DNA of 64,000 bases from Verpa conica (taxonomy: Eukaryota; Ascomycota; Pezizomycetes; Pezizales; Morchellaceae): assembly GCA_033030425.1 (NCBI GenBank), contig JAUFSD010000023.1:124001-188000 (forward strand), written 5' to 3'. This document shows positions 1 to 64,000 of the stretch, in pieces. Positions within the stretch are counted from its first letter, which is position 1; the number at the start of each line of letters is the position of its first letter. The notes under the pieces are model-generated. The model was not told the DNA's origin and ran no database searches. It was given only the letters and a program-made list of their open reading frames with translations. Both the position numbers and the translations under genes were made by a program.

Positions 1-1
1 A

Positions 2-990
2 ACCGGAGCCGGCAAGAGCTCTATCATGAGTGCTTTATTCCGACTCGTCGAGCTCAGTGAGGGCAGTATCATGATTGATGGTGTGGATATTTCTACAATT
101 GGTCTTCACGACCTCCGGAGCAAGTTGGCTATTATCCCGCAGGACCCCACGCTCTTCCGTGGGACTGTGAGGAGCAATCTGGATCCGTTCGGAAAACATA
201 CAGATGAGCAGCTTTGGAGCGCACTTCGGCAGTCCAACCTTGTTGAGGAGTTGGCCGATGGAACCAGTGGTGGAAGGGTTACACTTGATGGCATTGTTGA
301 GGAGGAAGGTATGAACTTTTCATTGGGGCAACGTCAGTTGATGGCGTTGGCAAGGGCACTTGTTAGGGGGAGTAGAATCATTGTCTGTGACGAGGCCACT
401 AGTAGTGTGGATATCGAGACAGATAAAAAGATCCAGAGGTCTATTGTGAAAGGATTTGAGGGAATGACATTGCTGTGTATTGCACATAGGCTTAGGTATG
501 CAATTTTCCCCATTCAGACAGCCCTTTTTTCTTTTCTTTTTCCGTTCCCCCTCTTCAGCCAATCGTATAAGTATGAGGGAATTTAGAGTTGGAACGGTCG
601 GCTATGACACCGTTAGAAGATGTTTCACATCTTAACTATGGTGTCTAAATGTCTTGGGCGTTCCAACTCAGCTCCCTTATATTTACATTATCGCCCTCCA
701 AAATCCCAAGGATATATGTTTTTCCATCTTTACTCGCCCTATTTGGGGGGGGGCGATACACCATTACTTTTGTTGAGGGTTTAATTGCCTCTTTAAGACA
801 CGGTTGTGGCTAACTTTGAGATCACAGGACAATCATCAAGTATGACCGGGTATGCGTTATGGGCGATGGTGGAATCATTGAAATGGACACGCCACTGGCG
901 CTTTTTGAGAAGGAGGGTGGAGTGTTTAAGGGGATGTGCGAGCGGAGCAAGATTAAGCGGGAAGATTTTTTAATGAGCGAAGATGATTAG
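2..990 (+). CDS. ABCC-type (MRP-like) ABC transporter, C-terminal nucleotide-binding domain, 5' truncated by window edge
   Basis: The window opens inside the second nucleotide-binding domain. Visible in order are a Walker A (TGAGKSS), the IPQDPTLFRGTVRSNLDPF stretch that is characteristic of ABCC/MRP proteins, the signature FSLGQRQ, Walker B (RIIVCDEATSSVD) and the H-loop IAHRLR. Exon 1 runs to 495 (AG|GTATGC). A 332-nt intron ends in CACAG at 827. Exon 2 (828-990) restores the frame and encodes the usual tail after the H-loop (TIIKYDRVCVMGDGGIIEMD), ending in a TAG at 988-990. Family members are full-length ATP-driven exporters of conjugates and drugs in the vacuolar or plasma membrane. The substrate cannot be told from this domain. 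All catalytic motifs of this half are intact. The intron is about five times longer than the others in this window and contains a hairpin element. Confidence 0.93.
574..680. repeat. Hairpin (MITE-like) element inside the ABC transporter intron
   Basis: Nested perfect stems are visible. GAGTTGGAACG (586-596) pairs with 659-669, GACACC (606-611) pairs with 640-645, and AAGATG (617-622) pairs with CATCTT (628-633) around a 5-nt loop. A looser outer pairing joins the AGGGA near 576-580 to the TCCCTT near 673-678. The whole 107 bp can fold back on itself, which fits a short non-autonomous inverted-repeat element inserted in the intron. A duplicated target site is not clear. Confidence 0.6.
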
Positions 991-2639
991 ACGATTTAAG
1001 GGAGAGGGGTGTACAAAAAAATACATAGGGTTAATAATCAGTTGAATAGACGTGATGGGTAATGAATTTGAGTGGATGAATGAGGGGTTTGATGGTTTCA
1101 CATGCATTACAGATTTCATCATGTATTTCTTGGGTGGGGGGGGGATGTACTACAAATTCTAGACATGTACATGATTAATTACTATTGCCAGTATTGATTG
1201 GCTCTTGGCCGGAGCGATAATATAAAAAAATCCTTCACATGAGCCACACATGCTACCGCGGTGAATCTGACATTAGGATCTTGAGATTTTTGCAAAAGCC
1301 AATAGTCATTAACACGTTTTCGGAAGGAATACCGATATAGAGATATGTGTTATAAGATTTATGATATGGCAGTTTGGGGGCGAAGGGAGAAGGGGGGGGG
1401 GCGTGTGCCTAAGATATTGGCAAAAGGAAAAAAGAAAAGAAAAAGAGGGAATGAAAAAAAAACACTAGTATGTAGTACATGTAGTAGCAGCTTTCTGAAA
1501 ACATGTATACTGTATGTCGAGCATGGAGCATACGAACAAGAGACGAATAGAAACTCATATTGGTGTAGGCGACCTGACCCGCGGGACGGGATACGGGAAC
1601 GGGAACGGGACGAGACATGATCACACCTCACCACCCATCAACCATCCATGTACTTTACCAGACTCTACAAGTACAAAAGTACAATACATGGATACATGGT
1701 AGAATAGAGCCGGGGGGGGTTCACAAGGGGGAGAGGAGGGGTTAAACACCCATGTGTCAATTGGACATGATACAGAAGACCTACATGAGTACACTTGTCG
1801 AGGCAGGTTTTCCCGTTCGTGGATTGAGGGCAGTGGATAGTAACGGTTTCGTAGTTGATGCAATGTGGTAATTAAGCCTGAAAGGTAACAGGTCGAGGGA
1901 AGGGGGTGGACATGCTTGTCTGAGCACAGACAGAGGGTATCGAGAAGTAGAGCACATGTATACTCTACCCTATGTATGTACATACCAGAGGTATTGGATG
2001 TATTTTATTTTATTTTTCCTGGACTCATCTGTACGGGTCGCAACGGTGGAGCCTCTTTTCGGGGATTAATTTCTTGGGGGGGTAAGTGTCCTGAGTTCCC
2101 GTTTGGGTCGAGGGGGGGTGATCGGTAAATACCGATGGGGCCGATCTTTCTTCTTGCGCCCTGCATTCGGCCTATCCACCCATTCATGGGTTTCTCTGGT
2201 TGCAGGGTTTCGGAGGGCTGGGTGTCTGGCTGTTGGGATACGGTACATGGTACACGGGGATGCTGGGGAAAAGGCCAGTGGCTGTCCCGTGCCTTTGACT
2301 TGCTTTTCCATCTGGAGATGTGATGTGGAGAGTCGTTTTATTTGCCTGGTGTCGCACTTTATCAATTGCGAATCTGAGAGACATCTTGGCTAGATTCTGG
2401 CCGGGCTGTATCGGGCAGGACTGCACTGCACTGCACTGTACCGGTGTTTGGTCATCTGTGTCTAGATTCTGTTCTATTCGCCTAATGCCCACCTCCGATC
2501 TGCTCAGGGTGTTTTGGCTTGCTGGCAGAGGAGGCCAAATGCCTGGCTGTCCACGGATCGCTTTGGCCTACTTTGATCTGATCTGATCCCGAGCAAATCC
2601 TGTTGAGCTCTGTTGTGAGGTGCCGAATCATCTTGGTTC
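991..2639. other. Intergenic, no gene seen
   Basis: Open frames here are short, unlike any family I recognise, and overlap on both strands. The stretch holds several G homopolymers (for example about nine G near 1136-1144) and small tandem motifs, such as GGGAAC copies near 1591-1605 and ACTGC copies near 2420-2438. It probably contains the 3' flank of the transporter and upstream sequence of the next gene. Confidence 0.6.
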
Positions 2640-2945
2640 TCTCGAGTCCTCTTTTTCTTCTTTTCTTCTACTCCTCCTCCTGACTCCCCTCCCTCCTCTC
2701 TTCTTTTTCTTTTCCATCATCCCCTTCATCACCTTCTTCTCTTTTCCCATCTTCCCCTTCTCCTTCTCCATCTTCTACTTCTCAACCTCCATCTTCTACT
2801 TCTCAACCTTCTTCTCAACCTTCTTCTCAACCCTCTCCTTCTCAACCCTCTCCTTCTCAACCCTCTCCATCTTCTAAACCATCATCATTTCTCTCTTTAT
2901 CACCATCTCCTCTATTGTATTCATCTCCCAGCCATCTCCCCCTCC
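2640..2945 (+). promoter_or_regulatory. Pyrimidine-rich tract upstream of the CobW-family gene
   Basis: About 300 bp of almost pure C/T on the plus strand ends just before the start codon at 2952. Inside it are short tandem units, TTCTCAACC and then TTCTCAACCCTCTCC, repeated between about 2778 and 2870. CT-rich tracts directly upstream of the transcription or translation start are common in promoters of filamentous fungi. The 85-codon open frame across it is low-complexity and not a gene. No TATA box is evident. Confidence 0.6.
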
Positions 2946-2951
2946 CCTCTA

Positions 2952-4326
2952 ATGGCTACTCCTCCTCCCATCCCCATCACCATCATCACAGGATTCCTAG
3001 GCTCGGGAAAAACAACCCTGCTACTCTCCCTGCTCCCCCAACTACCTGGATCCTACAACCTCTGCCTCCTCAAAAACGAGTATGGTGATATCGAGATTGA
3101 CTCTCGCCTTGCCTCCCAGGCATCCATCTCCGGCGTCACGGAACTCCTGAACGGCTGGTTAGAACTCCCTCCCTAATTTCTATCATTGACCATTGAAATT
3201 GATATTGAGCGGCCACAGTATCTGCTGCAACCTCGTTGGGCAGTTGAGCGATGCCCTGCTCGCTCTTCGCGATGACTTTAAGCCCCACCGCATAGTCATC
3301 GAGACCTCCGGTAGCGCTTTCCCGGCTACACTTGCAATGGTTCACTCCTCCGCCACCCCTCCCCTGGGACCTTGCAGATCCCGCTAACATTTCATGCAGG
3401 AAGTCAATCGGATCGCCTCGGAAACCCAAGGCGCTTTTGTGCTTGATGGTGTGGTTGTCGTCATCGATGTCGAAAACTGGGCCGGTTACTGCGACACATC
3501 ATATACGGCAAAGCTCCAAGCGCGCTACACGGATCTGATCGTTCTCAACAAATGGGAGAGCGTCGATGCGCGCCGGGAAGACGAGGTTATGGATCGCATT
3601 CGCGACGTGAACGAGGATACTCCTGTTGTCAAGAGCGACAAGGGAAGGGTCTCGAAGGATGTCATCTTTGGCGTCGACAGCAGTCTAGCAAAGGAATTGC
3701 TACTGCAACCAAACGGCCATAACCACGATCACGATCACGATCACGACAACAAGCCCAAGCATTTCAAGGAGGTTGAAGTTTTGTCGCTCACGCTGCCATA
3801 CCAGTTTAACGGCGCAGGCAAATACATTGACGTCGCTAAGCTGGAGAAATTGCTCAGAACGGCGCCCAAGGACGAGGTCTACAGAATCAAGGGCACATTC
3901 AGGTCCCGTGAACCGCCCCCATTCGACACTCCCCTTTCGCCATCCCCGCGGTACATTTTGAACTGGGCCTTTGGTAGGTGGACATACACAGCTCTCAGAA
4001 GGTCGACCGTCTCCACAACCATCGAGGCTCCACAGCTTGTACGACCATCGTCCTCATCTGCATCTTCGACAGCGCCACCGAGCCCGACAATGTCTGACGG
4101 AAACCGCCGTATTGAAGTTGTGGTCCAGACATCCATCAATACAACGGTTGAGACTAGAGAGGATGGGGAAGAAGGCCGATGGGATGGGGAGCCAACCGGA
4201 AGATTTATAATTGTGGCGGGTAGGGGAGAGAGTGAAAAATGGAAAAAAAGGCTCGAGAAGGGGGACTGGATCGGATATGATTGTGAAGTAGAAGGTGGAG
4301 CTGTCGAGATTGTGACTGTTTTGTAA
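2952..4326 (+). CDS. CobW/COG0523 family GTPase, putative metal (zinc) chaperone, 3 exons
   Basis: Exons are 2952-3157, 3219-3339 and 3400-4326. The introns (61 and 60 nt) have GT/AG ends and the join gives 417 residues. The sequence shows a P-loop GFLGSGKT (residues 14-21) and the family metal-binding CxCC motif C69-I-C-C72, which is split by intron 1 and so confirms the splice. It also has IETSGSAFP (switch region), VVVVIDVENW, NKWE at 159-162 as the guanine-specificity motif, and a His/Asp-rich linker at 216-230 of the kind that binds Zn or Ni. A CobW C-terminal domain follows. COG0523 proteins hydrolyse GTP to hand metal to client enzymes. This one lacks the N-terminal CPELVP-type motif known from eukaryotic ZNG1, so it may serve a different client. 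NKWE replaces the more common NKxD. The start is the first ATG before the P-loop. Confidence 0.92.
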
Positions 4327-7300
4327 GTGATGAGAGCATGGAAGGAGGAGTTGGGCGTTTTTTTTTGTTTTTTTTATTTTTATTTTATTGGACTGTGGTT
4401 TTTTGGGGGGAGAGGGGAAGAGGGATTTCGGGTACGCCCCGTTTCAGACTCCAGCATGACCACTCTGATCTCGATATGTATACGCAGTGGGATGACTTCG
4501 GTAAGATCCGCTTGCATATTGAGGAATTGCGGGATACAAGGGACGGGTGATTGTGGAATAAATATCTCACCAATTTGGATATTCGCTATTGGATATCTAT
4601 GATAAATATCTACCTGATTTATACATATATTTGGCGAGCATAAGGAAATAGTTAATGGGAATTTCAATTTTTGTGTTTCCCACCTCCTGTTGGTAGCGGA
4701 CGAATTGAAGTCTATTATGAGAATATGCGCGTGGCATGCGCGTGACATGATAAAGTACAGGTTTGGGCGTTGAAAGGGGTGTTGAGATTCCAGTCCGGAA
4801 AAGACTCAGTGGAAGGCGCAATGCACGCCATGAGCTCTCACTCGATTGCGGGGTGCGGATTTGTACAGCTGTCGCATGTGGACAGGCGAGAACCCTGATC
4901 CCCGTTGATGGGGTGGCGAAACATCAGATTCTTTGAGGTACGTGTAAGCGACCTCCCCCGACAAGGCTTAGGGCTCTCTACCGTCCAGCTATAGATAGCC
5001 ATAGGGATAGGGTCTTTGGGCGCTATGGCCAACGCTTCCCCAGTACCAAGTTCCAGGGTGGGTGATCCTGCAGAGGTGCGTGAGTTGTATGTTGCAAGTA
5101 CATGGTATGGGGCATGGGTGGTCACTCGGATGTGGTTAAGCTTTGGGGGGCTGAGGAGGGCAGAGAGACATCTGGACCCTGGGTTTGGGCTGTTATCCAA
5201 CAGGATAAAGACATGCATTGCTGAGGAGGTGGATCACTGCTCTAGCTGAACGTGAGACTCGAGTGGTTCGCACTTCGCACCGCATGTAGAATACCTGCAA
5301 CGCCTTCCCTGCCGCCACAAAATATGACAGCAGCAAATCGAGAACGACAATACGATTATGCGAATACTAGTCTCTAGACCTCAGCTTGCGGGAATTTACG
5401 GGCTTTATTTTCTCCCCTGGGTTTTTGGTGAACAGGGGATAAGGTTATCAGGGCCTCCCCCTCTCTCTCTTGAGCGCTCCTCGGTTGATGGCCTCAACAG
5501 ATTCCCTACACAGAAACTGGTGCCTTTTATGGTAATGTGTCGCGTGCTACTAATCTGTTTGACACTGGTATCTTCAGCCCTGGGGCTCGGGTAGTATCGG
5601 GCATAACGCCGTACTTGAGATATTCCCCTGCACATAGCAGCTAGCCCTGGGTTAAGGGGAGATATACTAGCTACTGCGCTGGTATGTGGCCTGATTCCTC
5701 GGAGAAGAGTTGCCAACTGTGGAAATTAGAACCACACACTAGAAGGGATAATTTGTAATTCAGCAGGACTTTTTAACTGCTTGGGGAGTAGGAAATTGCC
5801 ATAACAGATATCTTTCAAGAGTGGGCATTTACTCTACTACGCGCAGGGGAAAAGGTGTCTTAAGCCATGGTGGTAGCTCCCATGGATTGTGGGGAGGTGA
5901 CACCGCCACAGTTGACTTTCCGCCCTTTGTAGGCTGGTATATGCAGGAGATTTAACATGACCTGGGAATGAACATAATGCAACATGGGTGATCACTCGAG
6001 AGTGGGATAGTGGGGCAAGGGTGCGGATCGCGCATGGATAGATTGGTGGATCGTGATAAGCGACGTGTGACAAGAGGATGAGAGTAAGGGGGAAGGAAAG
6101 TGGTTATACATTCAAGACTATACATTTCTTGGCGGGCACATATCCTTCCTTCCTGCTTGTGACGGGCTGATCGTTTGTAATAGCACACAGCCCCTAAGCC
6201 TTGCGCTGAGACTTTTTAATAAAAGTACCGGAGTAACCATGAGATTGCCGAGAAATTGGAAATCGCACTGGCTAAGACGTTGAAGTAAGGTTTAATGACA
6301 CAATAGGGATGGCCGGTCTGTGATGGGAAAAAGGAAAACCCGGGTTGGAGAGTCGAAAAAAAAGCATCTTTTTTCTTTTCTTTTTGGATAACCATGGATG
6401 TATTTGTAAGACAGCCATGGTCTAGCTGTTGTCACCGCCCCGCAGCCTGGTATAGCAGAGTTTTCATTCTCCTATCTGACTGAGAGGGGGGAGGGAGGAA
6501 CCTTGGAATTATGTCCAGTGGGGGCTGGCTGTGCGTGGAAATTTCTTCTTGCTAAACGTTCATCCGGGGGGGGGGAGTTGTAATGGGTTATCTCCCTCGC
6601 GGGAGGCGCACATTGCATTTCCCATGTGTACAGTAAGGGCGTGAAATGGGACTGTGATGATTTACCAAGACTGAAGAAAAGTTCTTGGGCTCCTTTTACT
6701 TATTCTCAGACTCCTTAAAACTATAGGATGCATATTATAGGACCCAATCATCGTTCCGTATCCACAGCCACGGAGTATTCTTTTACCGGCCTCGGATGCT
6801 CCACAGCCAAGACATTCATTACTTGATTTGGATAGTCCTGACTGCCATGTCTCAACTGACTGGTGGTAAGCAGGACTTCTGCCTTTTTGGTTTCTTTTTA
6901 CGTTTTGTTTCAGTCTTTTTTGTTTATTCATCTACTTTTTGTTTTCTTGTGTACCGAGATTTATGGCATGATCTTGTCCGCGTCATCATTCCTATAGATG
7001 AAGGCCTCAGATAGGCCCCAGCGCCACGGTGTGGACGCATCTCGTGAGTTTAACTTACGAGGAGCCTTCGATCGGTATGGAAAATCACCCATAACAAGAA
7101 GTTTAATATTACTATTTTGGTCAAAGCCCATCTAGTCCCGTGTTCGATCGAGATGGAGAGTTCCCAACACTACGATTGAAGATCGATCATAGTTTTTTTT
7201 CAGGGTTCATACCGGTTTGGTTTACGTATTTATGATGGATCGAATATAGGCCTCTGGTTTCAGAACTGTTGGTTTAATTTACAATTTTGTATTCTGGTGT

Positions 7301-8958
7301 AATCATTCAGTCAAGATGGAAAGTATTCGGGGGGAGATCATATGGCTTCCCCGGAGAAGGGGAGAAGGGGGGGAGGGGGGGTTCAAACTCATTCAGAGAC
7401 AATTAGGATATGTAGTTATTATAAAATGCCTTTGACGTGAAGTGCTTTTAGTGCCATGTGTCATGATTACAGGTCAGAGCTCATTTCTTAAGTCTAGTCT
7501 GAGCCCTTATTCCATGACAGGCGATAGATCAGCGCTCCAGGTACCATACAGAATGGGGCCTTACATATTTATTTTTTTAGCTTGCTGTATATACACACCA
7601 TCGATAGAGCTATTTTCTGACACGCGTACTGCAATGCACCTTTACCCCGTATTGTAGAGAGAACCTTCATTCTAGAATTATTTCCAGAGCGGCTATAACC
7701 GAGCGGGAGGGAGGGAGGCAGGGAGGAGGGACCACCCGTAAAATAAAATGATAGGCACACTTTGTGGTGTCTCCGTGGACATTGTGCACGGCTGTGGCAT
7801 ACATAGGCATGGGGTTTCAAGATGGATCTTCCAACTCATGAGCTATAGATGGGGTACATATGCCTACTTTACGCCTCTTTCAAAACCAACCATTCCTCTA
7901 AGAATCTATGTGGCCCGTGTCAAAATAAGCGGATGAAGATCGCCTCTACTTGCACCAACACTCTTGCAATATATCCCCCCCACCTCTCCCTCCCTCCCTA
8001 CTAAATTGTAGCTCGGCTTGAGCGTGCATACACGGCAGAAAAAAACAAGTATCAGAGAATGAAATCCCCCAATCAATAAACCTATGCTACACTCTGGAGG
8101 CGCCGCCCCCAATAAATCATCCCACCCCCACCTCTCCCAAATCTCTCCCCCCTGCCTACGGTGGTTGCATTTTCTGATACCTACCGAGTAAAACGAGTGA
8201 TACATCCATCACACGTCACTCAATACTATGTCCAAATTAAACGTACTTTGACCTCGCGTGTAGGTACATGTAGAACACACAGTGAATTTAACCACGCCAG
8301 ACACGCTAACACTTTACCTGATGGGATATGTTTTGGGTGTGTAATATCCCCCCCTGTGACAAAAGACCGGAGGCTAGATTGGGAAAAACCTTCGGAGTAC
8401 TGTATTTAGGAAGCCTACTGGGTGGGATGGAAATATAAGCGGGTTATACGGGTTAGGGTTAGTGATTGCTAGATGTGACTAGACTTGACGTGACGAGGGG
8501 AATATTAAGTCACGGAATTCAAAGATAGTTAGAATGGAAAACAAAACATGGCAGCCACACTTGAACGTGTGGGTAAAGATCGAACGCCACAGATTTCAAA
8601 ATCTAAGCTTTACTATGACGCTCCTAGAATATTGACTTCTGAAAGTGGCTTGTGGGCTATATCCGAAAAAAAATATTTCGTGCTCTGTAAATATTTCACC
8701 TAGCTAGTCTGGGCTTGGTGCTGTAAATCATAAAACATCGTAATCGAGAAAGAAAGCTACCGCTATCTATAAACAGTTACTATTTCATGGTTAGATTTCT
8801 TTGTTAAAGTACAAACATATGTTGGCAACAGTAGTCATATAAGTTTGTGTTGGGGGGTTTGGGCCCTTAATTAGGGATAGGGGAAGTTCCCTTGTGAGTT
8901 GATTTGTCACCTAGAACATCACGTGTAAATCACAATAAATCACTCGGCGGATTAGCCT
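4327..8958. other. Intergenic, no supported gene
   Basis: I see no recognisable domain on either strand. The longest open frames (for example 4380-4748 and 4838-5218, minus) have biased composition, lack plausible splice partners and match nothing I know. Two TTAGGG-like copies occur at 8450-8462, too short to call a telomere relic. The content is probably decayed repeat sequence. Confidence 0.5.
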
Positions 8959-9090
8959 GCTATAAGCCTAGTGAATGAGTGGATTAATCATAAGTACATG
9001 GGGCTATAAGCCTAGTGGATAAACGAATGATTTAACCATAAGCTCATGGAGCGCTATAGGCCTAGTGAATCAATGCATTACAGCTGTACC
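8959..9090. repeat. Degenerate tandem repeat, about 3 copies of 44-50 bp
   Basis: Units beginning GCTATAAGCCTAGTG start at 8959 and 9003, and a diverged one (GCTATAGGCCTAGTG) starts at 9053. Each is followed by an AT-rich portion with ATAAGTACATGG or ATAAGCTCATGG. A fourth partial unit (GCTATAGGCTTAGTAAGG) lies near 9235. Copies differ by substitutions and small indels, so the array is old. Confidence 0.6.
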
Positions 9091-9200
9091 TCGCTATAAG
9101 AAACGCCAAGTATTCAGCCGATTTTATTTCTTATAGCAAGGGTAATTTTGGTACGGAAAAATCCGAATGGAACTAGGGAAAGCTTCTTGTAGCAAGGGTT
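9085..9200. repeat. Inverted repeat resembling pogo/Tigger-type transposon ends
   Basis: An 11-bp perfect inverted repeat, GCTATAAGAAA (9093-9103) against TTTCTTATAGC (9127-9137), lies in the context CAGCTGTACCTCGCTATAAG. That context recalls the CAGT..ACCTCGCTATAA termini of pogo/Tigger elements. A second half-copy (TTCTTGTAGCAAGGGT) lies at 9183-9198, in direct orientation relative to the right arm. No transposase frame is present. A related 24-bp tail (ACTATAATCATA) recurs at 9215-9238 and 14275-14298. Confidence 0.4.
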
Positions 9201-9238
9201 TTCCCACAGCAATGTGTGACTATAATCATAAATAGCTA

Positions 9239-11759
9239 TAGGCTTAGTAAGGATATGCACCTTTTCTACCTAGTGAGCTTTTGTATCTAATGAGCTATAT
9301 ATCTAGAGTACTTTATCTCTACCGAGCACGGCTTCTAAAGATTGGTTACTGGGACCCAGAGCTCAGTGAGTAAGAAAAGATACGCTAAGCCTATTTACCC
9401 TATCACAGCTTCAATTTCAGTTCTTGGTTTTTTTGGGCCCAGTATTTATTAATCGCGTGATACTCTTGAAACTGCTGTATCATTAAATGTAGGGGCTTGA
9501 TAGCCACGTAATTTACTTTAGTGCGATGCAGAAATAAGGAAAGATCCGTTAAAAGCTCCTAGTGGGCGAGCTCAACTTCGCATGTCGTACAAAATTTAGG
9601 CTGCTGGGGCTCTTAGCCAATAGTATGAACCAGGCTATGAATTTTAGCTTGATACGCCATGCACCTACCCCAGAATTCCCAGCATGCCGGTAGTGATGAT
9701 CATCCAGGGCAGGGTAAAACAATATCTAGGCAATGTGCCACATATATGTGAGATTTTTTGATGACCTATGTTCATTGAATCCCCGCACTCATCGGAAACT
9801 AGGCTCAATCCAAATCATCGCAACTACTCTCAAGCCCACTTGATGTTATCTGCCTTGTATGCGCTGTATTTCACTTAGCTAGTACTTCTACAGCTTATAC
9901 GTTAATTCATATACCCCAGCCCCTTCTTATTTGTTGGTTGCTGTCTTTTGCACCCTCAGGGAGTCCTGTGCTCGTTTCAGAAAAGTGCAATAATTCATAA
10001 CAATACATTATTCGTGCTCCCCCCCCCGTTCACCACATTTTGACCCGAAACTATGCAACGTCCCTTGGATAAACGTTTTCTGCCAAAATGGACATGTGTA
10101 ATCAGAAGAGTGCATATTTGGACTAGTGCTATTAAAATGAGACGGTCGCGGTTAGGCTAACCTGCATGTGGGTCAACGTCTTATTGGCTGGGACCCAAGT
10201 CCATAATTTGAGCCTTACATGACCTCATGGTGACCATTACTACATGGTGATACAGCCTCAGTTATGGATATACAAAAGCCATAATAGAATACAGTCGGAC
10301 CGCGCGTCCATCAGAGTACGTACTGATAGACTTATGGGTTAGGGCTGTATATGTCTTGGCATAGTACTAAATTTTCTTATCCCATTGTGATAGCTCAAGT
10401 TTTACCCAAAGAAGTGCCTAGGTTTAATTCAGAAGTATAGGCCGGAGAAGCTATGCAGAGACAGAAGGCACCCTTTCAGACATGCCTACATCACTAGTTT
10501 TCTAGGCCCTTTGATATCTTTTTTTGCCACTTATTACTGCCAATCATTCCATATTTGGCATAACCAACCCCATCCTGAACCGCCTCCTTTGCCTGTAGTT
10601 TTTCCGAGCAGAGATGGCAATAGATTTGGAATATCCTCATAATAATTAAAAAGTAGCCGGAGAGATCTCACGGCGTTATCGCCAGCTAGGCGTGGTTTCT
10701 CTGTATTATCAAATACAAGCTAACTAAGGTTTGTTTGTTTTTTTTGGTTGCGGGTGTGTGTACAGTATTTGTCAGACGGCCACAAGTGGTTGTACTTGGC
10801 GAGAGGTATGGGATGGGTCTGTTAAAGGTACCAGACGGTCTTATGGCGATGTATACTAGTCAGCCTTAAGAAGCATCAATGACTCAGTCATCGGTATCGG
10901 CGTGAAAGGCCATAGCACCTTTTGCATTATTGTTTGATACGCTCTTTAGGAAGCATGTTTTGGGAATACGAATAGCGGGTGACGGCTAGATACAAAGGCG
11001 TGCAGTGGCGGGGTAGAAGCGCAGATCTATATGCATGTTTTGGGAGTATGCAAGTCTTGGGCAGGCCCTTGGAATACACAGCACCGATGAATCGTGGCAC
11101 ACGGCTAGCGGGCAATCAATGGGAGTCATGGGAAGGGATTAGAAATAAGGGTAAGGCATATACGGTGTGTGTAGTATTGAATATGATAGGATGGAAAGGA
11201 TGCTATAGAAAAACAAACACCTAGGCCAGGAGGGACTCCAATCATTTCGCCTAGGTCTCTCGCCCATCTCAACGCTATAGCCCTTCTTAGGGGCAGCTAC
11301 TTGTTTCTAAATTCTCACATCTTGAAACAATCACAGTAGCGTATACAGTGCTTGCGCACTAGCTCCGGACCCTCCCTCTCATCCTATAGAGTACAATAAA
11401 CTAACTGCCTTTTAGTTTATCCATAGGGCCATTAGCTTCCTATGAGAACCAGTTATTCATGCTATTTGTATGTAGCTATCTTTCGACACCCTTTCTAATT
11501 ATTTTATGGCCTGGGGACGGGGCAGATCCATAGCTAATAATATCAAAATCACCAATATATACCTAATCATTTCAGCCTCCCATACGCCTGGTTATAATAA
11601 TTTCACCAAATATTCGCACCGCTACATGCCTGGCCGAGGGGCGGTTTCACCGTAAATATCTACCTCTAATAGAATGATTGGTTTAGTGTTTCTTTGATAT
11701 ATTCGTAACGGCAATCCTGGAAGACATAAATGATATCTTTTCCGTACTATATTACCTAT
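9239..11759. other. Gene-free AT-rich stretch
   Basis: Almost no open frame exceeds 60 codons here, and the base composition becomes markedly AT-rich toward 11.4 kb. I recognise no coding exon, RNA gene or intact mobile element. Confidence 0.5.
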
Positions 11760-12365
11760 GGAGGCCCATAGCGCGCAACCTGTAATAAAGTCTAAAATAC
11801 TAAAACTTGCGCCCCTAGACACTATTAGCCTATACTTATCAAGGGATAGAGTGACTCTTAAAAAACCCCTGTTAATATTTCACTCTGTATCTTTAGTAAT
11901 TTTACTTTCCTTACAGCACAAAGAGTACACCCAAATTACAATTTTTTATCATTTACTTTTCATAGGGATAAAGGTCATAAAATGTGCTCAAATCATGCTT
12001 TTCCCTACTTTTGAATCCTAAATATTTTAGAAAAAGGTAAAACAGCTATTTTTATTTTAGGAATTTTAGCATTCTAAATAGATGGGAAAGGTAGGAATCG
12101 TAATTTAAGTACTCTTTAGTGGTTTTGAGAGAAGTAAAGTTATTAATAATAAAAGGTATTCAGGGGTACACTAAGGGGCTTCTAAAATTCTTATCCCTCA
12201 CTAAATACTGGCTAGTGGTATCTAGGGGTGCAAATTCTAGGTAAATTTTCCCCTTAGACTAGTTATATTAGTGACTCCTATCCCCATACCCCTTATTTTT
12301 TAGCTCTTTATCAATTTTCGCTTTTGTTATTTTTCACTATTGGGGGTTGCGCGCTATGGGCCTCC
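11760..12365. mobile_element. 606-bp non-autonomous element with long inverted repeats (foldback/MITE-like)
   Basis: The ends form a perfect 21-bp terminal inverted repeat: GGAGGCCCATAGCGCGCAAC begins at 11760-11780 and its reverse complement is at 12345-12365. Homology between the arms continues inward. The segment 11805-11849 matches the reverse complement of 12192-12234 at most positions, and 11896-11942 matches the reverse complement of 12100-12146. The right arm carries about 85 extra bases next to its terminus. The interior is AT-rich and non-coding, so the element must have moved with a transposase supplied elsewhere. No clear target-site duplication is seen in the flanks. Confidence 0.72.
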
Positions 12366-12645
12366 GTAATTACCCATCCTCACCAGCCTTTTTTAGAGTA
12401 CACTTTCTAAGTTGAAAACTATATGTTGGGTTATTTTAGAGAAGCCCTGAATAGTGCATTGAATACGAGTCACACCTAGATAAGCCCCTAAAACATTCAA
12501 CATCTCCCGTGGCGTGTTTGGCCCACACCCACAAAACATAACAAACTCTCATCCCTATCGCACCTATCCCACACCACCACTCCCTTATCAACTCTGTACC
12601 GCTCCCCTACCAACTCAACACCAAACCACCTATAAATTATATACA

Positions 12646-12704
12646 ATGGCTAGTCCAGTACCGCTCCAACCTCAACTCACCGTCGATGACACGGCCGCTG
12701 TGAG
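12646..12704 (+). other. Orphan first-exon-like fragment (possible gene relic)
   Basis: A C-rich leader without G runs (12510-12640) is followed by an ATG in good context. It opens a 19-codon frame (MASPVPLQPQLTVDDTAAV) that ends at a consensus donor AG|GTACGT at 12705. It looks like the 5' end of a fungal gene, but I find no downstream exon that continues it. The frame without splicing stops at 12726. It could be a duplicated 5' end, a relic, or chance. Confidence 0.25.
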
Positions 12705-13080
12705 GTACGTTTACGTGACCGTTTAAAGTACAAAGTGGATTAACCTGTATTCAGAGGTTGTTTTAGTCCGACCCGGTCTAATTTTCCAGAGGACCCCGAT
12801 TAGACTATACCGTAAGACCTTTGGACCAGGGCGTATAAATAAGACCTAAGGAAACAGGCCCAGCTTTGTCCACCGACCCGAGACAAAAAAAACGACATAA
12901 GAAAAGGGTTGACTGGTCTGGAAGATTCAGCGGCTGGACTGTACAGATCTATATAAGCCCCCCGGACCAAGTCAATCTCTGTCTATATCAAATACACCCA
13001 ATGTGAGGTTTACGTGCGCCGACCTGAAGTAAGTTCTAGCGTATCGATCTTTAGTGTACCACTAACACCATTAGTCAATA

Positions 13081-13212
13081 CCATGTCCGCTGGTGTATAG
13101 AGTCGCCCGGAGATAGCGGTGGGGCGGGGGAGTTGCAATAGATAGAAAACACCATGTCCGCTATTGTATAGAGTCGCCCGGAGATAGCGGTGGGGGGGAA
13201 TTGCAATAGATA
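13081..13212. repeat. Two-copy tandem duplication, period 71 bp
   Basis: CCATGTCCGCTGGTGTATAG starts a unit at 13081. It continues through the shared AGTCGCCCGGAGATAGCGGT and ends in TTGCAATAGATA. The unit repeats from 13152 with two substitutions and a shorter G run. The high identity suggests a recent local duplication. Confidence 0.85.
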
Positions 13213-15033
13213 AAAGTAGGGGAATTTTAATATATTTTTGATGTAAATTTCGCTCGCACTCGTAGCTCTTTAAATAAATCGGTCTTCGTGTAAAATCTCC
13301 CTCCAACCTAGTCATATGGTATCACTCGGCTTTGTACGAGAGCATCCCGGGTGGATGTTTCTAGTGCAAGGTATACACCGAGCCCCTAGTCGAGTTTAAA
13401 GTAGAGCGAGAAACAGGTATTAACCCAACTAACTGAGAGTTACTAGGGTACAGAAGCAGAATTTGGTTGGTCTATCGGGTAGAGGAGAGATGTACAAAGT
13501 ATATAGCTACCTATATTGCTCTTTGCGATCATCTTCAACGTCTTCTTCCATCGTAGATTTATTTCTAGCTATCAGTAGTTCATTTTAGTCCCATGTCTAA
13601 ATCTTGAAGCCTTTATACTATATACATGAAATCATTATTTATGAGTCTATAAAACCGTCTACTATTACCAACTATGAGCACCTGATACCGTGCAGGGTGT
13701 ATGTAATAGACTCGTTGCTATCACCATGTATGGGTACACGGTGAAACAGGTTAGTAGAGTCTGAAGTAAATCAGAGGTTGACTAGGCCAGGGCTTATGGG
13801 CCGGCCCGGGCCATTACTATTTTGTCTGGTGTGGTCCAGGCCACTGTACTTGATCATCTGGTCCGGGCTGGGTCAAGCTAACTCTTGGACCGGCCCAACC
13901 CAAGTAAACCTCTAAAATAAATATTTATCCCATCTAAAAAAAACCACCTGATACAAGCTTGAAGTCTTTTACCGCCATAATTAGTCCAGTGCCAATCTAC
14001 ATAAAATATAAAATCTCATGTATTTTACCTTGCGCGTGATATAGCTGGTAAAATAATCTTCTACACTTACAGACGTCACTCCCGCTAAAACGATCGGCAA
14101 AGTACACAAAACTGTTAAAGCCCCCATAAAAGCCCGCCACACGCTTTGTTCTCCCGGCGAGTATCAGGTAGCGTTACTACGGCCCAGCCACAAAACGCCA
14201 AGAATCCTCTAGCTCTTGAACGCCCCAAGCCGTGAAAATTCCCAGTAGCGAGAATTGCTATTTTAAGCAATCCGTGTTACTATAATCATAGATAGCCGAC
14301 AAATCCATCAGGAACACTGGTTTATTTGATCGAGTGATGACATATGATTATATCTATATATTTTGTGGTGGGGTATTTTCTCCCAAAGTAATGTGCTCAT
14401 GTTTTTGTCTTACTTACATACAGTCCTTATTCTATTGTAAATCTGCTCATACTTGTTCTCTGCAAGCGACCTGATGCTTTGAAAACGACTTATGTTAAGT
14501 AGAACGGTATAGTATTCCGGAAAGGAACCTACCTCGAGGGGGCCATTTAGTGGCAGACCCAAGGCAACAGAAGAGTTCTATTCAATTATCGTTATCCAAG
14601 GGACTCATGTCCCCAAAGTCAGCGGGTTTGTTACCCGAGATCTAGCCTAGGAAAGATATTTTCCTAGGTTGCATCAGTAGTCAAGACTTCAGCCTTACGA
14701 CGTCAGCCATAGTCATACGTCAGTTTGGCTTTTCTAAATCATATGTAAATTTAGCATACGGGACAGTGTATTAATTGCGCGAGATAACCCAGACAATATT
14801 CTCTAACTTACGTATCTATAGGACGCGTATTTTTCAAGCCACTGTTGGGTAAGCTTAGTTACCGGATGAGGTATAGTTTATGGTACTAGTTAAGTCTACA
14901 TATAAAAAAAATTAGAGACTATTGTGACAAGTAGACGCAGTCTATGACAGTAGAAGATAAGGGATATCACGAGTATCTTTTGTATTTACGTACACCCCGC
15001 GGAGGAGACTGAAAGGTACCCGATAACTACCAC
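13213..15033. other. Gene-free stretch with a GC-rich repeat-end-like patch
   Basis: There are no supported genes. At 13788-13910, alternating GGCC/CCGG motifs (CAGGGCTTATGGGCCGGCCC and later GGTCCGGGCTGGGTC, GGACCGGCCCAACCC) resemble the termini of some hAT elements. I do not find a matching opposite end, so the element type is unproven. The rest is AT-rich and featureless. Confidence 0.4.
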
Positions 15034-15041
15034 TATATAAA
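15034..15041 (+). promoter_or_regulatory. TATA box of the GPI-anchored protein gene
   Basis: TATATAAA lies about 140 nt upstream of the ATG at 15181 and is followed by a C/T-rich leader. The spacing suits a TATA-driven, strongly expressed fungal gene. Confidence 0.55.
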
Positions 15042-15180
15042 CACCCCTCAAAGCCCAAATCTTCCTACTTTCTCCATCTTCGTTAATTTACCCTCAGAAT
15101 TGTTACAGAAACATCCATTCGTTTATTCTTCCGTCCACAGATTCAACACTTAAGTTAATTCACATACGATACCACTCATT

Positions 15181-16002
15181 ATGAAGACTTCCTTCGCTAT
15201 CGTCCTGGCGAGTGCCGTTACTCTCACCATCGCACAGACAGGAGCACCCAGCGCTATCATGGGACCCTCAGGTGTGAGCTCTATTGCCGCCACGAGTCCT
15301 GGTCCTCTCCCCTCAACCTCCCTCCTACAAGGCGCTGGCTCTGCCATCGTCTCTGCTCCTTTAAGCAGTACAGCCCCCATTCTTGCCTCGAGTGGTACAC
15401 CCCCCGCTCCTGCCTCGAACAGCTCCATTACACCCCAGAGTATATCTCCGAGCAGTCCAAGCACTACAGGTTCCCCCAATGGCGTCACAGTCCAGGTTAT
15501 GCCTGATCCCAACGGCGACGGAGTAACCCCAGTGGTCATAGGTCCAAACGGGCCTGAGCCAGTCCAGCTTGTTTTCGGCCCCGGTGGCACCCCCGTTATC
15601 CAAGGTCCGAATGGCCTAATTCCTGTTGCCCGCATCATTGGGCCTAATGGCCAGCCTCTCGAACCGGTTCCAAACAGCTCTGCTGCTAACAGTGCTTCGG
15701 CTTCGGCTTCGGCTCCGACTCCCGGCGCTCCAGGTACGCGAGTCTCTTCTCCCGGTAATGGTACACTTTTTAGGTGCAACTATTACTGGGCCTGCCTCTG
15801 TATATTATATTAGAGAATTTTAATAATGGCTAACATGATTCTAGGACGAGCTTCAAGTGGTACAGTTAGAGCTCCGCCGTCCGCTACATCTCCTGGAGGA
15901 GTGGCAGCACAATCAGGATATTATGACTCTGGTGTTGGATCCGTGAAGGTTACTGCCGCATTTGCGCTGGCTGTTGGGACAGTTATTGCTTTTTTCATGT
16001 AA
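15181..16002 (+). CDS. Secreted GPI-anchored Ser/Pro-rich protein with GPNG motifs, 2 exons
   Basis: Exon 1 is 15181-15733 and exon 2 is 15845-16002. The 111-nt intron has a GCTAAC branch site and a TTCTAG acceptor. The product is 236 residues. It begins with a signal peptide (MKTSFAIVLASAVTLTIA), continues as a Ser/Thr/Pro/Ala-rich region suited to O-mannosylation, then has about four GPNG/GPGG motifs around residues 115-165. A second Ser/Ala patch follows. The tail after SGVGSVK is hydrophobic (residues 219-236) and ends at the stop, with a likely omega site around S213-G216. This is the layout of GPI-anchored wall or plasma-membrane proteins. Exon 2 supplies the whole anchor signal, which supports the splice; the unspliced frame would stop at 15813 without one. 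The exact role (adhesin, wall spacer) is unknown. Confidence 0.85.
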
Positions 16003-19000
16003 GGGCAATCAATAGGTCCTTACCTCTAGGAATGTATATATTCCTGTAAATTATTTTCTTATAGGGTTATAAAGGGTAGCTATACTATAGATGGTGCAGG
16101 TTTGGTTAATAATTGAATACATGCACTCGATTTTTTTAACAGGAAACTCGAGGGGCTTCTTTGAAAATATCTATGCTTTTTTAGATAACACCCAGAAGTA
16201 TATTACATTATACTAATAAATAGATCCGGATACCTAAACTAAAGATTTACATAAGTTCATTGCTCGCTCACAGGTATAAGATGTGGGAGACAAAACGGCC
16301 ACCGTCTTGAAGTAATTTTTAATTCAACTTAGCCTGCAAAAATCACCCTATGCCAAGAAGAAGCTAGGACTAGCTGAGCTAACTAAGGGAATAGCTAAGG
16401 CTTAGCAGGCGAGGTGTAAGGCTACCTCATAATTACATGTATTTCAGCTTCAACTAAGACGTTAATAGACTACTTTAATTTGTGATGAACATTCTAGTGT
16501 CGGTACTTTTTTGGTTTACTATGAAAGATGTAGTGCCGCTTTCTTCTTCACAGTGGAAAGTCATGTATAAATAATAGAAGCTAGTAGACCCTCCTAAATA
16601 AAGATATTAGGAATCATAATACCCTGCTAAACAAAGCCGAGTGGAAGGCAAAGCTGTCATGATAATAATGTTCCCTAAAATGATGATACATCGTCTCGTG
16701 AAGAAGGGGGATGTTTTAATAGCTATGACGACGATAACCTTTGGACTCTGTAAACCCCACGCCTTTATTAATTTTACTTAGATATATAACAGATGGAAGA
16801 GGGAGCTTACTAGTTCTCTCTGCTCCAGGAAGACTAACAACTTTGAAACATTTGAGGTCCTAGACTATATGCGCTTAATTAATGAAATAAGCAAAAAAAG
16901 CAAGACAATCAGCCTTACGCTACGAGTGATCACACATGAAGTTAACCCCTAACATTGGCTTTTGCTTACCCCAACTAAACGCCCTTCATAATATGAATGT
17001 AAACGACTTTCCAAAACAAAATCGATATATTCCACCGGGAACTCTTCTCCAAAAACAGTATTCCATCGGCCAACCCTGACACATAAGATTAAAAGTTGCC
17101 CTATTGCCCTATTGCCCTATATAAAACAGAGATAAAACTCGATCTATCCAGATCAAGGTCGTCTGACTCTTCCTTATCAGGGCAATTCCATAATGTAGCC
17201 AACTCTTACAAGAAAGTCCCACGCTACCAGAGTGAGATCCAATTACCAATCAGAGATGTTTGCAGTCTGTGAGGAAGACCTCTTTCATACAAAGCTTCCT
17301 GTTTTGGCATCCTATCTGATCCCTAGGTAGTAATCTTTGTTTATTCTATCATAAAAGATCTCAGACCGACACTAGAGAAGTAATGGCGGTAATACAGGCT
17401 GTTTGTCTCTAGCTGACGAAAGCTTCTTCTTCTTCGAAACATATATTCCCAATATAGTAATGCCACGGTCAGAAACTCGAGAAGATCTGACCCTCGGTAG
17501 TCTACACCCAATCATATCGCATACTTCAAGTGATGGAGATGGACTCCGGTGTGGAGTAATACCCACGGGAAAATCAACGCCATGACCCCCCCTCCCCTGG
17601 ACTACTATCACTAACCCGAGTATACCTTCGGTAATGCATTGCTGAGGCGCTTTCCCCAGCTATATGCTTTCGGAAAAACATATGCCCCGCAGCGCCTAAG
17701 TAGTGATAATCGTCGATCCGTCATTCCTCTTGCCCCACAGCGCCAACAGAGCCGCAGCAATTAGGTTATCTGGTACGTATCTAAGATACGGGAGATTTTA
17801 TAACAAGGCTAGTTCCCCACTCTCCCAATCCTCCCCCCCACTTTGCCTTATACCGGCAACTTACTGTCATGTCGGCGTTTCAGCAAAGCTTACAAGTCTA
17901 ATCATTTTATCTCCGTCGGTGAAAAAAAAGACAGCTTCAGGAATAGGGGGACTCAAAGACAAACCGAAAAAAAAAAGAAACAACTTTACTCGAATAAAAG
18001 CACCTCTTCTCTATTTTTCCCATTGAGTTACGGTCGCATATACAACAATTTCGTTCTTTCGAGGAAGGTTGTCACGTCAGTGTGTCTATATTAGACAAAA
18101 GTAGCCAGGTAAGTGAGACCCCACGAGGATGCGAGGGACCTTGCATAAAAGTCATAAGTACCTATTTCTTCTCTCTGTGTGTGCGAAGAAACGCACGGGG
18201 AAGGTGCCTCCCGCAATGTGCCGGGGGGGAGGGGGGGGGGGAGGAGGTTCGGATTTTTTTTCTCTTAGCGAATGTCGTTGCCGGTTCCACCTTAGCCGAA
18301 GGAAAACATGTACTGCGGCATTAAACAAGGAAATTGTAGGCTTGAGGGAAACATAGGTATCTGTAATACTTGCGACAGATATGTCAGGCTTGAAAAATAT
18401 TACATATTGTGTCGCCGGACTGGCTCGTGCTTCGCATGAGTGATCTACTGTTTTTACCGTACATTATATAAAATATGCAAATTGCAAAGTGCCGGATGCG
18501 ATAGTTCTGCACATGTATTTTTATTTGGGGGTCGGAAAAGCTTTTTTAACGGTTGATAGTAACGGCTCTTTGGATAAATAGTAGATATTTTACTGTTGGA
18601 AATCCTATGCAAACCCGAGTTATAGTAGTACAAGTACACAGATTTGTGCAGGTGCAATATCAAGTCTCTATAGGAAGATTCGGAATACGAAATTGTCTAT
18701 TGAAATGGAGAAGGCGGGTCATGCCCCGTTTCCCCTAACTACATCCAATTGGATGTGGTTGGGGAAGGAGAGAAATAACCATTAGAAAATTCCTTACCAT
18801 TCTCCGGAGACAACTTACGGCCCAAGGCTGGCGCAGACAATAATGTCAGCCCGCATGCTAATCATACGTACTTACTTGATAAAGCAAGAAACAAAAAAAA
18901 ATATCAAAATATTCTATTGGTTATTTTTTAAGATATGCATCATATATAAATACCACGAAAAGAATGTTGGGGTACGTTACGTGTGGCTATGATTATTTGT

Positions 19001-21160
19001 TTTTACCAGCTTATTCAGCGCCTCTACCACTCCTCGCGGTTCGAATCCTAGGTCGAGATGACCGTTGTGGAGAATTATTACAGCCCGATTCATAACTTGG
19101 CGCATGGAAACAATACATGTACATATGTAGTTGAATCCATGGCCACTTTGGCCAGATATTATTGTACCACGATAATTTAGCATTTACAGGGCATAATGAA
19201 TAATTATAGATTTAACCATTGTTATAGCCACATTCTTTATAGCAATGTAGGGGTCACCAGAAAATCATATAAAATATATCGGGCAGAAACTTTTTATAGC
19301 TCAGGGAGTACTACTGCAAATACGAAGTTACACATTTGTGAACTAAATCCTACAATCTTGTGAAGAGCAACAATATATGCCAGTTTTATAGTACTACATT
19401 GTATTTTGAGAGATGAAAGAGAACCTCTATCTGTCTTTTGGCGTTTATAGGACTTATCTCAACACTAAATCTAGAGTGATTTCTCATGATCTAAGGTCAC
19501 ATGACTTTAGTTTTTCCTAGCCACTCACAAGTCTTAGAGATGCCAAGAATTAGTTGATCTTACGAGATTAGGCCAATTCATTCCCACCCAATAAACCCCA
19601 ATCTATCCCTCGGTAGTAAAACGGATGCATTCACCGAAGTGTATTAGGAGTAACAATCGATTGGAATTCAGAACGGCGAGCAAACCGAGAAGCCCCGCTC
19701 GAAACCTTGCGCTCGTGACTGAGTTTTCCTAGCTGAATCACACTCTTTGGACCAGATTTTCGCTTACGCCCCACTGCTCCCACCGTACGGGGCATGTACA
19801 GCCATGACTTACGCGAGGAACCTCATGCCGTCGCGAACTCCGACAGGTCAACTCGAGGGGTAATAGACTCATATAAAACATTCAAGTGGCGTTGTACTTT
19901 ATGATACCAGCCAGTTTGTGACCTAGGGGGTGGTGGGAGAAAAGAACACTTCAGCTTGGGGCTGGTAGATACAATACGTATACGATGCTAGGCTCCATGA
20001 ATCCGGTTTTAAAATCTCTACGATGGGACCTTTCTCCTCCAGTAAATGGCTATTCCATCCGATGAAGCCTCGTCACCGTTTTAAGATACTAGACTAGTAT
20101 ACTATACTACACTACAGCAGTGGAATCCCCATCTACTAAATACACAGCCGGCTAATTGACTGAGGCGAACGGGGGAACGGGGGGGAAGAAAAAAAAAATA
20201 TTTCTGGGCCTAAGCTTACTTTAAATGAATGTTTTCTAATTTCTCAGGGGAAAGTCGCTCATGATCATTCTCAAATAGGATCTTAGCTGTGGCACAGCAC
20301 GGGTCCAACATGTAACGGCCCGGTCCCTTGAAGCTTCAACTTGGTTCCTGTATGTACCTGTCACTCCACTGATCGCTCTTTGGTTGGGTTTGGTTGGCCT
20401 GGCCCTAGCCTAGCCTTTGGTGACAATTTCCGCCTGCCGATCAACGGCCCAAATTTATCGCGAGATTCCCACCCACTCACACACCGACCGATACGGGTAT
20501 TTCCTTGTTGTTGTGTGTTGCCCAGTCAGGGCCGAGACCAAACAATCAAATAAACAGAAGTAGGAAAACTGGCGGCCGTTCCCTCATACACTCCCTCCTC
20601 CTCCCCCCCCTGGCCTATTACGTTGGAGATCGATCAGCCATCTTCCCGTCCCGTGACTGAGCCGAGCTGCAAGCTAATGCAAGGCAGGGATGTGTGCGCC
20701 GGCAACTTCTTGCGAAAAGCTTCGCCGTTCGCCTTTTCGCGAATTCGAGACATGAGTGATGTTTGAGAGTTGCGTGAGTCCGTGGAGATCCTGTGCCAAC
20801 AGCAGGAAACTCTCCAATTATCGTTGTCCGGGCGTTTTTGTAGCCGAGTGATACGAAGAGTGACAACCATGACAGCACATTACACATGTTCTAGACCTTT
20901 TCTCGAGAGTATGCTAAGGGATTGATGTGATATCCGGTGCCAAGGGGATGAAGATGGATTTCCAGAGCCTGTTTACGCGACTTCTCACGATTGTGGTTCA
21001 AGCACATTGTCATAACTACCCCAGTGTAACCAGTCCAGTCCAGATCGTCCAGGGCTGATATCGCACACCCACACACCTTAGATTAGATAAGTTACTCTGC
21101 TGATTATATAGGAGACTTGCTAATCCTATATCCTACTCTCCTCCCCTTATCATTGTAATC
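16003..21160. other. Gene-free region with small repeats
   Basis: I recognise no gene. Small structures seen are three tandem copies of ATTGCCCT followed by TATATAAA (17095-17125), an imperfect inverted repeat with GGCGCT/AGCGCC ends (about 17645-17698), long G runs at 18222-18241, and a hairpin CATTGTTATA / TATAGCAATG (19217-19247). A lone tRNA-like B-box, GGTTCGAATCC at 19039-19049, lacks the rest of a tRNA. The segment 20300-21100 is richer in GC and has overlapping minus-strand frames that I cannot assign. Confidence 0.5.
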
Positions 21161-21237
21161 ATGTCACACAAGTCGGAGGACGCCCTCCGACTACTAAGCC
21201 ATCTCCATCCGGAATCCGGACCGGCCAAGAAAATCTT
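21161..21237 (+). other. Second orphan first-exon-like fragment
   Basis: After a C/T-rich leader (ACTCTCCTCCCC at about 21135) an ATG opens MSHKSEDALRLLSHLHPESG and so on for 25 codons. It then meets a possible donor, TT|GTGAGG, at 21238. Read through, it stops at 21241. The codon content looks coding, but no continuing exon is visible in the next kilobase. The GTCGGAGG-ACGC-CCTCCGAC hairpin lies inside it. It could be a real micro-ORF, a relic or chance. Confidence 0.2.
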
Positions 21238-24200
21238 GTGAGGCTCAGCCACGTACCTGATGGCAACCCAACCCATCGTCTGTGTGTTTGTGGCCCACGC
21301 CTGTGTGATCCTCCATGACGTTCAGGAAATAAGGGAAGGGGGGCTTTTTTCTTAAAAAAATAGTCTGCCTGGGCAATTAATTAAACTCACGAAGGAAATT
21401 ACTAGGGCGGAATACGACTACAGGATCGTATTTGCACCACGGTATAACAGGCTAGGTCGCACATTAAATGACATATGTCAAACAGTTACGTGGGTTGAGT
21501 AACACAATAAAACATATCTAGAAACTAGATATATGCATATGTATTATGTACCACGAGCATAACTAGTTAGTTAGCTAGACTTCGGCCGTATATACTATTT
21601 AGACATTGTGTCTCCGAATTACAAGCACAGCTAGCTTTATCAGCCCTTACGTGCAAAGCCGCCTTGTGAAAGCGATGGATAACATTCAGCTGGTTGGTGG
21701 CCATATAGAAGGTAGTTTTGTCATATACCTGGTAGGGCACCTTTTGTGCCCTGTTTAGCCAGGGTAAGTGGGGTTACCGAGGGATCAGTGAATAGTTTAA
21801 ACGAACTAAACATGTAAACTAATTAATGGGCAAGCGATTACGAATACCCGTACTTAACAATTCGTATTGTTTTAGGCTTTTATTGAGGGGGGGGCAACTC
21901 ACAACCTTGATTAGAAATAAAAATAAAAAACATCCTTGTTAAAGATCCTTCCAAAACCCTTCTATTCGCCGGCTATACGTCAGTGATACCCCTACGTACT
22001 GTGTGATACCACTACCATGTATGTACCATGTGAAGTTCACAGTACAGCGTAATCTAATCTACTCTCCACCGGGCGGTATATAACCGTAGGTTTGGTTTCC
22101 CACGTTTGTCAATAATATACCAGGATCAGGCTCTCCGTTTCTCACTTGGGACGTACAATCGAGTCCAGACGCCGTTAGATCTCCCAGTCTCCCTTATCTC
22201 ACACACACAAAAGCAAAAAAACCAAGAGATTATTGCCCTATACTCCCCTACTAACTGGTAAGAACTGTGTGTGACAGAGTAATACATTGTTTCAGGATCT
22301 CTCGATCATTGACTACAGTTCCCATGTGAATGGAACCTGCATACAAACCCCGTTCTGGAAGCTCGTAATAACGCTGTGCATGACAAAAGCATCAAACAAC
22401 GGCCAATAATCCGTACAATACAACTTCCCAGAAGCATAAGGTAGGTAACAAACCGGCCGAGGAATCGAAATCGGGATTGCCTTGGAGACGTATACAGTAT
22501 AGCGAGAGTAATTCCCCCCGCCCATACGGTGGATTGAAATTAAGGTAGCGGTTTCAATGCGTATTACAGAAACAACCGGGGGATTCAAGTATAAACGAAT
22601 CCTCCGGTGCTTTTTCTTTCTTCCTTGGCGCCCTATGTGTAATTAATATCTTGCTTCTTGAATCATATTCACCGGTACTCATAGTACAGCAGTATTGTTA
22701 GATGTGGTAACTTGCCAGTAACCAGCCCTCCACGAGCCAACCAAATTTAGCCATAATCTCAAGATCCGCCCGATGAAAACAACCTAGTCACTAGCAAGCG
22801 CCGTACAATCATGTATAATGTCAGAAAGAAAGAAAAAAGATACAGACTAGTTGGGGGCGACTGATAGAAGCGAAAAGAATGGGGGTCAAATCACGGCCGG
22901 CACAAGATTCCCCCACCCTCGGCAGGTAGCCAAACTCCCCCTCCCCCACTATGAGAAAGATGCTCCGGTGTGTGTTTATATGTGTTGACGAGATAAACGA
23001 GATCTGCCTTCTAAGACTATCGGTGTGTCTAAAAACCCTAAGCCCCCACCTGGCGCTTCTCGCTCTATAGGAATAATCCCGAACCGAGACCTCACACCGA
23101 CAATGGGTACTACCTCAACAAACAATAGGGGCCTAATTATCCTTGCGGGGAAAAGCACAATTGTACCACCACTCCAGTCATAGCCGCGAAGCAAGGGATA
23201 GGCAGAATTGTGGCAGGGAAGCTTATATTTTAAATCTTCTAGAAGGCAATAAGTCGTATCTCGGGAAGGAGGGAGAGTAAGAGGAGCACCGGTCGTATCG
23301 TGAGTTATGCAAAAATGTTCACAAATACACATGGGGATGGGGAATCAGGAGCTTGCATATGTCAGTATGAAACAGTAATATACGCAGACTATAGATTTCA
23401 AAAACTACCGGTTTGCACGCTTGCACACACACACACAAAACCGAAAGTGGGGCACACTTTTTTCAGTCTCCTAGAAGTGGATCTATTTCTTTTGTAATAT
23501 TAGTAAGTGGTCACTTGTTTACTCCCTAAGCTGTAGATTAGCTAGGCGGGTATATTTCAGTTCGCCGTATATTTTTCTCCCGCAACCGAGGGCTAGAACG
23601 ACAGTCAAAAGGAGGTTCTCCGCTGTCCGGTGGGATACGGTTTGAAATCTCCGGGATAGTTGCCATTCCGGGACTCCGGATCATTTCTCCGCACTGCAAC
23701 TCATGAAGGCAGTAGATCTACTTAATTCTAGTCCCATGAAAGTTATGGGGGCCGGTCGCTTGGGTTGAGCTGCAGGATGAGGTTCTTCCGCATGAGCTAC
23801 AACGGTGGATGGGGCAGGAGTTAAGCGTTTATTGGGCGTCTTCGAGGGCCTTGGTCATGATGGAAACGTTAAAAATCTACTCGCGGGATTTTTTCCAGGA
23901 ACAGGCATGTAACACCCGCACGTGTCTGTTGCCAGGGTCCTCAGATCCGTAGATCATGTATCAGTGCACGAACTGAGTGGGAGTAATAAGCACCCAATTG
24001 TATACGTTGGGGCTAAGCCGTTCTTGGAAGGTAATAGTAGACTTGGTCTACTAAAAAGGCCGGATACGGTCTGGTATGTGTCACCAACCCCTGCAGCCCG
24101 TGGGGTCCGGCAGCCAGGAATCAACGAGTATCCAGACCAGTGACCGAGGTATGGATCATGACGATACCTCGAGAAACAATCAATGATAGCCGTTGCCAAG

Positions 24201-27200
24201 GAACAATATTAAAGCCTATTTGATTAGAGATGGAAACAACGACTAGGAATGGTTAATATCATGCGGCCGAATTCTAGAAAGTGAGAAACAAGTTACTCAT
24301 ACTCTCTCACTCGTGGTACATTATCACCAAAATAGTTGAATAAGTTGTCGCATACATACAGTAGGACCTTTTCGATAGTAGATTTATTACCGTGGGGGAT
24401 TTAGCTACCGGTCAGCTCCAGCGGCAGGGTAAAATAAAGTAGCCGTTTGTTATTCATACCTGGTGTTTGATATAGCCTCCCCCACCCGCCAAACAAAAAG
24501 TGCACCCGTTTGGTTTCTGTATCGCTAAATTCAGGAAGGCTATGGAAGCGAAATAGAAGGGGGCGGTGTTTTTCTGCAGCAGTACTGACATGTGCGACGT
24601 CGGGAATGATGCTGATTTCTAAAAGGGATTAATGATTAGGGCAGGTGCAGTCTATGTGGAACGGATAATTCCCCCGGCCGGCATCTCTTATGCCATGTAC
24701 GACGAGAGAGATAGGACTGCAGAAGCACCCTCGAGACGAATAAGCCTCATGTGTGGGATGTAAGGCTTGGGCATCAACAGAAGAGGTAAATCCTACTATC
24801 GAAACAGGAGGTTTCCATCTGCTCCAAGGGGCCAGATCCACTCCAGGCCTTTTCGCTTCCCTCCTTTCATCAAATCATCTCTACCGTGTTGCATATAGGG
24901 TCAGGCTGCTGCTTCTGCTGGTGTCGCAAGGGTGGTAATCCCCACATAAGGATCACAATATAGATACCGGACACAGCAGCTGTGTGTGTGTGTGGAGACA
25001 TGGCAGTTACAGAGGTGGATGGTTTTCTTACATGCGGCTCCATCCAACGTTGTGTTCGCTAGATGTAGGTCGTGTCAGGCCATAGTTGCAGCGGGAAGCA
25101 TACATGTAGAGTGGGGCTCAAAAGTTTAAGCATGTATTAATGTATTATCGATCTTGATGACAAAGGAAGGGGTGACGGGACCAGCAGCTCTGGTGCAACC
25201 GGGGACTTCTTGCCCAAACCAAGCGCGGGGTCGGTGATAATGGGGGATTCCAGAAATTAGACTTATATCGGCGTTTGCGGGGAGGGGAGAGATTCCGTCC
25301 TCTGTCCTTATGTACCCCCATTAGCAAAGATGGAGGACTACATGTATCCAGCCCTAGAGCCAATCACCCAGCCCTAAGACGCTTGCCCTCCCATCCACAT
25401 CCACATCCACATCCACATCTCCCATAGGCAATCTTACTTTCTGCCAATCCAATTTGCCGAGCCTTAAAACAGATATGGTAAGGCGTAGCCTCACTAGACA
25501 GGCGAGAGGGAAAAAGCAAGAGTGTGGATGCGCGCATGAGACATGGCTCGCTCGGGCAGCCGAAGGATCCGATGGTGCTCTAGAGCTGCTGCTCGCTTGT
25601 CGGGAGCTTAAAACAGAGTTATTAGTAGCAATTTAGTTTTTACCCCTCTCGCCAAAATAGCATGCGTGATACGAGTAAATAACCAAGGTTGGGGCCTAAT
25701 GGGGAAGTGTGGGGGGGGAGTAAATATGGCAATATGGGAATATGACGGGGGGATAAAAATAGCAGGTACTGTTTTTGGGGGGGTTGAGGGCGAGAAATCC
25801 CGCATAATAACCCGCATTCGGCAGAATTAGCTCCATGATTCATACGCAAGGCGAAAGCGGGGTAAATTTAGGGCTAATTCCAACACGTTCTAATAACGGT
25901 GTATAACGGTGTATATGTCCCGTGTTGGATAATTAGTTGGCAATGCGTCGTGCCCCAAATGCACCTGATCGGGGCATACGTGTGTTGCTAGCGAGTAAAA
26001 ATAGGCTTCAACCGTTTTTAGGTGGCCCGAGTTTTCTCTTATGTTGGTAAATCCTCGCCCAAACAGGATTTTCCCGTCCCACCCACACCCCGCCCGCATG
26101 TGCATATCCATGATCCGTCTGCATGTACCCCCTGCACCCACACGCGCACTAGTCTCCCCGCCCTTCGCCGCATGCTTGGCGATGGGCATCGTGATGGGTT
26201 CGCTGTTGGTGTTGCTATTTTGCGGCATACCTACACACCACCCAAAGGGCTGAGACCTTTGCCCACCCTGACGCACAGACAAGACAGCCGGACAGAATCT
26301 TGGTTCGCTTCCGTGGCCCGGCCCTTGACGAGCTAGAGGCGGGAGTCCAGTCAGTCGAGTCGAGTCGAGTCGTCATCGAGGGGGGACTGTTGATCCGGTG
26401 GTTCTGCATGTTTCTTCTATTCTTTCTCTCTTCTCGACCGTTTCATCGTGCTGTTGTGCCCTCCCATCCCCGGTAAGGCCTAAACCGCACATGCGTTGGA
26501 AACGCCTACTCAGTGATTACCGTTGGAGGCTTATTCCTATCATCCGTAGATTCATGTCTTGACACCTGTCGTCTACGTACATCAGATGCTTACGCTGGCT
26601 GCTGGCTTGTTGGAAGACAGGCAGTTTCTGTTTGGGAATCTGTACAGCAGTGGCAAACTGTAGTATGAGTATGTACAGCTCCTGAAGTGTACTCTTCGGT
26701 AGTGCACAGCACTGTCCCCGCCACTGCCGGGATATGTGCTTACCCAAGTAGAATAAACGATTAAAGAAACTGTAGGAAGTCGGGCATGTTCTCGAGAAAA
26801 CACCGGCCCAGTGTGTGGGGTGCAAGGCGAATCTCCGCCGCATGTTGCGGCTGATAATTAGATTACAGTTCTTACAGGGCTCTGCTGCTCTATGACGGAG
26901 TTTGCGCAGAACCTCACGATCCCCTTGTTTTCTTTTTCTGGGTGTCTCAACAAGGGGGCGGGATCAACTGCGGAAATCGGATTAACAGGGAAATCAGGTT
27001 CGGAAGTGTCAAGGGAATGCAAGCAAGAGTGGTGATTGATTAATGTACGTGCAAGGCTTCCGAGACCGACAATTGCGTGTTTACTACGCCCACCAGGAAC
27101 GGTGATAAGGACGAGAGATTACGAAACCCGGCTGCGACAACAATCACCACCACAGAGAGCAGGCTTGACGGGGGAAGACTACAGGATACATGGCATAGAC

Positions 27201-28001
27201 ATAACATGACCGGTCCTTGTAGAACTGTTTGTACCAAACGCTACGCGTGTGGACGGGGTATGCAATTCAGTCGAAAGCCATGAGGACACCCCTCAGGGCC
27301 TCCGTCTATGGCATACCAGATGGGATCAATTAAGGATTCGGCCCTCTCGCCTGCACTTGCTCGCATGCATGCATGCCAGTCGTTTGCCCGGCACCGAAAG
27401 GCCCCTGTCCCCCGTCCGTCACCGCCCAAGGGCAGATCGCTACTCTATCCACCCCACCCGGATGAACCCCTGCCACCCTGCATTGAAGGGAAGCGTCTTA
27501 TTTTTGCAAAAATAACAGAATAGGAAAAAGCAATCACCCCTCCCCGACCTCCATCGAGCGAGAGACTCAGTCGTCGATACCAACCCTGTCGATATCGATT
27601 CCCTATTCGTCCACACACAGCGACCTTCTATTTTGCGAGCGACGACATGATTCGACAACCACCTGCTGCCACGTGCACGCGATTTCGGGCATTGCTTTTT
27701 TCTTTCTTTTTTTTCTTTTCCCTCACTCTGCCTGTCGAAATTGCCGTGAGGGGGAATCTCCAGCGAGAGGTTGATAGCAGTGGGAAAGAGACAGGCATGG
27801 GCAGCCCACCACTCACATTGGCTTCTGCCAGTCCACCACAGAAAAACCCACTTTCGCGCAGACACACACGCAGAAGGGGGAGCTAGCCAATTCTGAGCAG
27901 CACGAGGGGATGGGAGATGGGATGGCTGCTGCCCCAGTGGATGGGGAGTGAAAGTGGGTGGTGCACACTTACTTGGTTGCACTCCCATACTACATGTACA
28001 T
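21238..28001. other. Gene-free region, becoming GC-rich before the regulator gene
   Basis: No supported gene. Minus-strand frames at 22313-22588 (91 codons), 22976-23332 (118 codons) and 27440-27988 (182 codons) have no recognisable domain, start context or splice partners. Microsatellites are CCACAT copies at 25392-25419 and GAGTC copies at 26354-26373. The 25.9-28.9 kb part has clearly higher GC and probably includes the long upstream control region of the Zn2Cys6 gene. Confidence 0.45.
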
Positions 28002-28026
28002 TGCTGCTGCTGCTGCTGCTGCTGCT
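28002..28026. repeat. TGC/CAG trinucleotide microsatellite, 8 units
   Basis: Eight uninterrupted TGC units occur about 0.9 kb upstream of the transcription-factor start. The repeat lies outside any supported coding frame. Confidence 0.95.
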
Positions 28027-28733
28027 ATTGTTAATGCAGGCGGCAGGTGAGCAACAGGCAGGCAGCCATCCCAATTTGGACAGCAGTTATATTTTTAAAA
28101 ATTGGCTTGGGGATCATTTTGGTCCATCGGATAACGATCTCAGTTTGAGGTCACCAAATCAAGTCATCTCTATTCTATTTTCTTTCCCACCCCACCCAAT
28201 CCCTCCCACTGTGTGTCTTGTCTGCCCGGTATAGTTGTTTATTTCTTTTCCCATCCGTCGGCTGGTCTCGCTATTGCAGAGCCTTGCAGGCTGGGGGTCC
28301 CAAATAGGATTGGAACCTGGAGAAATCTTTTTTGGGCGGCAAAACGTTTCTGCAACCTGGGCACACGTTCTAGCTGGGTCTTTCTTTTCTATCTCATCAT
28401 AGCATTGAAACATCCCCACCACTCAGAGCACGCACCAGTCGAGCATGTCTCGCCCGCACCCCCTGGCACCCCCCCTCCCAGGTCATATCCTGGTCAGCCA
28501 ACCAGAATTAGTCGTGCCGGGGGTGCAGCTGCTCGAGTCGTGCATACATAACCCATCGTCGCCCGCACCACTCTCACCTCCACACTCACAGCACCAGAAG
28601 CAGCAGCAGCACCAGAGCAGCATTGCCATTCACGACCATTAATAACGGCTCGATCTCCCCTCATCCCATCTCAGATATCATCCACATGGTCTTGCAATAG
28701 TCGCTACTATCTCACATCAACCTTACTTCACCC

Positions 28734-28740
28734 TATATAA
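28734..28740 (+). promoter_or_regulatory. TATA-like element of the Zn2Cys6 gene
   Basis: TATATAA is followed by an AT/C-rich, G-poor leader of about 190 nt (CAACAATAAATATTC and CT-rich runs). That leader looks like a fungal 5' UTR leading to the ATG at 28931. Confidence 0.5.
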
Positions 28741-28930
28741 CACACAGCCGACAGTCGCTTGCGATTCGGCCTTATCAACAATAAATATTCACCCCTCTCA
28801 ATCAACAACAATTTATTTATCTACTCTCACCCCTCCTTCCTCTCCTCCTTCTCAATCCTCATCGGATATTCACTCCACTGCTTGGTTGCCTCTTCTATAT
28901 CCGCCAACAATCTTCAACCCTTCCTCCACA

Positions 28931-30941
28931 ATGCAGCCAAAGGCCCCAAAGACTTCCACAAAGACTCACCGTCGCTCACGGACAGGTACTAACTCTTTCC
29001 AGCATTCTACAATGATCGCTTCTAGAGTATGCAAAAAACTAACATTTTTTAGGATGCTTCACTTGCCGTCTTCGACGCAAGAAGTGTGATGAGGGAAAGC
29101 CCCTCTGCAAAGCCTGCAAACACCTCGGTCTCAGTTGCGAGTACAAGCGTCCCGTTTGGTGGGGCAATGTCGACCAGCGCAAGAGGCAAAAGGAGAACAT
29201 CAAGATGTTGATCAAGAGAACAAAGCTATCAGAGAAGGTCGCCCAGATTTCACCAATTAGTGCGGATTCCCCTCCCGAACTGTCGCGCTCTTTACCAACA
29301 TCCGATACTCTTTCAGACACCCTTGCCCGAAGGCGATCACTCTCCATGGAGTCCGGTTACACACTGGACCAATACGATATCGAGACCGAGGATGGTGCCT
29401 ACCCAGAGATCCACCACGGACACCCTCACCACGCTCACCACCCATTCCCTCCATTCGAAGTCGACATCATGACCGAGAAACAGACCTACATCAACAGCTA
29501 CGCCATGCCCATGCGACGAGGCTCCACTAGCACCGCTTCATACACCAGCAGCATGCGACGGGACTCAACAGTGGTATCGGGTGGATTCCCAGAGGCCTTC
29601 CAGATGGATGCTGGTATGCCCCACCATGTGCACCACTCTGTGGCCAGCACTGAGAATGGACACCCCGCTGCCGCCGACTATAACTTCTTCGACTTTAACT
29701 ATGGCCAGACTGAGACTCAGACTGAAAAGATTCCTTACATCCCAGTAGAAGAGAACGACCAACACCTTCTCGATCACTTTATCATGAACGTTCTCCCCAT
29801 CCTCTACCCCATCCTCGACTTGAACCTTGACGGTGCAGCGCGACGAGATGTGATCCTTCCAGCCCTTGCCAGCAACGAATGCTACCGACACTGCTGTTTG
29901 AGCATCGCCGCTCTTCATCTTAAGGCTACCCAGGGAGTGCAGGGTGAGTGGATCGACGCAGAGATCACTAGACACAGATATGCTACCATCTCTGGATTGT
30001 GCCAGGCATTGGAGAAGGATACCGATCACTTGCAGATTCTTGAGGCCACTATTGGCATGATCTTGTTCCAGTGCTCAGTTGGCACTTCTGACGATAGCCT
30101 CCCGGATATCCCATGGCACCAGCACTTCCAGGCTGTTAGCAGCCTCGTCAGCAAGCTCGATCTTCCCCGCTTCCTCCAGCCGCTCTCAGAGCTTATCCAC
30201 CCTACCACATCGGTCAACATGACCCTCACCGCCTGGATCGACATTCTCGGTGCTACTATGCTCGGCCGTGCTCCGGTTTTCGCTGATACTTATCGCGAGA
30301 AGCACCTTAGCAATGGCCAGAGCGGTCTCCGAGAACTCATGGGCTGTGACGACCGCGTCATGTACCTTATTTCCGAAATCGCCTGCCTTGAGGCCCTCAA
30401 GAACGACGGTATGCTCTCGGACATGGATCTCTGCGAACACGTTAAATCACTCGCGTACCAGATCGATCTAACCGAGCCCTCATTCGAGGAGCATATGTCT
30501 TCTCCCTCAATGCCCATCATCAGCCCCTCCGGCCACATCGATAACCACCAGCTCACCAAGACCACCAGCGCCGCTTTCCGCTACGCCGCTCGCATCTACC
30601 TCTGCTCGCTCGTTCCCGGCTTCGATCGCACTCAGCCACAGGTTAAGGAGCTGTTGAACAAGCTCACTCACTGCCTCGAGTCTGTTCCAGCTGGTCCTGA
30701 CGGTTTCGATCGCTCGCTTGTCTGGGTTCTTCTTATCGGTGGATCGGTCGCGACTGAGGGATCTCTCTTTAAGCATTTCTTTGAGAGCCGCTGCAATGCA
30801 ATGGGCGAGGATTCGAGGTACGGGAGCTTTGGGAGGATGCAGAAGCTTCTTGAGGTTCTTTGGGAGCGCACGGAAAATGGTCTGGACACCACCTGGAGGG
30901 AAGTTATGGAGAGCAACCAGTGGGATTTCCTTCTGATCTAG
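28931..30941 (+). CDS. Zn2Cys6 (C6) fungal transcription factor, 2 exons
   Basis: Exon 1 (28931-28985) encodes a basic N-terminus. A 67-nt intron (GTACTAAC to TTTTTTAG) leads to exon 2 at 29053-30941, giving 647 residues. The binuclear zinc cluster starts at the splice junction: C20-x2-C23-x6-C30-x6-C37-x2-C40-x6-C47, with the basic run RLRRKKC. It is followed by YKRPVWWGN and a basic QKENIKMLIKRTKL linker, a combination seen in regulators that carry the Fungal_trans_2 type domain. A His-rich stretch lies near residue 140. The remaining ~450 residues are helical and typical of the regulatory middle region, for example HFIMNVLPILYPILDLNL. It acts in the nucleus; its target genes cannot be inferred, since no metabolic cluster adjoins it. 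Without the small first exon the frame would lose its zinc finger, so automatic calls could start wrongly at 29205. Confidence 0.93.
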
Positions 30942-31500
30942 ATGATCAGTATTTTTCTTTTCTTTTTTAAATCATTACTACATTCGCTTTATAAATTTTC
31001 TGGTCTTTTTTTTTGTTTCTCATTTCCCTTTGTTACAACGGGGGGCTGGTTGGGGTCTGTATATAGCATTTGGCGTTTTTCCTTCGTTTTTTACATTCAT
31101 ATTTTCTCTTGTCTACTGGGGAGCAAGCTAGCATATTTTTTTTTGTTTAATTTTTTATCTGGGGTTTGCTTTGGAGTTTAGCATTTCCTTTGTTATATTA
31201 ACGACTTTGCATGATTTTATACCGCTGGATGGGAAACGGACATGCGAATTGGGGGACCAGGCACAAAAGATTTAGTTTGCCATAGTAAGGTCAAATTGGT
31301 TAACGGAGTTGATCTTGTATTTTTTTTTTAACTATATATTTTCTAAACTCTACTTTTTTTTATTTTTTTATATAGTTACAATTTTTTTTTCTACTCTGAA
31401 TCTTTTATTTCCTTGAGTTTCATTTCCTTGAGTCCTATTAGCGAATTATTGGGTGGATGGGTTTTTTTTTCTTTCTGATTTTTTATTTAAAAAGGAGTTT
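30942..31500 (+). other. T-rich 3' flank of the regulator gene
   Basis: Immediately after the stop codon there are many T homopolymers of 7-9 bases (for example near 31005-31015, 31137-31144, 31319-31328 and 31386-31394). This is consistent with a long U-rich 3' UTR and polyadenylation region. No open frame of interest is present. Confidence 0.5.
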
Positions 31501-34500
31501 TTTTTAAGATGAGCCTGTATGCATATGAAAAGGAGTTTAAAATTAAGATCCATTGAAAGAAATAATGAAGTTTTTCTCCCTTTCATTCAAATCTACAAAC
31601 CAATTTTTTTTTGTCCAATCGCTTTATTTTATGAACCACATCGTAAGTCTCACATCAGCTTGTGGTGTGTGTGGCTGGCCAATTTCCGACGAAAAAGTGT
31701 AGAATTCGTCATCTAGAATATATGCTACTTGAGGATCCGTACTTACCGGGCGGTGTGTACTTATGTAGGGTACGTATGTCCTTTGTAAAACATTTTTTTT
31801 TGTATCGGTGACATTGTAGTATCCGAGAATCGCCGTGGGGTAAGACTATGAGGGGGGTGAGGAGAGGTTGTTTATCGTGATAAGTATATACGGAATGAAA
31901 AACAGATCTCTCATCCGGTCACCGGGCAGTGAAAGGTAAGAGGGAAAAGGGGAATGGTGATTTTCCAAAGGACAGGGGTACAATGGATAGTGAAGATCGT
32001 GGGGGCCACTAGAGGGGTGTAGAACCACAAGATGCCGACAGAGAGGGGGGGGGTAATTGAGGCGTTGCAAAGTTTACCGGTTGTAGTAGTGGTAAGCGTG
32101 ATAACTATGGGTGAATTTCTTTCTCTCTTGGTCACGCTGGGATAATGTGAGATCTTTGGAGAGAAAGAAAGAGTGTGGAGTGCAGAAGTGCATGGGGGAG
32201 AGAAGAGCATCTAGCTGGGATAATCATATCAATCTGTGTTGTTGGTGTGACAAAAGTGCTGGTACATTTAGTTTTTGTGTTTAGATCGCTTCGCTGGATT
32301 CATTCATTCATTCTACTATGAACAGGTAGGCTGATCCCTCCCCTCCCCTCCCCCCCACTTCCGCAGTCTCCGCGAGTCCGGACTCATCTAAAATGAAATA
32401 TATCTGGTCTGGCCGTACTATGTAAGTGGTTCGATCTTTTGCTACTCAGCTCCAGATTTGATAGGCATACAATTACAAGGCACAATGAATACAAGAGATT
32501 AGTGGGTAAACGGCGAGCACCGTAGGGGGGGGAGGACCTGGATGATTCGGCCGTGTTATCGGTAATTATCCTATACCTGACGCGAATGAGTTGCACAGAA
32601 TTAATACCAGGGCTTCCAAGGCCAAATCTCGGGGGCTTCTAGAATCTCATCGGGGGCTCGGGCTTATCCATTTTGATAAAAACTCTAATTCTGGAAAGAG
32701 CCTCAACAGGATTTTCCGAAGTGAGTCCTCAGGAAATACGCAAGTCCGTCGGCTTTTATTATCCGGAGAATTGTGCAAACACTGGAGTCCTACCAAACAG
32801 CTCATGTGTCTGGCTTGGTGTTTCAGCCCGTGAGACACTTGGTTATGTGTGACGAACAGCAGAGGTTGGCATCAGAGTGTTCGGACGTGCTCATAGGCGG
32901 CGCTAAAAGAAATAATATCAAGTTACATCTTATGCAGTGTCTTGGAGCTTTCGGACATTTAGGAGGATGAAAGAATTGCCCGCTGGACAGATGTCTTCCC
33001 CCCCCCGGGTCCAGGCTCACTGGCAAGTGCACTATTACGGCAAGGGGTAAATGTGTACCCCAATGCGTGGGATTGGCAACCAACATTTCCACAAAATCTC
33101 TCCCAGAGTCACATCTCACACATTAAATTCAATAGAGAGCAGTCTGGACCGTACTTGAATTTTAACTGCATTGCCCAAGTTTGGTGTTGATCTTGCGGAC
33201 CTAGCTTTAGGAAATGGAGATCCCCGTGACTATGATAAAGATTGCAAAGGCCACCTGTTTAAGATAGGTAAAAACTGCTGTTGTTACTATACCTCGAGCC
33301 CCATTGCTGGTTGTACGTGGGTTCAATACACTCAAAGTGAAAACAAAAGCAAAAAAACAAAGGAAAGGAACCGTTGGTTGTCTCACACTTTGTCACTCGC
33401 TCAACCTCCACCGTCTAGACCGCACATCGCCTGTGCGGCTTTACAGCCACGTATCAATCTAGACAGTTATTGTTTTACCGTCTATCTCATCTATACATCG
33501 TACCATCGTTTGATAGCTGGTAACCTTTATTGATGAAATATCGCCTCTTTTAGACTACTCTTGGTTTTATTTGCTGTTTAAGACTACTCGGATAAATGGC
33601 TTGAATAAATTATACACTGTTTCGCACCGCTAACACCAATTAACCACAGAACTTCATAATAGTTACTCTTAAGGCTATCTCCGAAAATAGGACTATACAG
33701 ATGTCGCTTTATAGAATATAGGGAGTAGTTGACACGTGGTATTTGGTTTCCTTAGCCCATAGAATGAACCTGTTTTATTACCTAACACCGAAATGCCTTT
33801 AAGGTATCTAGATTATAAAAACTATATACGATAAACTTGCCGGGGAGAAGACAGAATATCAAATAGTTTCATTCTGGTAACTGTATATACCTTTTGAAAA
33901 GGGTATGTTGGGCACTTGGTTGGGGAATATCACAGTGGGTTTCTCTTTATATTTTCAATTGCCTGATGAACTTGGATTTCAGCCTGAAGAATTATAAGGA
34001 TATGTATATTTATTTCATGAGAGACACTTTCTTACGCGAAATTAGACAGCATTTTTCCGGAGCTGGAATAAGGAAAGCTCTTTTAGTACTCCAAAAGGCA
34101 CATCTAGAACAACTATATAGGCATCCGTTTAAATATTTGATATGGTCTATAGTTCTGTCTAAATTGTGTAAGTGGAATAACCTGTTTGTCTAGGAAGGAA
34201 GCTTGTATACGTAAGTAAAGACTTGTCAGTCAGTCTTGGTACTTAAAAATAACTTAGGTCTAGATGTACCCTTTCAGATCTCTAAAATAAAGAAAACTTT
34301 AGAATGACTTTCTTTAGTGGGATATATCCCGACACTGTTACCCAAGTATGTGATGTATTGGTCTGGGCGTTTTCCTACCACGCCAGACCGATATAAGACA
34401 GGGGGGAGTTTCGGAAGTGACTAAGATATTCTGCCGCGTTGGATTTTATCTCTACTAGGTGGGGGGAGGTGTTGAATCTTTCATTGGCGGGTAGGCTGGC

Positions 34501-37500
34501 AAAAGGGGCTGGACGAAAAAAAAAAAGATTTACGGCAATTTGTGCCTGCCTGCCTGCATATCGGGTACGACTTGAACTTTGGCCGCCTTCAGTGCAATGA
34601 TCGTGTTTCAAGTAAGCCAAGTTTGTACCATCAGTAGGCTACTAAGGCTTCGATCTTCCTGGTATTAATTTCCTATACTGTGTTACGAAGTTCTTAAGAT
34701 CTATTAGCCACTAGCCACTAGCCAAGGCAAGAACGTACATGAGATACCGGTTTATTACTCTAGGCATCCAATTGTGCATATATTTTTGTAGCCTTAAAAA
34801 AAGGTGTACAACCTTTTGAAACAGCCCTTAACAAATATGCATAATTTTCAAGGGGCAAACAATTTCCGTAATATGTCTAGGGGGGGGTGAATAATGGTGA
34901 CTCGGAATTAATGACACTTCACTCCCGTGAACCGGCGGTCGGTCAAATTTTTTGTCTTCAATGCAATATGCCGTTCGCCTTCGGAACCTCGCATTTTTGC
35001 AGCTAGGCTTATTACTATTGATGACTCAGATACTCCTTTTTTTTTATTTTTTTTATTTAAATGTTATCACTTCGGTACGCTGCATTATCCCCTATATGTA
35101 TCCCGCCTCAAAATGTGCTTTTTGTATCGGATTCTTTTCCAATATTGAGTATAGTTGGTGATGATTTGCGCTTAACTAAGAAGATATTGTATAATCTAAA
35201 ATCTCTTTTTACTAATAAAAAATACAAATGAATATTAAAAGAAATACAATCCAACAGTTCCTTTTTCAGCGGCCTTTACAACCGAATATTCGAATCTCCT
35301 GCCGGGTATATATTACGGATCACTCCGTGCCGTAAATTCAACTATTAGCGTATATATGCGGCTTACAATATTTGCATTTTCACATTTCTTTTTTCTCCTT
35401 TGATGTCAGCATCAAAAAGGCTAGTGATACATGGTATAGTGCTTCTATAGTGTGAGAGGAATTAAGCAAGAAATCCCCACTATTTTGTAACAGCACCCGG
35501 ACACCGGCGTTTTCTGACCCGAACTCTGGGTAGCCACCTTGAAGCTGCTTATGCACATTTGGACTTGTGGAACACCAGGACTACACTGGATCTCCAATGA
35601 CAGCTGAAGGGTCCCGGGCTTCGATAGTAATATAGACTCATATTTTTTAGGATGTCTTAATTGTGATGAGAGTTTTATGGAGGTTGGCATAAAAACTCTG
35701 TGTGGATATTATACTGCTAGTTATGGTTTGGCTATTTGATAAAATAAGCCTTGCCGGCTTTTACTTGAGACTAGACAGTTTGTGTGTAGCTGGTTACGTA
35801 CTCAGCTTAGGATCTCGGGAAAGAATATGCAGCATCAAAACCTGGTATTTTTTTTTTTTTTTTGCCGTATATCGTATAATAACCCTGTAGCTGAATCGAT
35901 ATTTCGGGCTAAACAAACAAACATTCTTAGATACTTCCGATAGCTAATGGGGCCCGGTTACGAACACTTATTTCCTGATAATATAGTAATACCGCATTTG
36001 TACATGGACCCAACTGAAAGTTTACTAGAGTCCTTAACCATAGTTCCAATAAAGGTAGCTACCTCCGTAGGATACTAGACCAGATCTGGTAAGCTCAAGG
36101 CCTATGTGTCTACCCCTCTACCCTAGTAGCTAGTGGCATATATATGTATATGGCAGGTCATATATTAGCATAATAAATATCGTACGTTTTATACCAAACA
36201 GGTTTTCTAAAGGATTGATTTTTCGTCCGAGTCGGTGTTAATTCTAGGAGCTAATCACAAAATATCACCCGCCATATCCGAGGTTGTAAAAAAATATATA
36301 CCGCATGGAGGGTTTTTTTTCCCTTTCGTTTATTTCATTAACCATATAGGGTATGCTAGGGGGTGTCTTGCCGATTACCCAAAGAGCTCTAGCCTTAATG
36401 GTCTTAGGCTTTTGAGCTTCGAGCTATATATTGGGGGACCCTTGATAAATTGACTAAGATATACTATCTCTTACTGGGGTTTATAAATCTCAAGTTTTCT
36501 ATACCAAATGTTATGCTATAAACTTTGGTTAATTCAAGAAAGGGATTGTTTATCCATATATGTATACGTACATCGACGTTGTATAATTCGTTTGGCTAAA
36601 AACCCGAGTAAATCAAAAGAAAAATATCTCAAATTATTTTTGTTCTTTTTTGTCAATCTATCATAGCCTAGAAATCAATCATTACGTCGGGTGATAAGAT
36701 CATAGGCTAGGCGGCATTATAATGGCTATTGGGATAAACACTACTGCGGTCATAGTCATTCAGTGGCAGGGGGGGGGCTGGGTGAGGGAAACAGCAGGGG
36801 GGGAAGTTTCTTGGTTTAAGTTTTACCAAGGGAGATGTTTACTGGAATAGAAAAATGTGTCGTTTTTGTATCAACTGGACTAGGTATATAGTGGGCGCAA
36901 TATTCTGCGTGAATAATCATCGGCCGGCACGCATACTTGGGTTTGTGGCTCCACAAATAGAAGCGAGGTCTGGATCAAGGGTCATTCATTACAAGTGCCA
37001 GTTGACTTGACTGTAGACCAATCATAGTCCTGAAGAATGCCATATTGCATTTATATTATGCATTTTTATTACAGTCCCACTTTTTTTTTACGTCTACTCC
37101 GTTGCGCCGCACCTTAAAGTTATGCATTGTGCAGCTTAGGTAGCAATTATGTGCAACGCTGTCCGATCCGTATCCATGGTCAGAAATACTACATTGATAT
37201 CTGGGGTTGATGATACCGAATACTATGTAATCATGCATGCATACATCTTACCAAAGGTGGCACCATCATTCTGCATGCGGTTGCATGCTTAGAGGTAAGC
37301 AATATATTACTGCCTAAATAACCCAATTAGCTAAAATGAAGTCTAGATATATGGGGGAGGGCTAGGGTTATTTGATCTTGAGTACTGGATACAATATAAT
37401 CATCTGCCGAAGACGGGAGGACATCTCACCGCTCCGCTTCCTACAACCTGGATTTTGAGTATGTGGGCCGCTGTTCTTACCGAATGATAACGTGGATAGA

Positions 37501-40500
37501 ATGTTCTGGCCGGGGGAACCAGTAGCGGGTTCATCCGATTAGGAGCAACCCGACTCCGCGATAAGGACTGTCGATGAAATCACCATGGCTGAAAAGACGA
37601 TTGCCCACATACATGTAAATTAGTCAATTAGGCCGCAAGGTGCACTTTACCCTCCCAAGACTTTGCCTCAACCCAAGCCATATTGTGCCTATTTCGTATG
37701 CATAAGCGAGACAGAAGCGGAAAGCCTAATAATCGTTTAATAATTGTGTGATTGCGTGCTCCAATCAACCCTTGCCATGCTTTTAATAGTACTAACTCGG
37801 CCAGATCTGGAAGGTGCGTCATATGCGATCAAGTTCACGGTCAGCCCTTGGGCTGTAAGGGTGTTATCAGCCTATATAATCCTCGATCGCGGGATTTGGG
37901 ACTCTCAACACTAAGAAATCTTCTCTTATGAGATCCCCAGGAATTAGGCAGGCGTTGGTTGTCATCTCCTATTCGTTAAAACCAACATATGTATAAATTA
38001 CATATAAACAAACTGATTTCAAAACTCTTCCATGGTTCTTTATCTTGCAGCTGTTTAATACTTCCCGGTTGTAGAATAAATCGAATTCGTGTTATGGGTC
38101 TAAGGCTATACGTATACTCGGCAGTTGGCATTGAGCCCTAAATATGCAGTGCTACCCACCATGGCAGATCTGGGGAGGGCCACGTTTCCTATCATCGACA
38201 AACATGAGACATCTAGATTGCTTACGTCTCTGCACGCTATTCTCTTGGTAACCGCAGGGTAAGGGAATCATCGATATATTGTTTCCGGGCCTGTGGTTTT
38301 TTGTTTTTTGGTTTTACATAATTCAACAAGGATCACTGCGCATAGATATGCCCTCTCCAAGTTGGCACAGATCTCAAGATATGTCCGATCGAGAGAGAGA
38401 GAGTATCCACAGTACACTCTAAGGTGAATAGGAGACAGGTTTGATAAAGTGAATAGTGGGTCCTTCACACAGGGTTACGCAACTACCGCCATAAACGGAA
38501 CTACCACCGATTCTTCGCTCAATGTTCTTCACGTGTTTCTGTCAGATATTAGCGCATATACTACACCGGGCATGCTTAGTTTATTAGTTAGTCTCTCTTA
38601 GAATCAAGGTTGCACAGCATGCAGCCAGCGGTGGTGATTCTTGCTCTAATCACTGTAAGTTTTTTACCCCTCGGTATTCAGTCTGTGTAACATTCTTCAG
38701 AGGGGCTTTTATCGAGTGTTCATGCATTATGTTCAATAAATACATTTACCCTATAATACCCAGTTCTATTACACAATCAGGATTATACGTGACATATCCA
38801 AGCAAGCAGACAGATACGGAACCATCTGATACATAGTAAGAGCTAGTTTAGTGAAAGAAGAAAAACCTAGATTAGTGGTAACAGATCGGTTTTGATAGAT
38901 CCCTTCAGTTCTATACCATCTGATTAGTTAAACTAAGGGTCAAATGGACTGCTATTAGGGGCTCTCGACTTCTGTAACATAATGCTAGTGATGGTATTTT
39001 TTAAAGGCTCCGAAGGACCAGGTTATACTATACTTCAAGCACCTAGAATTTCAAACCCTTACAAACAACCACTCCTTATGTAGAGGGGCCATCTTAGACC
39101 CTATTAGTTATTCCAAGCAGTTTTGTTTTTTCTATATAGTTTCAGGTCATAGTTTCTTCATATCGAGTAGTTCAATGATATCTCTGTAGGAAATCTATAT
39201 AAATATTCAAACCAATACCTCAGTATAAAAGATCTATAGGGCTCTTAGTAAGTGAGATGAATATTTTGATCGTAGGAATCATGCGATAGGGCCTAGACTG
39301 CCTGGAACATGAGTGGAAAAATCATATAATATCTTCGCATATATAACATCTATATCTTAAACCTAGAACCCCAGCCTATAACTTCTATATTAATAAACAG
39401 GAATAAACCCAAGAACTCATGCAGGATATAAAAGTCCCAAGCCTTCGATGTTGAACCCTTGAGCAACTTCCTAATCTATAGTCCTTCACAACTTTGTTTC
39501 ACGAGCCGCTCACCCAAAGGAGCAAGACACACCAAACATAATATAAGTCATGGAGTTTAAAACCCGGAATAATCATATGCAGCTCAAAAATGTAATCAAT
39601 GAACTGGGTAAAAGAAAGTATGGGGTTTGAGGGGTCCACGCTGGAGCCCACCCACCAATATGCAGTGCTTTAAGGGCCCAACTTTAAAAAAATGTCTATT
39701 TCAAAAAAACCTCGGGTAATAACGGTTAGGAAGCTTCCTTATAAAATATCGATCTTGAATTTTATCGAATTCCGTGGAGGGTTTAAAGGATAGAGTTTCT
39801 TGTGAATCTATGCATTCACAGGCTCTCACTCGTTCCTTGAGGATCTCAAATTCGTTCTTTTAGAAATTAAGCCTCAACGGGACTACAAGGCGATTCTGTG
39901 GTTAGGTGATACAAGGCTGACGTATAGTAAGGTATTATTTCAGTTCTAGTGATCTATGGGAGTCGACTTCTCATGAACTATTTGAACCCTAACCCAGTTT
40001 AAATAATCTCTTTTTTGGTCTGTACTTATAAGAATGTCCTACGGTAAAATGAAGCATATTTTTTTTTTAAAAAAAAAGAATATATCTTAAATATAGGTAT
40101 TTCGATCATCTCACCATTTTTTGATTTCCTAGTTTTGGTGGTTCCGTGAGCATTTGTTTTTCTACTTATACTCTAGGGCTTTATATATTTGATTAATTCA
40201 CTCATTCATTACTTCTACTCGTATCGGTTTCCCAGTGTTTTCCCTATCTACTTGTCATGATATCGTACTAAAGCTTTGTGTTATTTAGGAGCCCTGAACA
40301 CAGGTAAAATCAATTAATTTTGCGCTTATAAATTTCTTAAAACTATTCCTCCAAAGCAAGCAAAAGTCTCCGATTGACCTGACGCCCTATTAATCTATAA
40401 ACCTTATGTACCATCCGTTTTAGCCTTGTTAACCATTATTTTTCTATTTATATTCACTATTTTCATCCAACTAGCCTTTCTGCCCCAATTTACTGCCGCG

Positions 40501-42722
40501 TTCAAAACTCTAGGCATGTATAATCTCGTAATTCCAATGATTATCCTTTGATAGGAATAAGCGCTTCATTCGTGTAGTAAAAGATATTCAAAGATATACA
40601 GAAACAGTATAGGAAGAAATCTGAGAGGAACTATTCGTCGCACACTCTCTTCGGCTCGTCCTCACTTAGAAATACTAGACGACAACACGTCCTCCACTCA
40701 CAGAACATTCCTAACTATAGAACCCCTATTTCTCTAGAAGTATTAGCAGTGGTAGAAACACTTGGAAATCTTATCATATGGAGATTAGTAGTGGAAAAAA
40801 TTACCGACTATGATTCCTCCCCCTCCCTGGTTGGACAAAGGCGAATAGCAGGCCCGATCGTATTTTTCTATGCTTGCTAGAGCCTATCTTTAGTATCTCT
40901 AGACCTAGACATACAATTTTAGGCAGTTGTGTTTTCATCGTAGACCTGCGAGTCCCAACAGGTAATGAGGCCAAGCCTTCACCATGGAATTCCATACATC
41001 TGGCCACCCTATCCAGTTCTTCAGAACGCTTGGAGGTCTCAGTGGTTTTCCACAAATATAAAAACTAGAGTTTCCGGTTTATAGTGAATCAGCCATAGCA
41101 TAATATGCTATAACACACTCTATAAGAGGATCTCCCATAAGAATAATTGCTCTAGGAGGATATGATCGGTCTTAAGACCAATATCATCAAATTCCTGATA
41201 CCTATAAGAGTACTCTGATTGGAACGCCTGATATCATTCTTAAGTTTGTTCATATAGCGAGTCTAATGTGATTGAGGACGTTTCTCTCTGTCAGAACCAT
41301 TGCCCGTTCTCGGTAGTAGTGAAACTTGACGTGACAAGGTATTATATATTCTGAACCGGGGGATATTGTACCTTCGGTGGGGATTTTCTGTACTTATGGT
41401 TCTCAACAAGTGTTTTCGTGGATGTCTATCCTGTAAGTGAAATTGACCCACAATTCACCATATCCGCATGGGGAACCTACTATATTAGTATAGACTGGCT
41501 GGAGGGGTGGGTTCATGACATACAATAGTCTACCTGAGGTAACAAACGATAAGTCGTGAAAACCACATAAGGGGAGCTGACTAGATGACCTCCAATCGCA
41601 CGGTGTGATATGTACTCCAACTTGCGTTTTCTCGGTACGGGTAACGGTATCCTTAAGTTACCTTTTGACAGGATTTCCCACCTTGGAGCTTGTTCCTGCA
41701 AGCTATGATTTCTCGAACTCCGTGTTTACCACTCTAATGTATATCCGGTGTTACCATATTGTCTTTGGTCTTGATAAAAGGAAACGCCTAGTACTAATAC
41801 AATATTTAGTCGCATTCAGGCATTTATTGCTGTGTTGTTTTGTGGGCATATGTATTCCATTGTCTTGAGTCTTTCCCGCCATGTAATGGAAGTCGTAGGC
41901 TCAGAAATCCAAGGCCTATCTGGATGAAACTTCATATCTGTAGCCAATAGCTGTCTCCGTCGTACGGTGAGATAGTTAACATCTCTGATGGCGTTCTATG
42001 GTGTAGGAGACACCATAAGGAGGGTATCATGTCATCGAAGGTTGTTGTAGGGCTTAGAGTAAGCGAAAGGGTCCAGTGTAGCGGGGGACTCTCTATTTGT
42101 GAGATTAATGATAGGCGGTGATAAAGTGCAGTGACAGGTTATTCGTCTTGCTATCAAGACATCTCAGGCAAGAGATATCAGCATCGGAGAAGGGCGAATC
42201 GAGCGGTGGAGGACAGTGCATCTCCAGACTGTTGAAAGCAAATGTGTGAATTGATTGAAACGAGAGAAAAAGAAAAAGAAAGAATAAGTGGGGAGAGCCC
42301 CTACTTATACAGTTTATGACGTCAATGGAATGCAATATTTGTCTTCAAAACCGACCACTAACGTGAGTATCCCAAAGGTTTAGACCCATCGTGACTGACA
42401 CTAATCAAAGTGGCTGTATACGCGGCCCCTGACGGACACACATAGTCTCTAGGGGATGATGGAATGCATGGATAAAACGTTCGTTCTCAACACATGTAGT
42501 CACTGTAGGTGGGGCACATGTAGTCACTTAGGTGGGGCGCTTGCAGCCACCACAGTCGACTCTGAGCTAACAGGCCAGCCACCACACCCGACCCCAGAAT
42601 CATTGGCCCATTTATCTTATCAATCAATTAAACACTTGGCATCACCTTGACAAGCGTTACCCTACCCAGGCACCAGGCCATACAAGCTAGCCACGCGACA
42701 ATCAGCCAACACAGCTCTAACG
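31501..42722. other. Large gene-poor gap with decayed sequence
   Basis: Over 11 kb without a gene I can support. Frames at 33171-33533 and 33894-34193 (plus) look somewhat protein-like but carry no domain I know. A 20-nt poly-T lies near 35849-35868. Between about 41263 and 42120 the minus strand carries broken frames with protein-like composition, including an 84-codon open stretch at 41406-41657. The rest is AT-rich and probably ancient repeat sequence. Confidence 0.45.
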
Positions 42723-44587
42723 ATGCCACCAAAAGCACCAAAAGCAAAACCTCGGCCTATACCTCGTCCCGGAATAGGTTCCAGAGCTCCTGAAGCCGTT
42801 CCAGCTCCTGCGACTCCTGCAACCAATGTAGCGGAGGTTATACAAACACATGCGCCAATTGTGCCGCCGGTTGGCAGGTTGGATAGTCTTATCCCGTCAA
42901 GTGTGAAGTCGGGTGGTGTGCCCGTGCCGTTGAAATTTAAACCTAGGGCTGTGCCAAGGAAGACAAAAGAGTTAGTATTTCGTGGCTGTATTGGAGAGAG
43001 AGAGATGAGATGTTCGCGCTGACACTTGTGGTGTTTTATCTAAGAGAGCGAGAAGCCTTAGATGCGAAATTTGAGGTAATACCACCACCGGCTACGAGGC
43101 CGAGAGGTGGGGTATCGAGTCGTGGTCCTAGAGGTAGAGCTGGGAGAGGAGCTTTTGGGGGAAGAGATGATAGACAAGTAACGGCTGGAGCGTCTGGTCC
43201 TTTTGCATTGGGCAGTATTACTACTGGTGTGTTTGACCCCCACAAAACGGCTTAAAACTAGTTAGTTCCTAAAAAAAGACTAATTCTCCTAGGACATTCA
43301 CAAAAGATTGCGGTTGAACGAGGCAACTTTGGGAAATATCGTCAACGGTTCCAGGATAAGAGTAGGCTTGGCGGAGGTGACTCAGGGGAAGCATCATCAT
43401 CGAAAATAGAGAAGACCGAGGAGTCCCCCGTCGACGATGCTGGCTATTTATCCTCTTCTGCTGATTCAGAGGGCCCTAGGATGGACGTGGAGTATATCTC
43501 CCTGCTAGATCATACTAAATCGGAGGACGAAGACGGTGATGGGGAAGTCGAGGCAATATGGGGTGCTGGCGCTCCTGTTAGAGTTTTGAGAAGAGAGCAT
43601 ATCGACCGCACCACGCAAGTCAACACCGAGAGTAGTTCCCTGAAAAGAGGGAGGAGTGATCTGAGTCGGAAGGGGAAGGAAGTATTCTTTGAGGAATCAG
43701 TAAAGGTCAAAGACGAGCCCGTAGAAGATGAAGATGCGATATTACCAGATTCTCCAAGTCCGCCAGAGCTTTCCAAGAACAAAACCGCAAAGATACGACC
43801 TTCCGGTTCGAAAAAAGATACCCCACACAAAGCAAGGAGAAGATCCAGCTCGAGAAGGAATAAAGTGGCAATATCAAGTGTGGAAGATAAGGAGGAGCTC
43901 GAGAGGGAGGAACTGGACCGAGCGGCAACCTTGAAAGAGTTGACTCGGGGGTCTCCAGATTCTAGGATTGACAGTGAAGGCGACACGGAAATGGATGAAG
44001 TAAATACAGAGACAGAGAACCAGATTTTCATCTTCCAGTTCCCCAATATTTTCCCGCAGCTCCTCCCAGCTATCACCACCGAAACGAAAGACGAAGACAA
44101 CGGAACCGACACCAAAGCGGAGACACCGACCGAAGAAACAAACAACCCCCCAAATATACCAAAACCGCCCCAACAATACAAACACCATAAGCTTCCTATA
44201 AAGGCTCAACAGGCGCTACTAGAGTCTTACCCACCACCCGGCATAGCCGGAAAGCTACGTATCCACAAGTCGGGTCGTATGACTATCCTATGGGGTGTTC
44301 CTAGCCACACAGGCGAAGATGGCCCAATTGAAATGGACGTTACCAGAGGTACATCATGCGAATTTCTACAAGAAGCCGTTGTGTTGAAGCAACAATCGCC
44401 ATGGGGTGATCAGGACATAGATGACAGAGGAAGACGTAAAGGGGCGGTATTCTCGTTGGGGCAGGTAAAGGGGAAATTTGTCGTAAGCCCGGATTTTGAA
44501 AAGTTACTGAGTGGAGATAAGAAAGGTAGGGGTGGGGGTAATAGAAAGGCGAGGGGAAAGGAGGTGGAGGTGGAGGCGGAGGTATGA
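42723..44587 (+). CDS. rpc53: DNA-directed RNA polymerase III subunit RPC4 (Rpc53), 3 exons
   Basis: Exons are 42723-42970, 43045-43226 and 43293-44587, with introns of 74 and 66 nt. All join in frame to 574 residues. The N-terminus has the conserved GRLDSLIPSS and VPLKFKPRAVPRKTKEEREA segment, completed only across intron 1. Gly/Arg-rich (PRGRAGRGAFGG) and long acidic, low-complexity regions follow. The C-terminal RPC4 domain (about residues 463-555) reads GKLRIHKSGRMTILWG, then RGTSCEFLQEAVVL and LGQVKGKFVVSPDFEKLL, which are hallmark motifs. RPC4 pairs with RPC5 (Rpc37) in a TFIIF-like heterodimer of Pol III and works in initiation, termination and reinitiation on tRNA and 5S genes. The acidic middle is longer than in many homologues. 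Its stop lies 272 bp from that of the convergent F-box-ankyrin gene. Confidence 0.93.
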
Positions 44588-44859
44588 GTTGTTTATTCAG
44601 AGATATTTTTTTTATTTTTTTATTTAAGCCTTTCGGGTATGGCATCATTTGTCATTAGTAGAATAATACGAAGGGGGAAAGCCGAAGCGAAGCCTAAGAA
44701 ACTGATTAGTCATCGTTCATACTCTCTTGTGTAAATTCCATGGTATCATTAGAAACTAATAAATAGGTATAAAAGAGATTAAATACATAATACTTTTAGG
44801 GTTATAGTTATAAAAAATATACTTCAGAAGGAAAATAGATCTCAAAAAAGACACTACAA

Positions 44860-45864
44860 CTACGGTTCGCTAAATCGCCAGTTATCATGATCATTAAAGT
44901 TTATCGCACCATCAGTAACCAAGAGGTCATTATCTGGAATACCCTTTACAAGGGCCTTGCAGAAAGACTTGAACTTATTCTTCCTACCTCCACCTGACAT
45001 CAGGTACCAATACTCCCTACTTGACCTTTCTTTCCTCTCATCGTAATACCTTCCATTCAACAGCGGGATCAAGCCCTTTTCCTGAAACCACTTTACCATT
45101 ACCCCATTCCAACTCCACGCCCACTGAAACACCGTCTCGCCATTCTTACACCTAATATCAGTACGAGCCCCTTTAGCCAAAAGCATCTGAATCATCCTCG
45201 TATTACCATTAAACACAGCCCAATGGAGGGCCGTCGTCCCTGTATCCGACTCCACCGCATCGACCTCAGCATTATGATCCAACAACATACGAAAGATATT
45301 CGCATTCCACCTACGATCTCTCCCATACTGCACCGACCCCACCATAGTCAGCGCCGTCGAGTCCGCCCAGGCCTTCGCATTAACATTCGCACCCCTCTTC
45401 AGCAACAACCTCACAACCCTCTCATGACCGCCAAGAACCGCATAATGCAGCGGTGTCCTGTTCGGCATCATGTAAGCCGGCGTGTCGATATACACGCCCT
45501 TGTCGAGTAACATCCTCACAATCTCTAGATGGCCCTTGAGGGCCGCAAAGTGGAGGAGGGTCTCGCGGCTCATGCTGATGCGGAAGTCTTCTTCGCAGTG
45601 GGTGTGGAAACCTCGGTCGAGCAGGAACCGCACGAGTTGGGTGTGGCCCTTGTAGACTGCCCAGTGTAGTGTGCAGTAGCTCTCGTCGTCGTTGCTGGGT
45701 CGTGCCCAGTGCCTTCGTTTGCAGCTCTCTGCGACCCGGAGGAGTACTGGTGTTAGGAGGTAATTGAAGCGACGGTTGATCCGGATAAGTGAGTAGAGAC
45801 CCTCCTGGTCTATGTTCTCTACTATACTAAGGATGAGTTCATTTGGGAGATCTATGAGTGGCAT
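44860..45864 (-). CDS. F-box and ankyrin-repeat protein
   Basis: A single exon of 334 residues. The N-terminus (residues 1-45) is an F-box: PLIDLPNELILSIVENIDQE, with a following helix RINRRFNYLLTPVLLR. Five to six ankyrin units follow from about residue 63 to 275, for example TPLHYAVLGGHERVVRLLLK and TTALHWAVFNGNTRMIQMLL. One of them is expanded by an insertion (SVQYGRDRRWNANI). The last ~60 residues are basic and Trp/Tyr-containing without a known domain. F-box proteins link Skp1-Cullin ubiquitin ligases to substrates; here the ankyrin part would pick the target. Such proteins are numerous and variable in Pezizomycetes. The start ATG at 45864 directly precedes the F-box. The repeats are diverged, in contrast to the homogenised array 6 kb away. 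Confidence 0.88.
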   Translation of the reverse strand: MPLIDLPNELILSIVENIDQEGLYSLIRINRRFNYLLTPVLLRVAESCKRRHWARPSNDDESYCTLHWAVYKGHTQLVRFLLDRGFHTHCEEDFRISMSRETLLHFAALKGHLEIVRMLLDKGVYIDTPAYMMPNRTPLHYAVLGGHERVVRLLLKRGANVNAKAWADSTALTMVGSVQYGRDRRWNANIFRMLLDHNAEVDAVESDTGTTALHWAVFNGNTRMIQMLLAKGARTDIRCKNGETVFQWAWSWNGVMVKWFQEKGLIPLLNGRYYDERKERSSREYWYLMSGGGRKNKFKSFCKALVKGIPDNDLLVTDGAINFNDHDNWRFSEP

Positions 45865-47726
45865 ATTGCGCGAGAGGGAGAGAGTATGTATGAATAGTCC
45901 TAGATAGTAAGGTGGGGTGAATTGATTACCGGGTTATCTTAAGGGGGGGGGTTCTCGGGGAATAGCTGAAGGGGGGTGCGGGGAGTTTAAGTATCAAGGC
46001 TATAGATCTCTCAGCCCCAAAATACGTCAGAGTAACTCTATATTTTTCTCGCGTGAGACCCAATAGACGAAAGACGATCTAGGGATCGAATCAAGATTTT
46101 CTAAAAGAGGACGCGTCAAGCAAGTGTGGGTATATATTCAAATAAAAGGTTATATTTTTTCTGTAACTGGTTGCACAGAAACGCCCCGTGCTACCAATCG
46201 ATAACATGATCTTTTCTCGCTCGGCTAGATAGCCCATCACCTTTAGCGAACGCCCACCCAATTAGAATTGAAGGTCCGTGTGCTTGCATTATTGCGCCTT
46301 TGGCCTTGTGGAGTCAGGTCTGGATGCTGGTCACGTGGCTGGGTGAGTTATAGAGAGAGGGAGGGGGGCTTTTAAACCCGCGGCTTGCGCGGTGTATGCA
46401 CGGTTCGGCCTCCAGTAAATAGTATCGGGAAGCCGGATTTCGACGATGCATCCGTCGGCCGATCAAACTCGACTGCGCCCAAAGTGCAACTTTCTCTTGG
46501 TCCAAAGCTTCTTTTCATACTGGCAGTGCAGGACCTTGGCTAGACGGTACTTGCCGTGTCGCGTAGTAACGGTTTGTGTTTCTCTGCATGCCACGCGGTG
46601 CCAAGAGTGCTTGTATTGGAATGTTCATCCCAGGAAACGAAGAGGGTAGAGAAGGGAAGATGCTCCAAGCCAGGGCAGTGCCATACCGGCTGTGCAGTGC
46701 TGCGGAGTCTTCAAGCCTACTTGCATTGCGGCTCTTGGTACTAAGTGTAATTGTAGCCTACCTACAATCTGTAGATGCCCGTGTGATATCTAGTAGACAA
46801 ATGATAGATTACAAAACCCCAAGATTAAACATCCCACTTACACCCCCTCCCCGCATCTTATTACTACTCCCAGTCGTCCCCCGAGTAACCCGTCATCACC
46901 ACCAGTGCGCGCCGCGGGTTTCGTCTGCGTACTGTTGATCCCGCACGCATATCACTCAAACTCTAATCTGCGCCCCCCCCGGCCCGCCAAGATTCAATCC
47001 ACACCTGTCGCTCTAACATCCTGTGCATGGGGGCGGTACTGGAATGTCCGAGAAGCTCGGGACGCCAAGTCTTGGCAAATAAAAGAAAAAGGCCAATGAT
47101 CATCTACTCTTGGACAGCTCATTCAAGCTTCCGGAAAATGACACTCGAAACGTGTCCCTGTGGTCCTACCATCCACGGGGCTGAAAGTAATCTATGGGAC
47201 GTGGAGATGAGTGTGGAAGGTAGGGTTTTTTATTTTGAATGGGGAGGTGTTACTTGGGAGCGTTTTTTTCCTTTTTTCCTTTCTCTCCCCCCTTGGATGG
47301 TGGTGCCGACTTTGAAATATCACACTGGTATTAAAAAAAAATCCTTTTCTTCCCCCCTAGAAACGAGGCTACCTTCCTCGTGATGTGACTAGAAATACAA
47401 GCGATCAAACACCTTATACCCCATTGGGCCTCCCCCTAAGGTAATAACCGATAAACAAGACTAAAAGACCACCGTAAATGACAGTAGAACTAGTTATAGA
47501 ACAATGATGCAAACCAAACAAGAACCGAATGAAAAAAACGAAGAAAAAACACATGAAATGCAACGCCAAAATGCAACATAAAAAAAAATACAACCGCAAA
47601 CGATAGACAAGCTATATATGGATAATGATAAACCAACAAAAGAAACTCGTCATTAAAAAAATATGAGTTCAAAAAGACAAAGAGAATAGTAGAAGAGAAT
47701 CAGACAAAAGAAAAAGAAAAAAGTCA
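45865..47726. other. Intergenic, no supported gene
   Basis: This holds the upstream region of the F-box-ankyrin gene and the downstream region of the membrane-protein gene. Short frames near 46314-47383 have no recognisable features. The 47.4-47.7 kb part is A-rich on the plus strand, which fits a U-rich 3' UTR of the minus-strand gene. Confidence 0.5.
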
Positions 47727-49064
47727 TCAAAACCTATTATTATCCCATCCCAAACCCGAACTCATAGTAGCAGCACCAACCCTTGGTGCATTCCCACCAT
47801 ACCTTAATGGTGGTACCTCTTCTTCTAGGGCGAATGGTGGTTGACTTAATCCCTCCCCACCCTGGTAGAAGCTCGCCGTGTACCCAGTTTCCGCAGAAAT
47901 CCTGTTCGCCGCTCTTCCCCTTGTTCCGTCCATGATGACAACGTCGCTGAACCTATCCTCATCGTCGGATACCTCATCGATGCGGTTATGTGCTCTGCCG
48001 TTCCGCAGTGTCTGGGATACCGCCGCCGAGAAATCGGATTCGGTGACTGAGGCTGCAGACTCTGAAGAAACTCTATAGACGGGGGTGTACGCGGGACGAG
48101 GCTTCAATGGGACCGATCCAGTCTGTGGAGCCGGGGTAGTTGAGGTTGTTGATCTGCTGATCCCACTACCTCTTCCATCACGTGATCGAGAGCGTTCCCG
48201 GGGCGCAATTGTCGGTCCCAGGTTTGGAGAAAAGTCTGCTGGACCGCGAGCTTTCCAATCACGCTGAAATGCCGGAGTTGGGGATACAGAGCGTTTAGTA
48301 GGGTTAGATGAGTACCTATTCAGCATATCCTGCTGGATCACCGGGACCGGTGGTGGTTTCTGATCGATATAACTCCTTAGGTCGTCTGGAGACGCAGAGA
48401 GCCGGCCATTGAAGTGGATAGTACGACGACGAGTCTTCATCTCCACAAACTTGATATACGCAAACATTATAGCCAACCCTATCGCCACCCCCGGAAAAAA
48501 CCCAACCAGGATCCCCTCGAATGTGAATTTCGGGCACGACACTGAGCCAGCTAGTAGTTCGTTTGTACCATCCTCCGTCACGGGCAGACCCAACAACTTC
48601 TGACACTGCTGTATCAACGCCTCGTCGGTAACGTTTTGCCTCGCCAGGTGGTCCGCGGGTAGGTTCTCTGGCTTCAGGATGCATCGGTCCTGACCTACTC
48701 CGCATTCGTATCCAATGGGACAGCACTGTGATCCACAGGTTTCATTTTTGGTTTCTGAGGGCTCGGAGGTGCATGGTATGGGGAATATCTCGTCACAGAA
48801 CTCGCCTGTTTTACAGCATACGACCGAGGTGTTGGATTCGACCGGGATACACCGTGTGTCTGATGGGCAGCAGAAACTTCCAACACCGCAGGAAATACTC
48901 GATGGGTCGTCGGTGCAGACGGCTTGTCGGGGGAGTAGTGTTGAGAGATGTTGCGTACCGAAGAGAGCTGAAGGGTTGTAGGCTGCTGCTCCAACTCGGT
49001 TTATGAGGATTAATAGTAGTAGAATAGATGTGTAGAATGGTGAAGACCTCGTACACCGGCTCAT
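47727..49064 (-). CDS. Cys-rich single-pass membrane protein, secreted ectodomain and disordered tail
   Basis: I place the start at 49064, where ATG has A at -3 and directly opens a signal peptide (MSRCTRSSPFYTSILLLLIL..., residues 1-27). The frame remains open further upstream. The product is 445 residues. The ectodomain (28-180) holds about 16 cysteines with repeated CGVGSFCCPSDTRC, CCKTGEFC and CGSQCCPIGYECG motifs (C-x-CCP-x-G-x-C type), plus N-glycosylation sites at N78, N107 and N144. A transmembrane helix (about 183-206, GILVGFFPGVAIGLAIMFAY) is followed by a basic stop-transfer stretch (KTRRR) and a 240-residue Ser/Pro/Arg-rich cytosolic tail with acidic SDDEDRFSD. The design suggests a type I wall-facing sensor or adhesion protein. 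Function is unknown, though similar CCP-rich membrane proteins are conserved hypotheticals in ascomycetes. Confidence 0.82.
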   Translation of the reverse strand: MSRCTRSSPFYTSILLLLILINRVGAAAYNPSALFGTQHLSTLLPRQAVCTDDPSSISCGVGSFCCPSDTRCIPVESNTSVVCCKTGEFCDEIFPIPCTSEPSETKNETCGSQCCPIGYECGVGQDRCILKPENLPADHLARQNVTDEALIQQCQKLLGLPVTEDGTNELLAGSVSCPKFTFEGILVGFFPGVAIGLAIMFAYIKFVEMKTRRRTIHFNGRLSASPDDLRSYIDQKPPPVPVIQQDMLNRYSSNPTKRSVSPTPAFQRDWKARGPADFSPNLGPTIAPRERSRSRDGRGSGISRSTTSTTPAPQTGSVPLKPRPAYTPVYRVSSESAASVTESDFSAAVSQTLRNGRAHNRIDEVSDDEDRFSDVVIMDGTRGRAANRISAETGYTASFYQGGEGLSQPPFALEEEVPPLRYGGNAPRVGAATMSSGLGWDNNRF

Positions 49065-51732
49065 TTTGAATATATGGTGTCGAGGATGATGGTGCTGCAG
49101 GATATGTGGCTGTGGTAGTAGTAAACAATGGTGTAGAGTAAAGGCACAGAATATATGCAATGATTAGGAGCGTCAAGCTCGTGAAAACAAAAAGTATTAA
49201 AAGCAGAATATTAATCAAAAAGGCCGTGAAAAGAAGGCAAAACTAAAATATCCTCTCAAAGGAACTGTAGTATATAAAAAACACAAGAGCTATTGTACTT
49301 GAGATCAGCCCAGTGGCATCAACCAAGAAAAACAGAAAAGAAATCGGACGCGGGAGTGAAGCAAGGGACAGGTAGCAGAAGGGAGGGGAGGAAGCAATAG
49401 AGATACAAGAAGGAGAGCCAGTATCCCAGGCGTCCAATGGGCAGGTGCATAACCATCAACAAGCCTCATGGGATGGCATCTGCATCCAGAAGCTAGTTGT
49501 GACGCACAAGCATGGAAAGCCTGGGCGCCTATAAGTTTCCATAGTTACATTGACACTCAAAGCCCCAAACAACCCCCTCCCGCTCAATGACTGGAGTTCC
49601 CATATATGCGCTCCTCCAGTGATTGGCTGAGGTATAAGTGGTGAGACACAATTCGTTGATATTGTACATTGACCGCTGGGAAGATCGGTGTCAGGATGTC
49701 TCGCTTTCCCTTGAATCTCCCGGGTTCCGTGGCGCTCATTTGCGGCTCCGAAAAGAGATCATTTATTCACAATAGACACGACCAGCTGGACTTTAACGAG
49801 ACGAACATGGAGAGCCAATCCAGGGGAAATTGTGACAAAAGGCGCTAATAGCAATGGAGCATCATATCCAGCGCCATTGCATCATCACTCTTCCAAAAGT
49901 CAGTCGGCCTCGCGTAACCCCTATGTAGTGTTTGCTGTCACAGCAGTCTGGCGGTGTGGAGGCTTCAAGGACCGCGAATGGTACCTGGACCGTTGGCAGG
50001 TGACGAGTGCAAAGATGGCCCAACAGAGGAAGTTGAATTTGATAGGCGCCAGATCATGGACGTCGGGGGGGTGTTGTATTTTTGGTGTCGTGGCGGGAAA
50101 ACCTAACCCTTGTCACTGTAAATAACCCCCGAATTGGCAACTTATATGTGCTAATTCTGTTGGGGGATTATATCCAAAACAGGGGAAATTAGCTTCACGA
50201 CCAAAATTAGAGTTGGTCCTGTCCAATCGGCTGGGTGCGTTTAGACCTTCCTGCCGCAAAACGTCGAAACAACGCCACTGGGAAACACTGTTTCATGCTA
50301 GGGTTTAGGTACCCAGGGGACTGGAGATGCTATTGTTTTCGTAACAGCCTATTTGTTTGCCCTGCCCAAGATCAACAGACGGGTACGTGAACAAGTGGCT
50401 GTACACAGCTAGGTCCTAACTAGGTGACTCTTACCCGGTACATATTCTGATATTACCTCATCTGTAAACACATGGCCTGCCTGTAAAGTGGCTAGCCGTA
50501 CATCTCATACCGTCAACATACTTGTAGCCGCCAGTTACCAAAGATAATACTCTTGGTGGTATCTATCTAGCCGTGGGTCTGGGAATTGATCCACTATCTA
50601 TTTAGAGCTAGACTCGTTGGTACAGGTTCAGAAAGATTGGTAATGTGGCTAAGGTGAACGACAAATAGACATGACACTTGGGTAGCTAATAGATACTCGT
50701 AACACGCACAAGAAAAATTAGTCTACGCGTTACATTGCCACAAAATTTATGCCTAGAACCGGATAGAGCCGGATATGATTAACAGAACTACGAATCTAAA
50801 CGGTGTTATCGGTGGCCAAAGTTGTAGTTTGTCTCAGGGCTAGGGCTAACCATTACCGCGGGAGTATCGGTATTTCCATACCCAGCTAGTCTTAAAATTC
50901 CCTATATATTGAAAATTCAATGGACTGTCTATAAAATTTCTTTTGGTATTTGTATCGAGGGTATATCCATCCAAGCCGCCAAAAGTAATGTGATTTATGT
51001 AAAGGACTGGGTTTTCTGAGCATGAATACTGAGTTCTAACAACATGATAAATGAGTAACTGTCTCTCAAACTTTACCACATAGGGAGATTATAATTGGGA
51101 GTCTAGACTCCACTAGGCCTACGCTTAATGCACGTAATTCTGGGCCTGGGTCCAGTACTATTAGAACAAAAGCTACCTACTACTGCCGATTTCTTTAGAG
51201 GTAGTATAGGTACTAAGATTTCTTCTCTATACCGGACAGCCTGTAGCTTTCCCAAAGGCCCCCTTTTTACATTTAGAATATACCACATGTAAACTAGGTA
51301 AACAATTTCCAAGGGCCAATGATAACAGAGTAAGAAACTATAACCGAGTAACAATAAAGGAATAATACAAACATCAAAGATAATAGAGTAGTAGAGTTAA
51401 CCAGGGAAGAATACTGTCGAAACCCCTCCTGAAAGTAGAGCCCGTGTACAAATTATTATCAGCCACTCACAGACCTCATCTCCCTCACTAATTCCAGGAG
51501 AAATAGAGATAATCTGTCCGAAATGGAAGGAATAAACAAAAGGAAAAAAGGAAACCAACCTCTTCCCAATAGCTGCCATAAACTGAGAACTCATGCGCAA
51601 AAGAAACAAAGGAATCAGTACTCTTAATCGATATAAAACCACTAGAAAATATTCACTCGCCAGCAACCCCTCATATAACCCTAAAGAAAAGAGGAGGAGC
51701 AATAAACAAAAGAAATACAATGTTCGACGTAA
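49065..51732. other. Intergenic, no supported gene
   Basis: Contains the upstream region of the Cys-rich membrane protein and the 3' flank of the NLR. Two minus-strand frames next to the NLR stop (51103-51354 and 51397-51720) are hydrophobic but show no domain, and they lie where its 3' UTR would be. Nothing else is recognised. Confidence 0.5.
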
Positions 51733-54700
51733 TCAGGAGAATAAAGCCAGAATTGCTGCATGACCATTCTCTGTTGCAAGATCAACTGGAGTTTTTCCAT
51801 CGTTATTCCGGATACTGTAGTCGGCGTCGGCTTCTAAAAGCTCTTCGGCGATATTTAAGAACCCCTTCTCGCAGGCGTGGTGTAAAGCGGTGTAACGGGA
51901 ATTGTCAATAGTATCCACGATAGAACCTGACTCTAATAGAGCCTGTACTAGGAATTCATTCCCTTGTATCGTGGCTATGTGAAGAGCTGTGCAGCGTTTA
52001 TCATCCACTTCGTTCGGATCAGCTCCATACTTCAACAGCAGCTCTACTTTTTGTTCGTAACACCGGACTATTGCAATATGAAGAGTCGTATGGCCGTCGC
52101 TGCCCTTCGTATTCACTTCGGCTCCAGACTTCAGCAGCAGCTCTACCACGGCCTCATTCGCATGATTTACCGCAATCCAAAGGGCCGTCCAGCCATAGTC
52201 GTTCTTCGTATTCACTTCGGCTCCAGACTTCAGTAGCAGCTCTACCACGGCCTCGTTTTTCCCCCCTGCCACAAAGTGAAGAGCCGTCTGACTATTACTG
52301 TCCTTCATATTCACTTCAGCTCCAGACTTCAGCAGAAGCTCTACCATGGCCTCGTTTCCCCCCCCTGCCGCAATGTGAAGAGCTGTCTGATGAATATTGC
52401 CCTTCGCATTCACTTCGGCTCCAGACTTCAGCAGCAACTCTACCACGGCCTCGTTCATCTCCCTTGCCGCAATATGAAGAGCCGTCTGGCCGTCGCTGTC
52501 TCTTGTATTCACTTCGGCCCCAGACTTCAGCAGCAGCTCTACCACCGCCTCTTTCGCCTTCTCCAACGCAATGTGAAGAGCCGTCTGGTCATAGTTGTTC
52601 TTCGTATTCACTTCGGCTCCATACTTCAGCAGCAGCTCTACCACGGTCTCGTTCGTCTCCCTTGCCGCAATGTGAAGAGCCATCTGGCCGTCGCCGCTTT
52701 TCGTATTCACTTCGGCTCCAGACTTCAGCAGCAGCTCTACGACGGCCTTGTTCGTCTCCCTTGCCGCAATGTGAAGAGCCGTCTGGCTATAATAGTTCTT
52801 CGTATTCACTTCGGCTCCATACTTCAGCAGCAGCTCTACCACGGCCTCATTGGAAATCCCTGCTGCAATGTGAAGAGTCGTCTGTCTATACTTGATCGCC
52901 ATATTCACCCCGGCTCCAGACTTCAGCAGCAGCTCTACCATGGCCTCGTTCGAAGTCTCTACCGCAATGTGAAGAGCCGTCCGGCCTTGCCAGCCCTGCA
53001 TATTCACTTTGGCTCCATACTTCAGTAGCAGCTCTACCATGGCCTCGTTCTTCCCCCCTGCCGCATTTTGAAGAGCCGTCCGGCCTTGCCGGCACTCCAT
53101 ATCCACTTCGGCTCCATACTTCAGCAGCAGCTCTACCACGGCCTCGTTCATCTCCTTTACCGCAATGTGAAGAGCCGTCTGGCCGTCGCTGTCTCTCGTA
53201 TTCATTTCGGCTCCAGACTTCAGGAGCAGCTCTACCACGGCCTCATTCAAAGTCTTTACTGCAATGTGGAGAGCCGTTCGGCCATACTTGTTCGTCATAT
53301 TCGCTTCGGCTCCATACTTCAGCAGCAACTCTACCACGGCCTCGTTCGAAGCCCATACTGCAATGTGAAGAGCCGTCCGGTCATTCCTGTCCTTCGTATT
53401 CACTTCGGCCCCAGACTTCAGCAGCAGCTCTACCACGGCCTTGCTCGAAGCCCCTACTGCAATGTGAAGAGCCGTCCGGTAATACCAGTCCTTCGTATTC
53501 ACTTCGGCCCCAGACTTCAGCAGCAGCTCTACCACGGCCTCGTTCGCCTTCTCTACCGCAATGTGAAGAGCCATCTGGCCATACCTGTCCTTCGTATTCA
53601 CTTCGGCTCCATACTTCAGCAGCAGCTCTACCACGGCCTCGTTCGAAGTCTCTACCGCAATGCGAATAGTCGTTTTATCACTACGGTCCATCGTATTCAC
53701 TTCGGCTCCAGACCTTAGCAGCAGCCCTACCACGGCCCTATTTCCACTCTCTACTGCAGCACGAAGAGATCCTCTACCATCATAGTCTTTTACATTCACA
53801 CCAACCCCAGCCTTTATTAAAATCTCTGTGGTTATACTATTTCCAGCTGACGCTGCTATATAAACCGCGTTCTGGCCCATACTGTCTACTGCGTTTAAAT
53901 CCACACCGCGTTGTAGAAGGAGCTCGAGGACTGAATTATACCCTTTCCTCGCTGAAACCAGGTAGCATAATTTCCGTCGGTCTGCCAGAAGGTCCCACTC
54001 TTTCCCTGTATCAAATAGTAGTCGGGAGATTTCGAGGTGGCCATTGGTAATTGCAGTGGAGAGCGGTGTTTCACCAGAGATAGACTGAAGACTTGGATCA
54101 GCGCCATTTGCGAGAAGCTTTCTAGCAGCAGATTCTTTTCCATATCTGCAAGCGATAAAAAGTGCTGATCTACCCATCTTATCCAAGCAATCGATGTCTT
54201 TGGAAGAAAGAAGGAGCTCAATCGGTGCGAGATGGCCTTTGGCAGCTGCGCGATGTAATGCGACCCTCCCACTACTGTCCTTTAATGTCTTATCTGCACC
54301 AGCATCTATCATTCGTTTCGTGAGCTTATCGAAGCCTTGCTCTGCAGCGATGTGCAAAGGAGTAGCGCCGGTTCCATCTATCCCTATGGGATCAAAACCA
54401 CGGAGGAGAATTGCGTTCGTAAACTGGTAGAGGTTGAAATAGACAGCAATGTGGAGTGGGGAAGGCTCGACCTTAGACCGTTTCAGGCCAAAATAGAGCT
54501 TAAATCGAAAATCAAGAAGCGATCGGGCTTGGATCCATTCTGAGAGAGCCTTGGCTTCAGGCTTACAGAAAGCAAAGAGAGTATCCTGTTGTTCCTCGAA
54601 GTATGCCTCAGCTTCAAGAGCATGTAAATTCCAGTTCAAGACACAATACGAGTGGAAGCTCCGGTTATCAGAAAGGTCGCAAGAGGCACCAGAAATAACC

Positions 54701-57163
54701 TTCTGGGCATCAGCCGCATTTGTTAGACCCTCCGTATGATCCTCTATTACTTGAGTATTATTGTAGTGCTCTGTATGTGGCGGGGATAACAGAAAATCGA
54801 GAGTAACTAATGTGACTTCGCTATGAGCTTTGGAAATCTCGTAGGCGAAGGGTGGTATTGGCTCTGAGACTGTAGCCTTATTGTCGTTCCACTGGCAGCG
54901 TAAGTATTGTGTGACAGATGTATGAATGACCTGTATTGTTTGATCTTCGAGTATCTCAATCAAAGGAAAACAGGCACTCAGGATTGCTTTCCTAGGGTCA
55001 CCAAGGAGAGGCCAGTCGACATCGTCATTATTACTAATGCGAGCAATTCTCCGACGTTGAGCCCCGAGCGCTGATATGAGCTCTTGAACTTTAAGGGGGC
55101 GATATGCTGTTATGGCCCACAGGAATATGTCTCTTGCTAGTTGGCAATTACTCCCAGAGCTCTCGCTAATTTTTTGTAGGACAATATCATAGTAGTCGAT
55201 TAGGTTCTTAGGCAGATTCCCTAACCTTTTGAAGACGGCAGGAGAGGTGCCTTCTAACTCTAGCTCGTCTATCATAAGCCGAACGTAGAGAAACATCCCC
55301 TAGGGTAAACTATGTTAGGTATTAGATACGTCGGGTGTGATAGTTGAGAACTTACATCTGCACGTTTAAGAATTTCTGCCTCCACTTTCTTTCGAAGAGA
55401 GTTATCTGCAAACTTTTCTGACTTCTGCAGTCGGTCTTCGACGTACTTTTTCAAATCCTCATTAACAAATCCCTTCGAAAATTCAAGTCGAAAGCAAGTC
55501 TCTATCGACAAGTCCTCGATGACCTTCCGAATATCAATCTCCGGCCTGCTGGTGATTACAACGTTAAAACCATTATTAGACCGCATGATTGAGACAAGCT
55601 TCTCCAAGACTAAATTCCGCTCCTCAAAATTACACTCATCAAGAGCGTCGATCACAAGGTATAGTGAAGGAATTCTTCGGAAAATCTCAGTAGCAGCCTC
55701 CCATAGAGAGTTAACCGAGCTAGCTTGATCATGCCCGCTCTCCTCTGCAATGGAACTCAGGATTGAAAAACAAGCCTCCAAAACATCTTTATCAAGTGGT
55801 CTTGTGAGAAGTTGGTGTAGAATTGTTCGAAGAAAGGCAACAGCCGTCCTCTTCCCGCTATTCTCTTGCTTTGAGTTGAAGAAGAAGAAAAGCGGCTGTT
55901 GGCGTGAGGGCAAAGACTTCCGAAGAAACTATATAAATATAGTAAGCAGAATTTTCAGGGATTAAGGATATTTCCAGCGCATACATGAGCGATAAAGCTT
56001 TTTCCATACCCGGCAGGCCATGAGATCCAGAGTAGTCCGAGTCGGCCTGGAATGTTCCTACGATTCAACCAATCATTGTACTCGTCTGTTTGCAAAATCC
56101 ATCCACAGGTCTCAGGAACCCATTTCCTTTCAAACTCGGTGAACTCGGAATCGAAAACGGATGGCGAAAGCCATCTCAATGTTTTCTCCTGCCTTGCGCC
56201 TTCATAGCTATCATTAGCAGCCATATACCGTACGCAGACATTGACGCAATCAACGATTACTAACTTCTATGTGTAGTAACTTGTTCAGTCCAAGCTGATA
56301 ATCTAACAGTATCGTCGACAATTTGGCGGTGCCTATCCATGTTGTTCAAGATTTCCTTGAATTTCTCCGGGAAAGGCTTCAGAATCGAGCGAAAGAAGTT
56401 TACTGTGGTTATGGCCAGGTCAGAACACCACTACTCAAGAACGATCCAAGGAGAACACTCACTAGCTGCATTTCGCCGGAAGTGATTTGCAGCTTTGAAA
56501 CAGAAGTCAAGATAGCCGATATAGACTTCTGTAAGGGCATTCTGCAACGCTGTTGAAGATGGGAAAAGCTCGTGATAAGCCTCATATAGTGGTAGTTTCC
56601 GGCATATCAATGAGAACTGCTCAGCAAGTGTGTCGTATGCGTCATTGTGGTTTTTCAATAGTATAAGGACTAGTTTCATTGGGGCCCATATGGGAGAACT
56701 AAGGCGCAAGTTCGGTTAGTCGCTAGAAATCAGAGCCACCTCTTGTACACCTCTATAACGGGTGGGAATATTTAGTATCGACTCACCCTATTTCGGGGTT
56801 TATCTGAATCACTACTTCAATAACACCCTGAAACTGTTGGAGTGGCGTAGTATAAGTCGATAAGAAGTCAAGAAACTTAGTAGTCTTCTTTGACTTCGAA
56901 CGTCCCTCAATATCCTGGAGGATTCCAATAAGGCCATTTGGATTAGTTGGGCACGAAAGATCTTTACGCTCTTTGTGCGTCAGATTCGAAAGGTGGGAGT
57001 CGATAGCCTTGCGCCAGGGAGGTTTTTCATGAGGTCTAGGGGGTCATTAGCTGGAGGGAATAAGTGGGGGGCGCGAAAAAGCCTACCCGATAGCTGTAGC
57101 AATCGCCCCAGCACCTGCGCTCTTTACGAGGGCTGTAACCTGGTAATCAGAAGAGGGTTTCAT
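51733..57163 (-). CDS. NLR-like receptor: DUF7708-like N-terminus, NACHT, 28 ankyrin units; 7 exons
   Basis: Exons in transcript order are 57163-57087, 57035-56787, 56698-56463, 56402-56261, 56207-55985, 55928-55356 and 55299-51733. The six introns of 51-88 nt all have GT/AG ends and the joins stay in frame to 1688 residues. The N-terminal part (about 27-260) contains VIQINPEIGSPIWAPMKLVL and FFRSILKPFPEKFKEIL, typical of the DUF7708 region of fungal NACHT-ankyrin proteins. The NACHT domain follows: LLWISWPAGYGKS (P-loop, 298-305), FFFFNSK, Walker B LYLVIDALDE (398-407), VVITSRPE and the post-NACHT DGMFLYVRLMIDEL. Ankyrin units fill about 775-1688. These proteins are cytosolic STAND ATPases tied to non-self recognition and incompatibility. 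Odd points: Trp298 replaces the first P-loop glycine, and the start is uncertain. The frame opens upstream to about 57289, so an extra 5' exon is possible; 57163 is the first in-frame ATG. Confidence 0.87.
52093..53775 (-). repeat. Homogenised 99-bp tandem array (17 ankyrin units) within the NLR
   Basis: Seventeen consecutive units of exactly 99 bp (33 residues) have a nearly fixed framework, TALHIA-x4-NEAVVELLLK-GAEVNTK. Differences concentrate at the loop (KDxxGx) and the first-helix positions 13-15. On the plus strand the repeated core is CTTCGGCTCCAGACTTCAGC. Flanking ankyrin units 1-7 and 25-28 are ordinary diverged repeats, so only the middle of the domain is homogenised. The plus strand shows long shadow frames here because every unit lacks stops in the same frames. 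Confidence 0.93.
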
Positions 57164-59240
57164 TACGAGTATTGACTCTTGGGTAGCTGAGGTTGAATTC
57201 GAAATAGTTTGTAGATCAAGGTGAACGCTAAGCGTAGAAGCTATCGTGGGCCCCGCGATGGTCTCTAGGCATATGTGCGTTGTCACATCCTATTTCACAA
57301 ACTACAATCATTGGTTCATGATTGTCTCAAACCTGTTTTGGGGGTTGTGGCCCGTATCATAGTAAACAAAGGCTGAACCAGATCCAAAGTTACATGGTAC
57401 TAATTATAATAAAAAAGAGAGTTTTCTCTCACTTTCTAAATTTCTGGTTTATTGGTCATATTCCTACAAATATCTACCGCCAGTCGCTCCTAGAGCGAAG
57501 AGAAACACTCCTACTCCAGTCAATCAGCTCCACTACAAGAAGAACAAAAATAATCGGTCACTCGCATAGCAACCGAGAGCCTCATCTTGATGTGATATGC
57601 TCCTACACAACAACACATCGATTAATATAGATAGGATATGAACTATCAACTTATTATATCTAGCTCAACTTTCTATCTCTTATCTGTTGTGGCTGTACAT
57701 TAGTACTCATCTCAGATATTTAGTTACCTTGTAGGTGACAGAGTCCAGCTAACCTCAGGCTCGAGGGTATAAAGGTTCACTTGGCCACTAAACATACAAC
57801 AGGACTGGCCTTGAGTAGCTTAATTTAATACTAACAGGGCTATAGAAATATATACAAATTTTTCTGTAATCCTTAAAAGACTATGGTTCATGACTGCTGC
57901 GGAATTTAAGTCTTTCGTCGGGTAGATTAACCCCTTGTAACTCCGAGCCTGGTTTTAACTTTTAGTCAGTATGCCTATCTATAACCGTAGCAGATATGTA
58001 CATACTTTTGAGAGAAAATCAGGCCTGGCCTGAGGGAACCTTCAAACACCCAAATAGAGTCAAAGTCGTCGGCATGGAAGTGAATGAACTTGAGGTTACA
58101 TCTGACGATATGTCACGAGTCGCATCACTCATCCGTTCCTAAGACTACGTATACATAGTATTCGCGTGTATTTCCCATACTACGTCACCGAGGGGATTTG
58201 TCTAGACACCAGACACCCCGCTGTCTCACCCCGAGGTTTCTCCGATACTCCGCACATGAGACGGTCATTGCGTTGCCCCACCAGCACTGACCTCTGCAAG
58301 ACCGCAACGACCCATTTCTTCTGCTAAAGCTTTGATTCCCGGAAACAATTGATTAGAAACAACAGCCGGTGGATTATCTAGACCTATTGATCCACCGATA
58401 CGCTAACCACAGCACGTGCCTCTCAGCAGTGAAATCTAATACCCGGGTATGCACATCACTCAGGTCTTTAATTCTCAATCTCTATCGGATCTCCGGGTAT
58501 GTACCCGGTACGCCGGCCGGCCGTGCGTTTATACATTCACACATAATCACTCGCTACCTTGTACCACTCTATAGGGGTCCACAGTATATTCTTCAACTTC
58601 AGCTGTCTGGGATTTCCTACCTGTTCAGCTTCTGTGGAACCGAGCGCAAGGCACAAAGTATTGTGGCACAGATGCTTGTACGACAAAAGCATTAGGTGGC
58701 TAAATTCTTGTGATTGTGCTTTTTATGCGTATGGATAAAGCTGATTATCGACTTGCCTATTTTGCGGGGATTTATGCTTTCTTTCGCTCGGGCCTGCTGA
58801 GTTTTGGGCAGATGGAGTTTCGGTGGATTAGGGGTTCACCGTTGATGGCCGGGGAGGGGCGACCCGGTGAGTGTTTTTCTGATGAAAACATCGTGCGTAT
58901 GAGGCTGGTTGATGTCGCTTCGTGGAGTTTAGACTTTATCTCGCCGAAAGATGGGGTTTGTTCGGTAACACGATTCTCCGGTATCGCTATCAGCAGAATA
59001 ATGAATGGTAAATAATGAATAGGTGAGTGATGATATTTACTTCGATTGAATGATTGAAAGAAAAAAGAAAAGAAAAAGACTATGTAGACAGAAAGAGCAA
59101 CCCAATGACGACAACCCCCAAATCCCATCATAACCAATCCACAGCCCAAACACCCCATAATCCAAAGCAAACACCCACCGAACGCAGAAATGACAAACAA
59201 GACAAAGGAAAAAATTAACCAAAAATGAATGTTCATAGAC
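57164..59240. other. Intergenic, no supported gene
   Basis: Upstream region of the NLR, including an in-frame open stretch to about 57289, and 3' flank of the coiled-coil gene. Frames at 58369-58695 and 58710-59015 (plus) are not recognisable. An ORF-free AT-rich part lies at 57640-58360. Confidence 0.5.
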
Positions 59241-60845
59241 TCAAATCATCCTCATCTCCACTCCCCCAACCTGCTGCACAACAATAACTACATTCTCGTC
59301 CCTCATGCCCTCCCAATGCAAATTCAAATCCATCATATCAGGATTATCCTTCTTGCCACCCTTTGGTCCAACACAACTAATCAGTCGTTGCGAAGAGTTC
59401 GAAGTTGCTGGTGAAGATGGGAGGAAAGAATCCCAGCAATCACACTCGTTCTGGCAGCTACAAGCCTCTTTTACGAATGCACCATCTGGTAACCGGCCTC
59501 GAATACCGATGATAGGTGATGATTCACACGAGGACGAGGAAGGTGAAGCTGTGTACTCAGATTGGCACAACTCATCATCAGGTGATAAAAGGGGCAATGG
59601 TTGATAATGAAGACCTTCATCCTCATCAGCATAGTAGTCACCTTCCTCCTCTCCCTCCTCTTCATCATCAGAGTCGTCAAATCTTGATGGAGTCCAAGTG
59701 AAACGGCGCTCAGGGTTAGTGGAACTATTACAGTCCACATTTTCACACGCCGAGGAAACAACTTCCTCTTTGGAACACTCCTTAGCGCTTTTGAATACCT
59801 CCTCCTCTTCCTTCTCAGGAATCTCCATCTCGATGATTTCTGGCTCTTCTTCTCCCATAAAGTCCTTGCATCCGGCTTTAACACCCTCAACAAACTCGTC
59901 CATTGCTCCCAAGAAACCGTGGACAAATTGTTTCTCCAAGGCCCTGACTCTCTCTTCCATCTGTCTAAGCTCAGCTTGCATCTCCTCCAAAGCCTCAGCT
60001 GGAGTCCGTCGGAAATAGGCTTTTTGGGTCTTAACCATCAACCTATCCCTCTCAGCTCTCGCAATTACAAGATCCGCCGGTGGAGGAGCAGTGAAGATGC
60101 TCGACAGCGACTCCAACTTATCAGATAACAAGTTCTGGAGATTCTGCAACAGCGGGTCAGAATGAATTTGAATAGTCGGTGAATTAACATAAGACATAAT
60201 TCCATCGCTCCACGGTGACGGAGGAGGATAAACCCCCGTCGGTGGTGCCTCTGGTGCTGTAGGCGGGTACATGCTAAATTTAGATAGGCGGGAAGGACGA
60301 CGAGGCGAGAAATGCGCAGGTGAATTTAGGCCAGGTGAGAATGTGAATTCCTTCGGGCTGTTTGTGTTACTGCTGGTTCCCTTCCATCCGAATGTGGGGG
60401 AAGGTGTGATACTGAGTCTCCGGGGAATTGCTGGAGGTGGGTCGGATGGGGGCATGCTTGGTGGTTCTCGAGATGCCCATAGTCGCTGGAAGTGGCCGCG
60501 GGGCTTGGTGTTTCTAATGGGCATAGCGATGTGCTCGTCTTCAGAGTCGTCTTCGGAGTCGGAGCATGGTGAGAAGACGCTCTGTAGTGCTGAGAAGTCA
60601 GATACTCCGGTATATGGGGTTTGTGCTGGTGAAGCGAGGAAGGCAGTTCTTGAGGCCATTGTTGCAGTTGGGTTGAGTGTGAGTACTGGCTTAACCCTTC
60701 CAGTCAATGGGGAGCTACATCGTAAGGAGTCTGCTGGTGATATAGGGGCGGTGATCCTGGTGGAAGGATCGTAGGTGCTAGGCTTGCGAGTAGCTGGTGT
60801 TTGAGAAGAGGAACGGGAAGGTGGGGGAGAAATTGGAAGAGACAT
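59241..60845 (-). CDS. Disordered acidic protein with central coiled coil and C-terminal Cys cluster, unknown function
   Basis: A single exon of 534 residues that I do not recognise. Residues 1-225 are Ser/Pro-rich with many SP/TP sites (for example SPADS, SPSPTF, FSPGLNSP) and an acidic phospho-like motif CSDSEDDSEDE at 94-104. Residues 230-325 are predicted helical: LLQNLQNLLSDKLESL, then a heptad-like coiled coil AEALEEMQAELRQMEERVRA (from about 283 to 308). Next come strongly acidic stretches (EEEPEIIEMEIPEKEEEE, DDSDDEEEGEEEGDYY) and a compact cysteine cluster C462-x-C464-x3-C468-x-C470. The conserved-looking C-terminus ends in NLHWEGMRDENVVIVVQQ. The composition suggests a regulated cytosolic or nuclear scaffold. 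The start at 60845 is the first ATG of the frame. Confidence 0.75.
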   Translation of the reverse strand: MSLPISPPPSRSSSQTPATRKPSTYDPSTRITAPISPADSLRCSSPLTGRVKPVLTLNPTATMASRTAFLASPAQTPYTGVSDFSALQSVFSPCSDSEDDSEDEHIAMPIRNTKPRGHFQRLWASREPPSMPPSDPPPAIPRRLSITPSPTFGWKGTSSNTNSPKEFTFSPGLNSPAHFSPRRPSRLSKFSMYPPTAPEAPPTGVYPPPSPWSDGIMSYVNSPTIQIHSDPLLQNLQNLLSDKLESLSSIFTAPPPADLVIARAERDRLMVKTQKAYFRRTPAEALEEMQAELRQMEERVRALEKQFVHGFLGAMDEFVEGVKAGCKDFMGEEEPEIIEMEIPEKEEEEVFKSAKECSKEEVVSSACENVDCNSSTNPERRFTWTPSRFDDSDDEEEGEEEGDYYADEDEGLHYQPLPLLSPDDELCQSEYTASPSSSSCESSPIIGIRGRLPDGAFVKEACSCQNECDCWDSFLPSSPATSNSSQRLISCVGPKGGKKDNPDMMDLNLHWEGMRDENVVIVVQQVGGVEMRMI

Positions 60846-62971
60846 TATGCTTGGTATGAAGTAAGATATAAAGATAGAAATACTATAAAAGCGAGTGTTG
60901 TTTGGTTATTATAAAATATTCGCAGTTGTGTAAACTTCAACCCGTGAAGAAATAGTAAATGGACCAGCCGAAAAGAAATGACCCTCAAGATGCTGGATAT
61001 CAGAGTGAGTGCGTTTAGGCTAGGTTATATGCTTGCTTAGACAAAGGTCTTTTTTAAAGTATGTACTGGCGGGTAGTATGGTATGTCGGAGGGTATTGAA
61101 AACCGGGGAAGTCTCGTCTCGTATTATGTATTAATGACTTTAAACGAAACGCCAACAAGTGTAGATCGGAAATGTTGGGAGGGGAGAGGGGGGGGGAAAG
61201 AGTGGTGTTTTAATTGATTGATTGATAGATTGATTGCTCTCGCTTGTTTGGTGCTTATTTGGAGACCGTAACCGAACCAGTCGATTCAAATTATTCGGAG
61301 TCTTGTTCAGATTAAAAGGAAGGAGGTTGTTGACAGCCGTCGTCCTTATACCAGTCGTCGCACTGGCACTTTGACCAGGGAACCCCAGCAGAAGAGGGCG
61401 AGGGCAAAGACAGGTCAAAGACGAACGAGCCAGGCTAATTAGGTGGAGGCGCGGGTAGTGGCGACAGGTGAAACAACAAATGTTCCGATGCGAAATAGAT
61501 GCAGCCCAGCGCGAGACCTTTTTTAAATAAATATAAAATAATAAAAATAATACAAGTGGTCGCCTTATTTTTGCTGTATGTAGATCAAAATGTTCTGCGC
61601 GCGTCACGCCAGGCAGACTCAAGAGTGAAGAAGAGGGAGAGGAAGAAAGAAAGCCCTCGGAAGAATTCGATAGAGAATGGAAAAAAAGAAGTAAAAATAT
61701 AAGGAAGAAAGGCCATCAATCAAAACACAACACTCACAAAATCTACTTTTTACAGTAAGCATTGTACTGGTTGTAACCCACGCCTCAGTTCACCGTACAT
61801 ACGACACTGTGCCTCCGCCTGAGTGCCCAATCGAGATAGTCGGCTACATGAAAAGAAAAGAAAATGCCTAGACAAGGCCGGAAACAACGCGGGGGTGGTA
61901 TTCCACTCCACCCCCCCCCCCAGATGTTTTTGTATTTCCTCCCCCCTGCAAGATTCCGAGTAAACTGACGTAAAATTAGGTGCATCAATCATTGGAGGCT
62001 CAAATTCGTGGTAGCGAGACTTGATGTGGTCTAGAGTTGTTGCGAACAGACAGCTTCATGTTTCAATAGACGCATTCAGATGGGGATCTGGACTCCCCAA
62101 TTCGCTCGGAGCATGCTACGCTGCACGGCCAATTTACACTGAGTGCCTCCGGGCAGGGTGCTTGGCCACTTTGTATCCAAGTCCCCTAGGAAAAGATAAT
62201 TGGCGGCTAACGCAGGTACAAACAATTTATATTATTCCTCGGCTCCTAACGTTTAACCGAACCCAGCGCTCCGTGAATCTATCTTTAATTAGGTGAACCT
62301 TTTTTCTCTTTCTTTCCTAATTACTCTCATACGGGAAGACCGACATAAAGTGGTTTTCCCCTTTTCTAGGCAATCCAGGGGGAGGAGCTACCCTGTTTAG
62401 GGGTATTTAATACATTAAACAATTCGTCTTCATCTGCTGCCATATATAGGTGGTTTAGGGCGCCTCCGAGTGGATGAAAACACTTGTACTCCTCCAGCCC
62501 CCCCCACCACCCGGGCTGCTAGGGCACTATTCCGATGCTACTGCAGGTCATACCATACGATAATCTTCGAGTTTTACAAAGCTCCTATCACGGTAGCACC
62601 TGCAGGTACACGCTATGCCATGACCGGTGTTATAAATGGCTTTTTAGCACATACGCTCAGCGCGCAATGATACAAAAGAGATCAAAACTTTAGACATCTC
62701 GAAGTCACGCGTCCCGCAATTGAGATCTCCTATGAACGGGGCAAGAGGCCTCGTCATCAGAAAATCCCCTCCCATCACATCACGGGCTCGGTACATACAA
62801 AACTGGATAAGCTATTATATATCTGGGAGCTCACTCATATCAGGGCACGGGGGACGTGCAAAGCTCCGGTAACTCTAAAGTAGAGCTCCGGTAAACGTGA
62901 CTAAGGGCTGATTAGTTATTCATTCTGTAGGGTTAGGGTTGTGTGCTTGGCTAGCCAGAACTAGATATGTC
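60846..62971. other. Upstream region of the coiled-coil gene and intergenic DNA
   Basis: A 160-codon minus-strand frame at 61140-61622 lies in the probable promoter or 5' UTR. It is Ser/Asn/Pro-rich and shows no domain. ATTG tandem copies occur at 61211-61236 and a C run at 61910-61921. No gene is supported. Confidence 0.5.
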
Positions 62972-63291
62972 TCACAATCCCGCATCGTCAAGTAATCGCT
63001 GCGCCTCATGATGTATCCTCGCCCACTTCTCAATATCTGCTTAAGCCTTGCTGCACACTTCAAAGAAAGTCTTTCAATACCCGACTCACCGCCTGGCAGC
63101 TTTTTTACTTCGACTTACCCGTGTTCCAATACCTACTCGGCCGTTTCACTAGCCGCTGTCTCACTTGTATAAGTCTTCTGCCATTGCTGCACGAGCCAAC
63201 AGTTGTAATTAAACGCCCTCAACAAAACGGGAACAATGCATAGGTCAATAGGAAAAATTGAGTATAGCTCCAACCCGTACCTTTTCCTGCC
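62972..63291 (-). pseudogene. Decayed helical protein fragment (3' end of an unknown gene or transposon)
   Basis: On the minus strand a coding-like stretch includes LVQQWQKTYTSETAASETAE, a stop at 63133-63135, VLEHG, a stop at 63115-63117, then VEVKKLPGGESGIERLSLK. A one-base frame change near 63035-63046 leads to ADIEKWARIHHEAQRLLDDA and a terminal stop at 62972. The charged, amphipathic helical composition and the smooth continuation across frames argue for a real former protein. I cannot name the family. Confidence 0.45.
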
Positions 63292-64000
63292 TCAGTCCCG
63301 TGAAAAGAATATCTACAATCCATGTCTAGGTTATTGTTGTCACCTGAGGTTCAAAAGCTGGTTGGCTGTTGGAAGATCAATGCATATATGATATGGATTA
63401 TCATGAACTTGAAAGATACATGTAGCTAAAACACAGGTGTGTCTGGCTATCTTGGTGATCTTTGTATCTGAATTGTTTTTTTTACCAATGATACGCGAGG
63501 CCTCTCCCCCTCCGAGGCTGTGCAAGTAGATGCAGTGCTTGATATTTTTTAGTTACATACTTTGTATATGTAAATCGATTAGTGATTCATTCAATTCACT
63601 GTACCGGTTTTATTTTTTCCAGAATTGTTTGTGCTTTTGTTCAATGGTTTATTTTTTACCCCTCTCTAGCTAGCTACCGCGCCGGTAGTCTCATTTCTCG
63701 GGCCGCAATCACTAACTACATGTACTCTCGATTCTGTTTCGGACTGCAATTGGAAATTCTTAACGATCTTTTTTTTTCTTCTTCTTCTTCTTTCTTTTCT
63801 CTTGCATACACTATACTTCTCAAGTGCCTGAAACAAAACTACCAAATCCGATCACAGCACGAATACATTGACTCAGTCTTGTTTATGATGTCTCTTTATA
63901 TTGGCTACTCTTCCACAGACGCCGCATAGAACACCGATGCTCGCCTGACACACTATTGTCGAGAACACCTTGGCATAACGGCTCCCCCCGATATGATTCC
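63292..64000. other. Window edge, possible promoter of a gene beyond the right end
   Basis: A CT-rich tract (TTTTTTTCTTCTTCTTCTTC, 63769-63800) resembles fungal promoter pyrimidine tracts and is followed by leader-like sequence to the window end. The 115-codon frame at 63582-63929 is low-complexity and I do not accept it as a gene. Confidence 0.3.

Follow-up and report, generated by a model that had tools for sequence, protein, structure and literature searches.

Amino acid changes concentrate at contact positions in the ankyrin array of an NLR gene from Verpa conica

The window analysed here, that is, the whole stretch of 64,000 nucleotides of Verpa conica DNA, contains on its minus strand a gene for a fungal NLR with a homogenised ankyrin array. 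Changes among the units concentrate at ankyrin contact positions, and at positions 13-15 there is more amino acid change than in control arrays of the same genome. The pattern is real and lies beyond chance. In our preferred reading, to which we give a probability of roughly 0.55, the array serves as sensor in a DUF7708-NACHT-ankyrin NLR in which patches shorter than a unit homogenise the framework and selection keeps or favours differences on the contact face. The data behind the array analysis are 16 units from one allele.

The NLR gene and its surroundings

The NLR gene lies at 51733..57163 (minus strand) and is proposed to have seven exons encoding 1688 amino acids with no internal stop. 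The exons (57163-57087, 57035-56787, 56698-56463, 56402-56261, 56207-55985, 55928-55356 and 55299-51733, all on the minus strand) are a hand-built model without transcript confirmation, whose junctions were placed using six GT..AG introns and the open frame. The least certain splice site is the fourth donor (GTAATC).

Pfam identified DUF7708 (PF24809, E 1e-19) at residues 83-227, in exons 2-4 (56284..56866, minus strand), and NPHP3_N (PF24883, E 1.6e-30), a NACHT-type nucleotide-binding domain, at residues 267-437, in exons 5-6 (55545..56113, minus strand); both sets of coordinates were converted by hand. NACHT itself (PF05729) matched at E 1.1e-5, slightly under its cut-off, and Ank_2 matched in 14 stretches (E 6.7e-185). 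Like fungal NLRs (STAND proteins), the product thus has a NACHT-type nucleotide-binding domain and C-terminal superstructure-forming repeats, and because of its DUF7708, NACHT-type NPHP3_N and ankyrin architecture we regard it as a fungal NLR. Read by eye, its Walker A motif is SWPAGYGKS (within 55985-56207, minus strand), in which Trp replaces the first Gly of the P-loop and the lysine and serine are kept, and its Walker B motif is LVIDALDEC. The relative P0084 has GNSGYGKT at Walker A, unlike this protein.

DUF7708, listed in Pfam as a domain of unknown function, is the putative effector or signalling domain. Its profile matched two proteins bearing PF17109, which we take to be the Goodbye domain, with a probability of 78.5 and E 1.7e-5, the template being two near-identical sequences. 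HeLo and Goodbye are the commonest helical NLR N-termini of this sort and are placed among MLKL-like domains, according to the available part of a published survey (PMC9815663). Searched against solved structures, the DUF7708 profile had no convincing relative (best E 1.3), and the AlphaFold2 model of the DUF7708 relative P0105 (5 rows) was weak (pLDDT 53). DUF7708 was not named among the matches listed in a literature search combining it with NACHT and fungi, nor did this gene appear among those listed for morel NLRs or for ankyrin concerted evolution with a binding surface. When proteins were searched with residues 1-1037, the part outside the array (7991 candidates scored), no near relative was among the matches listed (best 120 of 200); these were 22-38% identical to the query and covered 13-95% of it.

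The genome (45.8 Mb, 25 contigs) has 151 NPHP3_N matches (150 of 263 candidates scored) and 17 DUF7708 matches, 14 of them above the cut-off. Both counts are exon-wise, and one gene may give two NPHP3_N matches. With such numbers, NLR-like genes are many for a 46 Mb fungal genome. About 3.4 kb past the window end and about 10 kb from the NLR gene is a long ankyrin frame (908 aa; G000:C23:191435-191920), and the two possibly form an NLR cluster. Within the window, 44860-45864 (minus strand) encodes a 334-aa ankyrin protein with ordinary diverged repeats and, by eye, an F-box-like start. A Fungal_trans_2 transcription factor is encoded at 29205-30941 (plus strand); its best named match is a Morchella importuna protein (82% identity, full length), metagenome proteins reach 88%, and Pro1 is the source name for some of the weaker relatives. 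This match puts the genome close to the morels, probably within the Pezizales.

Units, edges and variable positions of the array

The homogenised array consists of 16 whole 33-residue units (52105..53688, minus strand). Tandem Repeats Finder returned a single row for the region, 52073-53737, with a period of 99, 16.8 copies and zero indels. The first-pass annotation had counted seventeen adjacent 99-bp units; the 99-bp array stands, but whole units, read from 53688 down to 52105, number 16. As divergent edge units flank these at both ends, the seventeenth is an edge unit or a partial one. Compared in pairs, the units average 0.794 in DNA identity (range 0.687-0.909), and the edges of the block are sharp: identity to the unit consensus is 0.49, 0.69 and 0.84 in units -2, -1 and 0, and 0.83, 0.65 and 0.52 in units 15, 16 and 17. 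Upstream in the gene, 53689..54183 (minus strand) holds the older, non-homogenised units -5 to -2, with a mean pairwise amino acid identity of 20%, and unit -1 (53689-53787), which is homogenised in its second half (0.90 to consensus) but not in its first (0.47). The second half is also the part most alike in units 0-15 (0.88-1.00 to consensus). Divergent C-terminal units 16-18 and the protein end occupy 51733..52104 (minus strand).

The units are of the type TALHIAxxxxN, spaced by exactly 33 residues. Both ankyrin chains for which alignments were obtained matched the array in register, and DARPins were among the hits. AlphaFold2, run from the single sequence, gave helices and no strands (pLDDT 71.8, pTM 0.53), with ankyrins and DARPins as PDB matches. 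This model is too weak for mapping surfaces, so we number positions by the in-register alignment of sequences. Open frames on the plus strand inside the array (52071-52895, 52276-53028 and 53068-53718) are probably by-products of the repeated minus-strand codon pattern, a mirror effect.

The first-pass annotation had proposed a framework that is alike and variation at binding positions, namely 2, 3, 5 and 13-15. Entropy per position does peak there, the order from the highest being 2, 14, 15, 13, 3, 1, 4, 33 and 5; the positions were correctly named, but 1, 4 and 33 vary too. The variable islands are therefore given here as 1-5, in the loop, and 13-15, where the inner helix ends, and the variable residues include classical ankyrin contact positions. 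The combination of residues at 2, 3, 5, 13 and 14 differs among all 16 units. To say that nearly all framework residues are shared was slightly generous: the 24 remaining positions equal the consensus in 88.5% of cells and agree in 81% of pairwise comparisons, with further variation at 12 (V/A), 26 (S/Y) and 32 (T/M). The set randomised in designed ankyrins is {2,3,5,13,14,33} (the DARPin set); only 78 of 1,107,568 six-position sets had an entropy at least as high, the DARPin set itself counted. By per-codon entropy and dN/dS, variable sites are neither evenly spread along the unit nor mainly synonymous, the two patterns named beforehand as speaking against the proposal.

Control arrays, selection and exchange

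Twenty ankyrin loci from the same genome served as a within-genome control. By Tandem Repeats Finder, four loci hold other long homogenised arrays, namely L036 (34.8 copies), L037 (12.2), L041 (19.7) and L046 (6.2), with shorter or weaker arrays in L029, L030, L035, L038, L039 and L043. The pN/pS control covers positions 13-15, since loop lengths differ in the kinase arrays. The ratio of pN at 13-15 to pS at 6-32 was 3.53 in the NLR array, compared with 1.31 in L036, 0 in L037, 0.93 in L041, 1.17 and 0.55 in the two arrays of L046 and 1.11 in L039. Synonymous divergence (pS) is nearly equal in the NLR array (0.166), L036 (0.187) and L041 (0.165); the remaining four control arrays are younger or older (0.044, 0.39, 0.70 and 0.49). 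The excess at 13-15 is thus not common to the control arrays, whose ratios are 0-1.31, two of them at near-equal pS.

Kinase-ankyrin frames are found in three of these loci (L036:1879-6387, L037:3938-6232 and L041:2985-6212). In each, the kinase part is the C-terminal half of the domain (PF00069; E 9.6e-22, 3.9e-22 and 5.4e-24, respectively), joined to a long homogenised ankyrin array of 36, 12 and 21 units. Morchella and Maublancomyces have PF00069-bearing relatives. The three arrays have loops of varying sequence and length (spacing 31-36) and Gly at position 15 in 67 of 69 units, the opposite of the NLR array.

Gly occupies position 15 in 1 of the 16 units of the NLR array. It is present in 36/36, 12/12, 19/21, 8/9, 17/17 and 5/6 units of the six control arrays (L036, L037, L041, the two of L046, and L039). 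Among 120 database proteins, 912 of 1200 units have it, as do 1870 of the 2091 units that stand in runs of at least six (the NLR array's own 22-unit run counted). We also compared 72 other repetitive arrays, obtained by two protein searches, one with the non-array part of the NLR and one with a kinase-ankyrin protein of this genome; as the latter search was seeded with such a protein, the sample leans to the kinase-ankyrin type. The scan covered 361 proteins, 120 of which are transcription factors, none listed with an array, and the NLR run entered it as 20 units, flanking units included. No array of the 72 equalled the NLR array in variability at position 15 or in the mean over 13-15, and five had an equal or higher ratio of 13-15 to framework variability. 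Three cockroach arrays peak at 2, 13 or 14, and because positions 2, 13 and 14 are the most variable in insect arrays too, the location of the variable sites alone proves little. The cockroach protein P0013 speaks against uniqueness: position 15 ranks in the top three for variability there, and 7 of the 11 units have Gly.

Diversifying selection at the contact positions (omega above 1) is likely, with modest support. Nei-Gojobori dN/dS was 1.00 over the whole unit; positions 2-5,13-15 had 1.64, the DARPin set 1.28 and positions 16-32 0.48. The set 2-5,13-15, which comprises the positions of the first-pass annotation plus position 4, was fixed after the entropies had been seen. In codon maximum likelihood (ML) fits on three trees with separate dS, its omega was 3.11, 2.55 and 3.81 (p 0.0014, 0.0051 and 0.00037), and with shared dS it was 4.6-6.9. 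The a priori DARPin set gave p 0.21, 0.077 and 0.0077 with separate dS, not significant on two of the three trees, and is poorly determined by ML (full-tree omega 5.35, versus 1.64 with kappa also split). Single sites with p<0.05 in the positive direction were 1, 13 and 26, the last lying outside the islands (p 0.039); no position survived correction for 33 tests. Framework omega was 0.6-1.3 across ML fits, and strong purifying selection on the framework was not seen, so the framework is alike by homogenisation more than by visible purifying selection. Since recombination breaks tree-based tests, we also used a tree-free null in which neutral codons were simulated, each on a separate random tree (free recombination). 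Against this null, P was 0.045 (kappa 2) and 0.020 (kappa 4) for 2-5,13-15, and 0.093 and 0.045 for the wider set 1-5,13-15,33; the DARPin set did not exceed it (0.19 and 0.12).

The same numbers bear on relaxed constraint, under which 1-5 and 13-15 drift freely and the framework is kept alike by folding needs and DNA homogenisation. We think this somewhat unlikely. It would fit a whole-unit dN/dS of 1.00, a free-recombination null that 2-5,13-15 barely exceeds and the DARPin set does not, insect arrays that also peak at 2, 13 and 14, and the five arrays of 72 that reach the NLR array's ratio of 13-15 to framework variability. However, L036 and L041, at pS values close to that of the NLR array, do not drift at 13-15, none of the 72 arrays reaches its mean variability there, and omega for 2-5,13-15 is 2.5-3.8. 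Far less probable is mutational targeting, by which RIP or another local hypermutation would produce the islands. RIP is known to target repeated DNA, and the available text of the Podospora study proposes RIP as diversifying its repeats (PMC1805685). In the present array, C>T/G>A changes from the consensus are depleted in CpA/TpG (8 of 192 cells, versus 79 of 720; p 0.003); RIP was rejected as the source of diversity, as these changes avoid its context. Transversions make up 61 of 140 changes in the islands and 19 of 73 in the rest, which also argues against mutational targeting. Support for local hypermutation is mixed. On the framework tree the island synonymous rate was higher (p 0.00085 for 2-5,13-15 and 0.011 for the DARPin set), but on the other two trees it was not (p 0.17 and 0.6). 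The four codons flanking the islands, a post hoc set, had a synonymous divergence of 0.409 versus 0.127 (exact p 0.0036), carried mainly by codons 11 and 16, whereas in unit pairs with the same residue the island synonymous divergence (0.121) was about that of codons 17-32 (0.125).

The mode of exchange was examined by linkage within units. Loop-island and helix-island distances were uncorrelated (Mantel r 0.12, p 0.13), and neither island correlated with the unit beyond position 15 (r -0.03 and 0.01). For codons 6-11 there was a correlation with the loop island (r 0.31, p 0.038) and almost one with the helix island (r 0.20, p 0.051), so the islands may depend on each other to some degree. Among 21 codon pairs tested, 13-14 (p 0.002) and 14-15 (p 0.001) were linked, 12-13 (p 0.027), 12-14 (p 0.027) and 1-3 (p 0.040) weakly linked and 13-15 unlinked (p 0.217); none of the eight loop-helix pairs was linked (all p > 0.2). 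The longest identical runs were no longer than in column-shuffled units (mean 22.9 versus 24.0 bp), and PHI was borderline (p 0.058, 0.056 and 0.0095 at three widths). Homogenisation by exchange of intact units, as the first-pass annotation had it, is not what these data show, because helix codons are linked to each other while loop and helix are unlinked, and identical runs match shuffled ones. For 16 units, the results suggest either an old array or exchange in sub-unit patches.

Active shuffling of whole units as in Podospora HNWD genes, with unequal exchange and fast change of unit number and order, is accordingly quite unlikely to us. The homogenised block is sharp-edged, units 5 and 12 are near-duplicates (90.9% DNA identity), and Podospora ankyrin NLRs are polymorphic in unit number in the available part of the published account (PMC4986451), all as such shuffling would have it. 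Against it, pairwise identity has no clear tie to unit distance (0.811 at lag 1, 0.768-0.808 at lags 2-15), the islands are unlinked with identical runs no longer than in shuffled columns, amino acid similarity to the consensus (0.756) is below the 0.85 of published cases, and a DNA search of the genome, which skips very common words, found no other locus with a similar array or units that could be the donor. Intact-unit shuffling is exemplified by L037 (94% matches, repeated identical loops), the opposite of the NLR array pattern.

In the preferred reading, that of a sensor homogenised by short patches under selection on its contact face, recombination in such patches would keep the framework alike and selection would keep or favour the differences. 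Each unit would then present its own contacts on a shared scaffold, and the locus may, as the first-pass annotation proposed, generate recognition diversity. By analogy with known NLRs, ligand binding to the contact face may open the NACHT switch, and the N-terminal domain would signal, probably for cell death or non-self defence. A more specific proposal, which we put forward tentatively and consider unlikely, is that the receptor diversifies by sub-repeat parts: loop (1-5) and helix (12-15) contacts would be two independently assorting modules, spread in short conversion patches with the framework DNA kept alike, and the contact face would be enlarged by loss of Gly15. If true, contacts would be assembled combinatorially inside a repeat, on a finer scale than the whole-repeat exchange in the published work compared here.

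Comparison with known systems

A homogenised framework with variable contacts in an NLR is a known pattern, as the available text of Dyrka 2014 (PMC4986451) reports it. That text describes ankyrin NLRs whose repeats resemble one another, polymorphism in repeat number in Podospora and five ankyrin positions under positive selection; all variable sites but one map to the loop and the inner helices on the concave face, in a Chaetomium protein too. The Verpa gene is likewise an NLR with a homogenised ankyrin array and variable loop and inner-helix sites. It differs in that DUF7708 replaces PNP_UDP and in its internal similarity: that source sets high internal conservation at a repeat similarity of at least 85% over at least 100 aa, whereas consensus similarity over our 16 units is 0.756 (our own count, not T-REKS) and the longest run at or above 0.85 is 2 units (66 aa). 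For the fungal NLR signature named in the first-pass annotation, the domains and the contact-site variation give support; the unit exchange does not, and the array also falls short of the 85% internal conservation. Position 15 is diversified in the NLR array, which may be a further difference. Allele data are available in that study, whereas the NLR array is known from one allele.

The DUF7708-NACHT-ankyrin architecture is not new: among the 120 matches listed, at least 15 database proteins (P0242-P0245, P0248, P0249, P0264, P0278, P0279, P0285, P0303, P0312, P0319, P0352 and P0356) share PF24809 plus PF24883 and a repetitive ankyrin array. None of them equals the NLR array in variability at position 15. 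P0242, the only one of the 15 among the 25 of 73 arrays listed, has a TALQAAAGGGH-type unit with Gly15 in 92% and mostly 35-residue spacing, unlike the TALHIAxxxxN unit and exact 33-residue spacing of the NLR array. The unusual points are the variable position 15, which is Gly in most other ankyrin units examined, and the apparent independence of loop and helix contacts. With these the locus adds a morel-related case, in which contact modules seem to recombine inside a unit.

In the HNWD/NWD WD40 genes of Podospora (het-d, het-e), exchange also occurs between loci, according to the available parts of Paoletti 2007 (PMC1805685) and Ament-Velasquez 2025 (PMC12222747). Like them, the Verpa gene encodes a NACHT receptor with repeats alike in framework and few hypervariable codons on the ligand face. 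Unlike them it has ankyrin rather than WD40 repeats, and our DNA search of the genome found no matching second locus. Allorecognition is demonstrated for HNWD/NWD (PMC1805685, PMC12222747), whereas the Verpa gene is known from sequence alone. Fungal NLRs with repetitive sensors are nature's counterpart of repeat-based binder libraries. Like DARPins, the NLR array, a natural one, has a 33-residue unit variable at 2, 3, 5, 13 and 14; unlike them it varies also at 1, 4 and 15, which the DARPin consensus design keeps fixed.
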